DNA from: Micromonospora sp. C31
GTDB taxonomy: Bacteria; Actinomycetota; Actinomycetes; Mycobacteriales; Micromonosporaceae
DNA length: 64,000 bases
Reading direction: 5' to 3'
Assembly (NCBI RefSeq): GCF_018070575.1
Contig: NZ_JAGPXN010000001.1
Span: 62,001-126,000, forward strand
The translations under genes and the position numbers were made by a program. This document shows, piece by piece, positions 1 to 64,000 of the stretch; the stretch's first letter is position 1, and each line of letters begins with the position of its first letter. The notes below the pieces were generated by a model. It searched no databases and was not told the DNA's origin. It saw nothing but the letters and a program-made list of their open reading frames with translations.

Positions 1-690
1 GCCCGCGGCTCCGTACGCGAGGACGAGTGGCGGGTGCTCGACAACATGGTCGAGGCGGTCCGCCGCCGCTGGCACGAGCCCGACCACGGCATCTGGGAGG
101 CCCGCCTCCCCCCGCGGCACCACATCTTCTCGAAGGTGATGTGCTGGATGACCGTCGACCGGGCGCTGCACGTCATGCGCCAGCACGGCGGCGAGGACCG
201 CCCGGAGTGGGTGGAGCTGCGCGACCGCATCGGCGCCAACGTGCTGGAGTACGGCTGGCACGAGACCGTCGAGGCCTACAGCGTGGCGTACGGGGACGAG
301 GACATGGACGCCTCGTCGCTGTGGATCGGGCTGTCCGGCCTGCTCCCCGGCGACGACCCGCGCTTCCTCTCCACCGTCCTGCGGATCGAGGCGGATCTGC
401 GCAGCGGGCCGGTCGTCTACCGCTACCACTGGGACGACGGCCTGCCGGGGCGCGAGGGCGGCTTCCACATCTGCACGGCGTGGCTCATCGAGGCGTACCT
501 GCGCACCGGGCGGCGTACCGACGCCGAGGAGCTGTTCTCGCAGATGGTCGACACCGCCGGTCCGACGGGTCTGCTGCCCGAGCAGTACGACCCGATGGCC
601 GAGCGCGGGCTGGGCAACCACCCGCAGGCGTACAGCCACCTCGGCCTGATCCGCTGCGCCCTGCTGCTGGACAACATGCTCAAGCAGTGA
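1..690 (+). CDS. C-terminal part of a GH15-family glycosidase (glucoamylase/trehalase-like)
   Basis: The frame is open from the first base, so the N-terminus lies outside the window; about 229 residues are visible. GH15 enzymes are (alpha/alpha)6-barrel hydrolases that release glucose from starch or glycogen fragments or cleave trehalose. Visible motifs typical of the second half of the family are HHIFSKVMCWMTVDRAL, MDASSLWIGLSGLLPGD, GGFHICTAWLIEAYL and GLLPEQYDP, where the Glu of LLPEQ is expected to be the catalytic base, followed by GNHPQAYSHLGLI near the end. No membrane segment or signal is seen in this part. The substrate cannot be decided from the fragment. The gene ends just before a strong hairpin shared with the converging cysG/cobA gene. 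Confidence 0.85.
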   Translation, partial: ARGSVREDEWRVLDNMVEAVRRRWHEPDHGIWEARLPPRHHIFSKVMCWMTVDRALHVMRQHGGEDRPEWVELRDRIGANVLEYGWHETVEAYSVAYGDEDMDASSLWIGLSGLLPGDDPRFLSTVLRIEADLRSGPVVYRYHWDDGLPGREGGFHICTAWLIEAYLRTGRRTDAEELFSQMVDTAGPTGLLPEQYDPMAERGLGNHPQAYSHLGLIRCALLLDNMLKQ

Positions 691-702
691 CCTGAGCGGC
701 GA

Positions 703-742
703 CGACGGCGGCCGGAGCGGATCCTCGCTCCGGCCGCCGTCG
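703..742. terminator. Bidirectional hairpin terminator between converging genes
   Basis: Perfect 17-bp inverted repeat (arms 703-719 and 726-742) with a six-base loop, lying between the GH15 gene and the stop of cysG/cobA on the other strand. There is no long T-tract, as is usual in high-GC actinobacteria. Confidence 0.8.
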
Positions 743-771
743 CGTGGCGGGACGGTCGTGGCGGCCGGAGG

Positions 772-2016
772 TCAGTCGCCGACGGATGTTCGCAGGGCGT
801 CGACCACGTCCCCGACGACCACCACGGCCGGCGGGCGCAGGCCCGCGGCGAGCACGTCGGCGGCCACCGCGCCGAGCGTGGACCGCAGCACCCGCTGCGC
901 CCCGGTCGTCGCCTCCTGCACCACGGCGGCCGGCGTCTGCTCGGGCCGGCCGTGCGCGATCAGCGTCGCGGTGATCGCCGCGAGGTTCTTCAGCCCCATC
1001 AGGACGACCAGCGTGCCGCGCAGCCCGGCCAGCGCGTCCCAGTGGACCAGGGAGGCCGGCGAGTCGGGCGCGACGTGCCCGGAGACCACGGTGAACTCGT
1101 GGGCCACCCCCCGGTGGGTGACCGGGATGCCCGCCGCTGCCGGAGCCGCGATCGAGCTGGTCACGCCCGGCACCACGGTCACCGGCACACCGGCCGCCGC
1201 GCAGGCCAGCAGCTCCTCGCCGCCACGACCGAAGACGTACGGGTCGCCGCCCTTGAGCCGGACCACGAACTTCCCGGCCAGGGCCCGGTCCACAAGGATG
1301 CGGTTGATCTCCTCCTGCGCGCGGGACGGGCCGTACGGGATCTTGGAGGCGTCGACGAGTTCGACGTCGGCGCGCAGCTCGTCGAGGAGCAGCCCCGGGA
1401 CGAGCCGGTCGGCGACCACCACGTCCGCCTCGGTGAGCAGCCGCCAACCCTTGACGGTGATCAGCTCCGGGTCCCCGGGGCCGGCGCCGACCAACGCCAC
1501 CCGCCCGCCCCCGGTGCAAGGAAGGGACCCTTCCTCTACCACAGGCGTTAACAAGGTGCCCTTCCTTACATCCAGCAGGGCGCGGATCGCGTCGCGGACG
1601 GCCATCGCCCGGCGCGGGTCGCCGCCGCCGAGCACCGCCACGGTCACCGGCCCGTGCCGGGTCACCGCCGGGGTCCAGGCGGTGGCGGCGGCCCGGTCGT
1701 CGGCGCGTACGCAGAAGATGCGGCGCTCGGCGGCGGCGGCGCTGACCGACGCGGCGGCGAGCGGGTCGTCGACCGCGACCTGGACCAGCCACGCGCCGTC
1801 CAGGTCGTCGGGGGCGAACCGGCGCGGCGCCCAGTGCAGCCGTCCGGCGTCGGCGTGCGCGCGCAGCGCCGGGGTCAGCTCCGGCGCGACGAGCAGGACG
1901 TGCGCGCCGGCGTCGAGCAGGGCCGGCACCCGCCGGGTGGCCACCGTTCCCCCGCCCACCACGACCACCCGCCGGCCGGCGAGCCGTAGGCCGAGCGGAT
2001 ACGGGTTGCCGCTCAC
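772..2016 (-). CDS. cysG: Precorrin-2 dehydrogenase / uroporphyrinogen-III C-methyltransferase fusion
   Basis: About 414 residues. The first ~150 residues form an NAD-binding precorrin-2 dehydrogenase-like domain (RRVVVVGGGTVATRR). The rest is a SAM-dependent uroporphyrinogen-III methyltransferase: VALVGAGPGDPELITVKG, RLKGGDPYVFGRGGEE and the conserved PGVTSSIAAPAAAGIPVTHR. Together they convert uroporphyrinogen III to precorrin-2 and sirohydrochlorin for sirohaem and cobalamin; cobA would be an alternative name. The linker between domains (about residues 150-167) is encoded by a palindromic repeat element. GTG at 2016 is chosen because it begins right before the conserved N-terminal strand; an in-frame GTG at 2031 is possible. 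The gene follows cobT by about 70 bases and is likely the last gene of the cobC-cobT-cysG operon. Confidence 0.9.
   Translation of the reverse strand: MSGNPYPLGLRLAGRRVVVVGGGTVATRRVPALLDAGAHVLLVAPELTPALRAHADAGRLHWAPRRFAPDDLDGAWLVQVAVDDPLAAASVSAAAAERRIFCVRADDRAAATAWTPAVTRHGPVTVAVLGGGDPRRAMAVRDAIRALLDVRKGTLLTPVVEEGSLPCTGGGRVALVGAGPGDPELITVKGWRLLTEADVVVADRLVPGLLLDELRADVELVDASKIPYGPSRAQEEINRILVDRALAGKFVVRLKGGDPYVFGRGGEELLACAAAGVPVTVVPGVTSSIAAPAAAGIPVTHRGVAHEFTVVSGHVAPDSPASLVHWDALAGLRGTLVVLMGLKNLAAITATLIAHGRPEQTPAAVVQEATTGAQRVLRSTLGAVAADVLAAGLRPPAVVVVGDVVDALRTSVGD
1518..1567. repeat. 50-bp palindromic element inside the cysG linker
   Basis: The element is bounded by 9-bp inverted repeats, AAGGAAGGG at 1518-1526 and CCCTTCCTT at 1559-1567. 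The left end contains a near-perfect small palindrome, AGGAAGGGACCCTTCCT (1519-1535), and the right end AAGGTGCCCTT. Between them is a GTTAAC palindrome. It lies in frame and encodes the interdomain linker. I recall very similar sequences between genes in Micromonospora and Salinispora genomes; that recollection was not checked. Confidence 0.7.
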
Positions 2017-2086
2017 GCCGCCGCCCCGCACCGCTGCCGGACGCCGGCGCGGCTCACCATGCCACCGGGCACGACGGTTCGCCCGT

Positions 2087-3181
2087 TCACTTCTCGGCCA
2101 CCCCCGCCGAGTCGAAGGTGGCGACCTCGTGCAGCACCCGGACCGCGCCGGTGACCACCGGCAGGGCGAGCAGCGCGCCGGTGCCCTCGCCCAGACGCAG
2201 CCCCAGGTCGATCAGCGGCTCCAGGCCCAGCCGGCGCAGCGCGACGGTGGCCCCCGGCTCGGCGGAGCGGTGCCCGGCCACCATGGCGGCCACGGCGTGC
2301 GGGGCGAGCGCCGCCGCGGCGAGGGCCGCCGAGACCGCGATCACCCCGTCCAGCAGCACCGGCGTGCGGCGGGCGGCGGCGCCCAGGATCAGCCCGGCCA
2401 GCGCGGCGTGTTCCAGGCCGCCGACGGCGGCCAGCACGCCCAGCGGATCGGCCGGGTCGGGGGCGTGCCGGCGCAGCGCGGCCCGCACGACGGCCACCTT
2501 GCGGGCGTACGTCGGGTCGTCGACCCCGGTGCCCCGGCCGGTCGTCCCCGCCGGGTCGATGCCAGCGAACGCGGCGATCAGGGCGGCGGCGGGCGTGGTG
2601 TTGCCGATGCCCATGTCGCCGGTGAGCAGGATGCCCGCGCCGGCGTCGATCAGCTCGTCGGCCACCCGGATGCCGGTCTCGACGGCCGCTCGGGCCTCGT
2701 CCCGGGTCAGTGCGGCGGTCACCGCCAGGTCCCGGGTGCCGGGGCGGACGTTCGCGGTGACCAGCCGGGGCACGTCGCGGGTCGGCGGGGCTCCGGCGCC
2801 CTCCTCGCCCGGCGCGGCGGCCGGGAGCGGGGTGGCCACGCCGACGTCGACCACGGTGACCGAGGCGCCGGCCTGCCGGGCGAACGCGTTGACCACCGCG
2901 CCGCCGGCCAGGAAGTTGCCGATCATCTGCGCGGTGACCTCCTGCGGCCAGGGCGTCACCCCCTGGGCGTGCACGCCGTGGTCACCGGCGAAGATCGCGA
3001 CGGCGGCCGGCTCGGGCAGCGGCGGCGGGCAGTGCCCGGCCAGGCCGGCGAGGCGTACGGAGAGTTCCTCCAGGGCGCCCAGCGAGCCGGCGGGCTTCGT
3101 CAGCCGTCCCTGCAGCTCCCGGGCGGCGGCCATCGCCGACTCGTCCGGCGGCCGGATCGCCGCGATCGTGGTTTCCAACAT
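2087..3181 (-). CDS. cobT: Nicotinate-nucleotide:dimethylbenzimidazole phosphoribosyltransferase
   Basis: 364 residues, the usual length. CobT transfers the phosphoribosyl group of nicotinate mononucleotide to 5,6-dimethylbenzimidazole, making alpha-ribazole phosphate for the lower nucleotide loop of cobalamin. Recognisable parts are LTKPAGSLGALEEL near the N-terminus, FAGDHGVHAQGVTPWPQEVT, GDMGIGNTTPAAALIAAF in the middle and, near the C-terminus, DLGLRLGEGTGALLALP, which carries the expected catalytic Glu. ATG at 3181 is chosen: it overlaps the TGA of the upstream aminotransferase gene by one base (TGATG), which points to translational coupling. A TTG one codon upstream is less likely. Confidence 0.95.
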   Translation of the reverse strand: MLETTIAAIRPPDESAMAAARELQGRLTKPAGSLGALEELSVRLAGLAGHCPPPLPEPAAVAIFAGDHGVHAQGVTPWPQEVTAQMIGNFLAGGAVVNAFARQAGASVTVVDVGVATPLPAAAPGEEGAGAPPTRDVPRLVTANVRPGTRDLAVTAALTRDEARAAVETGIRVADELIDAGAGILLTGDMGIGNTTPAAALIAAFAGIDPAGTTGRGTGVDDPTYARKVAVVRAALRRHAPDPADPLGVLAAVGGLEHAALAGLILGAAARRTPVLLDGVIAVSAALAAAALAPHAVAAMVAGHRSAEPGATVALRRLGLEPLIDLGLRLGEGTGALLALPVVTGAVRVLHEVATFDSAGVAEK

Positions 3182-4275
3182 CAAGCCTCCAGGATCTCCG
3201 CCAGTACCTCGGTGAACGCGTCGGTGGTGGCCGGGTCGCGCACGGCGACGCGCAGCCAGTCCGGGCCGAGCCCGGGGAAGGTGTCGCCCCGGCGTACCGC
3301 CCAGCCGCGCCGCCGCAGGGCGAGCCGCACGGCTGCCGCACCGGGGACGTGCACCAGCACGAACGCGCTGGCGGGGCGGCCGGCGACGCGTACGCCGGGC
3401 AGGGCCGACAGGCGGGCCACCAGGTGGTCGCGGTCGGCGGCGAGCCGGGCGGCGATGGCGCGCTCGGCATCGACCGCGACGGGCGTGGCGCAGGCCGACG
3501 CGGCGGCCAGGGCGGGGGTCGAGACGGCCCAGAGGGGCTGGGCGGCGGCCAACCGCTCCAGCAGCGCGGCCTCGCCGAGCAGGTAGCCGATGCGCAGGCC
3601 GGCCAGGCCCCAGGTCTTGGTGAGGCTGCGGACCACCAGCAGGCCGGGCAGGTCCCGCCGGGCGGCCAGCGACTCCGGTTCGCCGGCCACGCCGGGAGCG
3701 ACGGTGGTGTCGGCGAACGCCTCGTCGACCACCAGCACCCGGCCGGGGCGGGTCAGGGCGGCCAGGTCGGCGGCGGGGTGCAGCACCGACGTCGGGTTGG
3801 TCGGATTGCCGATCATGACGAGGTCGGCGTCGGCGGGCACCCGGGCCGGGTCGAGCCGGAAGTCGTCGTCGGCGTCGAGCAGCACCCGCTGCACCCGGTG
3901 CCCGGCGGCGCGCAGGGCCGCCTCGGGCTCGGTGAACTGCGGGTGCACCACCACGGGCCGGCGCACGCCGGTCAGCGCCCGGGCGAGCAGCACGAAGGCC
4001 TCGGCCGCGCCGGCGGTCAGCAGCACCTCGGCGGGTGGACGGCCGTGCCGGGCCGCGACGGCCGCCCGCGCCGGCCCAGGGTCGGGGTACGCGGCGAGGT
4101 CGCCGAGCGCGGCGGTGATCGGGTCGGCCAGCCAGTCCGGCATCGCGTCGCGCCGTACGTTGACGGCGAGGTCGACCAGCCCCGGCTCCACCTCGGCGTC
4201 GCCGTGGTGGGCGAGGTCGGGTTCGTCTCCGGTGGGCCCCGGTTCGGGGCGGGTCTCGGTCGGCTGACCACGCAT
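3181..4275 (-). CDS. cobC: PLP-dependent aminotransferase, CobC-like (threonine-phosphate decarboxylase family)
   Basis: 364-residue class I/II aminotransferase. Characteristic parts are LAVNVRRDAMPDWL at the N-terminus, VMIGNPTNPTSVLHP, VVDEAFADTT, and VVRSLTKTWGLAGLRIGY containing the lysine that should bind pyridoxal phosphate. Homologues next to cobT and cobQ/cobD are annotated as L-threonine-O-3-phosphate decarboxylase (CobC/CobD type), which makes the aminopropanol linker; the histidinol-phosphate aminotransferase family is closely similar, so the reaction rests on context. ATG at 4275 begins the conserved region; the upstream open frame looks non-coding. First gene of the cob operon and divergent from the penicillin-binding protein gene. 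Confidence 0.85.
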   Translation of the reverse strand: MRGQPTETRPEPGPTGDEPDLAHHGDAEVEPGLVDLAVNVRRDAMPDWLADPITAALGDLAAYPDPGPARAAVAARHGRPPAEVLLTAGAAEAFVLLARALTGVRRPVVVHPQFTEPEAALRAAGHRVQRVLLDADDDFRLDPARVPADADLVMIGNPTNPTSVLHPAADLAALTRPGRVLVVDEAFADTTVAPGVAGEPESLAARRDLPGLLVVRSLTKTWGLAGLRIGYLLGEAALLERLAAAQPLWAVSTPALAAASACATPVAVDAERAIAARLAADRDHLVARLSALPGVRVAGRPASAFVLVHVPGAAAVRLALRRRGWAVRRGDTFPGLGPDWLRVAVRDPATTDAFTEVLAEILEA

Positions 4276-4396
4276 GTCCGCGATCCTGCCGGGAAGGTGG
4301 CGCGCGGGACAGCGGATCCCGGCGTGGGCCGCGTCACCACACGCGCGTTCATGAATATTTCTCAAGTGTGAATCGGAAATGTCATAACTTGAGTGG
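4276..4396. promoter_or_regulatory. Divergent promoter region with AT-rich inverted repeat
   Basis: This 121-base divergent spacer is much richer in A and T than the flanking genes. It contains a 7-bp inverted repeat, CTCAAGT (4361-4367) and ACTTGAG (4387-4393), and a possible -10 hexamer CATAAC at 4383-4388 only nine bases before the GTG of the penicillin-binding protein gene, which suggests a very short or absent leader on that transcript. No clear Shine-Dalgarno sequence precedes that GTG. Confidence 0.45.
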
Positions 4397-6529
4397 GTGA
4401 GCAACCGACCCCTTGCTGCCGCTCGTCGTCTCGTTCCTCTCCTCCGCGCCGGACTGATCGCCGGCATCGTGGTCGCCGCCGTGGCGTACCCGGTGGCCGC
4501 CGCCACCGGCCTCGGCGCCAAGGCGACGGCGCACGCCATGGAACACAAGACCCAGATCCTCACCAGCGCGCTGCCAGCCGAGACGTCGTACGTCTACGCC
4601 CCGGACGGCAGGACGGTGCTGACGATGTTCTACGAGGAGTACCGGCAGTACACGAAGCTGGCCGACATCTCGCCGCACATGCAGCAGGCGATCGTCGCCG
4701 CCGAGGACAACCGCTTCTACCAGCACCGGGGCGTCGACCCGAAGGGCGTGGCCCGCGCCTTCGTGGCGAACGCCCGCTCCAGCGGCGTCTCCCAGGGCGC
4801 CTCCACGCTCACCATGCAGTACGTGCGGATGGCGCTGCGGGACAGCGCGAAGACGCCCCAGGAGGTGCAGGAGGCCACCCAGCAGACCAGCCTGCGCAAG
4901 GTCCGGGAGATGCGGATGGCGATGGACCTGGAGAAGGAGCTGGACAAGGACCAGATCCTGGAGCGTTACCTCAACTCCGCGTACTTCGGGCACCGCGCGT
5001 ACGGCATCTACGCGGCCAGCGAGATCTTCTTCTCCAAGGCCCCCAAGGACCTCACCCCCGTCGAGTCGGCCACCCTCGCCGGTCTGGTCAAGTCGCCGTC
5101 CGAGTACGACCCCGCCAGCTCGGACCAGAAGGACGCCACCGGCCGGCGCAACTACGTCCTCGACCGGATGGCCCAGCTCGGCTACCTCTCGCCGGACGCC
5201 AAGGCGCAGGCGAGGAACGAGCCGATCCGGCTGAAGCTGACCCACCCGCCGAACGACTGCGCCGCCGTGCCCGAGAAGTGGAACAGCTGGGGCTTCGCCT
5301 GCGACTACCTGAAGAACTGGTGGAGCGCGCAGCCCGCATTCGGGGAGAACCGGCTGGAGCGGATGGACAAGCTGCGCCGGGGCGGCTACCGGATCGTGCT
5401 CAGCATGGAGCCGAAGATCCAGGAGGCGGCCGAGAAGAACGTCGGCGCCAAGGAGAACACCGGCAGCCCGTTCGCCAACGGCATCGTGGTCTCCGAGCCC
5501 GGCACCGGGCGGGTCAAGGCGATGGCGGTCAACCGGACGTACTCGCTGGACCTGAGCGAAAACGGGCAGAGCTCCAACCCGGAGGCCGGGCCGAACGTCA
5601 AGGCGAACTACCCGAACACCGTGGCGCCCCTGCTCGGCGGCGGCGACCTGCCGGGCTACCAGGCCGGGTCCACGTTCAAGATGTTCCCGATGCTGGCCGC
5701 GCTCAACGAGGGCATGCCGCTGTCCACCTCCTTCAACGCGCCGCACCGGTACCGCTCCGAGGTCTACGACGGCTGGGCGCCGTCCAACGCCAGCGGGGCG
5801 ATGAGCGGCAACCAGACCATGTGGTCCGGCTTCGGCAAGTCGGTGAACACGTACTTCGTGTGGCTGGAGGAGCAGGTCGGCGCGGACAAGGCGGTCCGCC
5901 TCGCCGAGCAGCTCGGGCTGCGCTGGCGCACCGACGTCGACCGGGAGCACGCGTCCCCGGCCAAGGCGAAACAGTGGGGTGCGTTCACCCTCGGCGTCTC
6001 CGACGCGACCCCCCTGGAGATGGCCAACGCGTACGCCGCGATCGCCGCGGACGGCCGCTACTGCGAGGCGATCCCGGTGCAGGCGATCTACAACCGCGAC
6101 GGCACGCCGACCACCTGGAAGACGGCCTCCGGGATCGAACGCGAGGTCGCCAAGCCGCGCTGCCGGCAGGTGGTGAACGCCGACGCCGCCCGCGCCGCCA
6201 CCGACGCCGCCCGCTGCCCCACCGGCGACACCCCGGCCCGCGGGAGCTGCGGCGGTTGGTCGACCGCCGACAGCGTGCGGGGCACCGTCGGCCGCCCGGT
6301 GGCGGGCAAGACGGGCACCACCGACAGCACCCGGTCGGCCTGGTTCGTCGGCTACACCCCGGAACTGGCGGCGGCGAGCTTCATCTCCGACCCGGACAAC
6401 CCGTTCAACGCGGTCGGCGACGGCCAGTCGCAGATCCCGATCAAGGCGGTGGCGCAGACCCTCCGTGACGGCCTCAAGGGCCAGCCCACCCGCCAGTTCA
6501 CCGCGCCCTCGGACCGCATGGTCGGCTGA
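4397..6529 (+). CDS. Class A penicillin-binding protein (glycosyltransferase 51 plus transpeptidase)
   Basis: 710 residues, membrane-anchored, acting outside the cell in peptidoglycan synthesis. A short cytoplasmic stretch is followed by one hydrophobic segment (about residues 15-37). The GT51 domain polymerises lipid II: AAEDNRFYQHRGVD contains its catalytic Glu, and QGASTLTMQYVRM follows. The transpeptidase domain crosslinks peptides: AGSTFKMF carries the SxxK serine, GKSVNTYF the SxN motif, and VAGKTGTTD the KTG motif. All catalytic motifs are intact. There is no obvious PASTA domain at the C-terminus. The GTG start is chosen because it precedes the anchor and follows the promoter-like AT-rich spacer. 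It converges with the cobB-like gene. Confidence 0.92.
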   Translation: MSNRPLAAARRLVPLLRAGLIAGIVVAAVAYPVAAATGLGAKATAHAMEHKTQILTSALPAETSYVYAPDGRTVLTMFYEEYRQYTKLADISPHMQQAIVAAEDNRFYQHRGVDPKGVARAFVANARSSGVSQGASTLTMQYVRMALRDSAKTPQEVQEATQQTSLRKVREMRMAMDLEKELDKDQILERYLNSAYFGHRAYGIYAASEIFFSKAPKDLTPVESATLAGLVKSPSEYDPASSDQKDATGRRNYVLDRMAQLGYLSPDAKAQARNEPIRLKLTHPPNDCAAVPEKWNSWGFACDYLKNWWSAQPAFGENRLERMDKLRRGGYRIVLSMEPKIQEAAEKNVGAKENTGSPFANGIVVSEPGTGRVKAMAVNRTYSLDLSENGQSSNPEAGPNVKANYPNTVAPLLGGGDLPGYQAGSTFKMFPMLAALNEGMPLSTSFNAPHRYRSEVYDGWAPSNASGAMSGNQTMWSGFGKSVNTYFVWLEEQVGADKAVRLAEQLGLRWRTDVDREHASPAKAKQWGAFTLGVSDATPLEMANAYAAIAADGRYCEAIPVQAIYNRDGTPTTWKTASGIEREVAKPRCRQVVNADAARAATDAARCPTGDTPARGSCGGWSTADSVRGTVGRPVAGKTGTTDSTRSAWFVGYTPELAAASFISDPDNPFNAVGDGQSQIPIKAVAQTLRDGLKGQPTRQFTAPSDRMVG

Positions 6530-6617
6530 GCGGTGGCGGCAGCGGTCAGCGCGCGTACCTCGGTGCGGGGCGTGGAGACCGTCAGCGCCGGGAAGCGCCG
6601 GACCGCCACCTGACCGA

Positions 6618-8015
6618 TCATGCGGGCACCCCGTCGGGCCGGGTGGTCACGGGCTCGGCCGCCGCGTCCACGAGGCGGGCCGCGAGCCGCGGGTGTGCCG
6701 CCCAGTGCAGGGTGAGCTGCGAGGCGTGCACGCCCCGCCAGACGAAGCCCTCGGGCGCCCCGCCGTCCCAGCTCCACGCCGGCCGCGCACCGGCGCGCGG
6801 GGTGAGCACCGCGCTGTGCTCCTTGTGCCCGGCCACCACCGTGCCCGCCGGCCCCACGAGGCCGCCGGTCAGCGCGGTCGCCTCCCGGTAGCCCACCACC
6901 AGGCCGTCGCGGCGCGTGCCCACCGCGTCGAGCACGCCGCACATGGGCAGCCCGTCCAGTTCCCGGGCCAGCCAGAGCAGGCCGGCCCCCTCGGCCACGA
7001 CGGGCCGCCCGGTGCGGGCCAGCTCGGCGACCGCGATGCAGAGCCGACGGTTGGCGGAGAGCTGCCCGGCGTACGACTCGGGCAGCCCGCCGCCGACGAC
7101 CAGCGCGCCGGTGCCGGCTGGCAGTGCCTCGTCGTGCAGCGGATCGACCGTCACCACCTCCGCGCCGGCCGCCCTGAGCAGCTCGACGGTCTCGGGGTGG
7201 CTGTAGCTGCCGCCCGGCGTCCCGGCGACCGCGACGACGGGGCGCGGCCCGGACGCCGCCGGCCCGGACGCCTCCCGCCCGACCTCCGGCGTCCAGCACG
7301 GCGCGGGCAGCGGCGGGGCGGAACGGGCCAGACCCAGCAGCCGGTCCAGCTCGACGGTGGCGGCGACCGCCTCGCCGAGGCGGCGGACCGCGCGGGTGGC
7401 CTCGTCGGTACGGGCGAGCGCGGGCACCGCCCCGTACCGGCGGGCGGGCAGCACGGACGGCAGGTCCTGGCGGCGCAACGCGCCGTAGACCGGCACGCCG
7501 ATGTCGTCGAGCGCCTCGCGCAGCAGCTCCTCGTGGCGCGAGGAGGCCACCCGGTTCAGGATCACCCCGCCGAGCCAGAGCTGCTCGTCGTACGACCGGA
7601 AGCCGTGCACCAGGGCGGCCACCGACTGCCCCGTCGCGGCGACGTCGACCACCAGCACGACCGGGCTGCGCAGCGCGACGGCCACGGCGGCGGTCGACTC
7701 GCTCTCCGGGCGGCCGGCGAGACTGTCGTACAGGCCCATGCTGCCCTGCACCACGGCGAGCCCGGCGCCGGCCGCGCCATGGCCGACGAGCGGGACGATC
7801 CGGTCGGCGCCGACCAGCCGGGGGTCGAGGATCCGACCGGGGCGACCGGCGGCCAGCCCGAGGTACGCGGCGTCGACGCGGTCGGGGCCGACCTTGAATC
7901 CGGCGACGTCGACGCCCCGGTCGGCGAACGCGGCGAGCAGCCCGATCGCCAGCGCGTTCTTGCCGTGGCCGGAGGACGGCGCGCTGAGCACCAGACGCGG
8001 CACGACGGTCATCAT
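6618..8015 (-). CDS. CobB/CbiA-like protein with substituted catalytic motifs
   Basis: 465 residues, colinear with cobyrinate a,c-diamide synthase (CobB): P-loop N-terminal domain and glutamine amidotransferase C-terminal domain. The overall similarity is clear (KVGPD, NLD-like ILDPRLVG, MGLYD, VALVHGF-type core, ELDGLPMCGVLDA, GVHAS). Key positions differ: the P-loop reads SSGHGKN (usually GKT/S), GPDYIDPGY is GPDRVDAAY (residues 43-51), the VEG motif is VQG (Gln90), the nucleophile motif AECxG is AEGAG so Gly343 replaces the catalytic Cys, and HEFH is HKEH. I checked these codons in the DNA. It may be a non-catalytic or repurposed paralogue, or an ammonia-dependent enzyme. Start: two adjacent ATGs behind AGGGAG. 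Confidence 0.8.
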   Translation of the reverse strand: MMTVVPRLVLSAPSSGHGKNALAIGLLAAFADRGVDVAGFKVGPDRVDAAYLGLAAGRPGRILDPRLVGADRIVPLVGHGAAGAGLAVVQGSMGLYDSLAGRPESESTAAVAVALRSPVVLVVDVAATGQSVAALVHGFRSYDEQLWLGGVILNRVASSRHEELLREALDDIGVPVYGALRRQDLPSVLPARRYGAVPALARTDEATRAVRRLGEAVAATVELDRLLGLARSAPPLPAPCWTPEVGREASGPAASGPRPVVAVAGTPGGSYSHPETVELLRAAGAEVVTVDPLHDEALPAGTGALVVGGGLPESYAGQLSANRRLCIAVAELARTGRPVVAEGAGLLWLARELDGLPMCGVLDAVGTRRDGLVVGYREATALTGGLVGPAGTVVAGHKEHSAVLTPRAGARPAWSWDGGAPEGFVWRGVHASQLTLHWAAHPRLAARLVDAAAEPVTTRPDGVPA

Positions 8016-8128
8016 CGACTCCCTGCGGGGCGGCGGGGGACCTGCGGGCGGGCCGACCGCGCGGGCCGACCGCGTGACGATAGCCCAACCGACCGTCGGG
8101 TGACCGCCACCGAACGCGCATGCCGACG

Positions 8129-8179
8129 GGTGTCGGGGCGCCGCCGCTGGGACCCGCCGGCGGTGTCGGGGCGCCGCCG
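8129..8179. repeat. Pair of 18-bp direct repeats in a divergent spacer
   Basis: GGTGTCGGGGCGCCGCCG occurs at 8129-8146 and again at 8162-8179, with a period of 33 bases, between the divergently transcribed cobB-like and SURF1-like genes. Each copy contains the palindrome GGCGCC. It could be an operator pair or simple GC-rich duplication; no function is shown. Confidence 0.4.
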
Positions 8180-8261
8180 GCGGATGCGTCAGGGCCCCTG
8201 CCGGGCCCGGCAGGGGGCTGTCGAAGCGAGTGCCTCCGGTCACCGGGGTAGCCTCGTGGGC

Positions 8262-9083
8262 GTGTACCGGTTCCTGCTGACGCCGCGCTGGCTGGGCATT
8301 CTCGCGCTGACCCTGATCGCCGCGGCGGTGATGGTGCTGCTCGGCAACTGGCAGCTGGACCGCTACCACGGCCGCACGGAGATCAACGAACGGATCGACG
8401 CCGGCCTGCGGATGGACCCGGTGCCGCTGCGTGACGTGCTGCCCGCCCCGACCGGCGGCAGCGGCACGGCGGGCCCCGCCCCCGCCGCCGAGAACGCCTG
8501 GACCAAGGTCACCGTGACCGGCCGCTACGACCCGGCGAACGTGGTCCTGGTCCGCGGGCGCTCGGTGGATCGCACGGTCGGCTTCGAGGTGGTCACCCCG
8601 CTGGTGCTGGCCGACGGCACCGCCGTGCTGGTGGACCGGGGCTGGATCCCGCCGAAGCGGGGCGGCGACGCGACCGTCCAGCCGGACGTGCCGGCCCTCC
8701 CGCCCGGCGAGGTCACCGTGACGGGGCGGGTGCACCTGAGCGAGAGCGGCTCGGTCGCCGTGACCCGGCGGGACGGCAAGCTGGAGACCCGGCGGATCGG
8801 CGTGCCCCGGCTGGCCCGTGAGCTGCCCTACCCGGTGCACGGGGCGTACCTGCTGCTGGACGAGCAGGCCCCGGCCGCCGACCCGGTCTTCAAGGACGTG
8901 CCGGTCGGATACACCAACAACTGGCAGAACTTCGGCTATGTCGTGCAGTGGTGGATCTTCGCCGCGATGACCCTGTTCGGCTACGGCTGGGTGGCCCGCC
9001 GGGAGGCCCGCCGGCTGGCGGGCGTGAAGCCGACGCGGCCCGTCGACCGGGCCGCCGAGCCCACGCCGCAGGGCGCCGCCTGA
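8262..9083 (+). CDS. SURF1-family membrane protein
   Basis: 273 residues. SURF1 proteins assist assembly of the haem-copper cytochrome c oxidase in the membrane. The protein has the classic architecture: an N-terminal transmembrane helix (LGILALTLIAAAVMVLLGNWQ) with the typical GNWQLDRY junction, an extracytoplasmic beta domain containing GRYDPANVVLVRGR and AVLVDRGWIPP, and a C-terminal helix preceded by NNWQNFGYVVQWWIFA. Length and topology agree with the family. GTG at 8262 is used; another GTG two codons upstream is equally possible, and no strong ribosome binding site decides it. It converges with the ligase gene only 18 bases away. Confidence 0.9.
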   Translation: MYRFLLTPRWLGILALTLIAAAVMVLLGNWQLDRYHGRTEINERIDAGLRMDPVPLRDVLPAPTGGSGTAGPAPAAENAWTKVTVTGRYDPANVVLVRGRSVDRTVGFEVVTPLVLADGTAVLVDRGWIPPKRGGDATVQPDVPALPPGEVTVTGRVHLSESGSVAVTRRDGKLETRRIGVPRLARELPYPVHGAYLLLDEQAPAADPVFKDVPVGYTNNWQNFGYVVQWWIFAAMTLFGYGWVARREARRLAGVKPTRPVDRAAEPTPQGAA

Positions 9084-9101
9084 CCGGGCCCGCCCGCTCG
9101 C

Positions 9102-10694
9102 TCAGCCGCTGACGCGGCCGGCGTGGATGGCGCGTACGGCGTCGATCGTGTCGGCCTCCGCCGCCGTCTTGTCGTCGCGGTAACACACCACCCGGGCGAA
9201 GCGCAGCGCCACGCCGCCCGGGTAGCGGGAGCTGGTCTGCACCCCGTCGAAGGCGATCTCGACCACCTGCTCGGGGCGGACCCGCACGACCCAGTCGCCG
9301 CGCTCGACGGCGAGGCCGAGGAAGCGTTCGGTCTGCCAGCGCAGCAGCTCGTCGGTGAGGCCCTTGAACGTCTTGCCGAGCATGACGAAGTCGCCGGTGC
9401 GCGGGTCGCGCGCACCCAGATGCAGGTTGGACAGCCAGCCCTGACGCCGCCCGCTGCCCCACTCCACCGCCAGCACCACCAGGTCGAGGGTGTGCCGGGG
9501 CTTCACCTTCACCCAGGCGGCACCGCGCCGGCCGGCGTCGTAGGGGGCGTCGGGCGCCTTCACCACGACCCCCTCCTGGCCGGCGGCGAGGGCGGCGGCG
9601 AACGCCTCGCCGGCCGGCTCCGGGCCCTCGACCTCCATCCGGCCGACCAGCAGCGGAGCGTCGACGGCGGCGTCGAGCGCGGCCCAGCGCTCCCGGCCGG
9701 GCCGGTCGACGAGGTCGTCGCCGTCGAGGTGCAGCAGGTCGAAGAAGTACGGCGTCAGCACGGTCTCGCCGGTGGTCGCGGCGGCGGCCCGCACAGCCGG
9801 GGCGACCGGGGCACGGCCGATGCCGCCCGGCGTGGTGCGCCGCGCCGCCCGGCTCGACGTCTGCTGGAAGGGCAGCGGCCGGCCCGTCTGGTCGAGCCCG
9901 ATCGCCTCCCCGTCGAGCACCAGCTCGCGGGCGGGCAGCGCCCGCACGGCGGCGACCACCTCCGGCACCCGGGAAGTGATGTCGTCGAGGCTGCGGGTGA
10001 ACACGGCGATCTCGTCGCCCGAGCGGTGCACCTGGATCCGGATGCCGTCGAGCTTCACGTCGACCACGGCGGGGGTGCCGGTGGCCGCGAGCGCCTCGTC
10101 GACCGAGGGCGCGCTCTGGGCCAGCATCGGCGCGAGCGGGCGGCCGACCTGGAGGCCGAAGGCGGCCAGCGCCGCCGCGCCCCCGTCGAGCGCGGCGACC
10201 GCGACCGCGCGCAGGTCGCCGGCGAGCAGCAGCGCCCGGCGTACGGCGGCGACCGGCACGTCGGCGGCCCGGGCCACCGCGTCGGCGAGCAGCCCCGCCT
10301 GCGCGCCCTGGCGCAGCTCGCCGCTGAACAGCCCGACCAGCAGCCGCTGCTCCTCCGCGGTGGCAGCGACGAAGAGCGCGCCCAGCAGTTCCCGGCGACG
10401 GGCCTGCGAGCCCGGCCCGTGCACGGCCGCGATCTCGTCGACGGCCGCGTCGACGGCGGCCACGGTCAGGGTCGGCTCGGCGGCCGGCGGCGGCAGGTCA
10501 CGCAGGCTCGCCCAGCCCACCCCGGTCTGCCGCTGACGCAGCTCGCCGGCCAGCCAACCGGCGCCCGCCGGCACCTCGGGCGGGTCGAGCGCCCGCAACG
10601 CGGCGGCGAGCAGCTCCACCTTGGCCCGTCGGGCCCGGGTGGCGCCGACTGCGGCGGAGGTGGCTGCCAGGTCGAGGAACCGCACGGGCTCCAT
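9102..10694 (-). CDS. ligB: ATP-dependent DNA ligase (LigB type)
   Basis: 530 residues, matching the actinobacterial LigB family. Domain order: an N-terminal helical DNA-binding domain (about 1-200), an adenylation domain and a C-terminal OB fold. The nucleotide-binding motif I is [14 protein letters not shown], with the lysine that becomes adenylated; [23 protein letters not shown] and AAWVKVKP are motifs III, IV and V. The enzyme seals nicks in duplex DNA and is an accessory to the NAD-dependent replicative ligase, probably in repair. ATG at 10694 fits the family N-terminus ([10 protein letters not shown]); the frame continues upstream but with no conserved sequence. Confidence 0.93.
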
Positions 10695-10805
10695 CCTGCC
10701 AGCCACCCCCGACACGACCCCGGCATTGCCGTGCCCGGGTTCCCACCGGCCTGCCCCACCGCCCGCGACCCGCCGGGAACGCCGGCCCGGCACGCAGCGG
10801 GCGGG

Positions 10806-11012
10806 TCAGGCCGAGACGGGCTCCTCGATGCGCAGGCCGCGGGCGCGGACCTCCTCGGCGACCCGGGAGAGCACCGTGTCGAGCGCGACCAGCGCCGCCG
10901 ACAGGTCGCCGAGCTGTTCCTTGAGCGTGTCCTCGGGCCACGCGGAGACGTCGACGTCCCCCAGTGCGCTGACGGCGGCCTCGAGCCGGCCCATCACCTC
11001 GTTCGTACGCAT
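10806..11012 (-). CDS. Small conserved-looking helical protein of unknown function
   Basis: 68 residues, MRTNEVMGRLEAAVSALG at the start and EEVRARGLRIEEPVSA at the end; predicted mainly helical and amphipathic. I do not recognise a family. No Shine-Dalgarno sequence precedes the ATG, but TATAGC lies nine bases upstream, which would place the transcription start at or near the ATG, so the mRNA may be leaderless. It lies 77 bases downstream of the M20 peptidase gene on the same strand and could be independently transcribed. Confidence 0.55.
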   Translation of the reverse strand: MRTNEVMGRLEAAVSALGDVDVSAWPEDTLKEQLGDLSAALVALDTVLSRVAEEVRARGLRIEEPVSA

Positions 11013-11089
11013 GTTCGAGAGGCTATAACAACCCCACGGGCGACACACCGCAAACTCCCACATCGACCCGGAAGTTACGGTTCCGACAC

Positions 11090-12466
11090 CTACCGCCCGT
11101 CGACGCCCGCCACGGCCACGTTCCTCAGCAACAGGGCCTCGGCCAGGCAGACCCGGGCGAACTCCCCGAGGTGCAGGCTCTCGTTCGGGCCGTGCGCCCG
11201 GGCGTGCGGGTCCTCCACCCCGGTGACCAGGATCGCCGCGCGCGGGAACATCTCCTGGAAGGTGGCGATGAACGGGATCGAGCCGCCGATGCCGAGGTCC
11301 ACCGGGGCGGTGCCGTCCCAGGCGGTCCGGAACGCCGAACGGGCCGCGTCGAACATCGGGCCGGACGCGTCGATGACGCACGGGTCGCCGTCGTGTTCGA
11401 AGGTGAGCGTCACCTGGGCACCCCAGGGGGCGTGCTTCTCCAGGTGGGCGCGCAGGGCCGCGTACGCCCGCTTCGGGTCGTCGCCCGGCGCCAGCCGTAC
11501 GCTCAGCTTGGCCTTGGCGGTCGGCACCAGGGCGTTCGGCGCCTCCCCGGTGGCCGGGGCGTCGATGCCGAGCACCGCCAGCGCCGGCTTGGTCCAGAGC
11601 CGGTCGGTGATCCGCCCGGTGCCGATCAGGCTCACGCCGTCGGCCAGCCCGGCCTCGGCGCGGAACCGGTCCTCGGGGTAGTCGACGCTCGCGCCCTCCC
11701 GGGCGGCCAGCCCGTCGACGGCCACGTCGCCGGCGTCGGTGTGCAGGGTCGCCAGCAACCGCGCCAGGGCGGTCAGCGCGTCCGGCACCGCGCCGCCGTA
11801 CATGCCGCTGTGCACGGCGTGGTCGAGGGTGCGCACCTGCACGAAGCAGTTGACGATGCCGCGCAGGGAGGTGGTCAGCGCCGGTACGCCGACGTCCCAG
11901 TTGGCGGAGTCGGCGATCACGATGACGTCCGAGGTGATCTCGTCGCGGTGCTCGGCGAGCAGCCGCTCCAGGGAGTCGGAGCCGTACTCCTCCTCGCCCT
12001 CGACGAAGAGCACCACGCCGACCGGCAGCGCGTCACCGTACGCGCGCAGCGCCGCCACGTGCGCCATGATGCCGGCCTTGTCGTCGGCGGCGCCCCGGCC
12101 GTAGAGCCGGCCGTCGCGTTCCACCGGCTCGAACGGGTCCGACTCCCACAGCGTCAGGTCACCGACCGGCTGCACGTCGTGGTGGGCGTAGAGCAGCACC
12201 GTCGGCGCCCCGGGCGGGGCCGCCTTCCTGCCGATGACCGCCGGCTGGCCGCCGGAACGCACGATCTGGACGTCGAGACCGCAGCCGCGCAGCAGCTCGG
12301 CCACCGCCTCGGCGGAACGCTCCACGTGTGAGTGGTCGAAGCCCTCGAACGCGATGCCGGGGATGCGGACGAGACGTTCCAGGTCGGCGCGGACGCCGGG
12401 CATCTCCCGCTCGACGGCGGCCCGGACCTCGGACTCGGACATGATCGGTGTGGTCATGACCGGCAT
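11090..12466 (-). CDS. M20-family metallopeptidase (dipeptidase/ArgE-DapE-like)
   Basis: 458 residues. M20 enzymes use two zinc ions to hydrolyse dipeptides or N-acyl amino acids in the cytoplasm. Zinc-site signatures are visible: LLYAHHDVQPVGD (His, then Asp), LYGRGAADDKAGI with the bridging Asp, VEGEEEYGS with the catalytic Glu and a ligand Glu, and GPNESLHLGEF close to the C-terminus with the last His. The dimerisation (lid) domain lies in the middle, with DHAVHSGMYGG. Length and order suit the dipeptidase subgroup. The start is ATG at 12466; a second ATG three codons in is possible. Substrate is not determined. Confidence 0.9.
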   Translation of the reverse strand: MPVMTTPIMSESEVRAAVEREMPGVRADLERLVRIPGIAFEGFDHSHVERSAEAVAELLRGCGLDVQIVRSGGQPAVIGRKAAPPGAPTVLLYAHHDVQPVGDLTLWESDPFEPVERDGRLYGRGAADDKAGIMAHVAALRAYGDALPVGVVLFVEGEEEYGSDSLERLLAEHRDEITSDVIVIADSANWDVGVPALTTSLRGIVNCFVQVRTLDHAVHSGMYGGAVPDALTALARLLATLHTDAGDVAVDGLAAREGASVDYPEDRFRAEAGLADGVSLIGTGRITDRLWTKPALAVLGIDAPATGEAPNALVPTAKAKLSVRLAPGDDPKRAYAALRAHLEKHAPWGAQVTLTFEHDGDPCVIDASGPMFDAARSAFRTAWDGTAPVDLGIGGSIPFIATFQEMFPRAAILVTGVEDPHARAHGPNESLHLGEFARVCLAEALLLRNVAVAGVDGR

Positions 12467-12752
12467 CGTAGGCCGGCCTTACCGACCGCACCGCCCGAGC
12501 CCGGCGTGACGGGCCGGTCCCGGGCCTCTCCGACCGGTGCCACGGGGCGCACGCGACGCCGGCCGCCGACGCCACCCCGCCCCGCCCCGGCCGACACCGC
12601 CGCCCCCGCCCCCGCCCGGCCCCGGCCGACACCGCCGAGGCCGCCCCCGCCCGCGACGCCGCCCCGGCCCGGCCGACGCCGCCCCCGCCCGCGACGGCCG
12701 GTGGCGGCGCGTGGTCGGCCGCTGCCGACCACGTCACCCCGGCCGGCGGCCC

Positions 12753-13376
12753 TCAACGGCGACGCACGTAGTACCGGGTGGCGTCGTGCGGCAGGCCGGG
12801 GGCGCCGTCGACCACCAGGTCCGCGCGCGCCTCGGTGTCGTCCGCGGCGAAGTGCGACCGCTCCCCGAGGTGCCAGCGGCGCAGCTCGGGCAGGATCCCC
12901 GGGCCGTCGCGCTCCAGCGCCCGGGCCAGCCGCAGCGGCGCCGGGGCGGTGACGAAGACGCCCAGGGTGAGGTCCGCGGCGACGGCGGCCCGCGCCGCGC
13001 TCACCCCCTCGACGAGGAGCACCGGCGCGACCGGAACCGGCACCGGGCGCGGCAGGAAGGCCCGCCGCACCCAGCTGTACCGGCGGTACGACCCCGGCCG
13101 TCCCGCCCGCACCGGTCCGAGCACCCACTCCTCCAGCCGGGGCCAGAAGGTGAGCTGGTCTTCCCAGCCGTCGAGCAGGTCGTCGGTGTGCACCACGGGG
13201 GGCGGGCCGCCACCGGGCAGGGCGGCGAGGGCGTCCGCGAGCCGCGCCGCGAACACGCTCTTGCCCGCGCCGCTCGGCCCGTCCACCGCCACCAGCCGGG
13301 TCCGTCCCAACCGCGCCGGCCCGGCGAGCACCCGCCGGGCCAGCCGGTCGTACGCCTCGATGACCGCCACCGCCAC
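12753..13376 (-). CDS. Uridine-kinase-like P-loop NTPase
   Basis: 207 residues. VAVDGPSGAGKSVFAARLADAL is split here as GPSGAGKS, a canonical Walker A loop at about residues 31-38; VVHTDDLLDGWED follows as the kinase-type acidic strand, and LLVEGVSAARAAV resembles the Walker B region of uridine kinase and phosphoribulokinase folds. Proteins of this type are often annotated uridine kinase-like in Micromonospora, but the phosphate acceptor is not known. GTG at 13376 is proposed; another GTG lies two codons downstream. The upstream frame is long only because of base composition. Downstream lies a strongly C-rich spacer. Confidence 0.75.
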   Translation of the reverse strand: MAVAVIEAYDRLARRVLAGPARLGRTRLVAVDGPSGAGKSVFAARLADALAALPGGGPPPVVHTDDLLDGWEDQLTFWPRLEEWVLGPVRAGRPGSYRRYSWVRRAFLPRPVPVPVAPVLLVEGVSAARAAVAADLTLGVFVTAPAPLRLARALERDGPGILPELRRWHLGERSHFAADDTEARADLVVDGAPGLPHDATRYYVRRR

Positions 13377-13561
13377 GTGGCCGACGGTAACCAGCCCGGA
13401 TCCCCGGCCACCGCCCGGGCCGGAGTTGGCGGGGAACGCGTCGCCAGCGGGCCCGCTGGCGATCGGGGGTCGCCCGAACGAGCGGTCGTCGGGTGGGCCG
13501 GGGCGTTCGTCGGGCGGAGCCCGGAACGGGGCGGGATGATCTGCTGGTGTCCCACAGCGTG

Positions 13562-13963
13562 ATGAGTCCGGGCGTCGACGCCCTCCTGGAACAAGCCCGC
13601 GCCGGGGTACGCCGGCTGACCCCGCACCAGACCGTCGAGGCGGTCCGTACCGGCGCGTTGCTGGTCGACACCCGCACCGACGCGCAGCGGCGGGAGCAGG
13701 GCGACCTCCCCGGCGCCATCGTGATCGACCGGACGGTGCTGGAATGGCGGCTCGACCCGGCCAGCGCCTGGCGGATCCCCGAGGCCACCGGGTACGACCA
13801 GCGCCTCGTGGTGGTGTGCCGCCAGGGCTACAGTTCCAGCCTCGCCGTGGCGAGTCTGCGGGCGCTCGGGCTGCACCGCGCGACCGACATGGTCGGCGGC
13901 GTACAGGCGTGGCGCGAGGCGGGGCTGCCCATGTCCGACCGCCCCGCCGACATCCGCCCCTGA
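13562..13963 (+). CDS. Rhodanese-like sulfurtransferase domain protein
   Basis: 133 residues comprising a single rhodanese domain. TGALLVDTRTDAQRREQGDL and GAIVIDRTVLEWRLDP are the usual N-terminal parts; VVVCRQGYSSSLAVASLRAL carries the active-site cysteine in the loop CRQGYSS, which should accept a persulfide sulfur. The end, DMVGGVQAWREAGLPM, is typical. Cytoplasmic; physiological partner unknown. ATG at 13562 is used, but GTG at 13547 and 13559 are in frame and possible. Divergent from the kinase-like gene and convergent with cobQ. Confidence 0.85.
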   Translation: MSPGVDALLEQARAGVRRLTPHQTVEAVRTGALLVDTRTDAQRREQGDLPGAIVIDRTVLEWRLDPASAWRIPEATGYDQRLVVVCRQGYSSSLAVASLRALGLHRATDMVGGVQAWREAGLPMSDRPADIRP

Positions 13964-13977
13964 GCCCATTCCCCTCG

Positions 13978-14026
13978 CACCCAACACCCAACACCCAACA
14001 CCCCGCACCCCGCACCCCGCACCCCG
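13978..14026. repeat. Heptanucleotide tandem repeats
   Basis: Three copies of CACCCAA (13978-13998) run directly into four copies of CACCCCG (13999-14026), just after the rhodanese stop codon. The two units differ at two positions, so one probably arose from the other by slippage. Likely polymorphic in length. Confidence 0.85.
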
Positions 14027-14033
14027 CAATCGA

Positions 14034-14090
14034 TGATCAAGAGGTTTGCGCCCTGAGCCGGGGTTTCCCAGGACGCAAACCTCTTGATCA
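14034..14090. terminator. Long inverted repeat between rhodanese gene and cobQ
   Basis: Perfect 17-bp arms, TGATCAAGAGGTTTGCG (14034-14050) and its complement (14074-14090), separated by 23 bases. The position between two converging genes fits a bidirectional terminator. The same arm sequence seems familiar from other intergenic regions of Micromonospora, so it may also be a dispersed repeat; this was not checked. Confidence 0.6.
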
Positions 14091-14139
14091 CTCCGGCGAG
14101 GCGCGGGTTGCGGCGCGCGGGCTGCGGGTGGGGACGGCA

Positions 14140-14183
14140 GGGTGGGGTGGGCTGCGGGTGGGGTGGGCTGCGGGTGGGGTGGG
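14140..14183. repeat. G-rich 16-bp tandem repeat at the 3' end of cobQ
   Basis: The unit GGGTGGGGTGGGCTGC occurs twice in full (14140-14155 and 14156-14171) and once truncated (14172-14183), ending exactly at the cobQ stop codon. The runs of three and four G could form a quadruplex on the plus strand (template side of cobQ). Confidence 0.8.
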
Positions 14184-15725
14184 TCAGAGACCTCCCGGGG
14201 CTCCGGGTGGGATGAAGGGAAGGGTGGCGGGCGGGCCGGACTCGACGAGACGCCAGAGGGCGTCGGTGTCGAGGTGCTCCTCGACCAGGTCGCCGAGCAG
14301 GTCCAGGGAGCGCTCGCGGACGGCGGCGAAGGCCGTGTCGGGGGCCACCGTGAAGCCGGTCCGGCCGGCGAGCCGGGCCACCTCGGTCAGGAAGCGGCGG
14401 CGGAACCCGTCGGACTCGAAGGCGCCGTGCCAGTGGGTGCCGTGCACGGCGCCCAGCACCGCCCCCTCGCCGCTGCCGTCCGCGCAGGTCAGCAACGGGA
14501 TCAGTGCCGGGTCGGCGTGGGAGACGTACCCGTGGTGGATCTCGTAGCCGCGGACCGGGACGTCGCCGGCGGTGCCGGTCGACCGGCGGACGGTCTTGCG
14601 CGGGTCGAAGGTGACCTCGATCGGCAGCAGGCCCAGCCCCGGCACGCTCCCCTGCCGGCTCTCCACCGGGTCGTGGATCGCCCGGGCCAGCATCTGGAAG
14701 CCGCCGCAGATGCCGAGCAGCGGCCTGCCCGCCGCCGCGTGCGCCAGTACGGCTTCGGCCAGGCCGGTCTGCCGCAGCCAGGCCAGGTCGGCCACGGTCG
14801 ACTTCGAGCCGGGCAGTACGACCAGGTCGGCGGCGGCCAGTTCGGCGGGCTCGACGGTCAGCCGGACCCGTACGCCCGGCTCGGTGGCGAGCGCCTCGAC
14901 GTCGGTGGCGTTGCTGATGCGGGGCAGCCGGACCACGGCCACGTCCAGCCAGTCGGTGCCGCGCGGGGCGGCCGGCCGGCCGAGCAACCGCCCGTACGCG
15001 AGCGAGTCCTCCGCGTCGAGCCAGAGGTCGAGCGCCCAGGGCAGCACCCCGTACGTCGGGCGACCGGTGACCTGGCGCAGCATGTCCAGCCCCGGCCGGA
15101 GGAGCCCGAGGTCGCCCCGGAACTTGTTGATCACGAAGCCGGCTATCAGTGCCTGGTCGGCCGGGTCCAGCAGGGCGAGGGTGCCGAACATCGACGCGAA
15201 GACCCCGCCCCGGTCGATGTCGCCGACCACGATCGTGGGCAGGTTGGCGTGCCGGGCCAGGCCCATGTTCACGTAGTCGCCGGCCCGCAGGTTGATCTCC
15301 GCCGGGCTGCCGGCCCCCTCGCAGATCACCACGTCGTACGCGGCCCGCAACTCGGCGAGCGCCGCGTACGCCGTCTCGGCGAGCCGGGGCCGCAGTTCGC
15401 GGAAGTTGCCGGCGGTGACCGTGTCGACCGCCTCGCCGAGCAGCACCACCTGGCTGGCCAGGTCGCTGCCGGGCTTGAGCAGCACCGGGTTGAACCGCAG
15501 GTCGGGGGCGAGGCCGCAGGCGGCGGCCTGCATCGCCTGCGCCCGCCCGATCTCGCCGCCCCGGCCGTCCGGGCCGACGACGACGGCGGAGTTGTTGGAC
15601 ATGTTCTGCGCCTTGTACGGCGCCACCTTCACGCCCCGGCGGTGCAGCCAGCGGCAGATGCCGGCGGTGAGCACGCTCTTGCCGGCGTCGGAGGTGGTGC
15701 CGGCGACCAGGAGTCCACCGCTCAC
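14184..15725 (-). CDS. cobQ: Cobyric acid synthase
   Basis: 513 residues. CobQ amidates adenosylcobyrinate a,c-diamide at positions b, d, e and g using glutamine and ATP. The N-terminal ATPase domain has [19 protein letters not shown] (P-loop), [23 protein letters not shown] and [13 protein letters not shown]. The C-terminal glutamine amidotransferase domain keeps its nucleophile in [11 protein letters not shown] and the catalytic His in GYEIHHGYV. In contrast to the CobB-like protein of this window, all motifs are intact. The GTG start overlaps the TGA of cobD by four bases (GTGA), indicating translational coupling in a cobD-cobQ operon. Similar ATPases in MurT/GatD are shorter. Confidence 0.95.
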
Positions 15726-16741
15726 CGGCGGCTCCCCCGCCCCGTCGCCACCGCGATGCTCCCGCCGACGGCTCGGCGGCCGACGGCGCCCGCCAGCCGG
15801 CCGAGGGTCAGCGGGTACGCGGCGGCGAGCCCGAGCGCGGCCAGCCCGACCGCGCCCGAGATCCGGGCGGCCCGCTTGAGGTGCCGCGCCTCGGGCCGGG
15901 GGCCGTCGCCGAGGAACGGGCGCACCTCGGAGCGCCCGAAGTAGACGTTGCGCCCACCCAGCCGTACGCCGAGGGCACCGGCCATCGCCGCCTCGCACTG
16001 CCCGGCGTTCGGGCTGGGGTGGTCGTCGCGGTCCCGGCGCCACACGTGCAGCGCCCGTTCCCGGTCGCCGTACGCGGTTGGCGCGACCACGACGGTGAGC
16101 AGGCCCGTGAGCCGCGCGGGCACCAGGTTGAGCAGGTCGTCGAGGCGGGCGGCAGGAGTGCCGAAGCGGGCGTACCGCGGCGAGCGGTGGCCCACCATCG
16201 CGTCGAGGGTGTTCGCCGCGCGGTACCCGAGCAGACCGGGCAGTCCCGCGACGGCGCCCCACAGCAACGGGGCGACCACCGCGTCCGAGGTGTTCTCGGC
16301 GAGCGACTCGACGGTGGCGCGGGCCAACTCGGGCTCGTCGAGCGCGGACGGGTCCCGACCGCAGAGGTGGCCGAGCCGCTGCCGGGCGGCCGGGAGATCG
16401 CCGGCGCGCAGCGCACGGCCCATCACGGTGGCCTCGCGCCGCAGCGTGCGCCCGCCGAGCACCGTCCAGGTGCCGGCGGCGACCAGGGCCGCCCGGGCCA
16501 CCGGCCGACGGCGGGTGGCGACCGAGGCGGCCACCCCGGCCAACACCGGCGTGCCGACCGCGAGCGCGGTGAACGCCGCTCCGGCCAGCCGGTCCGGGCG
16601 GTACATCCGCCGCTCCAGGGCCCCGGCGGCGCGGCCGAACCCGGCCACGGGGTGGTACCGGCGGGGGTCGCCGAGGAGCACGTCCAGGGCGTATCCCGCG
16701 ACCAGTCCCGCCGCGGTCGCCACCGGCGTCGCCTGTCGCAC
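15722..16741 (-). CDS. cobD: Adenosylcobinamide-phosphate synthase (CobD/CbiB)
   Basis: 339 residues. This integral membrane protein attaches aminopropanol (or its phosphate) to adenosylcobyric acid, giving adenosylcobinamide. Signatures are [20 protein letters not shown] at the N-terminus, [19 protein letters not shown] in the middle, [15 protein letters not shown], and [20 protein letters not shown] followed by a C-terminal hydrophobic region. GTG at 16741 is chosen because GGAGG lies nine bases before it. First gene of the coupled cobD-cobQ operon. The product works directly before or after CobQ and on the linker made by the CobC-like enzyme encoded around 3.2-4.3 kb. Confidence 0.93.
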
Positions 16742-17175
<434 letters not shown>

Positions 17176-18045
17176 TCACGCGGGCTGCGGCACCCGCCCC
17201 CGACCTCGTCGGCCACGACCGGCCGGGGAGACGCCCGTCTCCGGCTCCTCGGCCGACGAGCCCGGCTCTCCCGCCGCCGCGTCGCGCCGGCCGTCCCGGT
17301 CAGCCGATGCGTCCTCCGCCGGACCGGTGGCCGGGACCGGACCGGTGGCCGCGACCGGACCGGTGGCCGCGACCGGACCGGTGGCCGGGACCGGACCGGG
17401 CTCCGAGGTCGAGCCGTCGCGCTCCGGTTCCGTACCGTCGGGCTCTTCGCCCCGGGAGTCGTCCGTCGGGTCGTCGAAGGGGTCGAGGGAGCCGTCGACG
17501 GTGGCGTCGGCCGGCCGGCCGCGGCCGGCGGGGAACGCGCCGAATTCGGGCTCGAAGTCGTCGTCGACCGGTCGACGGTCCGGCAGGACCGGGGCATCCT
17601 CGTCCGGCACCGGCTCGGTCGCCTCGCCGCGCACCCGCTGCTCGGCCTCGGTGTCCTCGACGGTGCTGGTCGTCATCGTCGGCCGGTTGCGCTGGAAGCG
17701 GCTGCGGCCCCGGGACAGGTCGTGGCCGACGGCGACCGCCTCCAGTTCGTAGAGCGAGCGGTGGTTGCCGGCGTCGTCCATCCAGTCGCGGGTGTAGAGC
17801 CGGCCACAGACCACCACCGGATCGCCGACCATCACCGAGGCGGCCACCCCCTCGGCGAGCTTGCGCCAGCAGTTGACCCGGACGCGCAGGCTGTTGCCGT
17901 CGACCCAGCGCCCACTGTCGCGGTCGAGCCGGCGGGCGGTCGAGGCGACCTTGAAGTTGGCCACCAGGGTGTTGCTCTGGGTGGTGCGACGCCACTCCGG
18001 CGCGGTCAGCACGTTGCCCACGATCGTGACGTAGGTGTCGAACAT
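17176..18045 (-). CDS. ssb: Single-stranded DNA-binding protein paralogue with long repetitive tail
   Basis: 289 residues. The first ~125 residues form an SSB-type OB fold: YVTIVGNVLTAPEWRRT, TLVANFKVASTARR, VNCWRKLAEGVAASVMVGDP and VVVCGRLYTRDW. It should bind single-stranded DNA as an oligomer. The remaining ~165 residues are acidic and low in complexity, contain four tandem hexapeptides of the form ATGPVA/P, and end in a basic stretch (GRGRRGRGRVPQPA). The usual acidic C-terminal tip (DDDIPF type) that recruits partner proteins is absent, so this is probably an accessory paralogue. Start: ATG behind GGAGG with a four-base spacer. Confidence 0.85.
   Translation of the reverse strand: MFDTYVTIVGNVLTAPEWRRTTQSNTLVANFKVASTARRLDRDSGRWVDGNSLRVRVNCWRKLAEGVAASVMVGDPVVVCGRLYTRDWMDDAGNHRSLYELEAVAVGHDLSRGRSRFQRNRPTMTTSTVEDTEAEQRVRGEATEPVPDEDAPVLPDRRPVDDDFEPEFGAFPAGRGRPADATVDGSLDPFDDPTDDSRGEEPDGTEPERDGSTSEPGPVPATGPVAATGPVAATGPVPATGPAEDASADRDGRRDAAAGEPGSSAEEPETGVSPAGRGRRGRGRVPQPA
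17321..17392. repeat. 18-bp tandem repeat within the ssb coding sequence
   Basis: Four exact-length units of GGACCGGTGGCCGGGACC or the variant with GCG in the middle (copies at 17321, 17339, 17357 and 17375). Because the unit is a multiple of three, copy-number change would alter the protein tail without a frameshift. Confidence 0.85.
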
Positions 18046-18371
18046 CGTCCCTCCAGGGGGAGATCGGGCTTGCCATCGCGAGTCGACTCGATGTCGAGCC
18101 TGGGCCCCGGGGCACGGGCGCCGCCAGCGCCGCGTACCGGCCTGTGGACGACCGGACCGCCTGTGGACAAGAACCTGATCAAGGTCCGGGTGTGCTAGGG
18201 GCGGCCGGCCCTGGGGAGCCCGCACCTTCGGCTCGATGATCGTGGGACCGGCCGCGCCCGTGGCACCGGCCACCGGGCGGGGCGACACGTCACGTTCCGG
18301 ACGGAGCGCGGCGGGGTATGGATCCGATCAACCGCACCGTCGACAGCACGACGAACGAGAGGTCAGCGATC
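18046..18371. promoter_or_regulatory. Divergent spacer between ssb and the HPF-like gene
   Basis: No gene recognised. Promoters for both flanking genes must lie here, but I cannot assign convincing -35/-10 pairs. A ribosome-binding-like GAGAGG lies just before the tiny ORF that precedes the HPF-like gene. Confidence 0.35.
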
Positions 18372-18425
18372 ATGAAGATGACCAGCACCGCAACCGCCAT
18401 CGTCTTCTGCGGGGTGCGCCGATGA
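18372..18425 (+). CDS. Possible 17-residue leader peptide of the HPF-like gene
   Basis: ATG to TGA reads MKMTSTATAIVFCGVRR. GAGAGG lies 11-16 bases upstream. Its stop codon overlaps the ATG of the next gene (ATGA), so translation of the main gene could be coupled to it. The peptide is too short to judge by composition, so this is a proposal based on spacing and overlap only. Confidence 0.35.
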   Translation: MKMTSTATAIVFCGVRR

Positions 18426-18838
18426 GCGCCGTCACCGACCCGGCCACCGTCGCGGAGTGCCTGCGGGTCGGCGCGGGGTTCTCCCAGGGCGACCGGAACT
18501 GGATCGCGGAGCAGTTCGCCACGCTCGACTCGCGGCTGGCCGGGTTCCACGCGGACGCCACCGAGATGGAGGTGTCGGTCAAGGACCGGGAGGCCAAGGG
18601 CCAGAAGGTCACGCTGGAGTGCTGGATCGCCGGCCGCCAGAAGATCGTGACCACCTCCACCGAGGAGGACCTGCACGCCGCGCTCAACGACGTCCGGGAC
18701 GACCTGCGGCGGCGGCTCAACGACGCGAAGACCAAGCAGGAACCGCGGAACAACAAGCACCTGCGCGACGTGAACCAGCCGGCCCCCGAGCTCGAGCCCG
18801 ACATCGATCCGGCCCGCGCCGAGGCCGAGACCGTCTGA
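18422..18838 (+). CDS. HPF/RaiA-like ribosome-associated domain protein
   Basis: 138 residues. Residues ~15-115 follow the S30AE/HPF pattern: WIAEQFATLDSRLAGF, then EMEVSVKDREAKGQKVTLE, then TTSTEEDLHAALNDVRDDLR and a basic helix (RRLNDAKTKQEPRNNKHLR). Members bind the 30S subunit and hibernate or protect ribosomes in stationary phase. The long-form C-terminal dimerisation domain is missing; the tail is short and acidic. It may therefore be a divergent short homologue rather than the main hibernation factor. The start ATG overlaps the stop of a 17-codon ORF. Confidence 0.7.
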   Translation: MSAVTDPATVAECLRVGAGFSQGDRNWIAEQFATLDSRLAGFHADATEMEVSVKDREAKGQKVTLECWIAGRQKIVTTSTEEDLHAALNDVRDDLRRRLNDAKTKQEPRNNKHLRDVNQPAPELEPDIDPARAEAETV

Positions 18839-18937
18839 CGCGTACGCCCGAGGTCCCGTCCGCCGGGTGCGGGCGGGCGGGACCGGTCGACGCCGGGGGG
18901 CTACCGCCCGGTAGCTTCCCGGCGTACCGTCGCGGTC

Positions 18938-19975
18938 GTGGAACCGGACGTGCTGGGCCCGCCGTACGAGCGGCAGACCATCGACCTGGGCACCGACGAC
19001 GAGGGACCGGTGGTCGCCACCCTGGTCCGTCGCCGGGCCGACCGCCCTACGGGGCGGGCCGTGCTCTATGTGCACGGCTTCACCGACTACTTCTTCCAGG
19101 GCCACCTCGGTGACTTCTTCGCCGAGCGGGGGTGGGACTTCTACGCCCTCGACCTGCGCAAGTGCGGGCGCAGCCTGCGGCCCCACCAGACGCCGAACTT
19201 CTGTCGCGACCTCAGCGACTACTTCCCGGAGCTGGACGCCGCCGCGAGGATCATCCGCGAGGACGACGGGCACGACACGCTGCTCGCGATGGGCCACTCC
19301 ACGGGCGGGCTGGTCATGCCGCTGTGGGCGCACGCGCGCCGCGATGCCGGGATCATCGACGGGCTCTTCCTGAACAGCCCCTTCTTCGACCTCAACGCCC
19401 CGTGGCTGGTGCGTCGCCCCCTCGCCGCCGCCGTCGGCCGGCTGGGCCGCCGGGCGCCGCGCCGGGTGCTGCCGTTCGGGTTGGGCACGGTCTACAGCGA
19501 GAGCATCCACGCCGAGCACCACGGCGAGTGGAACTACGACCTGACCTGGAAGCCGCTCGCCGGGTTCCCCGTGCGGGCCGGCTGGCTGAACGCCGTCCGC
19601 ACCGCCCAGCGGCAGCTCCGCGCCGGTCTGGACATCCACGTGCCGGTGCTGCTGGCCTGCTCGACCCGCTCGTTCAAGGGCAAGAAGTGGCACGAGTCGG
19701 CCGCCCTCGCCGACGCCGTCCTGGACGTCGAACACATGGTCCGCTGGGCTCCCCGCCTCGGCCGGCACGTCACCCTGGCGCGCTTCGACGGCGGGATGCA
19801 CGACCTCACGCTCTCCGGCACCGCCGTACGGGAAAAGGTCTTCCACGAGGTCGGACGCTGGGCCGACGCGTTCTTCGACGCCGGGCCGACGGTCCGTGCC
19901 GGGGAACGCCCACCGGTGAGCCGGCAGCCGGCGGACGAGACCGACCCGGCGGAGGCTCCCGCGCAGGGCGGCTGA
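18938..19975 (+). CDS. Alpha/beta hydrolase (serine aminopeptidase / monoacylglycerol-lipase-like)
   Basis: 345 residues, no signal peptide. Oxyanion-loop motif VLYVHGFTDYFFQGHL at about residue 45, DLRKCGRSL, and the nucleophile elbow MGHSTGGLVMPLW with the catalytic Ser near residue 125. An Asp and His are expected in the C-terminal third; FDGGMHDLTLSG contains the likely catalytic His. The fold and the GHSTGG elbow match the Hydrolase_4 family of lysophospholipases and monoglyceride lipases. Physiological substrate unknown. The GTG start directly precedes the conserved region. It stands alone between HPF-like and pseudoprotease genes. Confidence 0.85.
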   Translation: MEPDVLGPPYERQTIDLGTDDEGPVVATLVRRRADRPTGRAVLYVHGFTDYFFQGHLGDFFAERGWDFYALDLRKCGRSLRPHQTPNFCRDLSDYFPELDAAARIIREDDGHDTLLAMGHSTGGLVMPLWAHARRDAGIIDGLFLNSPFFDLNAPWLVRRPLAAAVGRLGRRAPRRVLPFGLGTVYSESIHAEHHGEWNYDLTWKPLAGFPVRAGWLNAVRTAQRQLRAGLDIHVPVLLACSTRSFKGKKWHESAALADAVLDVEHMVRWAPRLGRHVTLARFDGGMHDLTLSGTAVREKVFHEVGRWADAFFDAGPTVRAGERPPVSRQPADETDPAEAPAQGG

Positions 19976-20090
19976 CCGCCGCCCCCGGTCGCGCGCCGCC
20001 CGCCTTCCGCCCGGTCGACGGCCGCCCGCCGGCCTCAACCGGCCTGCGGCCGTTCGCCTCACGACCGACCTACGACTCTGCCCGCTGGCC

Positions 20091-20789
20091 TCACGACCGG
20101 TCGACGGCAGCCCGGATGCGGTCGAAGGTGGCCAGCGGGTGCCCGCCGTCGCAGGCCGGCAGCACCAGGCCCAGGCACCGCAGCCCCGGCTCGCCGTCGT
20201 CGCCGGCGCGCACGCCGAACACCGGCGCTCCCAGGTAGCCGGTCGGCAGCTCCGCCAGGAGTCGGACGGCACCGCCCACCCGCGCCACCCGCTCGATCGC
20301 CACCTCCAGCGGCCGGGCGCCGCCCGCGCCGACGCCGTGGGCGAGCACGACGGCGGAGCCGGGCTCCGCGCCGATCCGGGCGATCACGTCCCGATCGGCC
20401 GCAATCGCGTCCGGCACCTGCTGGGTACGCCACCGCCAGCCCTCCGTGTCGGCGTGCTCGTGCAGCGCGACGGTGGGCATGTCGGCGACGCCGAGATCCG
20501 CGTGGTGCCGCCACCGGTCGGAAAGGTCGGACAGGGCCACGGCGTCGGCGGCCACCCCGGCCGGTTCGGTCACGCTCGCCCGCAGCCCGATCACCCCCGC
20601 CCCGGCGTGGGTGAGCGCGTCGGCGGTCAGCAGGTGTTCCCGCCCCTGCCCGGCGAAGAGGAACGCGGTGCCCTCGCCCCGCTCGCCGTCCGCCCCGACG
20701 CCGGTCTGGCGGATGGGCAGGATCGCGCGTCCGAGAAGCTGGCACAGCTCGTAGGCGACGTCGTTCTCGATCTCCGGGTCAAGCAGCAC
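20091..20789 (-). CDS. Trypsin-like fold protein lacking the catalytic triad (putative pseudoprotease)
   Basis: About 232 residues. The pattern GEGTAFLFAGQGREHLLTADAL resembles the GTGFLV...LLTAxH strand-turn of chymotrypsin-fold peptidases, cut here as GEGTAFLF and HLLTADAL, but Ala stands where the catalytic His is expected. Near the C-terminus TGYLGAPVFGVRAGDD resembles PGxSGSPVF with Leu in place of the nucleophilic Ser. It would then be a binding or scaffold protein. GTG at 20789 is a tentative start, since no ribosome binding site is evident and the frame extends upstream. The fold assignment rests on short motifs and is uncertain. Confidence 0.5.
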   Translation of the reverse strand: MLLDPEIENDVAYELCQLLGRAILPIRQTGVGADGERGEGTAFLFAGQGREHLLTADALTHAGAGVIGLRASVTEPAGVAADAVALSDLSDRWRHHADLGVADMPTVALHEHADTEGWRWRTQQVPDAIAADRDVIARIGAEPGSAVVLAHGVGAGGARPLEVAIERVARVGGAVRLLAELPTGYLGAPVFGVRAGDDGEPGLRCLGLVLPACDGGHPLATFDRIRAAVDRS

Positions 20790-20952
20790 CAGCCGAGGGT
20801 ACGACCCGACGCGTCCCGGGCCGCGCGGACGGCGGAACCCGGGTGACCGGCGCCGGGGAGGCGTGCGACCCTGGTCCGCGACGTGGAACGCGACCACCCG
20901 TTCCACCGGTCACCCGGTGGGCGGCGGTACCCTTCTCGCGCGACACACGCGC

Positions 20953-21025
20953 GCGCCCGTAGCTCAGCGGATAGAGCAGGGGACTTCTAATCCCAAGGCC
21001 GCAGGTTCGAATCCTGCCGGGCGCA
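20953..21025 (+). tRNA. tRNA-Arg (anticodon TCT)
   Basis: A complete cloverleaf can be drawn: acceptor GCGCCCG (20953-20959) pairs with CGGGCGC (21018-21024); D arm GCTC/GAGC; anticodon loop CTTCTAA with TCT at 34-36; T arm GCAGG-TTCGAAT-CCTGC. Pair 27-43 is a G-A mismatch. The discriminator is A (21025). It is followed by CAGG, so CCA is not encoded here. The 3' half is the attachment site of the integrated element. Confidence 0.95.
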
Positions 21026-21026
21026 C
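20983..21026 (+). repeat. attL, tRNA-proximal attachment site
   Basis: 44 bases from the anticodon loop to one base past the discriminator, identical to 37508-37551. The left flank is the chromosomal 5' half of the tRNA; the element begins to the right. Confidence 0.95.
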
Positions 21027-21093
21027 AGGACTTTCTCTCGGCCGGTCATGCCGCGTGGTGCGGCGCGTGGTGCGAACGAGCTAGCTTTGCCGC

Positions 21094-22632
21094 GTGGCAA
21101 CCTCGAACGGACGTCGGAAGCGGCAACGTGGCGAGATCGAAACCCTGCCCAGCGGCTCACTGAGAGTGAAGGTCTATGCGGGCGAGGATCCGATCAGTGG
21201 CAAGCGGCACTACCTGACCGAGGTCATCCCCGCCGGCCGCACCGCTGCCAAGGAAGCGGAGAAGGCGCGCACCCGGTTGCTGGCCCAGGTGGACGAGCGG
21301 CGCAACCCGCGCACCCGCGCCACACTCGGCCAACTCCTAGACCGGTGGCTTGAGGTGGCCGACATCGAGGCCACCACGCGCATGGGCTATGTGAACAAGC
21401 TCAACAAGCACGTACGGCCGGTGCTGGGCAAACTGCCGGTCGGCCGGCTCGACCCCGAGACGTTGGAGTCGTTCTACGCGAGCTTGCGCCGCTGCCGCGA
21501 CTGGTGCGGCGGCAAGGCGTACGTGAAGCACCGCCTGGAGAGCGAGCACACCTGCACCGCGAAATGCCGGCCGCACGTCTGCAAGCCGCTCAGCGCCTCG
21601 TCAGTGCGGCAAATCCACTGGATCCTCAGTGGCGCTCTGAGCCGCGCTGTCCGGTGGCGCTGGATCGCTGTCAACCCCGCCAGCCAGGCCGAGCCTCCCG
21701 CACCGCCGCACCCCGACCCGCAACCGCCGAACCCGGCCGACGCCGCGCGCATCATCAACGAAGCATGGCGCGACCCGGACTGGGGCGCGCTGGTCTGGCT
21801 CGCCATGACGACGGGCGCCCGGCGCGGCGAGCTGTGCGCGCTGCGCTGGCATCATCTCGACCTGGCCGCCGGTGTGCTGACGCTGCGGCGCAGCTCCTAC
21901 CTGGACGCAGACGGCGAGCTGCGGGAGAAGGACACCAAGACGCACCAGCAGCGGCGAGTAGCGCTCGACCCGGAGACGATCGAAGTGCTGCGCGAGCTGC
22001 ACGGCCGATACCTCGACCGCCTGGCGCAGCTCGACGCGGACGCCGACCCTGCCGATCACGTCTTCTCCCCCGAGCCAGACAACAGCCGCGGCTACCGGCC
22101 CGACACCATCACCCAGCGGTACGGCCGGCTCGCCACCCGGCTCGGCATCGACAGCCACATTCACGCGCTGCGCCACTACTCGGCAACTGAGCTAATCAAC
22201 GCGGGCGTCGACGTACGGACGGTCGCTGGCCGGCTTGGTCATGGCGGCGGCGGAACAACCACGCTCAGGGTCTACGCAGCCTGGCTATCGGAGTCGGACC
22301 AACGTGCGGCCGGGACGCTGGCCGCACGGATGCCACCGCGCCCGGTGGCGCCGACGCAGCGCACGGTGGCAAGTAGTCCTTATCAGAAAATCGCCGCCGA
22401 GCTGCGCGAGCAGATCAGGGCCGGTCGGCTACGGCCCGGCGATGAGCTTCCGGCGGTCGCCAGGCTTGCTGCGGCGCATGGGGTTTCGGTCGGAACCGCT
22501 CACCGCGCCCTGGCGCTGCTGACGGCAGAGGGTTTGGTAAGCGTCGTTCGAGGTCGCCGCGCGGCCGTTGCAGGCGGCGCCATGAGCACCCGGCAGAACG
22601 GCATGGCGGCCAGGGGTTCTGAGATCAGTTGA
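21094..22632 (+). CDS. int: Tyrosine-recombinase integrase with a C-terminal GntR-type winged-helix domain
   Basis: 512 residues. Domains: N-terminal arm-binding region (1-70), core-binding SAM-like domain (about 75-200) containing a Cys/His-rich insertion (CRDWC, HTCTAKC, HVC) that could bind zinc, and the catalytic domain (about 220-420) with TGARRGELCALRW (Arg), HALRHYSA (His, Arg), LGHGGGGTTTLRVYAAW (His and nucleophilic Tyr). After this a GntR-like DNA-binding domain follows (about 435-500): PYQKIAAELREQIRAGRLR, GDELPAVARLAAAHGVS, TAHRALALLTAEGLV. The fusion is unusual for an integrase. The enzyme should recombine attP with the tRNA-Arg site. GTG start, no Shine-Dalgarno; TAGCTT lies seven bases upstream, so the mRNA may be leaderless. 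Confidence 0.93.
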   Translation: MATSNGRRKRQRGEIETLPSGSLRVKVYAGEDPISGKRHYLTEVIPAGRTAAKEAEKARTRLLAQVDERRNPRTRATLGQLLDRWLEVADIEATTRMGYVNKLNKHVRPVLGKLPVGRLDPETLESFYASLRRCRDWCGGKAYVKHRLESEHTCTAKCRPHVCKPLSASSVRQIHWILSGALSRAVRWRWIAVNPASQAEPPAPPHPDPQPPNPADAARIINEAWRDPDWGALVWLAMTTGARRGELCALRWHHLDLAAGVLTLRRSSYLDADGELREKDTKTHQQRRVALDPETIEVLRELHGRYLDRLAQLDADADPADHVFSPEPDNSRGYRPDTITQRYGRLATRLGIDSHIHALRHYSATELINAGVDVRTVAGRLGHGGGGTTTLRVYAAWLSESDQRAAGTLAARMPPRPVAPTQRTVASSPYQKIAAELREQIRAGRLRPGDELPAVARLAAAHGVSVGTAHRALALLTAEGLVSVVRGRRAAVAGGAMSTRQNGMAARGSEIS

Positions 22633-22833
22633 CATACGGTCTCCTTGCTGCACTGGCCGGCCTGCGACAACCTCAATCAGCACCTTCCAACACCACCAGC
22701 CAGGGGCGACCTCGCGATATAGCACCACCGCACCCGCCGCGACTTGCAGCATCAAGCAGCACTTCGCTTCATGCTGGACGCCCGACATCACGCGTGATAG
22801 CTTATCGATCATCGCAGATGACTACGGGCTTTC

Positions 22834-22866
22834 AATTGCGCATGGACAGCTTTACAGTGCGCAATT
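22834..22866. promoter_or_regulatory. Inverted repeat upstream of the secreted-protein gene
   Basis: AATTGCGCA (22834-22842) and TGCGCAATT (22858-22866) form a perfect 9-bp inverted repeat with a 15-base gap in an AT-rich spacer, 48 bases before the proposed start of the next gene. The half-site contains TTGCGCA, also present in the operator-like repeats near 26.6 kb, so the same element-encoded regulator might bind both. Confidence 0.4.
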
Positions 22867-22913
22867 AATTCGTGGGCGAATTATGCTCCCCGCATGGAAG
22901 GAACTGGTCCGAC

Positions 22914-23309
22914 TTGCAACTTAAGCGCATGCTAGCTTCGGCCTTGACAGCGGCTGCCTTGACGGCAGGAGGCCTAGGTGTCACCGCATCACCTGCCGCT
23001 GCGGCGGAGGCATGCCCCACCTCGAAACTCTGCCTATACAACGGAACCCACTTCTATCAACTTACGGTCACATCTGGCCACACGTCGACTTGCATCTATT
23101 ACTATAAGCAATTTGGATTGTTGAGCATCTCCTCTTATGTTAACAACCTGCCCGTAGGAGTCAGGGTCTACACTGCTTCTGATGCCTACCACTACACCTA
23201 TGAGGGAACAATTAGCGCCGGTGGTTCTAGCAGCAACGCTGGCCAGTTTGGGTATCGCGGCTTCACCTGCACCGGCACCGCAACACCGGTAGCTCCCTTC
23301 TGGCCGTAG
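22914..23309 (+). CDS. Secreted small protein similar to peptidase inhibitor family I36
   Basis: 131 residues from a TTG start. The N-terminus is a signal peptide: QLKRMLASALTAAALTAGGLG then VTASPAAAA with a likely cleavage before EAC. The mature part (about 100 residues) starts CPTSKLCLYNGTHFY and contains further Cys (CIYYY, FTCTG), a pattern seen in I36-type and other beta-gamma-crystallin-like secreted actinobacterial proteins. TTG at 22914 is preferred to ATG at 22929, which would remove the Lys-Arg of the signal n-region; AAGGAA lies upstream. Base composition is clearly lower in GC than the chromosome. Cargo gene; its extracellular target is unknown. Confidence 0.65.
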   Translation: MQLKRMLASALTAAALTAGGLGVTASPAAAAEACPTSKLCLYNGTHFYQLTVTSGHTSTCIYYYKQFGLLSISSYVNNLPVGVRVYTASDAYHYTYEGTISAGGSSSNAGQFGYRGFTCTGTATPVAPFWP

Positions 23310-23313
23310 GCCG

Positions 23314-23357
23314 ACCACCCGGCCGGCACACAGTGCCCTTGACGCCGGCCGGGTGGT
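23314..23357. terminator. Hairpin terminator after the I36-like gene
   Basis: Perfect 14-bp inverted repeat (ACCACCCGGCCGGC at 23314-23327, complement at 23344-23357) with a 16-base loop, starting five bases after the stop codon. Confidence 0.8.
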
Positions 23358-23672
23358 GTAGAAGATCAAGCGCTAAAGAAGGCCACGCCACCGTTCTGGT
23401 TGCCACCGAACCGCGGACGGTGCCAGAGAGCCCGACGACAGCTGCTCCACGGCAGTCGATCGCCTCAAACTCGGCGAGGAGCAGCCCGGCGAAGTCGTCC
23501 AGCCTCAGTTGATGTTCCTGGCTCCGTCGGCGTGGCCGGAGGGCCCGGCCCGGCCCGCTCGCGGCCCGCCTTGGCCAACCTCAGACAGGTTGATTGACCA
23601 TGTTGCATACAGACCAACCAGTTAAGGCCACCCGCCGGTCGGCTCTAGGCCGATGCTCGGCATGATGGCCGC
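23358..23672. other. Spacer without a recognised gene
   Basis: Nothing protein-like on either strand. The last 100 bases are AT-richer and probably hold the promoter of the epimerase-like gene; no certain hexamers. Confidence 0.4.
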
Positions 23673-24707
23673 ATGCGTTTGCTGGTGCTCGGCGGGACAT
23701 GGTTTGTAGGCCACGCGATCGTCACGGCCGCCATCGACGCCGGCTGGGACGTCACTACCTTCAACCGGGGCACCTCCGACCCCTTCCTAGAGGCTGTGCG
23801 GCCCATCCGGGGTGATCGAACCCGTCCGGAGGACGTCGCCGCCCTCGCCGCCGCCGGCCCCTGGGATGCCGTGCTCGACACCTCGGGATACGTGCCGAGA
23901 AACACCCTCGACGTGGCCCGTGCGCTCGCTCCCGTCGCCGGTCGCTACGTCTTCATGTCGACGGTCAGCGTCTATCGGGACTGGCCGCTGAAGCCGCTCA
24001 GCGAGCGGTCTGAAGTGCTCTACTGCCCGCCGGACGCCGGCCCGGACTACGGCACCGACACCGAAGACGGACCGACGCAGTACGGCTACCAAAAGTCCGG
24101 CTGCGAGGCAGCGGCAGTCACCGCGTTCGGAGCGAACCGAACAACGATCCTGCGTCCCGGTGTCGTGCTCGGCCCCCGCGAGTACGTCGGCCGCTTGCCG
24201 TGGTGGCTGCGCCGCGTGGCTGCCGGCGGCGACGTCCTGGCCCCCGGCTCCCCCGACCGCACCATCCAGCCGGTCGACGTACGCGACCTGGCCGCGTTCG
24301 CGCTACATACCATCGCCGAAGGCGCCTCCGGTGCGTTCAACGTCTGCGCCCCGGTGGGCGGCGCTACCTTCGGCGCGCTACTGGCGGACTGCGCTCACGC
24401 CACCCAGGCGGACGCTTCCTTCGAGTGGGTGCCCGATGAGGTGTTGGTCAGCCAAGGCGTCCGGCAGTGGTCCGAGCTGCCCCTCTGGCGCACCTTCGAC
24501 GGCGTGTGGCGCGTCGACACCGCCAAGGCTCAGGCTGCCGGCCTGCGCTGTCGGCCGCTCTCCCTGACCGTCCGCGACACCTGGCGGTGGATGGTGGAGA
24601 GCGGCGAAGTCAGCAACCACGACCGCGCCGCCGAGATCGGCATTAGCCCGGAGAGGGAGGCGCAGGTGTTGGCCGCCTGGCGGCAGTCAGGCAAGCGGGC
24701 GCGCTGA
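23673..24707 (+). CDS. NAD-dependent epimerase/dehydratase-like extended SDR
   Basis: 344 residues. MRLLVLGGTWFVGHAIVTAA starts a Rossmann fold with a GxxxxxG nucleotide loop of the extended short-chain dehydrogenase type. FMSTVSVYRD provides the conserved Ser region, and YGYQKSGCEAA supplies the YxxxK catalytic pair near residue 135-139. IQPVDVRDLAAFALH and FNVCAP follow, as in UDP-sugar epimerases and reductases; the closest general resemblance is to actinobacterial epimerases found near mobile elements. Substrate unknown. It is cargo of the AICE; its 3' end overlaps the 3' end of the convergent regulator gene by 21 bases. Confidence 0.85.
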   Translation: MRLLVLGGTWFVGHAIVTAAIDAGWDVTTFNRGTSDPFLEAVRPIRGDRTRPEDVAALAAAGPWDAVLDTSGYVPRNTLDVARALAPVAGRYVFMSTVSVYRDWPLKPLSERSEVLYCPPDAGPDYGTDTEDGPTQYGYQKSGCEAAAVTAFGANRTTILRPGVVLGPREYVGRLPWWLRRVAAGGDVLAPGSPDRTIQPVDVRDLAAFALHTIAEGASGAFNVCAPVGGATFGALLADCAHATQADASFEWVPDEVLVSQGVRQWSELPLWRTFDGVWRVDTAKAQAAGLRCRPLSLTVRDTWRWMVESGEVSNHDRAAEIGISPEREAQVLAAWRQSGKRAR

Positions 24708-25961
24708 GGTTTCCGACAGCCAGACCGAGATGCGCTCGGCGAGGTGGCGCGCGTCCGCGTCGCGGTCCCATGGCGACTGGCTCAGCAGGCGCTCGATCCG
24801 CGACAGCCGGCCAGTCAGCGAGACATTGCGCTTCTGCGGCGGCAGGTCCAAGACGGTACGCAGTGCTTCGGCTGCACCGTCCTTGTCTCGCATGTGGAGG
24901 TGAGCAGCGGCTACGTCGATCTGTGTCCCGTTGATCTGCGAGTACGGCCGCCTGAGCGACGGCAACGCCTCGTACACCTGCAACGCCTCTCGGGCGTACC
25001 TCGCGGCCTGCTCGCCGTTGCGGAGGTCAAGCCATGCCGCCGCCGCACATGCCGCCGCCCGCGCGTCGCCGAATGCGAATTCCCCACCGGTAACGGTGGC
25101 GAGTTCGTCGGGTCGGTCCGCCGCCGCTTCTCTGTCTCGCTGGGCCGCTTCCAAGACGGCCGCGACCGAATCGGAGTCGGCGAGCAGAGCGTGAGAGCGG
25201 GCAGCGACATAGCGGAGCCTCAGTCTCGGCTCGCCCTCTGGTGCAGTCCGCATGGCGCGAGCGAAGTAGCTCAGCGCGGAGTCGGGCTCGTTACGCCAGT
25301 TTGCGAGAGTCATTTGCAGGCCGTACGTCCACGCCTTCAATGACGCGTGTCCGGCCAAGTCGGCGTACTGCGTTGATGCCCTGGCCAGCGCCGCCGACTC
25401 GTTCCAGTGCCCGAGATCGAACGCGGTGGAGGCCATCAGGGAGGCACTCTGACCGATAACCACGTAGAGGTCGGCAAGCTCGACGGGCCGACGCGTGCGC
25501 TCGACCAAAGCCCTTGCCTCGTCCCGCAACCGACGGGCACTGCTGAACACGTCGAAGGCCGCCATTCCTCCCGACCGAGCGAGCAGCGTCACGTCTTCCT
25601 GCAAGGACTCGATAGAGTCGTTCGGCAGCGCAAGGCTCATCAGCAAGGAGTCGTTGGCAATCGAATCAGCAGCAGCGCTCACAGCATCAACAACGCTGCC
25701 GCCGCTGCCAGCATTTCCCCGGGGATGCACTCCGCTGAGCATTTCGAAGAACCGGGAGCGAACCGAATCCGATACACGACCCAAGGCGGCGTTAAGCACG
25801 TCTTGGTTGGCGTTCCCGGGAATCGTGTCGGGCCGACTGTGCCAGTACGCGACCGTCCTTGTCGCGATGCCGAGCCACCCGGCAAATCCTTCGTTCGTCA
25901 TTCCGGCGGCAGTTTGAAGCGAACAGGCGAGGCTCCCTGTCCACCGATCTACCGTCGCCAC
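24687..25961 (-). CDS. HTH regulator with tetratricopeptide-like region
   Basis: 424 residues. The N-terminal ~80 residues hold an XRE-like helix-turn-helix (GMTNEGFAGWLGIATRTVAY followed by WHSRPDTIP). The remainder is a helical repeat domain with TPR character (for example ALARASTQYADLAGHASLKA and NGEQAARYAREALQVYEAL). Proteins of this kind are common AICE regulators and may sense peptides or repress excision genes. GTG at 25961 is chosen because it precedes the HTH directly; upstream in-frame sequence overlaps the promoter region. The gene is divergent from xis and its promoter region holds regularly spaced TTGC boxes. Confidence 0.75.
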   Translation of the reverse strand: MATVDRWTGSLACSLQTAAGMTNEGFAGWLGIATRTVAYWHSRPDTIPGNANQDVLNAALGRVSDSVRSRFFEMLSGVHPRGNAGSGGSVVDAVSAAADSIANDSLLMSLALPNDSIESLQEDVTLLARSGGMAAFDVFSSARRLRDEARALVERTRRPVELADLYVVIGQSASLMASTAFDLGHWNESAALARASTQYADLAGHASLKAWTYGLQMTLANWRNEPDSALSYFARAMRTAPEGEPRLRLRYVAARSHALLADSDSVAAVLEAAQRDREAAADRPDELATVTGGEFAFGDARAAACAAAAWLDLRNGEQAARYAREALQVYEALPSLRRPYSQINGTQIDVAAAHLHMRDKDGAAEALRTVLDLPPQKRNVSLTGRLSRIERLLSQSPWDRDADARHLAERISVWLSETSARPLA

Positions 25962-25976
25962 CGTGGTCTCCCGAGC

Positions 25977-26019
25977 TTGCAAGTTGCATCGGATTGCCGA
26001 GCGTTGCACTGGTTTTGCA
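25977..26019. promoter_or_regulatory. Phased TTGC boxes between the regulator and xis
   Basis: TTGCA occurs at 25977, 25984, 26004 and 26015, with TTGCC at 25994, all on the same strand. From 25984 the spacing is 10, 10 and 11 bases, one helical turn each. CTTGCAAG (25976-25983) is also palindromic. The site sits immediately upstream of the regulator's start and about 80 bases before xis, as expected for an operator controlling both. Confidence 0.45.
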
Positions 26020-26101
26020 TGGGCGCTCCGCTTCTTTTCGACTTCACTGGGTCTCAGCAAGCCGGACGGAACACCAACCACAGACTACTGAGGAGACTCC
26101 C

Positions 26102-26344
26102 GTGGCTGAACCCCTCGCCGCCAAGAACGACCGCCCTCGGTTCCGGTCGGTCGCGGACACCGCAACGATTCTCGGCATGTCGGAGGTGACCCTCTACCGG
26201 GCGATTCACGCCGGCCAGTTCCCCGCCATCAAAGTCCGTGGCCGCTTCGTGATCCCGGCACGCGCCATCGACGACATGGAGGCGTCCGCGCTGGCGTATG
26301 GCCTGGTGGACGCCAGCAACTACGCGTTGCGGCCTGCCGGGTGA
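26102..26344 (+). CDS. xis: Excisionase (Xis), MerR-like helix-turn-helix
   Basis: 80 residues. FRSVADTATILGMSEVTLYR is a helix-turn-helix of the HTH_17 type and is followed by AIHAGQFPAIKVRGRFVIP, the beta wing typical of excisionases and MerR-like DNA-binding domains. In AICEs this protein bends DNA at the att sites and directs Int to excise. Start: GTG behind GAGGAG. Unlike many AICEs, it is not next to int; 3.5 kb of cargo and regulator separates them. Confidence 0.85.
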   Translation: MAEPLAAKNDRPRFRSVADTATILGMSEVTLYRAIHAGQFPAIKVRGRFVIPARAIDDMEASALAYGLVDASNYALRPAG

Positions 26345-26347
26345 CCG

Positions 26348-26584
26348 CTACCGGGCGGCCCGCTTTGGTCCTGGCGGCGCAGGCGGGACGCTGTGCTCCC
26401 GAGCGAGCTTCCGGACGTAGGCACCGCTGAACGGCGACAGCCGCTCGACCTCAGCCGGACCGACGCCATCACGTAGCGCCGCAACCACCGCCGCAACCAC
26501 CGCGTCGCGTGCGGCTTCATGAGCAGCTTCGGTACGCCGGTACCGCTTCGTAGCTGCTGACAGCTCATCTCGCGCATCACTCAT
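26348..26584 (-). CDS. Small HTH-containing protein of AICEs
   Basis: 78 residues. An N-terminal helix (ELSAATKRYRRTEAAHEAAR) is followed by AALRDGVGPAEVERLSPFSG and YVRKLAREHSV, which reads as a helix-turn-helix of the kind found in small resolvase-like or sigma-like DNA-binding proteins. It is divergently transcribed from the next gene, with phased palindromic repeats in the spacer, so it is a candidate autoregulator. Its stop lies three bases from the xis stop on the other strand. Confidence 0.65.
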   Translation of the reverse strand: MSDARDELSAATKRYRRTEAAHEAARDAVVAAVVAALRDGVGPAEVERLSPFSGAYVRKLAREHSVPPAPPGPKRAAR

Positions 26585-26592
26585 CGGACCAA

Positions 26593-26647
26593 CATACCGC
26601 TACCCCCTTGCGCAACAGACCCGCATATCGCTACCTTGTTGCGCAAC
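26593..26647. promoter_or_regulatory. Two phased operator-like repeats
   Basis: Two 24-bp direct repeats start at 26593 and 26624, 31 bases apart (three helical turns), and agree at 20 of 24 positions. Both end in TTGCGCAAC, which contains the perfect palindrome TTGCGCAA. They fill the spacer between the divergent small HTH gene and the following transfer-region operon. Confidence 0.6.
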
Positions 26648-26693
26648 CGAGGCGCGCATATAGGAGCGCCGGATCAGTCAGAAGGGACACGAA

Positions 26694-26936
26694 GTGACTG
26701 AGTTGAACCACACCCCCGAGGTCGAGCCGAGCGCCGCCGACCTTGCCGAGATCGAGCAGGAGCTGCCGCTGATCGAGGCAGAGGTTCTGCTGCTCGACGC
26801 GCAGATCGTCGTGCTGACCGGTGACACCGGTCCGACCGAGTTGGACTGGCAGCGGCTTCGACGGGCGCAGCGCCGGGTGCTGCGTGAGGCGCGTGCCCTG
26901 CTCGCGGCTCGTTCGGCCGCCGGCCGGGCCGCGTAG
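26694..26936 (+). CDS. Small acidic helical protein (DUF6284-like)
   Basis: 80 residues, EIEQELPLIEAEVLLLDAQI then ELDWQRLRRAQRRVLREARA: two amphipathic helices, probably a coiled coil. Proteins with this pattern recur at this position in AICEs and I recall the family name DUF6284; no function is known. GTG start behind GAAGGGA. First gene of the plus-strand transfer/replication operon, downstream of the phased operators. Confidence 0.65.
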   Translation: MTELNHTPEVEPSAADLAEIEQELPLIEAEVLLLDAQIVVLTGDTGPTELDWQRLRRAQRRVLREARALLAARSAAGRAA

Positions 26937-26948
26937 GCGGGAAAGGCC

Positions 26949-27668
26949 GTGAGCCGCCGCTACCCGATCCCTTGCCCCCATCGACCCCGAGGAAGCGCGA
27001 TGGTTCCCCGCACCTACACCCACCCGAGTGTTCTCGACGGCATCGCCGCCGGAGCGTCGTGGGCCGATCCGACCATGGACCCCACCATCATCGACTGGAC
27101 CGCCCGCCGGGCCGCGGCCGCGATTCCGTTCCCGCTGGTCGACGGACGTCCGGTCAACCCGTACGCGCCGACCGGCATCCGCTACGGCCGCAACCTGCTC
27201 GGCCACTGGGGCGAGCAGCCCTGCGCCGACGCGATCGTCACCGCCGGCGACGCCCACGGCTGGCGGTGGCTGCTGCTGGTCGAGCGCGCCGACGGCAACG
27301 GATGGGCGCTGCCCGGCGGCTACGTCGACCCCGGCGAGGACCCCACCGACGCCGCGTTCCGCGAACTGGCCGAGGAAACCGGCCTGATCGCCGACCGCGC
27401 CCAGGAGCACTACGTGACCCTGCCGGCTCGCTACGTCCCCGACCCCCGCGCCTCCGATGAGGCGTGGATGGTCACCACCCCCGTCCGCATCGACCTCGGC
27501 AGCGGCTTCTACATCCTGCCCGACGTGGACGGCCGCGACGACGCCCGCCGCGCGGTGTGGGTGCCCGCCGTCGACTTCGACTGCGTGACCCGGCACCTCG
27601 CCGAGGTCTACGGCGGCGAGGTGTTCGCCGCCCATCGCGCCCTACTCGCCGACATCCTCAACGACTGA
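26949..27668 (+). CDS. Nudix hydrolase
   Basis: 239 residues. The Nudix box is complete: [25 protein letters not shown], given here as GGYVDPGED and RELAEETGL, at about residues 118-142. It hydrolyses a nucleoside diphosphate linked to another group, for example ADP-ribose. Nudix genes are a standard part of AICEs (as in pSAM2-type elements), where a role in signalling has been suggested. GTG at 26949 has GGGAAAGG directly upstream; ATG at 27000 is the alternative. It lies 12 bases after the preceding gene and 16 before the next, so it is part of the operon. Confidence 0.9.
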
Positions 27669-27684
27669 CCGGAGGCCACCTGTC

Positions 27685-28563
27685 ATGACTGCCCCCACCC
27701 TCAACGGCACGCGCTACCCGCAGCCGGTAGACGCCCTTCTGCCGGCCGCTCGCGCCCTGGACCTGCCCGAGGGTCAGCCGCTGCCGTCGCGAAACCGGCT
27801 GATGCGGGAGTTCCGCATCGGTGCACCGAAGGCGGACGACCTGCTCGCCCGCCTCAAGGCCGAGCACGCCCAGCGCACCCGCACCGAGCAGATCCGTGCG
27901 GCGCTGATCGCCCGGGGTGCCCTGCTGCCCCTCGACACCGCCCCCGCCGAGCCTGCTTCGGTGCCGCTGGACTACGCCGAACCGATCGGCCCGCACCCGG
28001 CCCCCGCCCCCGTCGCACCCGAGCACACCCCGCCGACCGACCCGGCTCCGACCGACCTGGTAGAGATCACACCGGCCGAGAAGGTCGAGCAGGCCACGGG
28101 GGTCGGTCACCCGAACACGCCCAGCCCGCCCAAGCCGGCCAAGTCGGCGGTGGTGTGGCCGGTCGTGTTGCTGGCGCTGCCCGCGTTCGTGGCGATCTGG
28201 TCCGGGTGGGTCGGACTCGGCGGACTCACCGGGTTCGGGGTGGTCCACCCACTGCCGGGCATCTGGGACAGCTTCTCCATCAACTCGGCGATCACCCTGC
28301 CGATCGGCGTGGAGACGTACGGCGCGTACGCCCTCTACGTGTGGCTGTCCGGCCGGGTGCCGGACCTGGCCCGCCGCTTCGCCAAGTGGTCGGCAATCGC
28401 GTCGCTGCTCGTCGGCGCGCTCGGCCAGGTCGCCTACCACCTCTTGGTTGCGGCCGGAGTCACCTCGGCCCCGTGGTGGATCACCACCGCCGTGGCCTGC
28501 CTACCGGTCGGGGTGCTCGGCATGGGCGCCGCCCTGGCACACCTCGTCCGCACGCACGACTAG
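27685..28563 (+). CDS. Membrane protein with N-terminal winged-helix-like segment (spread/transfer protein)
   Basis: 292 residues. Residues 1-70 (ALDLPEGQPLPSRNRLMREF and GAPKADDLLARLKAEH) look like a DNA-binding helix-turn-helix; residues 90-145 are Pro/Ala-rich linker; residues ~150-285 contain four hydrophobic segments (VVWPVVLLALPAFVAIW, SINSAITLPIGVETYGAYAL, SAIASLLVGALGQVAYHLL, WITTAVACLPVGVLGMGAAL). The arrangement matches AICE proteins annotated SpdB-like or as a DUF2637 relative, thought to help plasmid spread inside the recipient mycelium. Start ATG behind GGAGG with eight-base spacing. Confidence 0.65.
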   Translation: MTAPTLNGTRYPQPVDALLPAARALDLPEGQPLPSRNRLMREFRIGAPKADDLLARLKAEHAQRTRTEQIRAALIARGALLPLDTAPAEPASVPLDYAEPIGPHPAPAPVAPEHTPPTDPAPTDLVEITPAEKVEQATGVGHPNTPSPPKPAKSAVVWPVVLLALPAFVAIWSGWVGLGGLTGFGVVHPLPGIWDSFSINSAITLPIGVETYGAYALYVWLSGRVPDLARRFAKWSAIASLLVGALGQVAYHLLVAAGVTSAPWWITTAVACLPVGVLGMGAALAHLVRTHD

Positions 28564-28567
28564 CGCC

Positions 28568-28618
28568 GCCCGGCGGCGCGGCCACCTGGCTACCAACCTG
28601 CGCCGCGCCGCCGGCCCT
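28568..28618 (+). terminator. First copy of a 51-bp hairpin repeat
   Basis: Contains perfect 12-bp arms CCGGCGGCGCGG (28570-28581) and CCGCGCCGCCGG (28603-28614) with a 21-base loop, immediately after the stop of the preceding gene. The whole 51 bases recur without change at 29324-29374. Confidence 0.75.
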
Positions 28619-28655
28619 CCACCCCTCAGCCAACCGACTTCAGGAGAGACCACCC

Positions 28656-29123
28656 ATGTTCGCAGATCCCACCGGCCGCCACGCCGCTGCGTTCGCGGCC
28701 GTATTCGTCGCCCTCTACGTCGCCCACCAGGTCGCCGACCACTGGGTGCAGACCCAGCACCAGGCCGACTGCAAAGGCCAGCCCAGCTGGACCGGCCGCA
28801 TCGCCTGCGCCGCCCACGTCGCCACCTACACCGTCACCGCCGGTCTGGCGCTGGTGTTCCTGATCGCCGGCACCGGCCTGCGGCTCGACCCGTGGGGTGT
28901 GGCGGTCGGGCTGGCCATCTCGGCGGTCACCCACTACATCGCCGATCGGCGCACCCCGCTTCGCCGGATCGCCGCCGCTCTCGGCTCGGCCGACTTCTAC
29001 ACCCTCGGCGCACCCCGCCCCGGCCGTGACGACAACCCGAGCTTGGTCACCGGGGCCTACGCCCTGGACCAGTCGTGGCACATCGGCTGGCTGTTCATCG
29101 CCGCCCTGTTCTGCGCTGCCTGA
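28656..29123 (+). CDS. DUF3307-like membrane protein
   Basis: 155 residues with three to four hydrophobic segments. AAVFVALYVAHQVADHWVQT carries the HxxxDxxxQ pattern I associate with DUF3307, and the end reads SLVTGAYALDQSWHIGWLFI, also typical. The function is unknown; homologues occur in phages and AICEs, and the position next to the spread-type gene suggests a role in transfer or entry. Start ATG behind AGGAG. Confidence 0.65.
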   Translation: MFADPTGRHAAAFAAVFVALYVAHQVADHWVQTQHQADCKGQPSWTGRIACAAHVATYTVTAGLALVFLIAGTGLRLDPWGVAVGLAISAVTHYIADRRTPLRRIAAALGSADFYTLGAPRPGRDDNPSLVTGAYALDQSWHIGWLFIAALFCAA

Positions 29124-29149
29124 CCACCCTCACCGAAGGAGATCCCCTG

Positions 29150-29317
29150 ATGGCAAGCATCTCGATCGGCAGCGCCGGACGCGTCAGCAGCGGCGGCAAG
29201 CAGTTGTGGTGCCCGGCCTGCGGCAACGAGACCAACTGGCGCGACATCACCGCCAACAACCAGCGCACGCACGCCACCTGCGGCGACTGCGGCAACCGCA
29301 TCTCCGTCAAGAACTGA
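29150..29317 (+). CDS. Small zinc-ribbon protein
   Basis: 55 residues. LWCPACGNETNWRDI and HATCGDCGNRISVKN supply two CxxC pairs 22 residues apart, a treble-clef or ribbon that should bind one zinc ion. The remainder is Gly/Ser-rich. Strong ribosome binding site AAGGAGAT. Probably a nucleic-acid-binding accessory of the transfer operon; no known function. Confidence 0.7.
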   Translation: MASISIGSAGRVSSGGKQLWCPACGNETNWRDITANNQRTHATCGDCGNRISVKN

Positions 29318-29323
29318 CCTGCT

Positions 29324-29374
29324 GCCCGGCGGCGCGGCCACCTGGCTACCAACCTGCGCCGCGCCGCCGGCCCT
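29324..29374 (+). terminator. Second copy of the 51-bp hairpin repeat
   Basis: Identical to 28568-28618, again directly after a stop codon and before the next ribosome binding site (arms 29326-29337 and 29359-29370). As internal hairpins within one operon, the two may be partial terminators or mRNA stabilisers. Confidence 0.75.
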
Positions 29375-29411
29375 TCCCCACCGCCACAACCCAGATGGAG
29401 GAACACCCAAC

Positions 29412-31589
29412 ATGACGTCCCCCCGAGACGACGACCGATTCGACTGGCGGGCCGCCGAGCGCGACCTGACCGGAGATGCCCCCGACGCGAACGTGGTCGA
29501 CCTGGACGCCGCCCGTACCGCCCGCATCAACACCGATGCCGACGACGGCGGGCCGCTGCTGGTCGACTCCCCGGCCGCGCAGCGCACGCCGCGGTTCAGC
29601 CTCGACGGCGTACGCGCCGGTCAGCGGCGGCCGATCCTGCCGGCCTGGCTGCGCTCACGCGCCGAGCTGCGCGACACGATGCGGTGGGCGGTCGGGCACC
29701 TTCTGCACACCGCCGCCTACCACGCCACCCGCACTCCGAAGTACGCCGGCAAGCTGGCGCTGCGGGCCCCGGCCGGCGCGTGGCGGATGCTGTCCGGGGC
29801 GACCCGGTGGCTGTTCGACTGGGAAGGCGAACCGGTCCGGCAGGCCACCGTGCGGCGGGAGAACGCCGAGGACTACCTCAAGCTGTCCCGTCAGCGTGAC
29901 CGGCGAGTGCGGTGGCGTGGCATCGTCGCCACTTTCACCCTCGCCATCGCCCTGGCCGGTGGCGTGGCGGTTGCTCTCGCCCCGGAGTGGTCGCGGTGGG
30001 CCGTGCTGGCGCTGCTGGTCACCTTGTGTGGGATGTTCGGTCAGCCGGCCGACAAGCCGCTGCTCGACACCGCCGTGGTCATCCCCCGCGTCGCCCGCCT
30101 CACCTCCGATGTGGTGGTGCGCGCCCTGGCCGTGCTCGGCATCTCCGGCATCACCCAGGCCATCGCCAAGCAGGGCAACCGCGCTATCGCCTTTACCGCC
30201 CCGATCACCCGCGACGGGCCGGGGTGGCGGGCCGACATCGACCTACCGCCCGGCGTCACCGCCGGGGACGTCATCGAGCGGCGCGACAGGCTCGCCGCCG
30301 GCCTCACCCGCCCCCTCGGCTGTGTGTGGCCGGAGGGACAACCGGAGGTGCACCCCGGCCGACTGCTGCTGTGGGTGGGCGATCAGGACATGGCCGCCAC
30401 CCCGCCGAAGCCGTGGCCGCTACTCAAGGCGTCCGGCGGCTTCGACCTCGGGCGGCCGGTGCCGTTCGGCACCGACCCACGCGGCCGGATCATCACCTTC
30501 GACCTGCCGTACACGAACCTGCTGATCGGCTCGATTCCCGGCTACGGCAAGACTGCCGCCACGCAGGTGCCGATGCTCGCCGCCGCCCTCGACCCGTACG
30601 CGGAACTGTGGTGCTTCGACTTCAAGGGCACCGGCGGACTCGACCCGTTGGAGAAGGTGTCCACGCGGTATGCGTCGGGGCAGGACGACGACACCGCCGA
30701 AGAGGGCCTGTTGGCGTTGCGGGAGCTGCGCAAGGAGTGCCAGCGCCGCGCCGCCGTCATCAAGGGCCTGCCGAAGGCGGTGTGCCCGGACAACAAGGTC
30801 ACCCCGGAACTGGCCCGCCGCCGCAAGCTCGGCCTGCACTGGCTCGTCGTCGCCCTCGACGAGGTGCAGGAACTGTTCTCGCACCCGGAGTTCGGCAAGG
30901 AAGCCGGCGAGCTGGCCGAGAAGGTCATCAAGCTGGGTCGCGCCCTGGGCGTCATCCTCGTCGTGGCCACGCAGCGGCCGGACGCGAAGAGCCTGCCCAC
31001 CGGGGTCAGCGCGAACGCGGGTACGCGGTTCTGCCTGCGGGTCATGGGTCAAATCGAAAACGACATGATCCTCGGCACCTCGGCGTACAAGAACGGCATC
31101 CGGGCAACCATGTTCGCCAAGAAAGACAAGGGCGTCGGCTACCTCGTCGGCGCCGCCGACGACGCGCAGATCGTGCGCACCTTCTACGTCGACGGCCCCA
31201 CCGCCGAGAAGATCACCGACCGGGCACGCGCCCTACGCGAGGCAGCCGGCACCTTGACCGGCCACGCCATCGGACAGGCCGCACCGACCCCGGCCGTACG
31301 CCGGGACACCCTTTTGGACGACATCCTCACCGTCATTCCCGCGACGGAGCCGAAGGTGTGGGCGGAGACGCTGACGGAGCGGCTCGCCGAGCTGAACGCC
31401 GACGCGTACGGGGACCTGACCCGCGATCAGCTGACGGCCGCGCTCAAGCCGTACGGCATCACCACGGGGCAGGTGTGGGGCACCGACCCGGGCACCGGCA
31501 AGGGCGCCAACCGGCGCGGCATCGAACGCCAGCACATCGCCGATGCGATCGCGGAGCGTAACAAGCGACGCGGAGACAAAGCCGCCTAA
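29412..31589 (+). CDS. traB: TraB-type FtsK/SpoIIIE DNA translocase
   Basis: 725 residues. N-terminal soluble part, then two membrane segments near residues 170-215 (VATFTLAIALAGGVAVALA and WAVLALLVTLCGMFG), then the FtsK/HerA motor. Walker A is GSIPGYGKTAAT (about 374-385), Walker B is LVVALDEVQELF (about 478-489), and VVATQRPDAKSLPTGVSAN is the conserved FtsK sensor region. A C-terminal extension of ~130 residues may include a winged-helix domain that recognises the clt transfer site. This single protein drives conjugative transfer of double-stranded DNA between hyphae. Start ATG behind GGAGG. Confidence 0.92.
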   Translation: MTSPRDDDRFDWRAAERDLTGDAPDANVVDLDAARTARINTDADDGGPLLVDSPAAQRTPRFSLDGVRAGQRRPILPAWLRSRAELRDTMRWAVGHLLHTAAYHATRTPKYAGKLALRAPAGAWRMLSGATRWLFDWEGEPVRQATVRRENAEDYLKLSRQRDRRVRWRGIVATFTLAIALAGGVAVALAPEWSRWAVLALLVTLCGMFGQPADKPLLDTAVVIPRVARLTSDVVVRALAVLGISGITQAIAKQGNRAIAFTAPITRDGPGWRADIDLPPGVTAGDVIERRDRLAAGLTRPLGCVWPEGQPEVHPGRLLLWVGDQDMAATPPKPWPLLKASGGFDLGRPVPFGTDPRGRIITFDLPYTNLLIGSIPGYGKTAATQVPMLAAALDPYAELWCFDFKGTGGLDPLEKVSTRYASGQDDDTAEEGLLALRELRKECQRRAAVIKGLPKAVCPDNKVTPELARRRKLGLHWLVVALDEVQELFSHPEFGKEAGELAEKVIKLGRALGVILVVATQRPDAKSLPTGVSANAGTRFCLRVMGQIENDMILGTSAYKNGIRATMFAKKDKGVGYLVGAADDAQIVRTFYVDGPTAEKITDRARALREAAGTLTGHAIGQAAPTPAVRRDTLLDDILTVIPATEPKVWAETLTERLAELNADAYGDLTRDQLTAALKPYGITTGQVWGTDPGTGKGANRRGIERQHIADAIAERNKRRGDKAA

Positions 31590-31606
31590 CCCGGACAGCG
31601 TGTGGT

Positions 31607-31692
31607 CGCTAGGCCTAGCGGCACCCCCCGCTAGACCTAGCACCCCCGCTAGCAACCAATCCCAATCCTGGCCAGCGCCCTAGCCACTAGCG
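31607..31692. repeat. CTAG-rich palindrome array between traB and the replication genes
   Basis: CGCTAGGCCTAGCG (31607-31620) is a perfect 14-bp palindrome; near copies CGCTAGACCTAGC (31629-31641), CGCTAGCAACC (31647-31657) and CTAGCCACTAGCG (31680-31692) follow. CTAG is otherwise rare in this GC-rich sequence, so a cluster of seven within 86 bases is notable. Candidate iterons, transfer locus (clt) or regulator binding sites. Confidence 0.6.
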
Positions 31693-31736
31693 GCGTCAGC
31701 CCTCCGCACCCTCAAACCGGCTCGTGGAGGCGTTTC

Positions 31737-31976
31737 GTGACCACCATCGCCCTGCTCGCTAGCCTCACCGCCCTCGGTTACGCAGCGTGGTACCTGATTC
31801 TGTGCATCGTCGCCCCGTGGGGACGCTGCCGCCGCTGCCGGGGCCGCCGCAACCACCGCACCGCCATCGGCACCCGACGCGACTGCCGCCGCTGCGAGGG
31901 CACCGGCCGCCGCGTCCGCATCGGCCGGCGCATCGCCGAGTACATCCGCCCCGACTACCGGGCGGGCAACCGATGA
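31737..31976 (+). CDS. Small membrane-anchored Cys-rich protein
   Basis: 79 residues. One N-terminal membrane helix (TTIALLASLTALGYAAWYL) is followed by a basic region with CRRCRGRRNHR and CRRCEGTGRR, two CxxC motifs that could bind zinc in a DnaJ-like CxxCxGxG style. GTG start. Its stop overlaps the ATG of the next gene by four bases (ATGA). Function unknown; frequent in AICE replication/transfer regions. Confidence 0.6.
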   Translation: MTTIALLASLTALGYAAWYLILCIVAPWGRCRRCRGRRNHRTAIGTRRDCRRCEGTGRRVRIGRRIAEYIRPDYRAGNR

Positions 31977-32275
31977 ACCGCCGTCCCGGCAGCGAACGGC
32001 ACACCGGGTGGTGCGCCCGGGACCACCGCTGCAACCTCGGCGAACACCGCTCGGCAGAGATCCTGGTCGACCTGCCCGGCCATGCCCGGGCCGTCCTCGT
32101 CCGCGTGCGGGCAAGCGACGGCCGCGAGCACGCCGAGATCCGCGTACGGGTCGCCCTGGCCGACGTCGACCCGGCCGCCCGCCGCCAGCTCGGCACCCTG
32201 CTCGCCGGCCTGCGCGACCTGGTGACCCGCGCCGCCGCGACTCGCCAGCCGCGCCCCGGTCGCGCCGCCGCCTGA
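31973..32275 (+). CDS. Small hypothetical protein of the AICE replication region
   Basis: 100 residues. HTGWCARDHRCNLGEHRSAE contains a Cys/His cluster, followed by a beta-rich part (AVLVRVRASDGREHAEIRVR) and a helical end. I do not recognise a named family. Its ATG overlaps the preceding stop (ATGA), so it is translationally coupled, and the next gene begins 36 bases later behind its own binding site. Confidence 0.55.
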   Translation: MNRRPGSERHTGWCARDHRCNLGEHRSAEILVDLPGHARAVLVRVRASDGREHAEIRVRVALADVDPAARRQLGTLLAGLRDLVTRAAATRQPRPGRAAA

Positions 32276-32311
32276 CTTTCCCTCCCCGACTCACGATAGG
32301 AGCACGTCATC

Positions 32312-34267
32312 GTGACCCGACCGCCCGCGTACGACCATGCCGCCGAGCAGGCCGTGATCGGCGCTGCGCTGCTCAACCCGTCCGTCGTCGCCGACCTCGC
32401 CGCGACGCTCACCCCGGCCGACTTCCACCGGCCTGCGCACGCCCGGCTGTGGGAAACGCTCTGCACGATGCACGCCGCCGGCGAACCCGTCGACCCGATC
32501 GCCCTGGCCGCCCGACTCGCCGCAACCGGCGACCTCACCAAGGTCGGCGGCGCCCCGTACCTTCACACCCTGATTGCCGCCGTCCCCACCACCGCGAACG
32601 CGGGTCACTACGCGCGGATCGTCGCCGACCACGCCCGCCGCCGCCAGGTCGCCGACCTCGGCGCCTACTTCGCCGAGAAGGTCGACCAAGGCGCCGACGT
32701 CGCCGACATCCTCGCCACCGGCCGCGCGATGCTCGACCACGCCGCCACCGGCACCCAATGGGCACCACTGATCCCGCTCGGCAACCGCCGGCACCTCCCC
32801 GAGTTCCCGGCCTACGTGCTGCCCGAGTGGGTCGCCGAGCACGTCTACGCCGTCGCCGAGTTCACCCAAACCCCCGTCGACCTGGCCGGCTGCATCGCCC
32901 TGGCAGCCCTGTCCACCGCCGCCGGGGGCCGCGCCGGAGTGGAGGTACGCGGCTCCTGGCGCGAACCGACAAACCTGTTCACTGTCGTCGTGCTGCCGCC
33001 GGGGTCCCGCAAGTCGGCCGTGTTCGCCGCGATGACCGGACCGCTACTCGCCGCAGAGAAAGCCCTTGTCGAGCGCACGAAGCCGGCGATCGTGGAAGCC
33101 GAGCTGGCCGCCCGCGTCGCCGGTAAGACGGCGGAAAAAGCTGCCATCGCCGCCGCGAACGCCGACGCGTCCGGCCGAGACACTTTGCTTGCCGAAGCGA
33201 CGGCCGCCGCGATGAACGCCGATGCCGTCACCGTGCCTGTCCTGCCGCAACTGGTCGCCGACGACGTCACCAGCGAGGAAGCCGCGTCCCTGCTCGCCGA
33301 GCAGGGCGGACGCCTCGCTGTTCTCTCCCCGGAAGGCGGCATCTTCGCCACCATCGCCGGCCGCTACTCCGGAACCCCCAACCTGGAGGTGTTCCTCAAA
33401 GGCCACGCGGGAGACATGCTGCGCGTCAACCGCCGCTCCCGCGCCCCAGAACACGTCGAGCACCCCGCCCTCACCCTCGGCCTCGCTGTACAGCCCGACG
33501 TGCTGCGCGACATCGCCGACATGCCCGGCTTCCGCGGCAAAGGCCTGCTCGCCCGGATCCTGTTCAGCCTGCCCGAGAACACCGTCGGCCGCCGGAAGAT
33601 CGGAGCCGACCCGGTCCCCGAACCCATCGCCACCGCCTACGCCGCCAACCTCGGCGCCCTGGTCGCCACCCTCGCCGAATGGACCGACCCGGCCGTGCTC
33701 CCGCTCACCCCGGAAGCCAACGACCGGGTATTAGACATCGAACGAGCCGTTGAGCCACGCCTCGCCCCCGGCGGCGCGTGGGGACACGTCGTGGACTGGG
33801 GCAGCAAGTACACCGGCGCAGTGGTCCGCCTCGCCGGCCTGATCCACCTCGCCGAACACCTACGCGATGGCTGGGGCAAGCCGGTCTTGGCTGAGACTGT
33901 GGAGCGGGCCGCGCTGCTCGGGGAGTACTTCGCCGCTCACGCCCTGGCCGCGTTCGACGACATGGGGGCCGACAAGAGCACCCGGTACGCCCGGCTCGTG
34001 CTGGCCTGGATCGAGCGCACCAGCTCCACCACGTTCACCAAGAAGGAGCTGTACCGGGCCGTCCGCAGTCAGATCCCCACCGCCGCCGATCTCGACCCCG
34101 TACTGTCACTGCTGGAAATCCACGGGTACCTACGCCAACTCGACCCACCGGCCCGCACCGGTGCCGGGCGGCCACCGTCACCGGCGTTCCTCGTCCACCC
34201 GGACGTACATGAGACCGCTGGCACCGTGCACGCCCTACCCGCGACGGCAGGCCGCAGACCCGCGTAG
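32312..34267 (+). CDS. DnaB N-terminal domain fused to DUF3987: candidate replication protein
   Basis: 651 residues. Residues ~8-115 match the helical N-terminal domain of DnaB helicase (AAEQAVIGAALLNPSVVADL, TPADFHRPAHARLWETL, DPIALAARLAATG). The larger part is DUF3987-like: EFTQTPVDLAGCIALAALST, NLFTVVVLPPGSRKSAVFAA with a Walker-A-like PPGSRKS, SPEGGIFATIAGRYSG, and a winged-helix-like C-terminus (FTKKELYRAV). No RepSA, RepAM or prim-pol replication protein is present in the element, so this is the best initiator or helicase-loader candidate. GTG start behind AGGAG. Position after the CTAG array and before a long hairpin fits a replication module. Confidence 0.75.
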   Translation: MTRPPAYDHAAEQAVIGAALLNPSVVADLAATLTPADFHRPAHARLWETLCTMHAAGEPVDPIALAARLAATGDLTKVGGAPYLHTLIAAVPTTANAGHYARIVADHARRRQVADLGAYFAEKVDQGADVADILATGRAMLDHAATGTQWAPLIPLGNRRHLPEFPAYVLPEWVAEHVYAVAEFTQTPVDLAGCIALAALSTAAGGRAGVEVRGSWREPTNLFTVVVLPPGSRKSAVFAAMTGPLLAAEKALVERTKPAIVEAELAARVAGKTAEKAAIAAANADASGRDTLLAEATAAAMNADAVTVPVLPQLVADDVTSEEAASLLAEQGGRLAVLSPEGGIFATIAGRYSGTPNLEVFLKGHAGDMLRVNRRSRAPEHVEHPALTLGLAVQPDVLRDIADMPGFRGKGLLARILFSLPENTVGRRKIGADPVPEPIATAYAANLGALVATLAEWTDPAVLPLTPEANDRVLDIERAVEPRLAPGGAWGHVVDWGSKYTGAVVRLAGLIHLAEHLRDGWGKPVLAETVERAALLGEYFAAHALAAFDDMGADKSTRYARLVLAWIERTSSTTFTKKELYRAVRSQIPTAADLDPVLSLLEIHGYLRQLDPPARTGAGRPPSPAFLVHPDVHETAGTVHALPATAGRRPA

Positions 34268-34276
34268 GCCGCTGTT

Positions 34277-34339
34277 CTAAATGGCCGCAATGGCAGAAAT
34301 CCTGGCCAGTCAGGGATTTCTGCCATTGCGGCCATTTAG
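34277..34339. repeat. 26-bp perfect inverted repeat after the replication gene
   Basis: Arms 34277-34302 and 34314-34339 are exact complements (first bases CTAAATGGCCGCAATGG), separated by an 11-base loop that contains TGGCCA. It starts ten bases after the stop codon. It could terminate transcription, but the length and perfection also fit a replication origin, single-strand origin or transfer site. Confidence 0.85.
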
Positions 34340-34740
34340 GCCAACACCCGGCCGTCAGCTGGTTGCGGCTACCTGCTCACCGGGTTCGACTCCTTGACCC
34401 TCAGAATGCCTCCCCACACTCCGCGCATCATCCTCAAGAACAGGCCGCTTAGCTGATGACACAACGTCTCACCATGAGAGACACTGCGTGATCTCACCTG
34501 GCAGCACGTGGCTTAGGAAGGCAGTTGTGCTTGCCGGACGAACACGCCTCCAACCAGGACACACACACCCAGCGCCTCTTCGGCCTTAGGGTTGATCATT
34601 CCGCGTATGTTCCGGATCTTGCCCAGCGTGACCATTAGACGAGCAGCCCGCCGATCACGGCACGCCTCACACACGACCTGGGCACCCTGCGAAGCTCGGC
34701 AGCGATTGCCGAGATCGCTCGCTTAGAGCACTCTAGGCGG
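34340..34740. other. Lower-GC spacer before the ApeA-like gene
   Basis: No secure gene. On the minus strand about 60 codons (stop at 34513) are open and encode a short Cys-containing peptide, but it lacks a ribosome binding site. The base composition drops here and remains low through the next gene, marking a junction of differently acquired DNA. Confidence 0.4.
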
Positions 34741-36135
34741 ATGGAGTTCTTCACGGTCGATGGGATGTGGTGGCTGCCGGCCAGTCCCGAGCACCAGTTG
34801 CCGGGCACTCTAAGCTTCGATGCCGACAGCCTAGAACTGGTAGTTCATGGTTCACTTGAGCCTGCAACAGCGACATCCAGCGGCGTTTCCCTTTTCCCGA
34901 CTGAGTGGAGCACTACACCCGTAATATTTGGGCGCACCCACGAAGGCAAAGACGTCACTTTATTAGACGCTGGCGGCGCAAATTTTGTGGGGCCGGATGT
35001 AACCAAGAGCAGTTACCGAGTTGGCATGGCCCTAACAGGGTCTCACACATCCGATCGATTCGTTGAAGCCTGGTGTCAATTCGACTACCTCAACGCGTGG
35101 TCGCAGCCTCCACCCGTTACTGAGTCAGGCGGCCGATCCCACGAGTACACCCTGCGCTTCCATAACGTCGATCTTGCCGAAGCTCAACTGGAAGGCGCAG
35201 AGGTTCGGCTCACGGCGAACGTGACTGGACGGATTAAGCGAGACGAGGTGACATGCAAGCAACTCGCTTACTTCGTCGTTGCCTTTGATCCTAGCTCTAC
35301 CTCAGACGTCCTCGGCAACTGGGTTCGACCACTTCAAGACCTATTGATACTGGCCCTCGGCAAACCGGTGCGGTTGACGGAACTCCACCTAAGGTCAGAA
35401 TCCACAGGAAAACTGAATGAGGCCGCCTTCGAGGCTGTTCAGCCCGCTCCGAGCCGCCGCGACCCGGACTGGGCCTCAATCGCAGGCAATAGCGCCCCAA
35501 CCTTACTAACATTACGTGACACCCCAATACCGTTTGCAGACTTACTTCCACGGTGGTTTGACCTCCGATCTAAATTTTCGGAGGTTCTGGTGCTTCTCCA
35601 TTCGCCTCATTACGTCGGATCTATGTTTAGCGAGCACCGGTACTCTTCGGCATTCCAAAGTGCGGAAGCCCTCGCTCACGTCTTAGGCTATTCGGGTCGA
35701 GAAAAGTCAAGGGCCGAACATCGAACTCGCGTGGATCGTCTCATCCTAGCCGCACAATCCGCGGGCCTTAATGAAGACTCAGTTAGCTGGGCCGGACGGG
35801 TTCTTCGTTCACGCAACGACAAGCCGCTATCGAAGCAAATTCATGACCTTGTCGTCTCGACCGGAAGGATTGGCCAAGAGATTCTGGGCACCAGCGCCGA
35901 CTTCGGGCAAATTACTGCTAGCGCCCGCACCGGGGTATCTCACGGAGGCGCGTCTAAATCCCTCGGTGTTGTCGAACGGCATTGGTATGGGGAGGTACTG
36001 CGTTGGGTCGTGCGGGCAAAAGTGTTGATGGAACTCGGCATGCGTGAAGGGGAGATTGAGGATCGGGTTCTAGGGCGTGCAAGCTTTCGACACGCCATAC
36101 GTAACCTTGGCGAGCAATCTTCGACCGCCGTTTAA
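34741..36135 (+). CDS. apeA: ApeA-like anti-phage protein with C-terminal HEPN domain
   Basis: 464 residues. The N-terminus (GMWWLPASPEHQLPGTLSFD then LELVVHG) matches the opening of the ApeA N-terminal domain, a beta-rich domain of about 250 residues. The C-terminal ~170 residues are helical and contain ARTGVSHGG, an R-x4-H motif (Arg-Thr-Gly-Val-Ser-His) expected of a HEPN ribonuclease, before a last helical pair. ApeA was described as a single-gene HEPN defence system that acts by abortive RNA cleavage. GC content is visibly lower than in the transfer genes, so it was probably acquired separately. The ATG has no obvious binding site. Another HEPN/effector family is possible but less likely. 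Confidence 0.75.
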   Translation: MEFFTVDGMWWLPASPEHQLPGTLSFDADSLELVVHGSLEPATATSSGVSLFPTEWSTTPVIFGRTHEGKDVTLLDAGGANFVGPDVTKSSYRVGMALTGSHTSDRFVEAWCQFDYLNAWSQPPPVTESGGRSHEYTLRFHNVDLAEAQLEGAEVRLTANVTGRIKRDEVTCKQLAYFVVAFDPSSTSDVLGNWVRPLQDLLILALGKPVRLTELHLRSESTGKLNEAAFEAVQPAPSRRDPDWASIAGNSAPTLLTLRDTPIPFADLLPRWFDLRSKFSEVLVLLHSPHYVGSMFSEHRYSSAFQSAEALAHVLGYSGREKSRAEHRTRVDRLILAAQSAGLNEDSVSWAGRVLRSRNDKPLSKQIHDLVVSTGRIGQEILGTSADFGQITASARTGVSHGGASKSLGVVERHWYGEVLRWVVRAKVLMELGMREGEIEDRVLGRASFRHAIRNLGEQSSTAV

Positions 36136-36662
36136 ATGGCTCGACACTTGACGTTTGAACTGCTGCCGGCCGATCGGCCTATCAGGCAGAGGGACCAACT
36201 CGGACTGTGAGCTGCACAAACAATGGGCGTTCATGGTCACCGCTGGTCCACCTTCGATGGCCTGGTGACGACCTGGGCTTGGTCCTCATTGACGACGTGT
36301 GGGAGCCCCTTCCGGGGCTCTGACCCCTCATTTGTAGGAACTGCGCGCCTCGTCTGCCTGCGTCCGTTCACGTCGTCGACGTCGGCTGATCTTCCACGGC
36401 ATGCGCGCCCCGGTCGTCTCCGTCCGAGCCCGTTGCTGTCACCGTTGCTGTCGACAGCCGCCCCGCCCTGGGGTGGGCGCAGCGATCCTCGGACCAGCCC
36501 TGACCGAGCCCTGACCGCACCAGCCGACGGCCTTGCTTTACAAACCATCGGCTTACCAGTCACTATCACCCCGCACCTTCTGACTCAGGGCCCTCGCCGA
36601 CCCATGACCCTTTACCAACGCCGTCGGTTCGGTCATGGACTGACGGCTTCTGGAGGTAGAGC
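36136..36662. other. Spacer without a convincing gene
   Basis: Long open frames exist on both strands (about 36.2-36.7 kb) but look random: no ribosome binding sites, no recognisable domain, and they overlap each other. GGAGG just before the next gene is its ribosome binding site. Confidence 0.4.
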
Positions 36663-37007
36663 ATGCTCTTCAAAGCCATCGTCACAGTGCTGATGGTTAT
36701 TGTGGGCCTGGCTGCAATAATCTGGGTTGCCAACTGGCCCTTCAACACCCCGTGGGAGAAGGACCTCACTGCCGAGCAACGCCGGATTAATGCCGCGCAC
36801 AATCGGCGTCATCACCGCGCTGTAATACGCGGGATATTGCCCATTCTTGCCATCGTGTTCGGAATTGCATCGGTGAGCCTTTTGTCAGGCCCGAAAAGTG
36901 ATCCGTTCGCGGCGGTAGTCATGGGCGTCTGTTCGGTTGTGTGCGCCGGCGTGTTCGGTGCCCTGATCAAGAGGGGGCGCAGGCGGCGGCCTTCGACACG
37001 GCGATGA
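36663..37007 (+). CDS. Small membrane protein of unknown function
   Basis: 114 residues with three hydrophobic segments: residues 4-24 (AIVTVLMVIVGLAAIIWVA), about 58-77 (GILPILAIVFGIASVSLL) and 83-103 (FAAVVMGVCSVVCAGVFGAL), ending in a basic tail (KRGRRRRPSTRR). A basic loop lies between the first two segments. GGAGG six to seven bases before ATG supports the start. It is the last gene of the element before attR; no function can be assigned. Proximity to the ApeA-like gene allows but does not show a role in defence. Confidence 0.6.
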   Translation: MLFKAIVTVLMVIVGLAAIIWVANWPFNTPWEKDLTAEQRRINAAHNRRHHRAVIRGILPILAIVFGIASVSLLSGPKSDPFAAVVMGVCSVVCAGVFGALIKRGRRRRPSTRR

Positions 37008-37507
37008 ACTCGTTGGCTCAGAGCAGAACCTCACGCTTGTCCATCCTGGAGCGACCAGCTTGCCATCCCGTCTGCCATCGACCCGCCCTGCTGGGGAGCG
37101 GGCCGCCGCCCGGCCCGCCACGTCAAGACGGCCTTGACGGCTCGTACGGACGCTGGCGCGTCGGGCGGTGGTCTGCTCGGCTTGCCCGGGTCGATGGCGG
37201 GCGGGATGGCTCCCACCGCAACCACCCACGGACCGTGACCCGCCGGCGGATCACACCGCAGCGGCAGCGGCAGCCGCCCGCCATCGCGGACACGCAGCCG
37301 ACACCAAGCATCCAATAGCCAGTCCTACCAAACGGCGGGCTCTGCAGAGCGTCATCACGCCTCGATACACCTGAACCCGGCAACCAGGCCAACCGTGGAG
37401 CTATTTGTGGTGCGAAATGCCGGCTACCGAGGAAAGTCAGGCATACCAGGGAAGCAGTTCTCGCAGCTAGAGCAACCAGCGAAACCAAGGATCGAGATGT
37501 GAATACC
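37008..37507. other. Right end of the element without a recognised gene
   Basis: No coding sequence seen. The last 130 bases before attR are comparatively AT-rich and should contain the integrase/Xis arm sites, although I could not define repeats. Confidence 0.4.
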
Positions 37508-37551
37508 ACTTCTAATCCCAAGGCCGCAGGTTCGAATCCTGCCGGGCGCAC
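37508..37551 (+). repeat. attR, distal attachment site
   Basis: Exact copy of 20983-21026. Its right flank continues CACC, so the chromosomal tRNA terminus here reads discriminator A followed by CCA, unlike the copy at attL. Confidence 0.95.
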
Positions 37552-37683
37552 CACCTCCTGGTTGCCATCGTGTGAAGTAGGAACTCAGGAACGTCCTGCC
37601 CCCTCGGGTGGCCGCAGCGTCGCTCGGCACCGGCACCGGCACCGGCGTTGCGTGCCCGCCGACCACCGTGTTCGGATACCCCG

Positions 37684-37995
37684 GTGAAATCCGCGAAGAT
37701 GATTCTGCTCGGCACGGCCGTGGCCCTCCTTCTGCTCGGCGCGCTCTCCTTCGTGTTGCAGCCCGGTCCGCCCGAGCCGGAGTGCGCCAAGGCTGGCGCG
37801 CCGACCTCTGGTTTCGTCGACGACGACAACCGGGACTGCGCGATCACGATCGAGAGCTACGCGGAGATCAGGGACTACGAGACCTCCCCGAAGCTCTTCC
37901 GCATCGCGGGTGCCGGTCTGGTACTCGCCGGGTTGGTCGTCGGTGTGGTCGGTCTCGTCAAGCGCTCCCGCCGCCCTGGGGACACCGCCGCGTAG
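37684..37995 (+). CDS. Small membrane protein
   Basis: 103 residues with two transmembrane segments, MILLGTAVALLLLGALSFVL near the N-terminus and LFRIAGAGLVLAGLVVGVVG near the C-terminus, joined by an extracytoplasmic loop containing two cysteines (PECAKAG and RDCAITIE) that may form a disulfide. The C-terminus is basic and cytoplasmic. GTG at 37684 is proposed; ATG at 37699 is the alternative. First chromosomal gene after the element; family unknown. Confidence 0.6.
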   Translation: MKSAKMILLGTAVALLLLGALSFVLQPGPPEPECAKAGAPTSGFVDDDNRDCAITIESYAEIRDYETSPKLFRIAGAGLVLAGLVVGVVGLVKRSRRPGDTAA

Positions 37996-38251
37996 CTCCA
38001 TCGACCACCCGCCGTCGCCTCGCCCACCCGGGCAGCGGATCGGCAGCCCAACCCGGCACCACGACAGCCCGCGACTCCCGGGTCCGGCGGCGGGCGGGCC
38101 GGGGCGGCGACCCCGCCATCCACCACCTCGCCGAGATGGCGTTGCTGCGCGACCTGCACCTGCGACTCGATTGACCCCGGCGGGCACCCGGGTCGGCCCC
38201 GGGTGCCATATGCTGCGCCGGTTGTCACGGGGGCGCACGGGGGAGGACCAC

Positions 38252-39145
38252 ATGCGACGCTGGTTGGGCGTCACGGCTTCGGCTGCGCTGGTCGCGGCGG
38301 CGGTGAGCGGGTGCGGCACGCCGGTCGGCACGGACGGGGACCTGACCGACGACTGGCGTCCGGTGGCCGAGGCCCGCCAGTTCGCGCCGCGGGCCGGCGA
38401 GTGCCACGTGGTCGCCGAGCCGACCGCCTACCTCACCAGCCACCAGCCGGTCGACTGCGCGAAGGCGCACCTGGTCGAGACCTTCCACATCGGCACGTTC
38501 ACCGGCGACCTGGCCGCCCGCCCGATCCCGCCCCGCGTCGGGTCGGCGGCGATGCGGTCCGCGTTCGCCGAGTGCGACGCCAGGGCCAAGCAGTTCGTCG
38601 GCGGCGACTGGCGCGACGCCCGGCTGTCGGTGCAGGTGGCGCCCACGTCGCCGGCCGGCTGGACGGGCGGCAGCCGGTGGTACCGGTGCGACCTGTTCGA
38701 ACTCGACGCGGTGGGCGGGGCCAACGGCGACAACGACGCGGCCGTCAACCGGGCGGGCAGCCTGCGGGGCGTGCTGAAGGCGGTCACCCCGCTGCGGTAC
38801 GGCTGCGCCGAGGAGGACGGGTGGTCGAACCTGCTGGCGGTCCCGTGCACGAAGGTCCACCGCTTCGAGTACGTCGGCGTCTGGACCGCGCCCGACGTTT
38901 CCTACGCCGACGCGACGAGGGACGAGGACGCCGTGCACGCGAAGTGCCGGCCGGTCATCGCCCGCTACGCGAAGGTGCCGGTCGACGGCATGCTGCGCTA
39001 CCGCACGGGCAGCACCTACCGGTTCCCGTCGGAGGAGGCGTGGGCGCGCGGCGACCGGGGGGTGCGTTGCTGGTACTGGTCCAGCGGCAGGAAGCTGACC
39101 CGGTCGATCGCAGGTGGCGGGACGAAGGCCCTGCCGGTCGGCTGA
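38252..39145 (+). CDS. Lipoprotein with septum-formation-like domains
   Basis: 297 residues. Signal peptide with lipobox: MRRWLGVTASAALVAAAVSGC, cut here as AAAVSGC, with the lipid-modified Cys at about residue 21. The mature protein has two similar halves, each with Cys pairs and the pattern ECHVVAEPTAY...VDCAKAHLVETFHIG (first half) and YGCAEEDGWSNLLAVPCTKVHRFEYVG-like (second half), which is the repeat seen in actinobacterial septum-formation family proteins. Disulfides are likely. GGAGG precedes ATG by six bases. Located outside the membrane; function uncertain. Confidence 0.75.
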   Translation: MRRWLGVTASAALVAAAVSGCGTPVGTDGDLTDDWRPVAEARQFAPRAGECHVVAEPTAYLTSHQPVDCAKAHLVETFHIGTFTGDLAARPIPPRVGSAAMRSAFAECDARAKQFVGGDWRDARLSVQVAPTSPAGWTGGSRWYRCDLFELDAVGGANGDNDAAVNRAGSLRGVLKAVTPLRYGCAEEDGWSNLLAVPCTKVHRFEYVGVWTAPDVSYADATRDEDAVHAKCRPVIARYAKVPVDGMLRYRTGSTYRFPSEEAWARGDRGVRCWYWSSGRKLTRSIAGGGTKALPVG

Positions 39146-39294
39146 ACGGGCGTCGGCGGGGATGATGGGTTGACCGACCGGCGACACGGCGCGCACCGAG
39201 GGTGATCGCCGGCCGGCGCTCGTGCTATTCTCCGGCGTCGATCTCGCCGCACGGGCCCGATCGGGTCGTTGTCGCAGAAGGACGCCTCTCCCCG

Positions 39295-40473
39295 ATGCCG
39301 GCCGTTGCCGCCCCGAGCACGTCGCCGACCACGCTGGACACTCCGGCCGGTGGCGCGTTCGCCCTCATCTTCACCCGGATGCCGGCGCTGCTGCGGCTGA
39401 CCTGTGGCCTGGTCGGTGCGGTGGTCGCCCTGTCGGTGCGCACCCCGCCCGTCGAGCCGGCGCTGCTGGTTCCGGCCGTCGTGGCACTGACCGCCTGGTC
39501 GGTCTGGTACGCGGTCCGCGCGCTGCGGCACGGCATCGGCGGCCCGCTGGTGGTCGGCGACGTGGCCGCGACCACCGCCGCCTGCCTGGCGATGCCGGTG
39601 CTGGTGGCTCCGGAGGTGCTCCCCGGCGAGGTGAGCTGGATCGCGGTGCTGGCCAGCACCACGGTGATCAACGCGCAGTTGAGCGGCGTGGTCCGCTGGT
39701 CGGTCCCGGCTGGGCTGCTGGTGGCCGCCGCCTACGCGGCCGGCGCGCACGCCGCCGGTCAACCCGACGAGGCCGTCGCGCACGCGACGGCGCTGCTGGT
39801 GCAGACGGCCTGTGCCGCGCTGATGACGGCCGTCATGCGGCGGCGGATCGGCCGGGCCGACGACGCCTTCGTCGCGCACCAGCGGCTCACCCGGGAGGCG
39901 CTGGTGGCCCGGACCGCCCGGGACGCGGAGCGGCGGCAGAACCGGGACCTGCACGACACGGTGCTGGCCACGCTGACGATGGTCGGGCTGGGCGCCGTGT
40001 CCGGCCCGTCCGCCGCGCTGCGTGAGCGGTGCGGCGCCGACCTGCGTACCCTCACCGCGCTGGCCGACGCGCGGTCGACCCCCGCCGAGGGACCGGTGCC
40101 GCTGGACGAGCGGCTGCGGGCGGTGCGTGCCCGGCTGCCCGAGCTGCCGGTCACCACCGACCTGGCGTCCTGCGCGGTCCCCGCGCCGGTGGCGGAGGCG
40201 CTCGCCGAGAGCGCGTACGCCGCGCTGTCCAACGTGCTCCGGCACGCGCCGGGCGCCACGGCCGCGCTGCGGCTGGCCCGGGTCGACGGCACCGTCGTGG
40301 TCGAGGTCGTCGACGACGGTCCCGGCTTCGAACCGTCCGCCGTCCCGGCACACCGGTACGGACTGCGCGAGTCGGTACGCGGCCGGATGTCCTCCGTCGG
40401 TGGGCGCGCCGGAATCCGGTCCCGGCCCGGCACCGGCACCCGGGTCCGGCTGGAGTGGTCCGATGTCGACTGA
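39295..40473 (+). CDS. Sensor histidine kinase (HisKA_3-like, NarL-type partner)
   Basis: 392 residues. Six or so hydrophobic segments fill residues 20-170 with only short loops, so the sensor is membrane-embedded. The dimerisation helix carries RQNRDLHDTVLATLTMVGLG with the phospho-accepting His220. The ATPase domain has SNVLRHAPGAT (N box) and VVDDGPGFEP (G1), then GLRESVRGRMSSVGGRAGI and GTGTRVRLEW. It should phosphorylate the response regulator encoded two genes downstream. The ATG start is supported by position only; AGAAGGA lies 13 bases upstream. It overlaps the next gene by 11 bases. Confidence 0.85.
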   Translation: MPAVAAPSTSPTTLDTPAGGAFALIFTRMPALLRLTCGLVGAVVALSVRTPPVEPALLVPAVVALTAWSVWYAVRALRHGIGGPLVVGDVAATTAACLAMPVLVAPEVLPGEVSWIAVLASTTVINAQLSGVVRWSVPAGLLVAAAYAAGAHAAGQPDEAVAHATALLVQTACAALMTAVMRRRIGRADDAFVAHQRLTREALVARTARDAERRQNRDLHDTVLATLTMVGLGAVSGPSAALRERCGADLRTLTALADARSTPAEGPVPLDERLRAVRARLPELPVTTDLASCAVPAPVAEALAESAYAALSNVLRHAPGATAALRLARVDGTVVVEVVDDGPGFEPSAVPAHRYGLRESVRGRMSSVGGRAGIRSRPGTGTRVRLEWSDVD

Positions 40474-41638
40474 GGCGACGACCGTCCCGGCGAAGGCGGT
40501 GCCGGCAGCGCGTACGCCCGACGGGAGCCGCCCCCCGGTGGACCCGGCGGCGGCGGTGGCCGCCGCCTCCGACCGCGGTGCCCGGATCGTGGCGGTGGGC
40601 ATCGCGCTGGCCTGGCACGCGGCGATCGCGTTGCCCGCGGCGCTGGGCGCGTGGGCGGAGCTGGCCGCGCCGGCGGTGGTCCTCGCCGGATGGCTGCTCG
40701 TGGCGGCGGTCGGGGTGCTGGCCGGGCTCCGGCTGCTGCGCGGCGTTCCCCTGCCGGCCTGGCCGCTGGCCGCGTTGCTGCTGGTGGTCGACGCGGTGGT
40801 GTTCGCGGCGGCCGGTGAGCGGCAGCTCTTCACCGCCGCGAACTGGGCGTGGGGCACCCTCGGCTGGTTCCTGGTGGTGGTGCTGTGGGGGCGGCGGCCC
40901 GCCGGGCTCGTCGCCGTGCTGGTCGCGCACTCGCTGATCGCGCTGGCCGGGGTGCTCGGTCACGGCGCTACCGCCCCCGCCGACCTGGTCCGGTACGCGA
41001 TGTACGTCTACGCCACCTCGACGCTTCAGGTGGGGGTCTTCGTGGGCAGCACGACGATCGCGAGGCTGGCCCGGCAGCGGGCCGGCGCGGCGGCTGCCGC
41101 CCACGCGGCGGAGGCCGAGCGGGAGGCCGCCGAACGGGCCCGGCGGGAGCGGCACGCCCGGCTCACGCTGGTCAGCGGCGCCGCCGAGGAGGTGCTCGCG
41201 GAGCTGGCCGACGGCCGGGCCGACCCGGCGGACCCGGCCGTGCAGCGGCGGGCGGTGCTGGCCGCCGCCCGGCTGCGCCGGCTCATCGCCGAGTCCGACG
41301 ACGTGCCCGACCCGCTGCTGCACGAGTTGCGGGCCGCCGCCGACCTGGCGGAGCGCAACGGGCTGCCGATCGACCTGGTGACGATCGGCGATCCGCCGCC
41401 GCTGCCGGTGCGGGTGCGCCGCCGGCTGGCCGACCCGCTCACCGCGCTGTTGGCCGACGCCCGGGGCTGGGCCCGGCTGACCGTGGTCGCCGGGCCCGAC
41501 GAGGTGGTGGTCAGCCTGGTCACGCCCGACCGGGCCGGTCCCGACACCGCCGGGCCGCCGGGCGACGACGGGCGGGTGGAGTACCTCTACGAGCGGGACG
41601 GGGAGATCAGATGGGCGCAGACCCGGTGGCGGGGGTGA
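40463..41638 (+). CDS. Membrane histidine-kinase-like protein without ATPase motifs
   Basis: 391 residues. Five or six membrane segments (residues ~45-200) are followed by a charged helix (AEAEREAAERARRERHARLT) resembling a dimerisation region with a His near the expected place, and a C-terminal part aligned with the ATPase domain (LADPLTALLADARGWARLTV) in which the N box Asn and the glycine-rich G1/G2 boxes are missing. It is therefore probably a pseudokinase that pairs with the upstream kinase. Overlaps the kinase gene at its start (11 bases) and the regulator gene at its end (28 bases), so the three are one transcription unit. Confidence 0.75.
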   Translation: MSTEATTVPAKAVPAARTPDGSRPPVDPAAAVAAASDRGARIVAVGIALAWHAAIALPAALGAWAELAAPAVVLAGWLLVAAVGVLAGLRLLRGVPLPAWPLAALLLVVDAVVFAAAGERQLFTAANWAWGTLGWFLVVVLWGRRPAGLVAVLVAHSLIALAGVLGHGATAPADLVRYAMYVYATSTLQVGVFVGSTTIARLARQRAGAAAAAHAAEAEREAAERARRERHARLTLVSGAAEEVLAELADGRADPADPAVQRRAVLAAARLRRLIAESDDVPDPLLHELRAAADLAERNGLPIDLVTIGDPPPLPVRVRRRLADPLTALLADARGWARLTVVAGPDEVVVSLVTPDRAGPDTAGPPGDDGRVEYLYERDGEIRWAQTRWRG

Positions 41639-42324
41639 CCGGCGGTCGGCCGGTGGGCGTGGCGATCGTGGACGACCACCCGGTCGTCATCGAGGGCGTC
41701 CGCGTCTGGCTGGCCGCCGAGCCCCGGCTGAGGGTGCTGGCGACCGGCGACGACCCCGACGCCGTGCTGCGGGCCGCGCCCGACGCCGACGTGCTCCTGC
41801 TCGACCTGCGGCTGCACGGGCGGATGGCCCTGGACAAGCTCGCCGAGCTGAGCGCTGCCGGCCGGCGGGTGGTGGTCTACTCGGAGCACACCGACCCGCA
41901 GACGATGCTCGCCGCCCTGGACGCCGGGGCGGTCGCGTTCCTGGCCAAGCACGAGGGACGGGAACACTGCGTGGCCACGGTGCTGGCCGCCGCCAGCGAC
42001 CGGCCGTACGTGCCGCCGGCCCTCGCCGGGGCGATCGTGGGCGACCCCCGCCCGGACCGGCCCGTCCTGTCCGACAAGGAACGCGAGGCGCTGCTGCTGT
42101 GGTTCCAGTCGATGTCGAAGGCGTCGGTGGCCCGTCGGATGCAGATCAGCGAGCACACCGTCAAGCAGTACGTCGACCGGGCGCGGATCAAATACACCCG
42201 AGCGGGGCGACCGGCCGCCACGAAGGCGGCGCTGCTCGCCCGGGCGATCGAGGACGGCCTAGTCCGGCCGGAGGAGATCGGCATCTACCGGTCACAGGCT
42301 TCCTACGACCGGCCGACCCCCTAA
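41611..42324 (+). CDS. NarL/LuxR-family response regulator
   Basis: 237 residues. Receiver domain: VGVAIVDDHPVVIEGVRVWL with the acidic pair, LLLDLRLHG with the phospho-accepting Asp at about residue 65, and VVYSEHTD. The C-terminal LuxR-type helix-turn-helix is LSDKEREALLLWFQSMSKAS followed by VARRMQISEHTVKQYVDRAR. The variant FQSMSKASVARRM in place of the usual LxxGxSNxEIA pattern is a little divergent. GGGGAG precedes ATG. It overlaps the kinase-like gene by 28 bases. Target genes unknown. Confidence 0.88.
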   Translation: MGADPVAGVTGGRPVGVAIVDDHPVVIEGVRVWLAAEPRLRVLATGDDPDAVLRAAPDADVLLLDLRLHGRMALDKLAELSAAGRRVVVYSEHTDPQTMLAALDAGAVAFLAKHEGREHCVATVLAAASDRPYVPPALAGAIVGDPRPDRPVLSDKEREALLLWFQSMSKASVARRMQISEHTVKQYVDRARIKYTRAGRPAATKAALLARAIEDGLVRPEEIGIYRSQASYDRPTP

Positions 42325-42398
42325 CGGGCGTCATGACAGCCGGCCAGGGGGTCGGCGACGCTCAGGGTCAGATGCCGTCGGCACCGGAGGTCATGACG

Positions 42399-43121
42399 AT
42401 GCACGATGACGCGTCCCCCTTCTTCATCGCTCCGCACCGCTTCGACGCTGACGACGACGTGGCCCCGGCGCTGGACCGGCGGCACGAACTGCTCGTCGAG
42501 GCCGGCGAGCGGGTGCTCGCCCGGCACCGGCTGGACGCGTCGGGGCACCTGGTCGGCCCGACCGAGGCACGGCGGCGGTGGATGCTGCCCGAGCCGGTGG
42601 CGGTCACCGTCACCGACCGTCGGATCGCGTACGTCGGCGGTGGGCCGCGGCTCGCCCTGGTCGACGGGGCCGACGGTGGCGCACGGCACCGCCGGGGCGT
42701 CCGGCGGTCGGGTCTGGTCAGCGGTCAGATCCGCTGGCAGTGGCCGTCCCGACTGGAGTTGGCCGCGGTGCCCGGGGAGCCCGCCCGTCTGCTGGTGGTC
42801 TGCGACGCGCTGCGCACCATCCAACAGCCGGCCCTCGGCCTCGCCGGCCCCGCCGGGGAGATCAACGGGCTGACGCGGCTGGTGCGGCGGGCGGTGGCCG
42901 GGTTCCGGCTGACCCACTCCGAACTGGTGGACCTGTCGCCGCCCGAGCGGGACGTGCTGGCGGTACGTGCCGGGGCCGGGCCGGGCGCCGGCGAAACCCG
43001 GATCATCCTGCCCGGTTCGCTGCCGGTCGAGTTCCGCTCCCGCGAGGACTACTACCGGCCAGGCCGCGCCGGCCGTGGGTGGCACGGGCCCGCAGCCGGC
43101 GCAGCATCCGGGCGTCGGTGA
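42399..43121 (+). CDS. Hypothetical protein, beta-rich
   Basis: 240 residues. I do not recognise a domain. The sequence has alternating beta strands (LPEPVAVTVTDRRIAYVGGG, RLELAAVPGEPARLLVVCDA) and resembles lipid- or PH-like sensor proteins only superficially. No signal peptide or membrane segment. Its N-terminus is proposed at ATG 42399, which lies eight bases after GGAGG; ATG at 42393 is too close. It follows the response regulator by 74 bases on the same strand and may be cotranscribed. Confidence 0.55.
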   Translation: MHDDASPFFIAPHRFDADDDVAPALDRRHELLVEAGERVLARHRLDASGHLVGPTEARRRWMLPEPVAVTVTDRRIAYVGGGPRLALVDGADGGARHRRGVRRSGLVSGQIRWQWPSRLELAAVPGEPARLLVVCDALRTIQQPALGLAGPAGEINGLTRLVRRAVAGFRLTHSELVDLSPPERDVLAVRAGAGPGAGETRIILPGSLPVEFRSREDYYRPGRAGRGWHGPAAGAASGRR

Positions 43122-43153
43122 AGCGGACGGGCGGGCGGCGGCCTCCACTCCCG

Positions 43154-43912
43154 TCAGGCGTCGGGGTCGACCGCGGCGGCCCGGCGGCGCACCTCCAGCT
43201 CGGCGGCCTCCTCCAGGGTGGGCGCGGTGCCGCCCAGGTGCTTCGGGACCCACCAGGTGTCGTCGGGGCCGGCGGGCGTGTCGGGGTAGTCCCGCTGGGC
43301 CCGGTCGACCAAGGCGGTCAGCCGCGTCTTCAGGTCGACGGTCATCGCGTTGGCGTCCGGGTAGTCGGCCGGGGCCATCGGCTCGCCGATCAGGATGGTG
43401 ATCGGGGTGTGCCGGCGGTTGAGGGTGCGCGGGCGGCCCTTGGTCCAGAGCCGCTGGGTGCCCCAGATCGCCACCGGCAGCACCGGCACCCCGGCCTCGG
43501 TCGCCATCCGGGTGGTCCCGCTCTTGAGTTCCTTGACCGTGAACGACCGGCTGATCGTGGCCTCGGGGAAGACGCCGACCACCTCACCGCGCTTCAGGGC
43601 GCTGACCGCCGTCGCGTACGACCCGGCGCCCGCCCGCCGGTCGACCGGGATGTGTCGCATGCCCCGCATCAACGGGCCGGACACCTTGTGCGTGAAGACC
43701 GACTTCTTGGCCATGAACCGCACCAGCCGCTTCGCGGGGTCCGCGCCCAGCCCGCAGAAGATGAAGTCGAGGTAGCTGATGTGGTTGCTGGCCAGCACCG
43801 CCCCGCCCGTACGCGGCACGTGGTGTGCGCCCTCGATGGTGATCTTCAGGTCGAGGACCCGGAACATCGTCTTGGCGGCAGCGATCACGGGCGGGTACAC
43901 GAGTTCCGGCAT
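43154..43912 (-). CDS. 1-acyl-glycerol-3-phosphate acyltransferase (PlsC family)
   Basis: 252 residues. VLASNHISYLDFIFCG carries the NHxxxxD catalytic motif at about residue 42, FPEATISRSFTVKELKSGTT is the downstream glycerophosphate-binding region, and VPVLPVAIWGTQRLW follows. The enzyme acylates lysophosphatidate on the inner face of the membrane; related members acylate other lysophospholipids or phosphatidylinositol mannosides. The start ATG at 43912 fits the family N-terminus. The next gene on this strand (debranching enzyme) is upstream with a separate transcript likely. Confidence 0.88.
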   Translation of the reverse strand: MPELVYPPVIAAAKTMFRVLDLKITIEGAHHVPRTGGAVLASNHISYLDFIFCGLGADPAKRLVRFMAKKSVFTHKVSGPLMRGMRHIPVDRRAGAGSYATAVSALKRGEVVGVFPEATISRSFTVKELKSGTTRMATEAGVPVLPVAIWGTQRLWTKGRPRTLNRRHTPITILIGEPMAPADYPDANAMTVDLKTRLTALVDRAQRDYPDTPAGPDDTWWVPKHLGGTAPTLEEAAELEVRRRAAAVDPDA

Positions 43913-43987
43913 GGTCGCGAACTTACCCTGCCAGGCTGAACCCCATGCCGGCCCGCCGGGTCGCCGCGCCGCGCCGCCCCCCGCGCG

Positions 43988-46045
43988 TCAGTCGGTCAGC
44001 CGGTGCATGTCGAGACGGCCCCGGGCGAACGCGTCGACGCGACCCCACCGTCCCGGGATGTCCAGCACCTCGATCCGGCCCATCCCGATCGGCAGCCGGG
44101 GCTCCACCGCGAGGTGCCCCTCGTGTGGCTCCAGGCCGAGCATCGTCCGCAGCAGCAGCAGCGGGGTGCCGGTCGACCAGGCCTGCGGGCTGCACGCCGT
44201 CGGGTACTCCACCGGGAACTTGGTCAGCTCGCGCGGGTAGCCGCCGAACGCCTCCGGCAGTCGGCCCTGGAAGTAGGTGGCCGCGTCGAGGATGCCGCTG
44301 GCGACGACCGCCGCCTCCTCGGCGAAGCCGTACCGGCGCAGACCCCAGGCGATGAACGAGTTGTCGAACGGCCAGATCGTGCCGTTGTGGTAGCCGATCG
44401 GGTTGTAGCGGATCTCGCCCTCGGCCAGGGTCCGCACCCCCCAGCCGGTGAAGAGCCGGGGCCCGACGAGGTGCTCGGCGATCCTCCCGGCGCGGTCCTC
44501 GTCGACGATGCCGCTCCAGAGCAGGTGGCCGATGTTGGAGCTCAGTACGTCGCACTGGCGGCCGTCCGGGTCCAGGGCCAGGGCGTAGTACTCACCGTCG
44601 TCCACCCAGAAGTCCCGGTTGAACCGTTCCTTCAGCGCCGCCGCCTCCTGTTCCAGCCGCGCGGCGAAGTCCGGGTCGCCCCAGAACTCGCGGGCCAGCC
44701 GGGCGGCCCGCAGCTTCGCGTCGTACGCGTACCCCTGCACCTCGCAGGTGGCCCGGGGGAACGGCGGCAGCTTGCCGTCGCGGTAGGAGATGGAGTCCCA
44801 GGAGTCCTTCCAGCACTGGTTCTCCAGGCCGGTGTCGGTGTTGCGCCGCTCGTACCAGATGTAGCCGTTGCCGAGCAGGTCGGCGTAGTCGTCGATCCAC
44901 TTCAGCGCGGCCCGGCACTCCCGCTCCAGTTCCATGACCAGCCCGACGTCCCCGCTCCACTTCTCGTACTCGTCGAGCAGCACCAGGAACAGCGGGGTCG
45001 AGTCCACCGAACCGTAGTACGGCGAGTGGGGCTGTTCCTCGAAGGCGGCGGTCTCGCCGTACCGCATCTCGTGCAGGATCCGGCCCGGGTCCTCGTCCCG
45101 GAAGTCGTCGAACCGGGTGCCCTGGAGGGAGGCCAGGACCCGCAGCGTGGTCTTCGACAGGTCCGGCGTGAACGGCAGGGTCTGCAGGCAGGTCAGGATG
45201 CTGTCCCGGCCGAACATGGTCATGAACCAGGGCAGGCCGGCGGCGGGCAGCGACGCCCCGCCGAGGGAGAGCGGCGAGAAACGCAGCGCGGCCAGGTCGA
45301 TGAGGCTGCGCCGGTACGTCGAGGCGATCCGGTCGTGCTGGCTGTTGACCTTCGGGGCGCTGGCGATCCAGTCCTCCAGGTCGTGCTGGAGGGCGAGCCG
45401 CTCGGTGTGCGACCGCAACCCCATCCGCAGGTCCCGGCCGCCCGGGGAGAGCGCCAGGGTCTTGACGTCGATCTCGGACTCCCACCGCTCGTTGGGCTGG
45501 AGGTGGATCGAGTAGGCGAAGCCCTTGCGGTCGTACCGCGGCGCCGGGGACGCGGAGATCGCCGTCTCCCGGATGAAGTTGCCCCGCCGGTAGCCCAGGC
45601 GCAGCCGGTCGGACTCGACCTCCGTGTAGATCTCGCCCTTCTTGTTGAGGATCTCGTCCTTGACCTGGAACAGGTCGGCGAAGTCGGAGGCCGCCTCCAT
45701 CCTGATCTCCAGGTCGACCGGCTTCTCGTCGTGGTTGAGGATGGTGATCGTCTCCCGGAAACTGCCCCCCACCGCCCGTTCCCGGACGATCGACAGCTTC
45801 GCGTCGACGTAGTGCGTCGCCATCCCCGGCACCAGGAAGAAGCGGGCCTCGTAGTACTGGAGGTCGTCGTACGACAGGGGGTTGAGCCGCTCCCCGTTCA
45901 CCGTCAGCACCCAGGTCGACAGGAAGCGGGTGTCCAGCGAGAAGAACCCGGTCGGCTCGCTCGGCGTCGCCTCGATGTCCCCGGTGTCCTCCGACACCAC
46001 GAAGGTGCTGCCGTCCAGGATGCGGATCGTGTTGTTCTGTGCCAT
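43988..46045 (-). CDS. Amylo-alpha-1,6-glucosidase-type glycogen debranching enzyme
   Basis: 685 residues. The N-terminal ~230 residues form the beta-rich domain seen in such proteins (DGSTFVVSEDTGDIEATPSE, GFFSLDTRFLSTWVLTVNG). The (alpha/alpha)6-barrel begins with LPWFMTMFGRDSILTCLQTL and includes HEMRYGETAAFEEQPHSPYY, YGSVDSTPLFLVLLDEYEKW, and NPIGYHNGTIWPFDNSFIAW. These motifs match the family that removes alpha-1,6 branches or acts on short maltodextrins. Cytosolic. GGAGG lies seven bases upstream of ATG. Its start overlaps the stop of the preceding SCP2-like gene by one base (TGATG), so the two are coupled. Confidence 0.85.
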   Translation of the reverse strand: MAQNNTIRILDGSTFVVSEDTGDIEATPSEPTGFFSLDTRFLSTWVLTVNGERLNPLSYDDLQYYEARFFLVPGMATHYVDAKLSIVRERAVGGSFRETITILNHDEKPVDLEIRMEAASDFADLFQVKDEILNKKGEIYTEVESDRLRLGYRRGNFIRETAISASPAPRYDRKGFAYSIHLQPNERWESEIDVKTLALSPGGRDLRMGLRSHTERLALQHDLEDWIASAPKVNSQHDRIASTYRRSLIDLAALRFSPLSLGGASLPAAGLPWFMTMFGRDSILTCLQTLPFTPDLSKTTLRVLASLQGTRFDDFRDEDPGRILHEMRYGETAAFEEQPHSPYYGSVDSTPLFLVLLDEYEKWSGDVGLVMELERECRAALKWIDDYADLLGNGYIWYERRNTDTGLENQCWKDSWDSISYRDGKLPPFPRATCEVQGYAYDAKLRAARLAREFWGDPDFAARLEQEAAALKERFNRDFWVDDGEYYALALDPDGRQCDVLSSNIGHLLWSGIVDEDRAGRIAEHLVGPRLFTGWGVRTLAEGEIRYNPIGYHNGTIWPFDNSFIAWGLRRYGFAEEAAVVASGILDAATYFQGRLPEAFGGYPRELTKFPVEYPTACSPQAWSTGTPLLLLRTMLGLEPHEGHLAVEPRLPIGMGRIEVLDIPGRWGRVDAFARGRLDMHRLTD

Positions 46046-46422
46046 CACTGCACCTCCGGGTGGCCGTGGAAGCGTCGGCGGGGGCCGCTGACGTCCGGGT
46101 GGCTGGGAAAGAGCCGTTCCATCTGCAACACCAGCCGCAGGTCCCCGCTCACGGTCATGTCACCCCGCAGCAGCGCCGCCACCCCGTGCTCGCGGCCCGC
46201 GGCGAGCTCCTCGAAGAGGGCGGGGCTGGTGCCGACCACCGTGTCGGCCTCCAGGTCCTCCCGGCTCACCTGGAGCCGTCCGTGGTCGACCCGCAGCAGC
46301 CAGTGCGTCGTGTGCGCTCCCTCGTGCAGGTCCAGGCGCACGGTTCCGGAAGACTTCGCCAGCAGGGGGTCGTACCCCCGCCGGTCGAGATCCTCGAAGA
46401 ACCTCGTCGTCGCGTCCACCAT
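46045..46422 (-). CDS. SCP2-like small protein coupled to the debranching enzyme
   Basis: 125 residues. TVRLDLHEGAHTTHWLLRVD, GRLQVSREDLEADTVVGTSP and GREHGVAALLRGDMTVSGDL follow the sterol-carrier-protein 2 fold, a hydrophobic-ligand pocket often found as a small stand-alone protein in actinobacteria. GGAGGAGAGG precedes ATG. Its stop is fused to the start of the debranching-enzyme gene (TGATG). Its ligand is unknown, and the linkage to glycogen metabolism is puzzling. Confidence 0.7.
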   Translation of the reverse strand: MVDATTRFFEDLDRRGYDPLLAKSSGTVRLDLHEGAHTTHWLLRVDHGRLQVSREDLEADTVVGTSPALFEELAAGREHGVAALLRGDMTVSGDLRLVLQMERLFPSHPDVSGPRRRFHGHPEVQ

Positions 46423-46640
46423 CGGGTCCTCTCCTCCCCCGTCGGGCGATGTCCCGGAAGGGGGTCCCCGTCCGGTGCCGGACCAACCTCGCCCGGATCG
46501 GGTGAGTCGCCCGCCCGGTGCGTCGCACCCCGGCGGCCGCCTCCGGTGGCGAGGTCGGCGGCGCCTGGCGCCGCTGCCGCCCCGTTCCTCCAGGCCCCGC
46601 GACGGCGGGGTGCCGGGTCGGGTCCCACTCCGAAAAGCCG

Positions 46641-46673
46641 GCACGCCGGCTCCCGCGCGGGGAGCCGGCGTGC
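46641..46673 (-). terminator. Terminator of the CBS-domain gene
   Basis: Perfect 14-bp arms GCACGCCGGCTCCC (46641-46654) and their complement (46660-46673) with a five-base loop, 14 bases downstream of the CBS gene stop. Confidence 0.8.
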
Positions 46674-46687
46674 GTCGCGGTGGACGG

Positions 46688-47104
46688 TCAGTTGTTCGGT
46701 TCGTCGGCGCTGATGTCGGCGAGCACCGACTGCGGTTCCCGCTCCACGGCCAGGTCACCCATCGAGACCAGACCGACCAGCCGCCCGTCGTCGATGACCG
46801 GCAACCGGCGTACGGCGTAGGTCCGCATCAGGTCGGCGGCTGCGACCGCGTCGTCGTACTGGCTCACCGTGATCACGTCCTTGCTGGTGATCAGGTTGAG
46901 CGGGGTCGAGTTCGGGTCCATGTTCTCGGCCACGCCCCGGACCGTGATGTCCCGGTCCGTCACGATGCCGATCACGTCGTCGCCGTCGGTCACCACCACG
47001 TCGCCGATGGCGCTGTCGCGCATCTCCTGTGCCGCTGCGATCAACGTGTCGTTGCCGTCCATCGTCACCAACCGGGTCGTCATGAACTCTCCGACCGTTG
47101 TCAT
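46688..47104 (-). CDS. CBS-domain pair protein
   Basis: 138 residues forming two CBS domains in tandem: FMTTRLVTMDGNDTLIAAAQ...VVVTDGDDVIGIVTDRDIT and ISKDVITVSQYDDAVAAADLM-type second half ending RRLPVIDDGRLVGLVSMGD. Such pairs bind adenosine nucleotides (AMP, ATP, SAM) and signal energy or redox state; small stand-alone proteins like this are common in actinobacteria. GAGGGGAG precedes ATG by about six bases. Monocistronic, with a hairpin terminator after the stop. Confidence 0.85.
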   Translation of the reverse strand: MTTVGEFMTTRLVTMDGNDTLIAAAQEMRDSAIGDVVVTDGDDVIGIVTDRDITVRGVAENMDPNSTPLNLITSKDVITVSQYDDAVAAADLMRTYAVRRLPVIDDGRLVGLVSMGDLAVEREPQSVLADISADEPNN

Positions 47105-47181
47105 GGTGCTCCCCTCTCGGTGTCGGCACCGCCGTCTACCCGCCGTCCGCACGGGGTAACGCGTGCGACCCCGGCCCGGGG

Positions 47182-47243
47182 CAGGCGCGCGGCGGAAGGC
47201 CGTAGCGGCGCTCAGGCGCGCGGCGGAAGGCCGTAGCGGCACT
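47182..47243. repeat. 31-bp tandem duplication
   Basis: Two adjacent 31-base copies (47182-47212 and 47213-47243) that differ at one position, starting CAGGCGCGCGGCGGAAGG. No gene; between the CBS-domain gene start and the asd terminator. Confidence 0.85.
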
Positions 47244-47291
47244 CGACGGGCAGCCGGGGCACGAGGCGCCCCTCGGGCGTACGGACCGCGA

Positions 47292-47322
47292 CGGGCCCCC
47301 GCCGCAGTCGGCCGGGGGCCCG
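47292..47322 (-). terminator. Terminator of asd
   Basis: Perfect 10-bp arms CGGGCCCCCG (47292-47301) and CGGGGGCCCG (47313-47322) with an 11-base loop, 14 bases beyond the asd stop codon. Confidence 0.65.
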
Positions 47323-47336
47323 GGGAGGCGCGTCGG

Positions 47337-48602
<1,266 letters not shown>

Positions 48603-48620
48603 TCACACCGCCCCGGCCGG

Positions 48621-49964
48621 TCAGGGCTGCTCGACGAGTTCGCCCAGGCCGGTGGCGACGAGTTCGTCGCGGATCACGGCGGCGTCGCCCTCCACCACCA
48701 GGGTGAGTTCCTCCGGGCGCAGGTGTGTGGCGGCTGCCGCCGAGACCTGGGCCACGTCGGCGGCGAGCAGCGACTCGCGCAGCCGGGCGTGGTAGTCGTC
48801 CGGCAGGTCGTGCACGACCAGGGTGGTCAGCGCGGCGGCGATGGCCCGGGGGCTCTGCAACTCGACCGAGAGCTGCCCGGCCCGCCAGGAGCGCGCGACC
48901 GCCAGCTCCTCCTCGGTCACCCCGGTCTGGCGGGTACGGGTGATCTCCCCGACCGCCTCGACGACGGCCGGCGCGGTGACGGCCGTCTGCACGTTGGAGC
49001 TGACCCCGAAGCGGCCGAACCGGCGGGACGAGGCGAAGTCGCCCCGGATGCCGTACGTGTAGCCGCGCACCTCGCGGATCAGGTGGTTGAGCCGGGAGGT
49101 GAACGCCCCGCCGAGCACCGTGCCGGCGAGCGTCATCGGCACGTGGTCGGGGTGGGCGCGGTACGGCGACGGGTGGCCCAGCCGCAGCGTGGACTGCACC
49201 GAGCCGGGCCGGTCGACGAGGATTATCCGCCGGCCGGGGCGGGTCGGCACCTCGATCGGGCCGCCCCGGTCGACCGGCCCGCCGCCGGTGCCGGCGAAGG
49301 CCGTCGCGCCGAGCGCGTCCAGGTCCAGCCGGTCCAGGTCGCCGGCGACGACCAGCGTGCCGGGGCGGATGAACCACTCGGAGTGGAAGACCGTGACGTC
49401 CTCGACGTCCAGCGCCGCCACCGACTCCGGGTCGCCGTACATGGGGCGGCCCCAGCGGTTCCCGGCGCCGAACAGGTCCGCGCGCAGCGCCGCGTCGGCC
49501 CGCGGGCCGGGATTGGCCCAGTCCATCCGCAGCGCGGTCGCCTCGTCGTCGCGGACCCGCCGGACGTCGTCCGGGTCCAGCTTCGGGGTGCGCACCGCCT
49601 CGGCGAGCAGCTCCACGGCGGCGCTCAACCGCTCCACCGGCACCTGCACGCTGACCTGGAAGGAGTCCCAGTCCAGCCCGATCACCAGCTCGGTGCCGAG
49701 CCCTTCGATCGCCAGCGCGTACGCGGTCGCGTCGCGCTGCGCCGTCCCCTCCTCCAGGGCCTTGGCCAGCACCGCGCCGAGCCCTTCCTTGCCGGTCGGC
49801 TCGCGGCCGGCACCCGCGTCGAGCAGCAGCAGCGCCACGGCCAGGTTCTGCCCGGGCAGGTGCGCGGCGACCACCTGACCACCGGCCACGGTGCGGCGGA
49901 CCACCTGCGGGAACCGGTACGGGCGGGCCGCACCCGGCCCGGGACGGTCGGCGATCAGCGTCAT
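48621..49964 (-). CDS. M16-family peptidase-like subunit without the zinc motif
   Basis: 447 residues. Overall M16 fold with HPDHVPMTLAGTVLGGAFTS (cut to 20) and LNHLIREVRGYTYGIRGDF, the R/Y pair of the C-terminal half. In the position of the HxxEH zinc motif the sequence reads VLAKALEEGTAQRD, so zinc cannot be bound; such subunits form heterodimers with an active M16 partner. Here that partner is the next gene upstream. The ATG overlaps the stop of the partner by one base (TGATG). Together they probably degrade peptides in the cytoplasm. Confidence 0.85.
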   Translation of the reverse strand: MTLIADRPGPGAARPYRFPQVVRRTVAGGQVVAAHLPGQNLAVALLLLDAGAGREPTGKEGLGAVLAKALEEGTAQRDATAYALAIEGLGTELVIGLDWDSFQVSVQVPVERLSAAVELLAEAVRTPKLDPDDVRRVRDDEATALRMDWANPGPRADAALRADLFGAGNRWGRPMYGDPESVAALDVEDVTVFHSEWFIRPGTLVVAGDLDRLDLDALGATAFAGTGGGPVDRGGPIEVPTRPGRRIILVDRPGSVQSTLRLGHPSPYRAHPDHVPMTLAGTVLGGAFTSRLNHLIREVRGYTYGIRGDFASSRRFGRFGVSSNVQTAVTAPAVVEAVGEITRTRQTGVTEEELAVARSWRAGQLSVELQSPRAIAAALTTLVVHDLPDDYHARLRESLLAADVAQVSAAAATHLRPEELTLVVEGDAAVIRDELVATGLGELVEQP

Positions 49965-51256
49965 CAGGGCTTCTCCTCGGGCAGGTAGGTCAGGGTCACC
50001 CGGTCGTCGGCGGCGAGCACCTCGGCGGCGGCCTCGGCGATCTGCTCGGCGGTCACCGCGAGCCAGGCCGGCAGCCGCTCCGCGCACTTCGCCGGGTCGC
50101 CGAACTGGGTGGCGTAGCGCCCGAGCGTGTCCGCGCGGCCGTCCACGGTGGACATCTGCCGCCACCACGAGGTGCTCAGCAGGGACTTGGCCCGGTCCAG
50201 CTCGGTGGCGGTGACCGGGACGGTGGCCAACTCGTCGACCACCTCGGCCAGCCCGGCGGCCAGCCGCTCGGCGCTCACCCCGGGTCGGGCCGTGGCGGTG
50301 GCGATCAGCGGCGCGGGGGCGTGCGCCAGGTCCACCCCGTACGCCCCGACCAGGTCGGGCTGGGCGATCCGCTCGCCGTCGGCGAGGCGCTGGTACAGGC
50401 GGCTGCCCCGGCCGCTGCCCAGTACGGTGGCCAGCACCGTCAGCACGTCGTAGCCCGGGCTGCCGAAGGGGTGGGTGCGGTGCGCGACGTAGACGCGCGC
50501 CGCCGGCACGTCGGTGACGACCAGCTGCGTGGTGGGTCGGCCGCTGGCCGCGACGGTCCGGCCGTCCGGCGCGGGTGGGATCTGCGCGCGGGGCGGGATC
50601 GCGCCGAAGTACTTGTCGGCCAGGGCGAACACCTCCGCGGCCGAGGCGTCGCCCACCACGGTGAGCACCGCGTTGTTCGGCGCATAGTACGTCTGGTGGA
50701 ACGCCTGGAAGGTGGCCAGGTCGGCGGCGTTGAGGTCGGCCATCGACCCGATCGTGGCGTGGTGGTAGGGGTGCCCGGGCGGGTAGAGCAGCGGCAGCAG
50801 CCGCAGCCACGCGTCGCCGTAGGGCACGTTGTCGTAGCGCTGGCGCCGCTCGTTCTTGACCACGTCCCGCTGGTTGTCCAGCGTCTCCTGGGTCAGCGCG
50901 GGAACCAGCCCGCCCATCCGGTCGGCCTCCAGCCACAGCGCCAGTTCCAGGTGCTCGGCGGGAACGGTCTCGAAGTAGTTGGTGCGGTCCGGGTTGGTGG
51001 TGGCGTTGAGCGAGCCGCCGGCGCCCTGCACCAGCTTCATGTGCTCGGTCTTCGCCACGTTGACCGAGCCCTCGAACATCAGGTGTTCGAAGAGGTGGGC
51101 GAAGCCGGTCTGCCCTTCGGGCTCGTGCCGGGAGCCGACGTCGTACCAGAGGTTCACGGCGACCGCCGGGGCGGTGCGGTCCTCACTCACCACCACGCGC
51201 AGGCCGTTGTCCAGTCGGGTGGTCTCGATGGGCCAGGGGTAACCGCTGTCGGGCAT
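49964..51256 (-). CDS. M16-family zinc metallopeptidase, catalytic subunit
   Basis: 430 residues. Inverted zinc-binding motif HLFEHLMFEGS (HxxEH) at about residue 54, with the distal Glu in LWLEADRM region around 120, plus NATTNPDRTNYFETVPAEHL, the standard substrate strand. The C-terminal half has GSRLYQRLADGERIAQPDL. Active form requires the coupled non-catalytic subunit encoded immediately downstream (one-base TGATG overlap). No signal peptide. The start ATG at 51256 precedes the conserved PIETTRLDNGLRVVV. Confidence 0.9.
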   Translation of the reverse strand: MPDSGYPWPIETTRLDNGLRVVVSEDRTAPAVAVNLWYDVGSRHEPEGQTGFAHLFEHLMFEGSVNVAKTEHMKLVQGAGGSLNATTNPDRTNYFETVPAEHLELALWLEADRMGGLVPALTQETLDNQRDVVKNERRQRYDNVPYGDAWLRLLPLLYPPGHPYHHATIGSMADLNAADLATFQAFHQTYYAPNNAVLTVVGDASAAEVFALADKYFGAIPPRAQIPPAPDGRTVAASGRPTTQLVVTDVPAARVYVAHRTHPFGSPGYDVLTVLATVLGSGRGSRLYQRLADGERIAQPDLVGAYGVDLAHAPAPLIATATARPGVSAERLAAGLAEVVDELATVPVTATELDRAKSLLSTSWWRQMSTVDGRADTLGRYATQFGDPAKCAERLPAWLAVTAEQIAEAAAEVLAADDRVTLTYLPEEKP

Positions 51257-51344
51257 GGCACGACGCTATCCGATCAGGTGCGCGGGACGGGACGCGCCGC
51301 ACGCGGCGAGGTATCGACCGCCTGCGGTCGGGTACCGGGGAGGC

Positions 51345-52085
51345 ATGCCGCCTGCCGCCTCCGTGACAGACCGGGCCGCCGTCGCGGTCGACCGCGCGAG
51401 CGCCGCCCTGACGCGGCTGCGCCGGGCCCGGCTGCTGCACCCCGCGGGCCGCTCGTTCGCGGGCGAGGTCGTCGTCTGGGGTACGGCGGGACCGCCGACC
51501 GGGGTGCCGCTGCTGGACGACGCGGGTCGCTTCCCGGCGACCGTGCGGCTCTCCAAGGGCGTGCCCACCCCGGGCGCCTGGCCGGACGTGCTGGGGCTGG
51601 CCGTGCGGCTGCACCGGGGTCCGGGCCGGCCGTTCGACCTGCTGGTCAGCTCCAGCGGGGCCGCGCCGCTGCTGCGGAACCTGCCGCTGCCCCGGCGCCG
51701 CTTCGTGGGGACGTACAGCACGATCATGCCGTTGCGCGCGGGCCGACGGCGGCTCTTCCTGGCCGCGCTGGCCGACCCGGATTCGCCCGACCTGGGCCGC
51801 AGCCTGGCCGAGGTCACCGCCGCGGCCCGGGCGGACGCGCCGCGCCTGGTGCTCGCGGTCGCGTCCGCCGTCGGGCCGTGGCGGCCGTTCGGCCAGGTCA
51901 GCCTCGGTGGACAGCTCAGTGCCCGGACCGACGCCGCGCTGGCCTTCGACCCGATCGGCAACCTGCCGCCGGGGCTGCGGGCGGTCGGCCCGATCGCCTG
52001 GCTGCGGGAGCACGCCTACCGGGGCTCGCGACGGGCCCGGGGCGCCGTGGTTCAGTCGGGGGGCTCGATGGGGGTCACCGTCTGA
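51345..52085 (+). CDS. Catalase-like superfamily protein of unknown function
   Basis: 246 residues, no signal peptide. The segment FPATVRLSKGVPTPGAWPD then VLGLAVRLH and FDLLVSSSG follows the order of the haem-pocket barrel in catalase-related proteins (R-S-x-G...PD-x-GLA-x-R), though the catalytic His/Asn are not evident. Similar actinobacterial proteins are annotated as catalase-related or phosphodiesterase without evidence. The start ATG follows GGGGAGG almost directly. Its 3' end overlaps the convergent small acidic gene by 34 bases. Confidence 0.5.
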   Translation: MPPAASVTDRAAVAVDRASAALTRLRRARLLHPAGRSFAGEVVVWGTAGPPTGVPLLDDAGRFPATVRLSKGVPTPGAWPDVLGLAVRLHRGPGRPFDLLVSSSGAAPLLRNLPLPRRRFVGTYSTIMPLRAGRRRLFLAALADPDSPDLGRSLAEVTAAARADAPRLVLAVASAVGPWRPFGQVSLGGQLSARTDAALAFDPIGNLPPGLRAVGPIAWLREHAYRGSRRARGAVVQSGGSMGVTV

Positions 52086-52267
52086 TCGGAGGTACGCCGC
52101 TCCAGCACGGTGTCGGGGGCGGCGTTGCGGTCCTCCTCCCGCATGTCGGACTCGGCGAGGATGGCCTCCGCCTGCGCCTGGGGGTCGTCGCTGCCGGCCG
52201 CCGCCTCCTCGGGCAGCAGGTGTGCACGGGACTCCACCCGTTCCTGGTCGCTCTGCTCGTGACTCAT
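52052..52267 (-). CDS. Small acidic protein
   Basis: 71 residues, MSHEQSDQERVESRAHLLPE at the start, then DPQAQAEAILAESDMREEDR; strongly acidic and probably helical, with Glu/Asp making up about a quarter. Proteins of this pattern are widespread in Micromonospora but have no known function. ATG at 52267; the codon range overlaps the 3' end of the convergent gene. Confidence 0.6.
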   Translation of the reverse strand: MSHEQSDQERVESRAHLLPEEAAAGSDDPQAQAEAILAESDMREEDRNAAPDTVLERRTSDQTVTPIEPPD

Positions 52268-52352
52268 GACCGCCCACATACCCCGCCGGCGCCTCCGGCA
52301 CGCCGCAAGATCGCGGCCGGGACCCGGCGGGCGGCCCGCCCGGGGCGGGCGG

Positions 52353-53507
52353 TCAGGAGCGGAACGGTCCGCGCACCTCGTAGGTGATTCCCCCGGAGGA
52401 GGAGCCGGACGTGCCGCGCTGCGACGAGAAGTAGAGCCGGCCGCCGTCGGGCGAGAACGCCGGCCCGCAGATCTCCGACGAGGACTGGCCCGTGATCCGT
52501 AGGAACGGGGCGACCACCCCCGCCGGCGTGATCACGTTGATCTCCATGTTGCCGCCGTCCTCGGCGACGTAGAGATCGCCCGAGCGGGCCCCGGTGATGT
52601 TGTCCACGCCGGTCAGCGGCGCCGTCCCGGAGACCAGCGAGTCGTCGTACGCCAGGTCGATCCGCTGGTTGACGGCGTCGTACGCCCAGACCCGGTTGTC
52701 GCCCTTGGTGGTGAACCAGCAGGTGCCGTCCGCGTACCAGCAGCCCTCGCCGCCGTTGAACCTCTTGGCCCCCGAGACCTGGTTGCGGGTGAGCGTGGGC
52801 GAGCCGTCCGGGTCGGGCACCCGCGCCCAGCTCACCGGGCCGCTGGTGCCCGTGCCGGCGACCAGCACCTCCAGGGTGCCGGCGGAGAGGTCACCCCAGG
52901 TGGTCGGCCGGAACCGGTAGAAACAGCCGCTGGTCTCGTCCTCCGTGAGGTAGACGACCCGGCGCTCCGGGTCGCAGGCGGCGGCCTCGTGGTTGAACCG
53001 GCCCATCGCGGCGCGGCGCACCCCGGCCCGGCCGCCCTGCGGGTACGTCTCGTAGACGTACCCCCGGCTGACCTCCTCGCCGGAGAGCCAGGTCCCCCAC
53101 GGGGTCGCGCCGCCCGCGCAGTTGCGGTTGGTGTTCGACAGGATGCGGTACGCCGAGGCGACGTTGCCGTCGGCGTCGAAGCGCACCGCGGACACCCCGC
53201 CGGTGGTCAGGATCTCGGAGTTCGAGACGTAGATCCAGCCGGTGCCGGCGACGAAGCAGGCGCCACCGTCCGGCGCGTCGTGCCAGACGTACGACGTGCC
53301 GGGCACCGCCTGCCGGGAGCGGGCGATCACCCGGCTGGTGAAACCGGCGGGCAGTTGGAGGCCGTTGGCGTCGGCCGCGCCGAGCGGCCCGTACGGGCTG
53401 GCACCGGGCTGAGCAGGGGCGGCCAGGGCGGCGCCGGCCCAGAGGCTGCCGGAGAAGGCGGCGGCGCCGCCGAGGACGGTGGCGCGCAGGACGGTACGAC
53501 GGTCCAT
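52353..53507 (-). CDS. Tat-exported PhoX-like (DUF839) phosphatase-family protein
   Basis: 384 residues. Twin-arginine signal: MDRRTVLRATVLGGAAAFSG with AxA cleavage after LAA near residue 30, so it is exported folded. The mature protein is a beta-propeller-like domain with DGGACFVAGTGWIYVSNSEI, NRNCAGGATPWGTWLSGEE, GRFNHEAAACDPERRVVYLT, EDETSGCFYRF, and SGDLYVAEDGGNMEINVITP, the motifs of PhoX, which hydrolyses phosphate monoesters with Fe/Ca. The length is shorter than classical PhoX. GGAGG lies eight bases before ATG. Its promoter is divergent from the aromatic leader. Confidence 0.8.
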   Translation of the reverse strand: MDRRTVLRATVLGGAAAFSGSLWAGAALAAPAQPGASPYGPLGAADANGLQLPAGFTSRVIARSRQAVPGTSYVWHDAPDGGACFVAGTGWIYVSNSEILTTGGVSAVRFDADGNVASAYRILSNTNRNCAGGATPWGTWLSGEEVSRGYVYETYPQGGRAGVRRAAMGRFNHEAAACDPERRVVYLTEDETSGCFYRFRPTTWGDLSAGTLEVLVAGTGTSGPVSWARVPDPDGSPTLTRNQVSGAKRFNGGEGCWYADGTCWFTTKGDNRVWAYDAVNQRIDLAYDDSLVSGTAPLTGVDNITGARSGDLYVAEDGGNMEINVITPAGVVAPFLRITGQSSSEICGPAFSPDGGRLYFSSQRGTSGSSSGGITYEVRGPFRS

Positions 53508-53603
53508 CGGAACCTCCGGGGTAACAGCGGTCGGTGTCGATGAAATTACCGTCGGACGCATCGATCGAGGTGAACACGAAACGAGTCTTTCCCGACGAGC
53601 GGG

Positions 53604-53631
53604 TGGACCTTCGGGCACGGTCGGGTACGCT
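53604..53631 (+). promoter_or_regulatory. Promoter of the aromatic leader and DAHP synthase
   Basis: TGGACC (53604-53609) and TACGCT (53626-53631) are separated by 16 bases, giving a plausible -35/-10 pair. The transcription start would fall about seven bases later, at or next to the GTG of the leader peptide, so the leader mRNA is probably leaderless. Confidence 0.5.
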
Positions 53632-53638
53632 GGGCCGC

Positions 53639-53698
53639 GTGACGCGTTCGTATCGATGGTTTAGGCAGCCGGCTCGCACGCCGGTGACTTCACCATGA
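53639..53698 (+). CDS. Aromatic amino-acid leader peptide of the DAHP synthase gene
   Basis: 19 codons from GTG to TGA encoding MTRSYRWFRQPARTPVTSP. Codons 5, 7 and 8 are Tyr, Trp and Phe, i.e. all three aromatic amino acids made by the shikimate pathway, just before a hairpin. No Shine-Dalgarno sequence is needed if the transcript begins at GTG. It is followed by mutually exclusive hairpins and a terminator, so ribosome stalling at scarce aromatic tRNAs should let transcription read into the DAHP synthase gene. Confidence 0.7.
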   Translation: MTRSYRWFRQPARTPVTSP

Positions 53699-53725
53699 TC
53701 TGACGTCACCACATTCGAGCCGGCC

Positions 53726-53753
53726 GGGCAGGAGCTCTCGTTCCTGCCCTTTT
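53726..53753 (+). terminator. Attenuator terminator before the DAHP synthase gene
   Basis: GGGCAGGA (53726-53733) pairs with TCCTGCCC (53742-53749), followed by TTTT, a rare canonical rho-independent structure here. An alternative pairing of GCCGGCTCG (53668-53676, inside the leader) with CGAGCCGGC (53716-53724) would overlap the terminator's left side region and could act as antiterminator. Confidence 0.75.
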
Positions 53754-53819
53754 GCGTACGAGCAGCCGGCTCGACCCGGGCACCGGCCCCGGGGCACGGT
53801 CGGCGGAAGGACTCCCACC

Positions 53820-54908
53820 GTGACGACCCCGGAGACCGATCGGGTCAGCGACCAGCGGATCGACCGCGTCGTGCCGCTGACCACCCCGGCCCTGCTGCAC
53901 CACGAGCTGCCCCTCGACGACACCCTCGCCTCGGCCGTGCTGGCCGGGCGACGCGCGGTCGGCCGCGTACTGGACGGCGCCGACGACCGCCTGCTGGTGG
54001 TGGTCGGCCCGTGCTCGGTGCACGACCCGGCCGCCGCCCTGGAGTACGCCCACCTGCTGCGCGCCGCCGCCGCCCGGGTGGCCGACGACCTGCTGGTGGT
54101 CATGCGGGTCTACTTCGAGAAGCCGCGCTCCACGGTGGGCTGGAAGGGCCTGATCAACGACCCCGGGCTGGACGGCTCCGGCGACGTCAACACCGGCCTG
54201 CGCAAGGCCCGCGCGCTCCTGCTCGACGTGCTGCGCCTGGGGCTCCCCGTCGGCTGCGAGTTCCTGGACCCGATCACCCCGCAGTACATCGCCGACACCG
54301 TGGCGTGGGGCGCGATCGGCGCGCGGACGGTGGAGAGCCAGGTGCACCGGCAGCTCGCCTCCGGCCTGTCGATGCCGATCGGCATGAAGAACCGCCCGGA
54401 CGGCAGCATCGGCACCGCCGTGGACGCCATCCGGGCCGCCGGCGTACCGCACGTCTTCCCCGGCATCGACGTCTCCGGCACGCCCGCGATCCTGCACACC
54501 AGGGGCAACGCCGACGGGCACCTGGTGCTACGCGGCGGGGGCGGCCGGCCGAACTACGACGCCGACTCGGTCGCCGGCGCCCTCGAACTGCTGCGGGCCG
54601 CCGGCCTGCCCGAGCGCGTGGTGATCGACGCGAGCCACGCCAACAGCGGCAAGGACCACCGCAACCAGCCGAGGGTGGCCGCCGACGTGGCCGCCCAGCT
54701 CGACGCCGGCCAGCGCGGCGTCGTCGGGATCATGCTGGAGAGCTTCCTGCTCCCCGGCCGCCAGGACCTCGACCCGACCCGGGAGCTGACGTACGGCCAG
54801 TCGGTCACCGACGCCTGCATCGGCTGGGACACCACCGAGGAGGTCCTCAACCACCTGGCCGCCGCCGTCCGTACCCGCCGCCGGGCCCCGGCCGCCACCC
54901 CGGCCTGA
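53820..54908 (+). CDS. 3-deoxy-D-arabino-heptulosonate-7-phosphate (DAHP) synthase, class I (AroFGH type)
   Basis: 362 residues. First enzyme of the shikimate pathway, condensing phosphoenolpyruvate and erythrose 4-phosphate. LLVVVGPCSVHDPAAALEYA, MRVYFEKPRSTVGWKGLIND, GARTVESQVHRQLASGLSMP, GMKNRPDGSIGTAVDAIR, and VVIDASHANSGKDHRNQPRV are family motifs; Cys in GPCSVHD and His/Asp in DASHAN should bind the metal. This is the class I (E. coli AroF/G/H-like) type, while many actinobacteria also have class II. GTG start behind GGAAGGA. It is controlled by the upstream leader peptide/terminator. Confidence 0.93.
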   Translation: MTTPETDRVSDQRIDRVVPLTTPALLHHELPLDDTLASAVLAGRRAVGRVLDGADDRLLVVVGPCSVHDPAAALEYAHLLRAAAARVADDLLVVMRVYFEKPRSTVGWKGLINDPGLDGSGDVNTGLRKARALLLDVLRLGLPVGCEFLDPITPQYIADTVAWGAIGARTVESQVHRQLASGLSMPIGMKNRPDGSIGTAVDAIRAAGVPHVFPGIDVSGTPAILHTRGNADGHLVLRGGGGRPNYDADSVAGALELLRAAGLPERVVIDASHANSGKDHRNQPRVAADVAAQLDAGQRGVVGIMLESFLLPGRQDLDPTRELTYGQSVTDACIGWDTTEEVLNHLAAAVRTRRRAPAATPA

Positions 54909-54943
54909 CCAGGATCGGCTTCGGGAGGCGGCGGACGGCTGGG

Positions 54944-54975
54944 CCGTCCCCCGGGCCCTGGGTTCCGGGGGACGG
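54944..54975 (+). terminator. Terminator of the DAHP synthase gene
   Basis: Perfect 11-bp arms CCGTCCCCCGG (54944-54954) and CCGGGGGACGG (54965-54975) with a ten-base loop, 35 bases after the stop codon. Confidence 0.8.
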
Positions 54976-55052
54976 CGCTGGTGCGGGTGTGCGGGTCGTG
55001 CGCCGGCGGGGCCGTGGGGTTTGACCGATTCGGAGGCGGGTAGCTGACCGTC

Positions 55053-55292
55053 GTGACCGACGACGCACCCGTGACGGACGCGCCCGTGACCGAGGAGCCG
55101 GACACCCGGCGCCTCGACGAGCTGCTCGATGATCTCTACCACGGCCAGGAGCGGATCAGTCAGGCGGACATCTACCGCCGGGCCGTCGCCGCGCAACTGC
55201 CGGCGCAGCTCCTCACCCGCATCGCCGCCCTGCCCGAGGGCACGTACGGCGTGGACGAGGTGGCCGACATGCTCGGCGGTTCGGTCATCTGA
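55053..55292 (+). CDS. Small hypothetical helical protein
   Basis: 79 residues. DTRRLDELLDDLYHGQERIS and LPAQLLTRIAALPEGTYGVD read as two helical segments of a small, possibly DUF2795-like, domain; the N-terminus (TDDAPVTDAPVTEEP) is a low-complexity repeat. GTG start at 55053; a weak upstream signal only. Family not certain and function unknown. Confidence 0.55.
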   Translation: MTDDAPVTDAPVTEEPDTRRLDELLDDLYHGQERISQADIYRRAVAAQLPAQLLTRIAALPEGTYGVDEVADMLGGSVI

Positions 55293-55350
55293 CGCCCGGG
55301 GGGCGGACGGCCTCACGCACCGGAGGCCGACGAGCAGTGAGGAGAGCGGG

Positions 55351-55560
55351 ATGTCCCACCACGAGGAAGAGCACGAGAAACTGCCGGCGCTCGGTCAACC
55401 CCCCGGAGGGCGGGACACCCTGCCGGAGCCCGACTTCGCCAACGAGCACGACCGCACCGCCGTCGACCGGGACATCATCACCGGAGCCGACGCCGACGAG
55501 CGCGAGCCGGAAACCTCCCGCGGCTGGGCCGGCGAGGACCACGGCACCACCCCGACCTGA
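55351..55560 (+). CDS. Small acidic hydrophilic protein
   Basis: 69 residues, MSHHEEEHEKLPALGQPPGG then EPDFANEHDRTAVDRDIITG; no helix-rich hydrophobic core, so probably unstructured. GAGGAG precedes ATG. It lies 58 bases after the preceding small gene on the same strand. Recognised only as the sort of short acidic protein common in this family of organisms. Confidence 0.5.
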   Translation: MSHHEEEHEKLPALGQPPGGRDTLPEPDFANEHDRTAVDRDIITGADADEREPETSRGWAGEDHGTTPT

Positions 55561-55581
55561 TCGGCCGACGACGCGCGACGA

Positions 55582-55612
55582 GAAGGGGGCCGGCTCCGCG
55601 CCGGCCCCCTTC
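55582..55612. terminator. Bidirectional hairpin terminator
   Basis: Perfect 13-bp arms GAAGGGGGCCGGC (55582-55594) and GCCGGCCCCCTTC (55600-55612), loop of five bases, between converging genes. Confidence 0.85.
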
Positions 55613-55623
55613 GTCGTACGTCG

Positions 55624-56160
55624 TCAGTCGTCGCGGCGTTCGTCGCCCTCGGCGGCCTGCTGGGCCACCGCGTACGCCATCTGGAGGAAGTCCGAGGCGG
55701 CCACCGCGGTCAGCGCGGTCGCCACCAGGCGGGTCAGCCGGGGGGCGAGCACCAGCCCGCCGGTGAGCCCGGTGGCGATCCAGACGGCGAGGCAGAAGGG
55801 GCAGCTCAGCAGCTCCCCGATCGCGTGCCTGGTGGAGCTGCCCTGGTCACGGACCTGCTCCATCACCTCCCCGCTGCCGATCGGTTTGTCGTAGCGGGTG
55901 AACGGCGCCCGCAGCGGGCTTGTCACCGCGTCCTTCGACAGCAGCCGGCTCAGCTTGTGGGTGGCGATGCTCAGCAGCACCACGTCGGCCGGGGCGGGCC
56001 GCTCGGGCACCGGTCGGCCGGTCGCCCGGACCAGGCCGGCGATGCCGGCGGTCACCCCGGCATAGGTTCCCATCGCCGCGAGGTAACCGCCCAACGGCCG
56101 GTGCTCGTGCGGCGCGTACGCCTGGCGCAGCCGCGCCACCTTCTTCTTCAGGGCGGTCAC
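55624..56160 (-). CDS. DUF1360 membrane protein
   Basis: 178 residues. APADVVLLSIATHKLSRLLS, DAVTSPLRAPFTRY and RHAIGELLSCPFCLAVWIAT are characteristic of the DUF1360 family, with four hydrophobic segments. CPFC may bind metal or form a disulfide. Family function is unknown; the pattern is found in spore-forming actinobacteria and firmicutes. GTG start at 56160. The genes at 56.2-56.8 kb on the same strand precede it. Confidence 0.8.
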   Translation of the reverse strand: MTALKKKVARLRQAYAPHEHRPLGGYLAAMGTYAGVTAGIAGLVRATGRPVPERPAPADVVLLSIATHKLSRLLSKDAVTSPLRAPFTRYDKPIGSGEVMEQVRDQGSSTRHAIGELLSCPFCLAVWIATGLTGGLVLAPRLTRLVATALTAVAASDFLQMAYAVAQQAAEGDERRDD

Positions 56161-56196
56161 CCGGTCTCCTCGGTCTTCTCGGTCGCGCGGGCCGGC

Positions 56197-56517
56197 TCAG
56201 CCGGCCTGCAGGTTGTCGGCCACCTCGCGGGCGAGGCTGTCCAGCGACTCCTCGGCCAGCCGCTCGGCGTCCGGTCCGCCGGTGAGGTCGAGCCGCATCC
56301 GGGCGCCGCCCGCCTGGGCGGGCTCGACCTGGATCTCAGCCGACCACTTTCCGGCGGCGCTCCACCGGGCCCGCAGTTCCTCCGCGCTGACCTGGTCCGC
56401 CGGACTGCCGTCGGCCCGCAGCGGCTCGGGCAGCCACGCCGACGCCCGGGCGGGGTCGGTGGCGGTGTTGAACACCACCTCCGGCGGCGCGGACATCCCG
56501 CGCTCGGCGGACGCCAT
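56197..56517 (-). CDS. SRPBCC/START-like small protein
   Basis: 106 residues. APPEVVFNTATDPARASAWL resembles the opening of the polyketide-cyclase/START-like fold (SRPBCC), and GKWSAEIQVEPAQAGGARMR with EESLDSLAREVADNLQAG complete a small version, shorter than the usual ~145. The ATG overlaps the stop of the upstream gene by one base (TGATG). Binding partner unknown. Confidence 0.65.
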   Translation of the reverse strand: MASAERGMSAPPEVVFNTATDPARASAWLPEPLRADGSPADQVSAEELRARWSAAGKWSAEIQVEPAQAGGARMRLDLTGGPDAERLAEESLDSLAREVADNLQAG

Positions 56518-56840
56518 CACGCGTCCCGCAGGCGGCTCGGATCGACCTCTCGGCCGGGGTGCCGGGCGAGGTACTCGGTCTCCAGCTCGGCGGTGCGCCG
56601 CAGATGGTTGGCGAGGGCGGAGTCCGACGCGTGACGCAGGGTGTCCAGGCGGGTGCGGTGCAGGCTGTGCACCTCCCGGATCAGGTCCTCGTCGGCCAGG
56701 TCGGCGGGGTCGACGCCGAGCAGCTCGCCGTCGGGCGGGTCCGCCTCACCGGAGGCCCTGTCGTGGACGTGGTCGCCGTCCCACTCGGGAAGCCGCTGCT
56801 CCGGGCTGCCGAAGTCGTCCTGCCGTACCGATCCCGTCAT
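56517..56840 (-). CDS. DUF6158-like small protein
   Basis: 107 residues. GVDPADLADEDLIREVHSLH, RTRLDTLRHASDSALANHLR and RTAELETEYLARHPGREVDP form a conserved helical pattern that I recall as DUF6158, widespread in actinobacteria and without known function. ATG at 56840; its stop is fused to the next gene's start (TGATG). It is the first gene of a small minus-strand operon. Confidence 0.7.
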   Translation of the reverse strand: MTGSVRQDDFGSPEQRLPEWDGDHVHDRASGEADPPDGELLGVDPADLADEDLIREVHSLHRTRLDTLRHASDSALANHLRRTAELETEYLARHPGREVDPSRLRDA

Positions 56841-56964
56841 GATCGACCCCCTGCTCTGGTTTGGGCTCGCGTCTAGACGGATGCCCACACCGGGTGGCAC
56901 CAAACCCGGCCGCGCCTACGACGCCGTGTCGGAGAGCGCGGCCACCCCCGGTACTCTCGACGCC

Positions 56965-57390
56965 ATGAAACGGCTCTGGACCCCGGCGTGGATCGCACGC
57001 CACGTGGCCATGGTCGTGCTGGTCACCGGTTTCCTGGCGCTGGGCTGGTGGCAGGTCAGCCGGGCCGCCGCCGGCAACGCGATCAGCTGGGGCTACGCGG
57101 TCGAGTGGCCGATCTTCGCGGGCTTCGTGGTCTTCGTCTGGTGGCGCGAGGTCCGGCACACGCTGCGTGGGCCGGCGGCGGCCGACCCACCCGGGGAGGC
57201 GTCCGCCGCCGGGGCTCCGGCCGACGCCCCGCAGGCCGCGACACGCCCGGTCGTACGCCGACCCGTTCGGGTCGCCCGCGTGTCCGCGGCTGCCGACGGC
57301 GGCGAGGACGGCGACCTGGTCGCCTACAACCACTACCTGCAATGGCTGAACGACAACCCGGGTGCCAAGCCCGGTGACTACCCCGGCTGA
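56965..57390 (+). CDS. Small two-helix membrane protein
   Basis: 141 residues. Two transmembrane segments near the N-terminus (HVAMVVLVTGFLALGWWQVS and VEWPIFAGFVVFVWWREVRH), an Ala/Pro/Arg-rich cytoplasmic region and a conserved C-terminal tail, AYNHYLQWLNDNPGAKPGDY. This organisation matches conserved actinobacterial proteins found next to DUF3817 genes; function unknown. ATG at 56965 starts directly before the first helix. The DUF3817 gene follows 26 bases later. Confidence 0.65.
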   Translation: MKRLWTPAWIARHVAMVVLVTGFLALGWWQVSRAAAGNAISWGYAVEWPIFAGFVVFVWWREVRHTLRGPAAADPPGEASAAGAPADAPQAATRPVVRRPVRVARVSAAADGGEDGDLVAYNHYLQWLNDNPGAKPGDYPG

Positions 57391-57416
57391 GGCCGGGCGC
57401 GAAAGGACGGACGACG

Positions 57417-57746
57417 GTGGGCGCTGCCCTGACCCGGTACCGAGTCATCGCCTGGATCGTCGGCGTGGCGCTGATCCTGCTGGTCGTGATCGGCATGCCG
57501 ATGAAGTACGCCTTCGACGACCCGATCCTGGTGGAGACGGTGGGCCAGGCCCACGGCTTCCTCTACATGCTCTACCTGGTGGCCGCCTTCGACCTGTCCC
57601 GCCGGGCCGGTTGGCCGCTGAAGCGGATGGTCCTGGTCATGCTGGCCGGCACGGTGCCGTTCGTCTCCTTCTTCGCCGAGCGCCGGGTCAGTTCCTGGGT
57701 GACGGCGGAACAGGCCGGGCGCACGCCGGAGCCGGTCGCCGGCTGA
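57417..57746 (+). CDS. DUF3817 membrane protein
   Basis: 109 residues with three transmembrane helices: TRYRVIAWIVGVALILLVVI, VGQAHGFLYMLYLVAAFDLS and MVLVMLAGTVPFVSFFAERR. The GQAHGFLYMLY and PFVSFFAERR motifs fit DUF3817, a family of unknown function near cell-envelope genes. GTG start preceded by GAAAGGA. It converges with the membrane-protein gene six bases away. Confidence 0.8.
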   Translation: MGAALTRYRVIAWIVGVALILLVVIGMPMKYAFDDPILVETVGQAHGFLYMLYLVAAFDLSRRAGWPLKRMVLVMLAGTVPFVSFFAERRVSSWVTAEQAGRTPEPVAG

Positions 57747-57752
57747 CGCCGG

Positions 57753-58235
57753 TCACCGGTCGGGCCGCCACGGGTCGGCCGAGGCGAGCGGGTCCTCCCA
57801 GCCGCCGTAGCGGTTCATCTCCCGGGCCCGGCGCAGGGCCCGGGAGACCTGGCCGAACTGCCGCTCGTCGTCGCTGGTGAACAGCAGCACCCGCTCGCCC
57901 CGGCGCCGGCCCCACAGCTCGTACGCGGGCGGGCGCCACCGGTCCCCCACCAGCGCGACCAGCACCGGCAGCAGAAAAACCAGGCCCAGGACGAGGTACG
58001 CCCCCGCGGTGAGCCGTTGCAGCCCGCCGGTGAAGCCGAGCAGCAGGCCGACGCCGCCGATCATGGCGCCGGTGACGACGACGGCCCGGACCGCCACGCG
58101 GTCGTGCGGGCCGCGGCCGGTGTGCAGGTGGGTCAGCTCGGTGACCCGCCAGCTGTTGCGGCCGACGGTGAACCGGTCGACCGTCACGATGATCCCGGGT
58201 CGGGCGTAGAGGAGGGTGGTCTTCGCCGCGGTCAC
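57753..58235 (-). CDS. Small membrane protein (DUF6232-like)
   Basis: 160 residues. VTVDRFTVGRNSWRVTELTH is a beta-hairpin-like start, followed by two membrane helices (VRAVVVTGAMIGGVGLLLGF and GAYLVLGLVFLLPVLVALVG) and a C-terminal region, RVLLFTSDDERQFGQVSRAL. I recall similar proteins as DUF6232. GTG at 58235 is chosen; the upstream open frame lacks conserved content. Function unknown. Confidence 0.6.
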   Translation of the reverse strand: MTAAKTTLLYARPGIIVTVDRFTVGRNSWRVTELTHLHTGRGPHDRVAVRAVVVTGAMIGGVGLLLGFTGGLQRLTAGAYLVLGLVFLLPVLVALVGDRWRPPAYELWGRRRGERVLLFTSDDERQFGQVSRALRRAREMNRYGGWEDPLASADPWRPDR

Positions 58236-58775
58236 CCGCGGTGACCAGGGCTGTCGGGTGGCGCCTTGAGGGTGCACGGTTCTACCTCCCGCGGCTGGTG
58301 CCGGGTCGGCTCCGTCGACGGTCTCGCGTCGGTGCCGGTCGACGGGATTCCCGGCTGCGCGCCTCATTGTGTGACGCACGTGCCAGCCCGGACGCCCCTT
58401 TCGGCTCGCGTTCGGGGCGGGCGGCCCCGCGCTCCGCCGGTTCCGGCCGCCAAGTCGGTCTTGTCGGTCATGACCGTCCAGCTTCCGGCGGCATGCGTCC
58501 ACAACGACGAACAGCGCACTTCCCTCCAACACCGGCAAAATCCCCGGCACCCCGTCCCGAGTCCGGACAGTCGATCACGCTCGGTGGCCCGGGTGATCGA
58601 CAGTTTCCGTCACTCCGCCAACATTCGACCCTGCTTCAACTGCGCATCACTCCTGCCCCGGGATAGGTTGTCCGGGCCGGCCCGGTCGATCGCCGTCCAC
58701 CCGGACAGCACCGGCCCGGTGTCGTCGGGGGCCTCAGCAGCCCGCGGCGGCCGGTGGGAGAGGAGCATTCCGCTC
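58236..58775. promoter_or_regulatory. Long leader region of the NlpC/P60 gene with inverted repeat
   Basis: No gene recognised. GTCGATCAC (58570-58578) and GTGATCGAC (58593-58601) form a perfect 9-bp inverted repeat with a 14-base gap, about 175 bases before the start codon. It could be an operator or RNA hairpin. I looked for the c-di-AMP (ydaO) riboswitch that precedes many actinobacterial wall-hydrolase genes and did not recognise it. Confidence 0.4.
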
Positions 58776-59750
58776 TTGTCGTCCCTCAGGAACACGCTGC
58801 GCGCCTTGGCGGTCGCCGTGGTGTCGGCCACGCTGCTCGCACCGGCGGTACCCGCCCGGGCCGAACCGTCCCCCGCCGAGCTGACCCGGCGGATCGAGAA
58901 TTCCTCCACCCAGCTGGAACACGTCGTCGAGGCGTACAACAAGCTCCGGGAGGAGATCAAGGCCAACCAGGCCGCCGTGGCGCGGGTGCAGAGCCGCATC
59001 GGCCCGCTGGAACAGGAGACCGAGCGGAGCCGGGCGGACGTCGGCGAGATGGCGGTGACCGCGTACAAGACCGGCAGCAACCTGACCACCGCGGACGCGC
59101 TGCTGCGTCCCGGCGGCGCCGACACCCTGCTGGACCGGCTCGGCATGCTCGACCAGCTCGCCCGGCGGCGGCAGGAGAAGATCTCGAACTTCACCGGCAA
59201 CCAGCGCAAGCTGCTCGACGAGAAGACGCGGCTGGAGGTCACGCTGGGCCGGCAGGCCGCGCAGGCCCGGCAGATGACCGCCGCGAAGAAGCGGATCGAA
59301 CGCGACCTGGCCGAGCTCTACGAGCTGCGCCGGCAGGCGTACGGCCGGGCCACCGAGAAGCCGGCCGCCCGGCCCGACAGCGCGAAGAAGGCGCCGGCGG
59401 TCTCCGGCCGGGCCGGCGTCGCGGTGCGGTACGCGTACGGCGCGCTCGGCAAGCCGTACGTCTGGGGTGCCGACGGGCCGAACGGCTACGACTGCTCGGG
59501 GCTGACCTCGGCGGCCTGGCGGGCGGCCGGCAAGTCGTTGCCGCACAACACCCGGATGCAGTGGGGCGCGGTGACCCACATCAGTCGCAGCGAGCTGCGC
59601 CCCGGCGACCTCGTCTTCTACAGCGGGCTCGGGCACGTGGGCCTCTACGTCGGCGGCGGTCAGGTGATCGACGCGCCGAGCGCCGGGCGCAACGTGCTCA
59701 AACGGGGCATGAACCTGATGCCCATCCAGGGCTACGGCCGGGTCCGCTGA
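58776..59750 (+). CDS. NlpC/P60 peptidoglycan endopeptidase with coiled coil
   Basis: 324 residues from a TTG start. Signal peptide: LRNTLRALAVAVVSATLLAP, cleaved about ARAE. A coiled coil spans residues ~40-190 (LTRRIENSSTQLEHVVEAYN, LEQETERSRADVGEMAVTAY, RIERDLAELYELRR). The C-terminal NlpC/P60 domain has YDCSGLTSAAWRAAGKSLPH with the catalytic Cys, GHVGLYVGGGQVIDAPSAG with the His, and GYGRVR at the end. It cleaves peptidoglycan stem peptides, like RipA/RipC types. TTG is proposed because GAGAGGAG lies 11 bases upstream and a signal peptide follows directly. Confidence 0.85.
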   Translation: MSSLRNTLRALAVAVVSATLLAPAVPARAEPSPAELTRRIENSSTQLEHVVEAYNKLREEIKANQAAVARVQSRIGPLEQETERSRADVGEMAVTAYKTGSNLTTADALLRPGGADTLLDRLGMLDQLARRRQEKISNFTGNQRKLLDEKTRLEVTLGRQAAQARQMTAAKKRIERDLAELYELRRQAYGRATEKPAARPDSAKKAPAVSGRAGVAVRYAYGALGKPYVWGADGPNGYDCSGLTSAAWRAAGKSLPHNTRMQWGAVTHISRSELRPGDLVFYSGLGHVGLYVGGGQVIDAPSAGRNVLKRGMNLMPIQGYGRVR

Positions 59751-59760
59751 CCTCGACCGG

Positions 59761-59811
59761 CAACGGCGAACGGCCGGCGTCCCCCTATCGGACGCCGGCC
59801 GTTCGCCGTTG
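59761..59811. terminator. Strong bidirectional terminator
   Basis: Perfect 22-bp inverted repeat (59761-59782 and 59790-59811) with a seven-base loop, between the converging NlpC/P60 gene and the sigma factor gene. Confidence 0.9.
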
Positions 59812-59823
59812 TTCCTACCCTGC

Positions 59824-60825
59824 TCAGGCCGCCTGGAGCCCCTCGGCCCGGGCCAGCTCGCGGAGCCGGCCCAGTGCCTGGATCTCCAGCTGCCGGATCC
59901 GCTCCCGGGAGAGCGAGAAGCGCGAGGCCACCTCGGTCAGGGAGTGCTCCCGGCCGTCCTCGAGCCCGTAGCGGGCCCGCATGATGCCGGCCGAACGGTC
60001 GTCGAGGTGGTTGAGCAGGCCCTCGATCCGCTGCCGCTCCAGCCCGGTGAGGACGATCTCCTCCGGCGACGGCGCGTCGCTGTCGGCGACCAGGTCACCG
60101 AGGTTGGTGTCGCCGTCGTCGCCCACCGGGGTGTCCAGCGAGACGGTGTCCTGCGACCAGCGGACCAGCTCGTTGACCCGCTCGACGGTGACCCCGAGGG
60201 ACGCCGCGATCTGCTCCGGCTCCGGGTCGCTGCCCAGCTCGCGGGTGAGCTGGCGGGCCACGTTGCGCATCCGGTTGACGTCCTCGACCAGGTGCACCGG
60301 CAGCCGTACGGTGCGCTCCTGCTGCGCGATCGCCCGGCTGATCGCCTGGCGGATCCACCACGTCGCGTAGGTGGAGAACTTGTAGCCGCGCACGTAGTCG
60401 AACTTCTCGACCGCCCGCACCAGGCCGGTGTTGCCCTCCTGGATCAGATCCAGCATGGGCATGCCCGAGCGGACGTAGCGGCGGGCGATCGACACGACCA
60501 GCCGCAGGTTGGCCCGGATGAACAGGTCCTTGGCCCGCTCGCCCTCGGCGACCAGGCGCTCCAGGTCGTCCCGGTCGACACCGGCCGGGACGCGGTCCTC
60601 ACCGAGCAGGTGCTCGGCGTAGAGGCCGGCCTCGATCGCCTTGGAGAGGTCGACCTCCTTGGCGGCGTCCAGCAGTGGCGTCCGGGAGATCTCGTGAAGG
60701 TAGACGCCGACCAGGTCGCGCTCCTCGGCGACCTCGTCGGTTCGCATGCCGATGTTCTTGTCCACGTTGTCCACGGTCCCCTCGCTCGCGCCGGTTGCCC
60801 GGTTCCTTGCCATCCCCACGTCCAT
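59824..60825 (-). CDS. sigB: RNA polymerase sigma factor, group 2 (SigB/HrdB-like)
   Basis: 333 residues. Region 1.2: DLVGVYLHEISRTPLLDAAK. Region 2: LFIRANLRLVVSIARRYVRS, MPMLDLIQEGNTGLVRAVEK, FDYVRGYKFSTYATWWIRQA. Region 3: VRLPVHLVEDVNRMRNVARQ. Region 4: LEDGREHSLTEVASRFSLSR and RERIRQLEIQALGRLREL. It lacks region 1.1, so it is a group 2 non-essential factor like mycobacterial SigB, and it has no anti-sigma partner nearby. ATG at 60825 lies behind GGGGGAGG. Upstream is a SigR/SigH-type promoter, suggesting control by redox or envelope stress. Confidence 0.88.
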   Translation of the reverse strand: MDVGMARNRATGASEGTVDNVDKNIGMRTDEVAEERDLVGVYLHEISRTPLLDAAKEVDLSKAIEAGLYAEHLLGEDRVPAGVDRDDLERLVAEGERAKDLFIRANLRLVVSIARRYVRSGMPMLDLIQEGNTGLVRAVEKFDYVRGYKFSTYATWWIRQAISRAIAQQERTVRLPVHLVEDVNRMRNVARQLTRELGSDPEPEQIAASLGVTVERVNELVRWSQDTVSLDTPVGDDGDTNLGDLVADSDAPSPEEIVLTGLERQRIEGLLNHLDDRSAGIMRARYGLEDGREHSLTEVASRFSLSRERIRQLEIQALGRLRELARAEGLQAA

Positions 60826-60872
60826 CAGCCCTCCCCCGAAACTTCTGCGCCCACCGCTGCCGACACCTGCAC

Positions 60873-60898
60873 AACAGTTGAGACGCGTCGGGGATTCC
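60873..60898 (-). promoter_or_regulatory. SigR/SigH-type promoter upstream of sigB
   Basis: On the minus strand GGAAT (60898-60894) is followed by exactly 18 bases and then GTT (60875-60873). This matches the consensus of ECF factors SigR/SigH/SigE, known activators of SigB-type genes in actinobacteria. The predicted start lies about 40 bases before the sigma gene start codon. Confidence 0.6.
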
Positions 60899-61244
60899 AT
60901 GTCGGGAGTCGAAACTGTCACGAATGCCTGATAATCCGCTGAGAGCGCAATCCATGTTTGCTGTCAGCACCCCATGTGGCGGCCCTCCGACGGGGCACGC
61001 CAGGGGCGGCGAATCGACGTGTCGCCCGTGCCCGGTCCATGGCAGCACCGCCCGCCCGAGAGACACAGCGACCCGGATCACCGTCGCGCTGCGATCCTGG
61101 TCACTGCCGGAACACGCATCGGTGAACGGGTCGGTTCATCCACGCCCGTGGTATTACCCCACCCCCCGGTGAACAATCCGCACCGCGGTTCGATGCCCCG
61201 CGTGACGGGGATCGCAGGACGGGGCGTCTCGGGTCGGGTGGGGC
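60899..61244. other. Spacer between sigB and murQ
   Basis: No gene recognised on either strand. The middle (61085-61200) is composed of ordinary GC-rich sequence; a second sigB promoter may lie near 60920-60960, where the AT content is higher. Confidence 0.35.
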
Positions 61245-62195
61245 TCAGGAGGCGAGCAGGGCCAGCGCGCCGCGGACCTGGTCGGCGGAGCGGGCCAGGG
61301 CGGCCCGCGCGGCCGACACCTCCACCCCGGAGACGAGCGAGACCAGCGCCACCTTCATGTCGCCGTCGGCCTCGGCGAGGGCCCGCCGGCAGATCTCCTC
61401 CGCGCAGCCGGTGGCCTCGATCAGGATCGAGATCATCCGACCCCGGAGCTTGGCGTTGGTCGCGACCATGTCGATCATCAGGTTCGAGTAGACCCGACCC
61501 AGCCGAACCATCGCGGCCGTGGAGAAGGTGTTCAGCACCAACTTCTGGGCGGTCCCCGCCTTCATCCGGGTCGACCCGGTCACGACCTCCGGCCCGGTGT
61601 CCACCCCGATGAAGACGTCCACCGTCCCGGCGGCCTCCGCCTCCGGGTTGGCACAGAGCAGCACGGTCGAGGCCCCCTTGGCCCTCGCCGCGGCGAGCGC
61701 CCCCAGGACGTACGGTGTGCGTCCGCTGGCGGCGAGTCCGACCACCAGGTCCCCGGCCCGTACGCAGCCGGCGGCCTCGGCCGCGCCGCCCCGGTCGTCG
61801 TCCTCGGCATCCTCGACCGCCCGCCACATGGCCTCGGAACCGCCGGCGATGTGGGCGCAGAACCAGTGCCGGGGCGAGTTGAAGGTGGGTGCGAGTTCGG
61901 CGGCGTCGAGTACGCCGAGCCGGCCGGAGGTGCCGGCGCCGAAGTAGTGCACCCGGTGCCCGGCGCGCAGGGCGGTCACCGCCAGGTCCACCGTCGCGGC
62001 GATCTCGTCGAGGACGGCCGCGACGGCACCCGGCACCCGCCGGTCCGCGTCGTTGATCACCGTGAGCACGTCCCGGGTCGACATGAGGTCGAGGTCCGCG
62101 CTGAGCGGGTTACGTCGCTCCGTCGGCGCGCCGACCCGGATCACCGGCCGGGGCACCACCGGAGCCGTCACCTCGTGGGGTTCCACCGCCGTCAT
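61245..62195 (-). CDS. murQ: N-acetylmuramic acid 6-phosphate etherase
   Basis: 316 residues. MurQ cleaves the lactyl ether of MurNAc 6-phosphate, giving GlcNAc 6-phosphate in peptidoglycan recycling. The SIS fold is visible: VHYFGAGTSGRLGVLDAAEL, PTFN, VVGLAASGRTPYVLGALAAA, TGSTRMKAGTAQKLVLNTFS and AEEICRRALAEADGDMKVAL. The sequence ERRNPLSADLDLMSTRDVLT is the family's N-terminal signature. GGAGG lies five bases before the ATG, and the ATG overlaps the stop of murR by four bases (ATGA). It is transcribed after murR in one operon. Confidence 0.94.
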   Translation of the reverse strand: MTAVEPHEVTAPVVPRPVIRVGAPTERRNPLSADLDLMSTRDVLTVINDADRRVPGAVAAVLDEIAATVDLAVTALRAGHRVHYFGAGTSGRLGVLDAAELAPTFNSPRHWFCAHIAGGSEAMWRAVEDAEDDDRGGAAEAAGCVRAGDLVVGLAASGRTPYVLGALAAARAKGASTVLLCANPEAEAAGTVDVFIGVDTGPEVVTGSTRMKAGTAQKLVLNTFSTAAMVRLGRVYSNLMIDMVATNAKLRGRMISILIEATGCAEEICRRALAEADGDMKVALVSLVSGVEVSAARAALARSADQVRGALALLAS

Positions 62196-63106
62196 GCCCG
62201 CCTCCGTCCCGGGCCGACCCGGTGTGACCGGACCGCCTCGGCTGTCGCTTCGAGGGCCTTCCTGGCCCGGGACCGGTTGCGCGCGGCCACCCCGACGAAG
62301 AGGCAGTCGACCACGGTCAACTGGGCCAGCCGGCTCGCCATCGCCCCGGAGCGGTAGGTGGTCTCGCGGGCGGCCGTGGTGAGCACGAAGTCGGCCACCT
62401 CGGTGATCGGCGACCGGGGGAAGTTGGTGAGCGCCACCGTGGCCGCCCCCCGGGCCCGCGCCTGCTCCAGCACCTCGATCACGTCGGAGGTGGTGCCGGT
62501 GTGCGAGATGCCCACCGCCACGTCGCCGCGCCCGAGCAGCGCGGCGGACGTCAGCGCGGTGTGCACGTCCGGGAAGTAGAAGGCGGTGCGGCCGATGCGG
62601 TGCAGCTTCTGCTGGAAGTCCGAGGCGACGAAGCCGCTGGCACCCGCCCCGTAGACGTCGATCCGGCCGGCGCCCGCGATGGCGTCGACGACCTGCTCGC
62701 AGATCGCCGGGTCGAGCTGCTCGGCCGTCTCCTCGACGGCCCGCGCGTCGTTGAAGGCGATGGTCGCGATGATCTGGGCGAGGTCGGCCCCCGGTGGGAT
62801 GTCACCGCCGACGACCCGGGCGTCCGGCGGCTCGACCCGGCGGGCGGCCTCGGCGGCGAGCCGGATCCGCAGCTGCGGGTAGCCGTCCATGCCGACGGAC
62901 CGACAGAAGCGGATGACGGTCGCCTCGGATGTCTCCGCGGCGGTGGCGAGGTCGGTGATGGTCCGACGCGCGGCGGCGGCCGGGTCGGCCACCACCAGTC
63001 GGGCGACCCGCTGCTCGGCCGGCGACAACGAGGGGAGCAGGCCGCTGATGTGGACGATCAGCCCACCCGGCTCGTGACTCGCAGAAATCTTCGGACTCTT
63101 CGCCAC
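62192..63106 (-). CDS. murR: MurR/RpiR-family transcriptional regulator
   Basis: 304 residues. N-terminal RpiR-type helix-turn-helix (LPSLSPAEQRVARLVVADPA, ITDLATAAETSEATVIRFCR), then a C-terminal SIS sugar-phosphate-binding domain (GRIDVYGAGASGFVASDFQQ, VAVGISHTGTTSDVIEVLEQ). It is expected to sense MurNAc 6-phosphate or GlcN 6-phosphate and control murQ. The GTG start is only three bases from a TGAAA-N5-TTTCA operator, which would make autorepression direct and the mRNA nearly leaderless. Coupled to murQ by a four-base overlap. Confidence 0.9.
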   Translation of the reverse strand: MAKSPKISASHEPGGLIVHISGLLPSLSPAEQRVARLVVADPAAAARRTITDLATAAETSEATVIRFCRSVGMDGYPQLRIRLAAEAARRVEPPDARVVGGDIPPGADLAQIIATIAFNDARAVEETAEQLDPAICEQVVDAIAGAGRIDVYGAGASGFVASDFQQKLHRIGRTAFYFPDVHTALTSAALLGRGDVAVGISHTGTTSDVIEVLEQARARGAATVALTNFPRSPITEVADFVLTTAARETTYRSGAMASRLAQLTVVDCLFVGVAARNRSRARKALEATAEAVRSHRVGPGRRRA

Positions 63107-63109
63107 GGA

Positions 63110-63124
63110 TGAAACTTACTTTCA
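63110..63124. promoter_or_regulatory. MurR-type operator at the murR start
   Basis: TGAAACTTACTTTCA, an inverted repeat TGAAA-N5-TTTCA. Such sites are typical of RpiR-family regulators. It lies three bases upstream of the GTG, so binding would block transcription initiation or ribosome loading of murR-murQ. Confidence 0.65.
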
Positions 63125-63361
63125 CCAGGCGTGACCGTCAACCATGACTGCGTGTATTGAGCAAAGTACCGCCCGCCCGGGACGTACCGTTTCGCCCGGC
63201 GTGCGATTCCCCCGAACGGCGTCGCCTCCCGGCGAGACCCGCGCGGAGGCGGCGGTGGCCCCACCGGTCCTTCCCGCCCTCGTGCAGACCATGCCACCTC
63301 GCCGCCGGCCGCGATGCCCCGGGCACCCGGCAGCCGCCCCCGCGGACCCTCCGCGACCGGC

Positions 63362-64000
63362 TCAGCCGGTCAGCCGGCCGACTGCCACCGGCTCCGCCCC
63401 CGCCGGCGCGGACACCACGACGGGGCCCGCCTCGCGCTCGCCGGCCGCCCGGCCGTCGCGTCCCTCGGCCGGCCGGTCGCCGGCGGACGCCAGCCAGCCG
63501 GCCATGTGAGCCTGGATCTGCCGGGAGACCTCCGCCGGCGGGCGCCCGGCGTCGACCACCACGAAGGTCGGGTGTTCCGGCAGCGTCCGGTAGGCGGCGT
63601 CCGCGGCGGTCAGATAGCACATGCTCTCGTGGTCGGTGCCGCGCTGCTCGATCCGCCGGTACGCCTCGGCGGGATCGACGGTCAGCAGGAAGGTCACCTG
63701 CGGTCGTGGGAACAGCCGGTAGCCGGCGCGGGCCAGTCGCTCCCAGCGCTGGCCCCCGTGCGCCCGGATGCTCGCGTACTGGCAGGCGGAGTAGCGGTCC
63801 ATGACCGCGACGCGGCCGGTGAACAGACAGCTCAGCAGGGCGGCGGCGATCGCCAGCCAGCGGAGCACGGACTCGACCGCTAGCATCCCGCTGCGCCCGA
63901 GCAGTCGCTGGGCGTCGGGGCGGCCGAGGCGGTGCGCGAGACGGCCCAGCCAGCGTCGCCCGCCCGCGTTGCGGTGGTAGGTGGCGGGGCGGCCCGCCGC
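63362..64000 (-). CDS. Thymidylate-kinase-like protein, N-terminus missing
   Basis: The frame is open to the window end, so only the last ~212 residues are visible. VMDRYSACQYASIRAHGG has the DR(Y/H) motif of thymidylate kinases, YRLFPRPQVTFLLTVDPAEA matches the beta strand and DPxxA lid segment, and RIEQRGTDHE follows. The P-loop that should precede lies outside the window. Thymidylate kinase phosphorylates dTMP; in Micromonospora similar proteins are fused to other domains, and the Leu/Arg-rich upstream part here is not the canonical tmk start. The C-terminal 45 residues are low-complexity. Confidence 0.7.
   Translation of the reverse strand, partial: AAGRPATYHRNAGGRRWLGRLAHRLGRPDAQRLLGRSGMLAVESVLRWLAIAAALLSCLFTGRVAVMDRYSACQYASIRAHGGQRWERLARAGYRLFPRPQVTFLLTVDPAEAYRRIEQRGTDHESMCYLTAADAAYRTLPEHPTFVVVDAGRPPAEVSRQIQAHMAGWLASAGDRPAEGRDGRAAGEREAGPVVVSAPAGAEPVAVGRLTG

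Follow-up and report, generated by a model that had tools for sequence, protein, structure and literature searches.

A conserved CobB-derived paralogue with altered active sites in Micromonosporaceae, likely a pseudoenzyme

CobB/CbiA, the cobyrinate (hydrogenobyrinate) a,c-diamide synthase, is a two-domain enzyme in which Glu90, Asp45, Asp48 and the P-loop Thr play roles that we take, from work on CbiA and dethiobiotin synthetase, to be in Mg2+/ATP activation. DsrN and CfbB, homologues of CobB/CbiA that act on another tetrapyrrole, retain the amidotransferase nucleophile. Another member of the family, CobBC, is fused to a CobC-like domain. Amidation of siroheme and of the F430 cofactor (precursor) by DsrN and CfbB is described in PMC10504309. 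In GatD (MurT–GatD), according to PMC5871853, glutaminase activity requires Cys94 and His189, and mutating the matching Cys abolishes it.

The gene studied here occupies positions 6618..8015 on the minus strand of the window (the whole stretch of 64,000 nucleotides of Micromonospora DNA that was analysed) and encodes a CobB/CbiA-like paralogue of 465 residues; we call this protein and its clade CobBv. CobBv resembles CobB/CbiA in its two-domain architecture, its length and the shared residues Asp45, Asp48, Asp97 and His400, and is about 55% identical to the canonical CobB of the same genome, but it lacks the nucleophile Cys, carries a Lys by the catalytic His and has Leu instead of His after GPDxxDxxY; in Micromonospora, it lacks Glu90 and the standard P-loop as well. 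The altered sites of the window protein, all on the minus strand, are (i) the P-loop, SGHGKN (residues 15–20, 7956..7973 as derived from codon positions), canonically SGxGKT; (ii) GPDRVDAAY (residues 43–51, 7863..7889), canonically GPDYIDPGY, where Asp45 and Asp48 are kept and the next residue is Leu52, not His; (iii) VQG (residues 89–91, 7743..7751), canonically VEG; (iv) Gly343 (6987..6989) at the amidotransferase nucleophile site, canonically Cys; (v) HKEH (residues 397–400, 6816..6827), canonically HEFH, with Lys398 invariant in the CobBv rows examined. The codons at these sites are AAG (Lys19), AAC (Asn20), CGC (Arg46), GCC (Ala49), GCG (Ala50), CAG (Gln90), GGG (Gly343), AAG (Lys398) and GAG (Glu399). 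An earlier note on this DNA had given the same coordinates and the same five motifs, to which we add the strand; its wording that almost every catalytic motif is altered is slightly too strong, as the window protein retains the P-loop Lys, Asp45, Asp48, Asp97 and His400 (the last His of HxxH), all but the first of which are kept in the 73 CobBv rows of the tree described below.

Pfam finds both expected domains in the window protein, CbiA (51.6 bits, cut-off 25.4) and GATase_3 (37.4 bits, cut-off 27), in the two-domain architecture. It passes the NCBIfam profile NF002204/PRK01077 (338.5 bits, cut-off 254), lies just under the cut-off of TIGR00379 (253 versus 261.4) and scores 238 bits with the profile of CfbB, the Ni-sirohydrochlorin a,c-diamide synthase (NF033195), for which the cut-off is 560. 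Its best NCBIfam score is with CobBC NF053748, 457.2 bits over profile positions 1–446 of 797, below the cut-off of 950; CobBv has a CobC-like gene nearby, recalling CobBC, but is not fused to a CobC-like domain and has altered active-site residues. DsrN and CfbB are comparable as CobB/CbiA homologues turned to another tetrapyrrole, but CobBv lacks the nucleophile, and no dsr genes, with which DsrN is associated, were found among the identified neighbours of the window gene. A sequence search of solved structures with CobBv gave three weak PdxT/YaaE matches only (E 0.11–0.26). PRK01077 matches each of the 34 proteins in the CobBv alignment at E below 1e-5; misannotation as CobB may therefore be widespread.

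A search of the window genome (G000, 84 contigs, 99.96% complete), proposed in the earlier note, turned up a second, intact cobB on another contig (G000:C81:169024-170361), and the window protein is therefore a paralogue. The motifs of this canonical CobB are all standard (SGHGKT, GPDYIDPGY, VEG, AECAG and GHEFH), and near it lie a CobM/CbiF match (C81:167289-168029) and CbiC (C81:162207-162758). Canonical CobB proteins of the genus (L112-L117, L266 and L267) are of two kinds that separate in the tree, one about 82–100% and the other about 63–65% like that of the window genome; the two examined members of the second kind, L266 and L267, lie in open frames of more than 750 residues and are possibly CobBC fusions. 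Note that the Cys-bearing CobB proteins of family f13 (L242, L243 and L244), found in over-long open frames of 607–687 residues, read GHVFH rather than GHEFH, so not every Cys-bearing CobB has Glu398.

In a quick maximum-likelihood tree (LG+G4) of 143 rows, CobBv forms a single clade of 73 rows (SH-aLRT 100), all from Micromonosporaceae, a restriction that holds for the tree rows, the order-wide search (160 matching genomes) having been motif-read in part. Genus rows were thinned for this tree, matches shorter than 350 residues and frames with at least two stops were dropped beforehand, and four duplicate loci were omitted. The nucleophile Cys is substituted in 73/73 CobBv rows (63 Gly, 6 Ser and 4 Asn at position 343) versus 0/70 canonical rows, none of which has an AEG-type motif. 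Position 398 is Lys in every CobBv row versus 67 Glu and 3 Val in the canonical set, and position 52 is Leu in every CobBv row versus 69 His and 1 Ala. Variation is wider at position 90 (53 Glu, 13 Gln, 4 Ala, 2 Gly and 1 Lys) and at P-loop positions 19 (65 Lys and 8 Thr) and 20 (57 Thr, 8 Asn, 5 Ser and 3 Gly), which are Glu, Lys and Thr, respectively, in all 70 canonical rows. Asp45, Asp48, Asp97 and His400 are invariant in both sets. Parsimony on the tree requires a minimum of four changes at Glu90, three at Cys343, two at Lys19 and seven at Thr20.

A second sample drew on records named Micromonospora or Asanoa and on genomes of the same genus, and gave 119 CobBv rows, recognised by their Lys398; all 119 were retained. 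Gly343, Lys398, Asp45, Asp48, Asp97 and His400 are present in all of them and Gln90 in 114, the five Glu90 rows being four from Asanoa plus L098; the P-loop Lys site is Lys in 75, Thr in 43 and Arg in 1. The title of record L098 is Micromonospora sp. NBRC 107566, but its sequence is the same as that of the protein of G164, a genome placed in another genus. Since Gly343 and Lys398 are found in 119/119 and Gln90 in 114/119 relatives, sequencing error is ruled out, and a single-strain pseudogene is rejected as well, the altered residues being fixed in relatives. What might have undone the earlier note's observation, namely AEG motifs in canonical CobB, an error at these codons or a variant peculiar to one strain, was thus not encountered. 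CobBv is likely a conserved, family-wide, CobB-derived pseudoenzyme, more than a lone odd gene. No description of such a CobB paralogue was found in the literature searched (open-licence papers, by titles and the starts of abstracts).

All 73 CobBv rows lack the nucleophile, from which it follows that glutaminase chemistry would have been given up at or before the base of the clade; its loss across the whole clade is strongly supported by the residues. The ATP site (GK[TS] together with Glu90) is intact in 53/73 rows and lost in 13/13 Micromonospora rows, among them the window protein with GKN and Gln90; for Micromonospora CobBv, loss of the ATP/Mg site is likewise strongly supported at the level of residues. 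Glu90 is replaced by Ala or Gly in genus g34 (L157, L160, L161, L162, L164 and L165) and by Lys in L137 (G157). It has thus been lost on three separate occasions, in Micromonospora, in genus g34 and in G157, and the gene was kept each time. These patterns suggest that glutaminase activity is absent in every CobBv, that ATP-driven activation is absent in the Micromonospora proteins and that a binding function would remain. The window protein is most likely a pseudoenzyme, and we hold with moderate confidence that CobBv at large may be a CobB-derived pseudoenzyme uncoupled from ring synthesis, which would bind a corrinoid, a related tetrapyrrole or a partner protein.

The reading that survives best beside this one, which we nevertheless consider rather unlikely, makes CobBv an ATP-dependent ligase for another nucleophile or substrate (free ammonia, an amine or a non-cobyrinate tetrapyrrole such as siroheme), of which the Micromonospora versions would be a late degenerate branch. 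The three separate losses of Glu90 with retention of the gene and the Thr found at the P-loop Lys site in 43/119 rows are difficult to accommodate, and DsrN and CfbB, its natural precedents, are nucleophile-bearing. In its favour are the 53 tree rows with an intact ATP site, the invariance of Asp45, Asp48 and Asp97, the CysG/CobA-type gene nearby and the precedent of DsrN and CfbB, CobB homologues that took on new tetrapyrrole substrates (PMC10504309). A new ligase, one of the suggestions of the earlier note, could exist in genera that keep GKT and VEG.

In the window, CobBv is flanked by a divergent SURF1 gene (8238..9083, plus strand, start approximate) and a convergent gene for a bifunctional penicillin-binding protein (4397..6529, plus strand). 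Beyond the latter lie, all on the minus strand, genes for a CobC-like class I/II aminotransferase (3181..4227, start approximate, the CobC name being inferred from context), CobT (DBI_PRT, 2087..3184) and a CysG/CobA-type uroporphyrinogen III methyltransferase with an NAD-binding domain (772..2031, named from two Pfam domains). The minus strand also carries CobQ (14184..15725), which keeps all its motifs (DAGKS, CEGAGS, GxCGG and GYEIHHG) as noted earlier, and a CobD/CbiB-like protein (15722..16807, named from reading the translation). A P-loop kinase-like protein (Pfam PRK/uridine kinase, 12753-13391, minus strand) is found again in related loci, placed between peptidase M20 and CobQ. Genes cobC, cobT, cysG/cobA, cobQ and cobD share the window stretch with CobBv, with no demonstrated operon, and the nearest genes are SURF1, the penicillin-binding protein gene and often a GNAT acetyltransferase; the B12 link of CobBv would accordingly be one of homology and of cob genes in the same stretch. 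Control by a B12 riboswitch was considered and rejected, no cobalamin riboswitch being found at gathering thresholds in the window or in L032, L090, L150, L157, L173 and L179.

The placement of CobBv between divergent SURF1 and the penicillin-binding protein gene, with cobC, cobT and cysG/cobA beyond, recurs in most CobBv loci compared; the layout is partly different in Asanoa (L090), in L173, L175, L177 and L178 and in the Ser-type clade (L179, L180, L182, L187, L196 and L202). CobBv is cleanly absent from five loci (L300, L301, L302, L304 and L305), where the gap between the penicillin-binding protein gene and SURF1 is 72–131 bp, and remnants are seen in G103 (a piece of the C-terminus only) and G047 (residues 2–82); CobBv is dispensable.

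A GNAT gene (Pfam Acetyltransf_3) occupies the same SURF1–penicillin-binding protein interval in 113 of 180 counted loci, some genomes being counted twice. The remainder are 53 loci with CobBv without GNAT, 3 with a GNAT relic (the window, its copy L001 and L241), 1 with GNAT and a truncated CobBv, and 10 with neither, four of them Asanoa loci with CobBv outside the measured interval. Wherever both genes were compared, GNAT lies downstream of CobBv on the same strand, except for a weak match in L187; in the genus, it often starts within about 110 bp of the CobBv end (e.g. L003:2907-3464), and in two loci read base by base its start overlaps the CobBv stop (ATGA). This overlap is kept in the window, where a relic of about 30 codons (6529..6621, minus strand), 93% identical to the protein of a relative, is all that is left ahead of the point where the penicillin-binding protein gene ends; in relatives, the GNAT gene is intact. 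Given the 53 loci with CobBv without GNAT and the three relics, GNAT was rejected as an obligate partner of CobBv.

Among 151 genus genomes, CobBv is present in 135, canonical CobB in 96 and CbiC in 94. All three occur together in 78, but CobBv does not simply follow ring synthesis, being found in 50 genomes with neither recognised canonical CobB nor CbiC (hereafter CobBv-only genomes). Five genomes have CobBv and canonical CobB without CbiC, two have CobBv and CbiC without canonical CobB (G010 and G051, drafts of 800 and 590 contigs), 13 have canonical CobB and CbiC without CobBv, two have none of the three and one has CbiC alone. The genome lists of this cross-table were compiled by hand. 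The 16 genomes scored as lacking CobBv comprise 13 with none and remnants in G023, G047 and G103; the G023 fragment lies in a 990-contig draft and may reflect an assembly break, and in G112 and G147 the expected site extends past the end of the contig, absence there being a search result alone. Genes with apparent frameshifts (G038, G039 and G049) or split or at contig ends (G014, G053, G069 and G076) were counted as CobBv-present, as were partial (e.g. G006, G014, G022, G148 and G150) or two-piece (G049) genes for canonical CobB. The assemblies of G049 and G148 contain several broken conserved genes, including cobT, cobC or SURF1 as well as canonical cobB; this points to indel errors more than to real gene loss. 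Canonical CobB was searched at E 1e-60, a threshold that a more distant CobB would escape; at E 1e-5, with ten candidates scored per genome, 46/50 CobBv-only genomes give a single CobB-type match. The other four are G080 and G107, where one gene aligns in two pieces, G129, with a second match, and G123, which carries a third, distant CobB homologue (L310, G123:C521:5750-7126) with the P-loop (GKT) and the Cys (AECGG), 42% identical to canonical CobB, in a genome lacking CbiC. CbiJ (PF02571) proved useless as a marker of ring synthesis, being found in 9/151 genomes although CbiC is found in 94; TIGR01465 was used instead, with 90/151 over cut-off and a difference from CbiC in six genomes. Intact CobBv is missing from 13/96 genomes with canonical CobB versus 2/52 lacking both canonical CobB and CbiC (Fisher p 0.09, uncorrected for kinship), a difference from which we draw no claim.

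No CobBv-only genome has CobM/CbiF over cut-off (0/50). CobQ matches are found in 49/50 of them and in 147/151 genomes overall, some partial or broken (e.g. CobQ of G007 and G040), CobS matches likewise in 49/50, some partial or broken, and the B12-dependent methylmalonyl-CoA mutase family is present in 151/151. CobBv-only strains look B12-requiring, able to finish B12 and unable to build the ring. Nearly all of them keep CobQ, although they apparently cannot make its usual substrate. Of the functions offered in the earlier note, a non-catalytic one agrees with the clade-wide glutaminase loss and the ATP/Mg loss in Micromonospora and a new ligase is hard to reconcile with the data, but a strict partner of CobB is contradicted by 52 genomes of the genus in which CobBv is found and canonical CobB is not recognised; one of these, G123, has a distant Cys-bearing homologue.

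CobBv might instead serve another amidotransferase, CobQ being the most likely one, as its non-catalytic subunit or its regulator, a reading that we regard as improbable. The retention of CobQ in genomes apparently unable to make its substrate would fit such a role, and the CobBv-specific Arg211, Arg212 and Arg225 could form an interface; against this, CobQ occurs without CobBv in the five loci from which CobBv is cleanly absent.

Nei–Gojobori omega values between the window CobBv and its relatives are 0.20 (G085), 0.23 (G125), 0.32 (G095), 0.25 (G140), 0.20 (G093) and 0.26 (G130), compared with 0.18 (G085), 0.16 (G125), 0.17 (G095) and 0.25 (G140) for canonical CobB and 0.09 for CobQ in G085. 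Purifying selection acts on CobBv, a little less tightly than on canonical CobB, since its omega exceeds the canonical value in three of the four matched pairs and equals it in the fourth. Twenty canonical proteins share 164 columns conserved at 95% or more, and 34 CobBv proteins keep 102 of these at 90% or more; mean column identity is 67%, as in the canonical set, although the sampling of the two sets differs. Leu52, Gly53, Leu189, Arg211, Arg212, Arg225 and Lys398 are specific to CobBv (at least 95%, rare in canonical CobB). AlphaFold2 models have mean pLDDT values of 91.2 for CobBv and 90.9 for canonical CobB. The best solved Foldseek matches to the CobBv model are CTP synthases and GatD, with dethiobiotin synthetase lower; GatD should match the C-terminal half of the model and dethiobiotin synthetase the N-terminal half. 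CobBv differs from GatD in having Gly at the Cys position. The idea that change in this protein was selective rather than random, put forward in the earlier note, is borne out by the single clade, the conservation of the variant residues, the omega range of 0.20–0.32 and the intact predicted fold.

A decaying relic of a duplicated cobB, a view already largely refuted, is therefore very improbable: loss or truncation in a minority of genomes, the apparent frameshifts in G038, G039 and G049 and the free variation of the P-loop within the genus would suit decay; against it stand a full-length open frame in most genomes, omega well below 1, the column identity, the clade-specific conserved residues and the confidently predicted fold. 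That CobBv is an ordinary CobB with harmless substitutions, standing in for the missing canonical enzyme, is hardly credible and already contradicted: passing PRK01077 would suit it, but the nucleophile and Glu90 are missing, and 50 of the 52 genomes with CobBv and no recognised canonical CobB also lack CbiC, for which the substitute role was rejected.

Coming back to the pseudoenzyme reading, we propose that a cobyrinate a,c-diamide synthase paralogue lost glutamine-dependent amidation at or before the base of the clade; the sequences show Cys replaced by Gly, Ser or Asn and the Glu next to the catalytic His changed to Lys. The ATP/Mg2+ carboxylate-activating site has stayed intact in most other genera examined and has been lost too in Micromonospora, where Glu90 has become Gln, the P-loop Thr Asn, Gly or Ser, and in part the Lys Thr. 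CobBv keeps its predicted fold with Asp45, Asp48 and Asp97, and persists in genomes that appear to have lost the corrin ring pathway and true CobB but retain late B12 genes and a family of B12 enzymes. Its job may be the non-catalytic binding of a corrinoid, a related tetrapyrrole or a partner, on the uptake or assembly side of B12 metabolism; a binding role appears likeliest because the fold and the acidic residues are kept and the gene persists in ring-less genomes with late B12 genes. A corrinoid as ligand is a guess, prompted by the origin of the fold in an enzyme of cobyrinate and by the unchanged Asp45, Asp48 and Asp97. Weighing against the reading are the nature of the nearest genes, the negative riboswitch search, the dispensability of the gene, its looser constraint and the distant CobB homologue of G123. 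More tentatively still, this CobB-derived pseudo-synthetase, often with GNAT close behind, might now be a corrinoid or tetrapyrrole sensor, chaperone or carrier in B12-salvaging bacteria.

If relatives also pass the PRK01077 rule, annotation-based B12 prediction would credit CobB to about 50 of the 151 genus genomes, which have neither recognised true CobB nor CbiC. The CobBv clade offers a natural series, from ATP-site-intact to ATP-site-lost proteins, for asking what role a synthetase fold plays after its chemistry is gone, and the retention of CobQ in ring-less genomes is a testable companion question. CobBv draws attention to a protein so far unrecognised in actinomycetes that apparently salvage B12; if it is a sensor, chaperone or carrier, the CobB fold would have gained a new, non-enzymatic role in bacteria relying on salvage of B12 rather than on building it.
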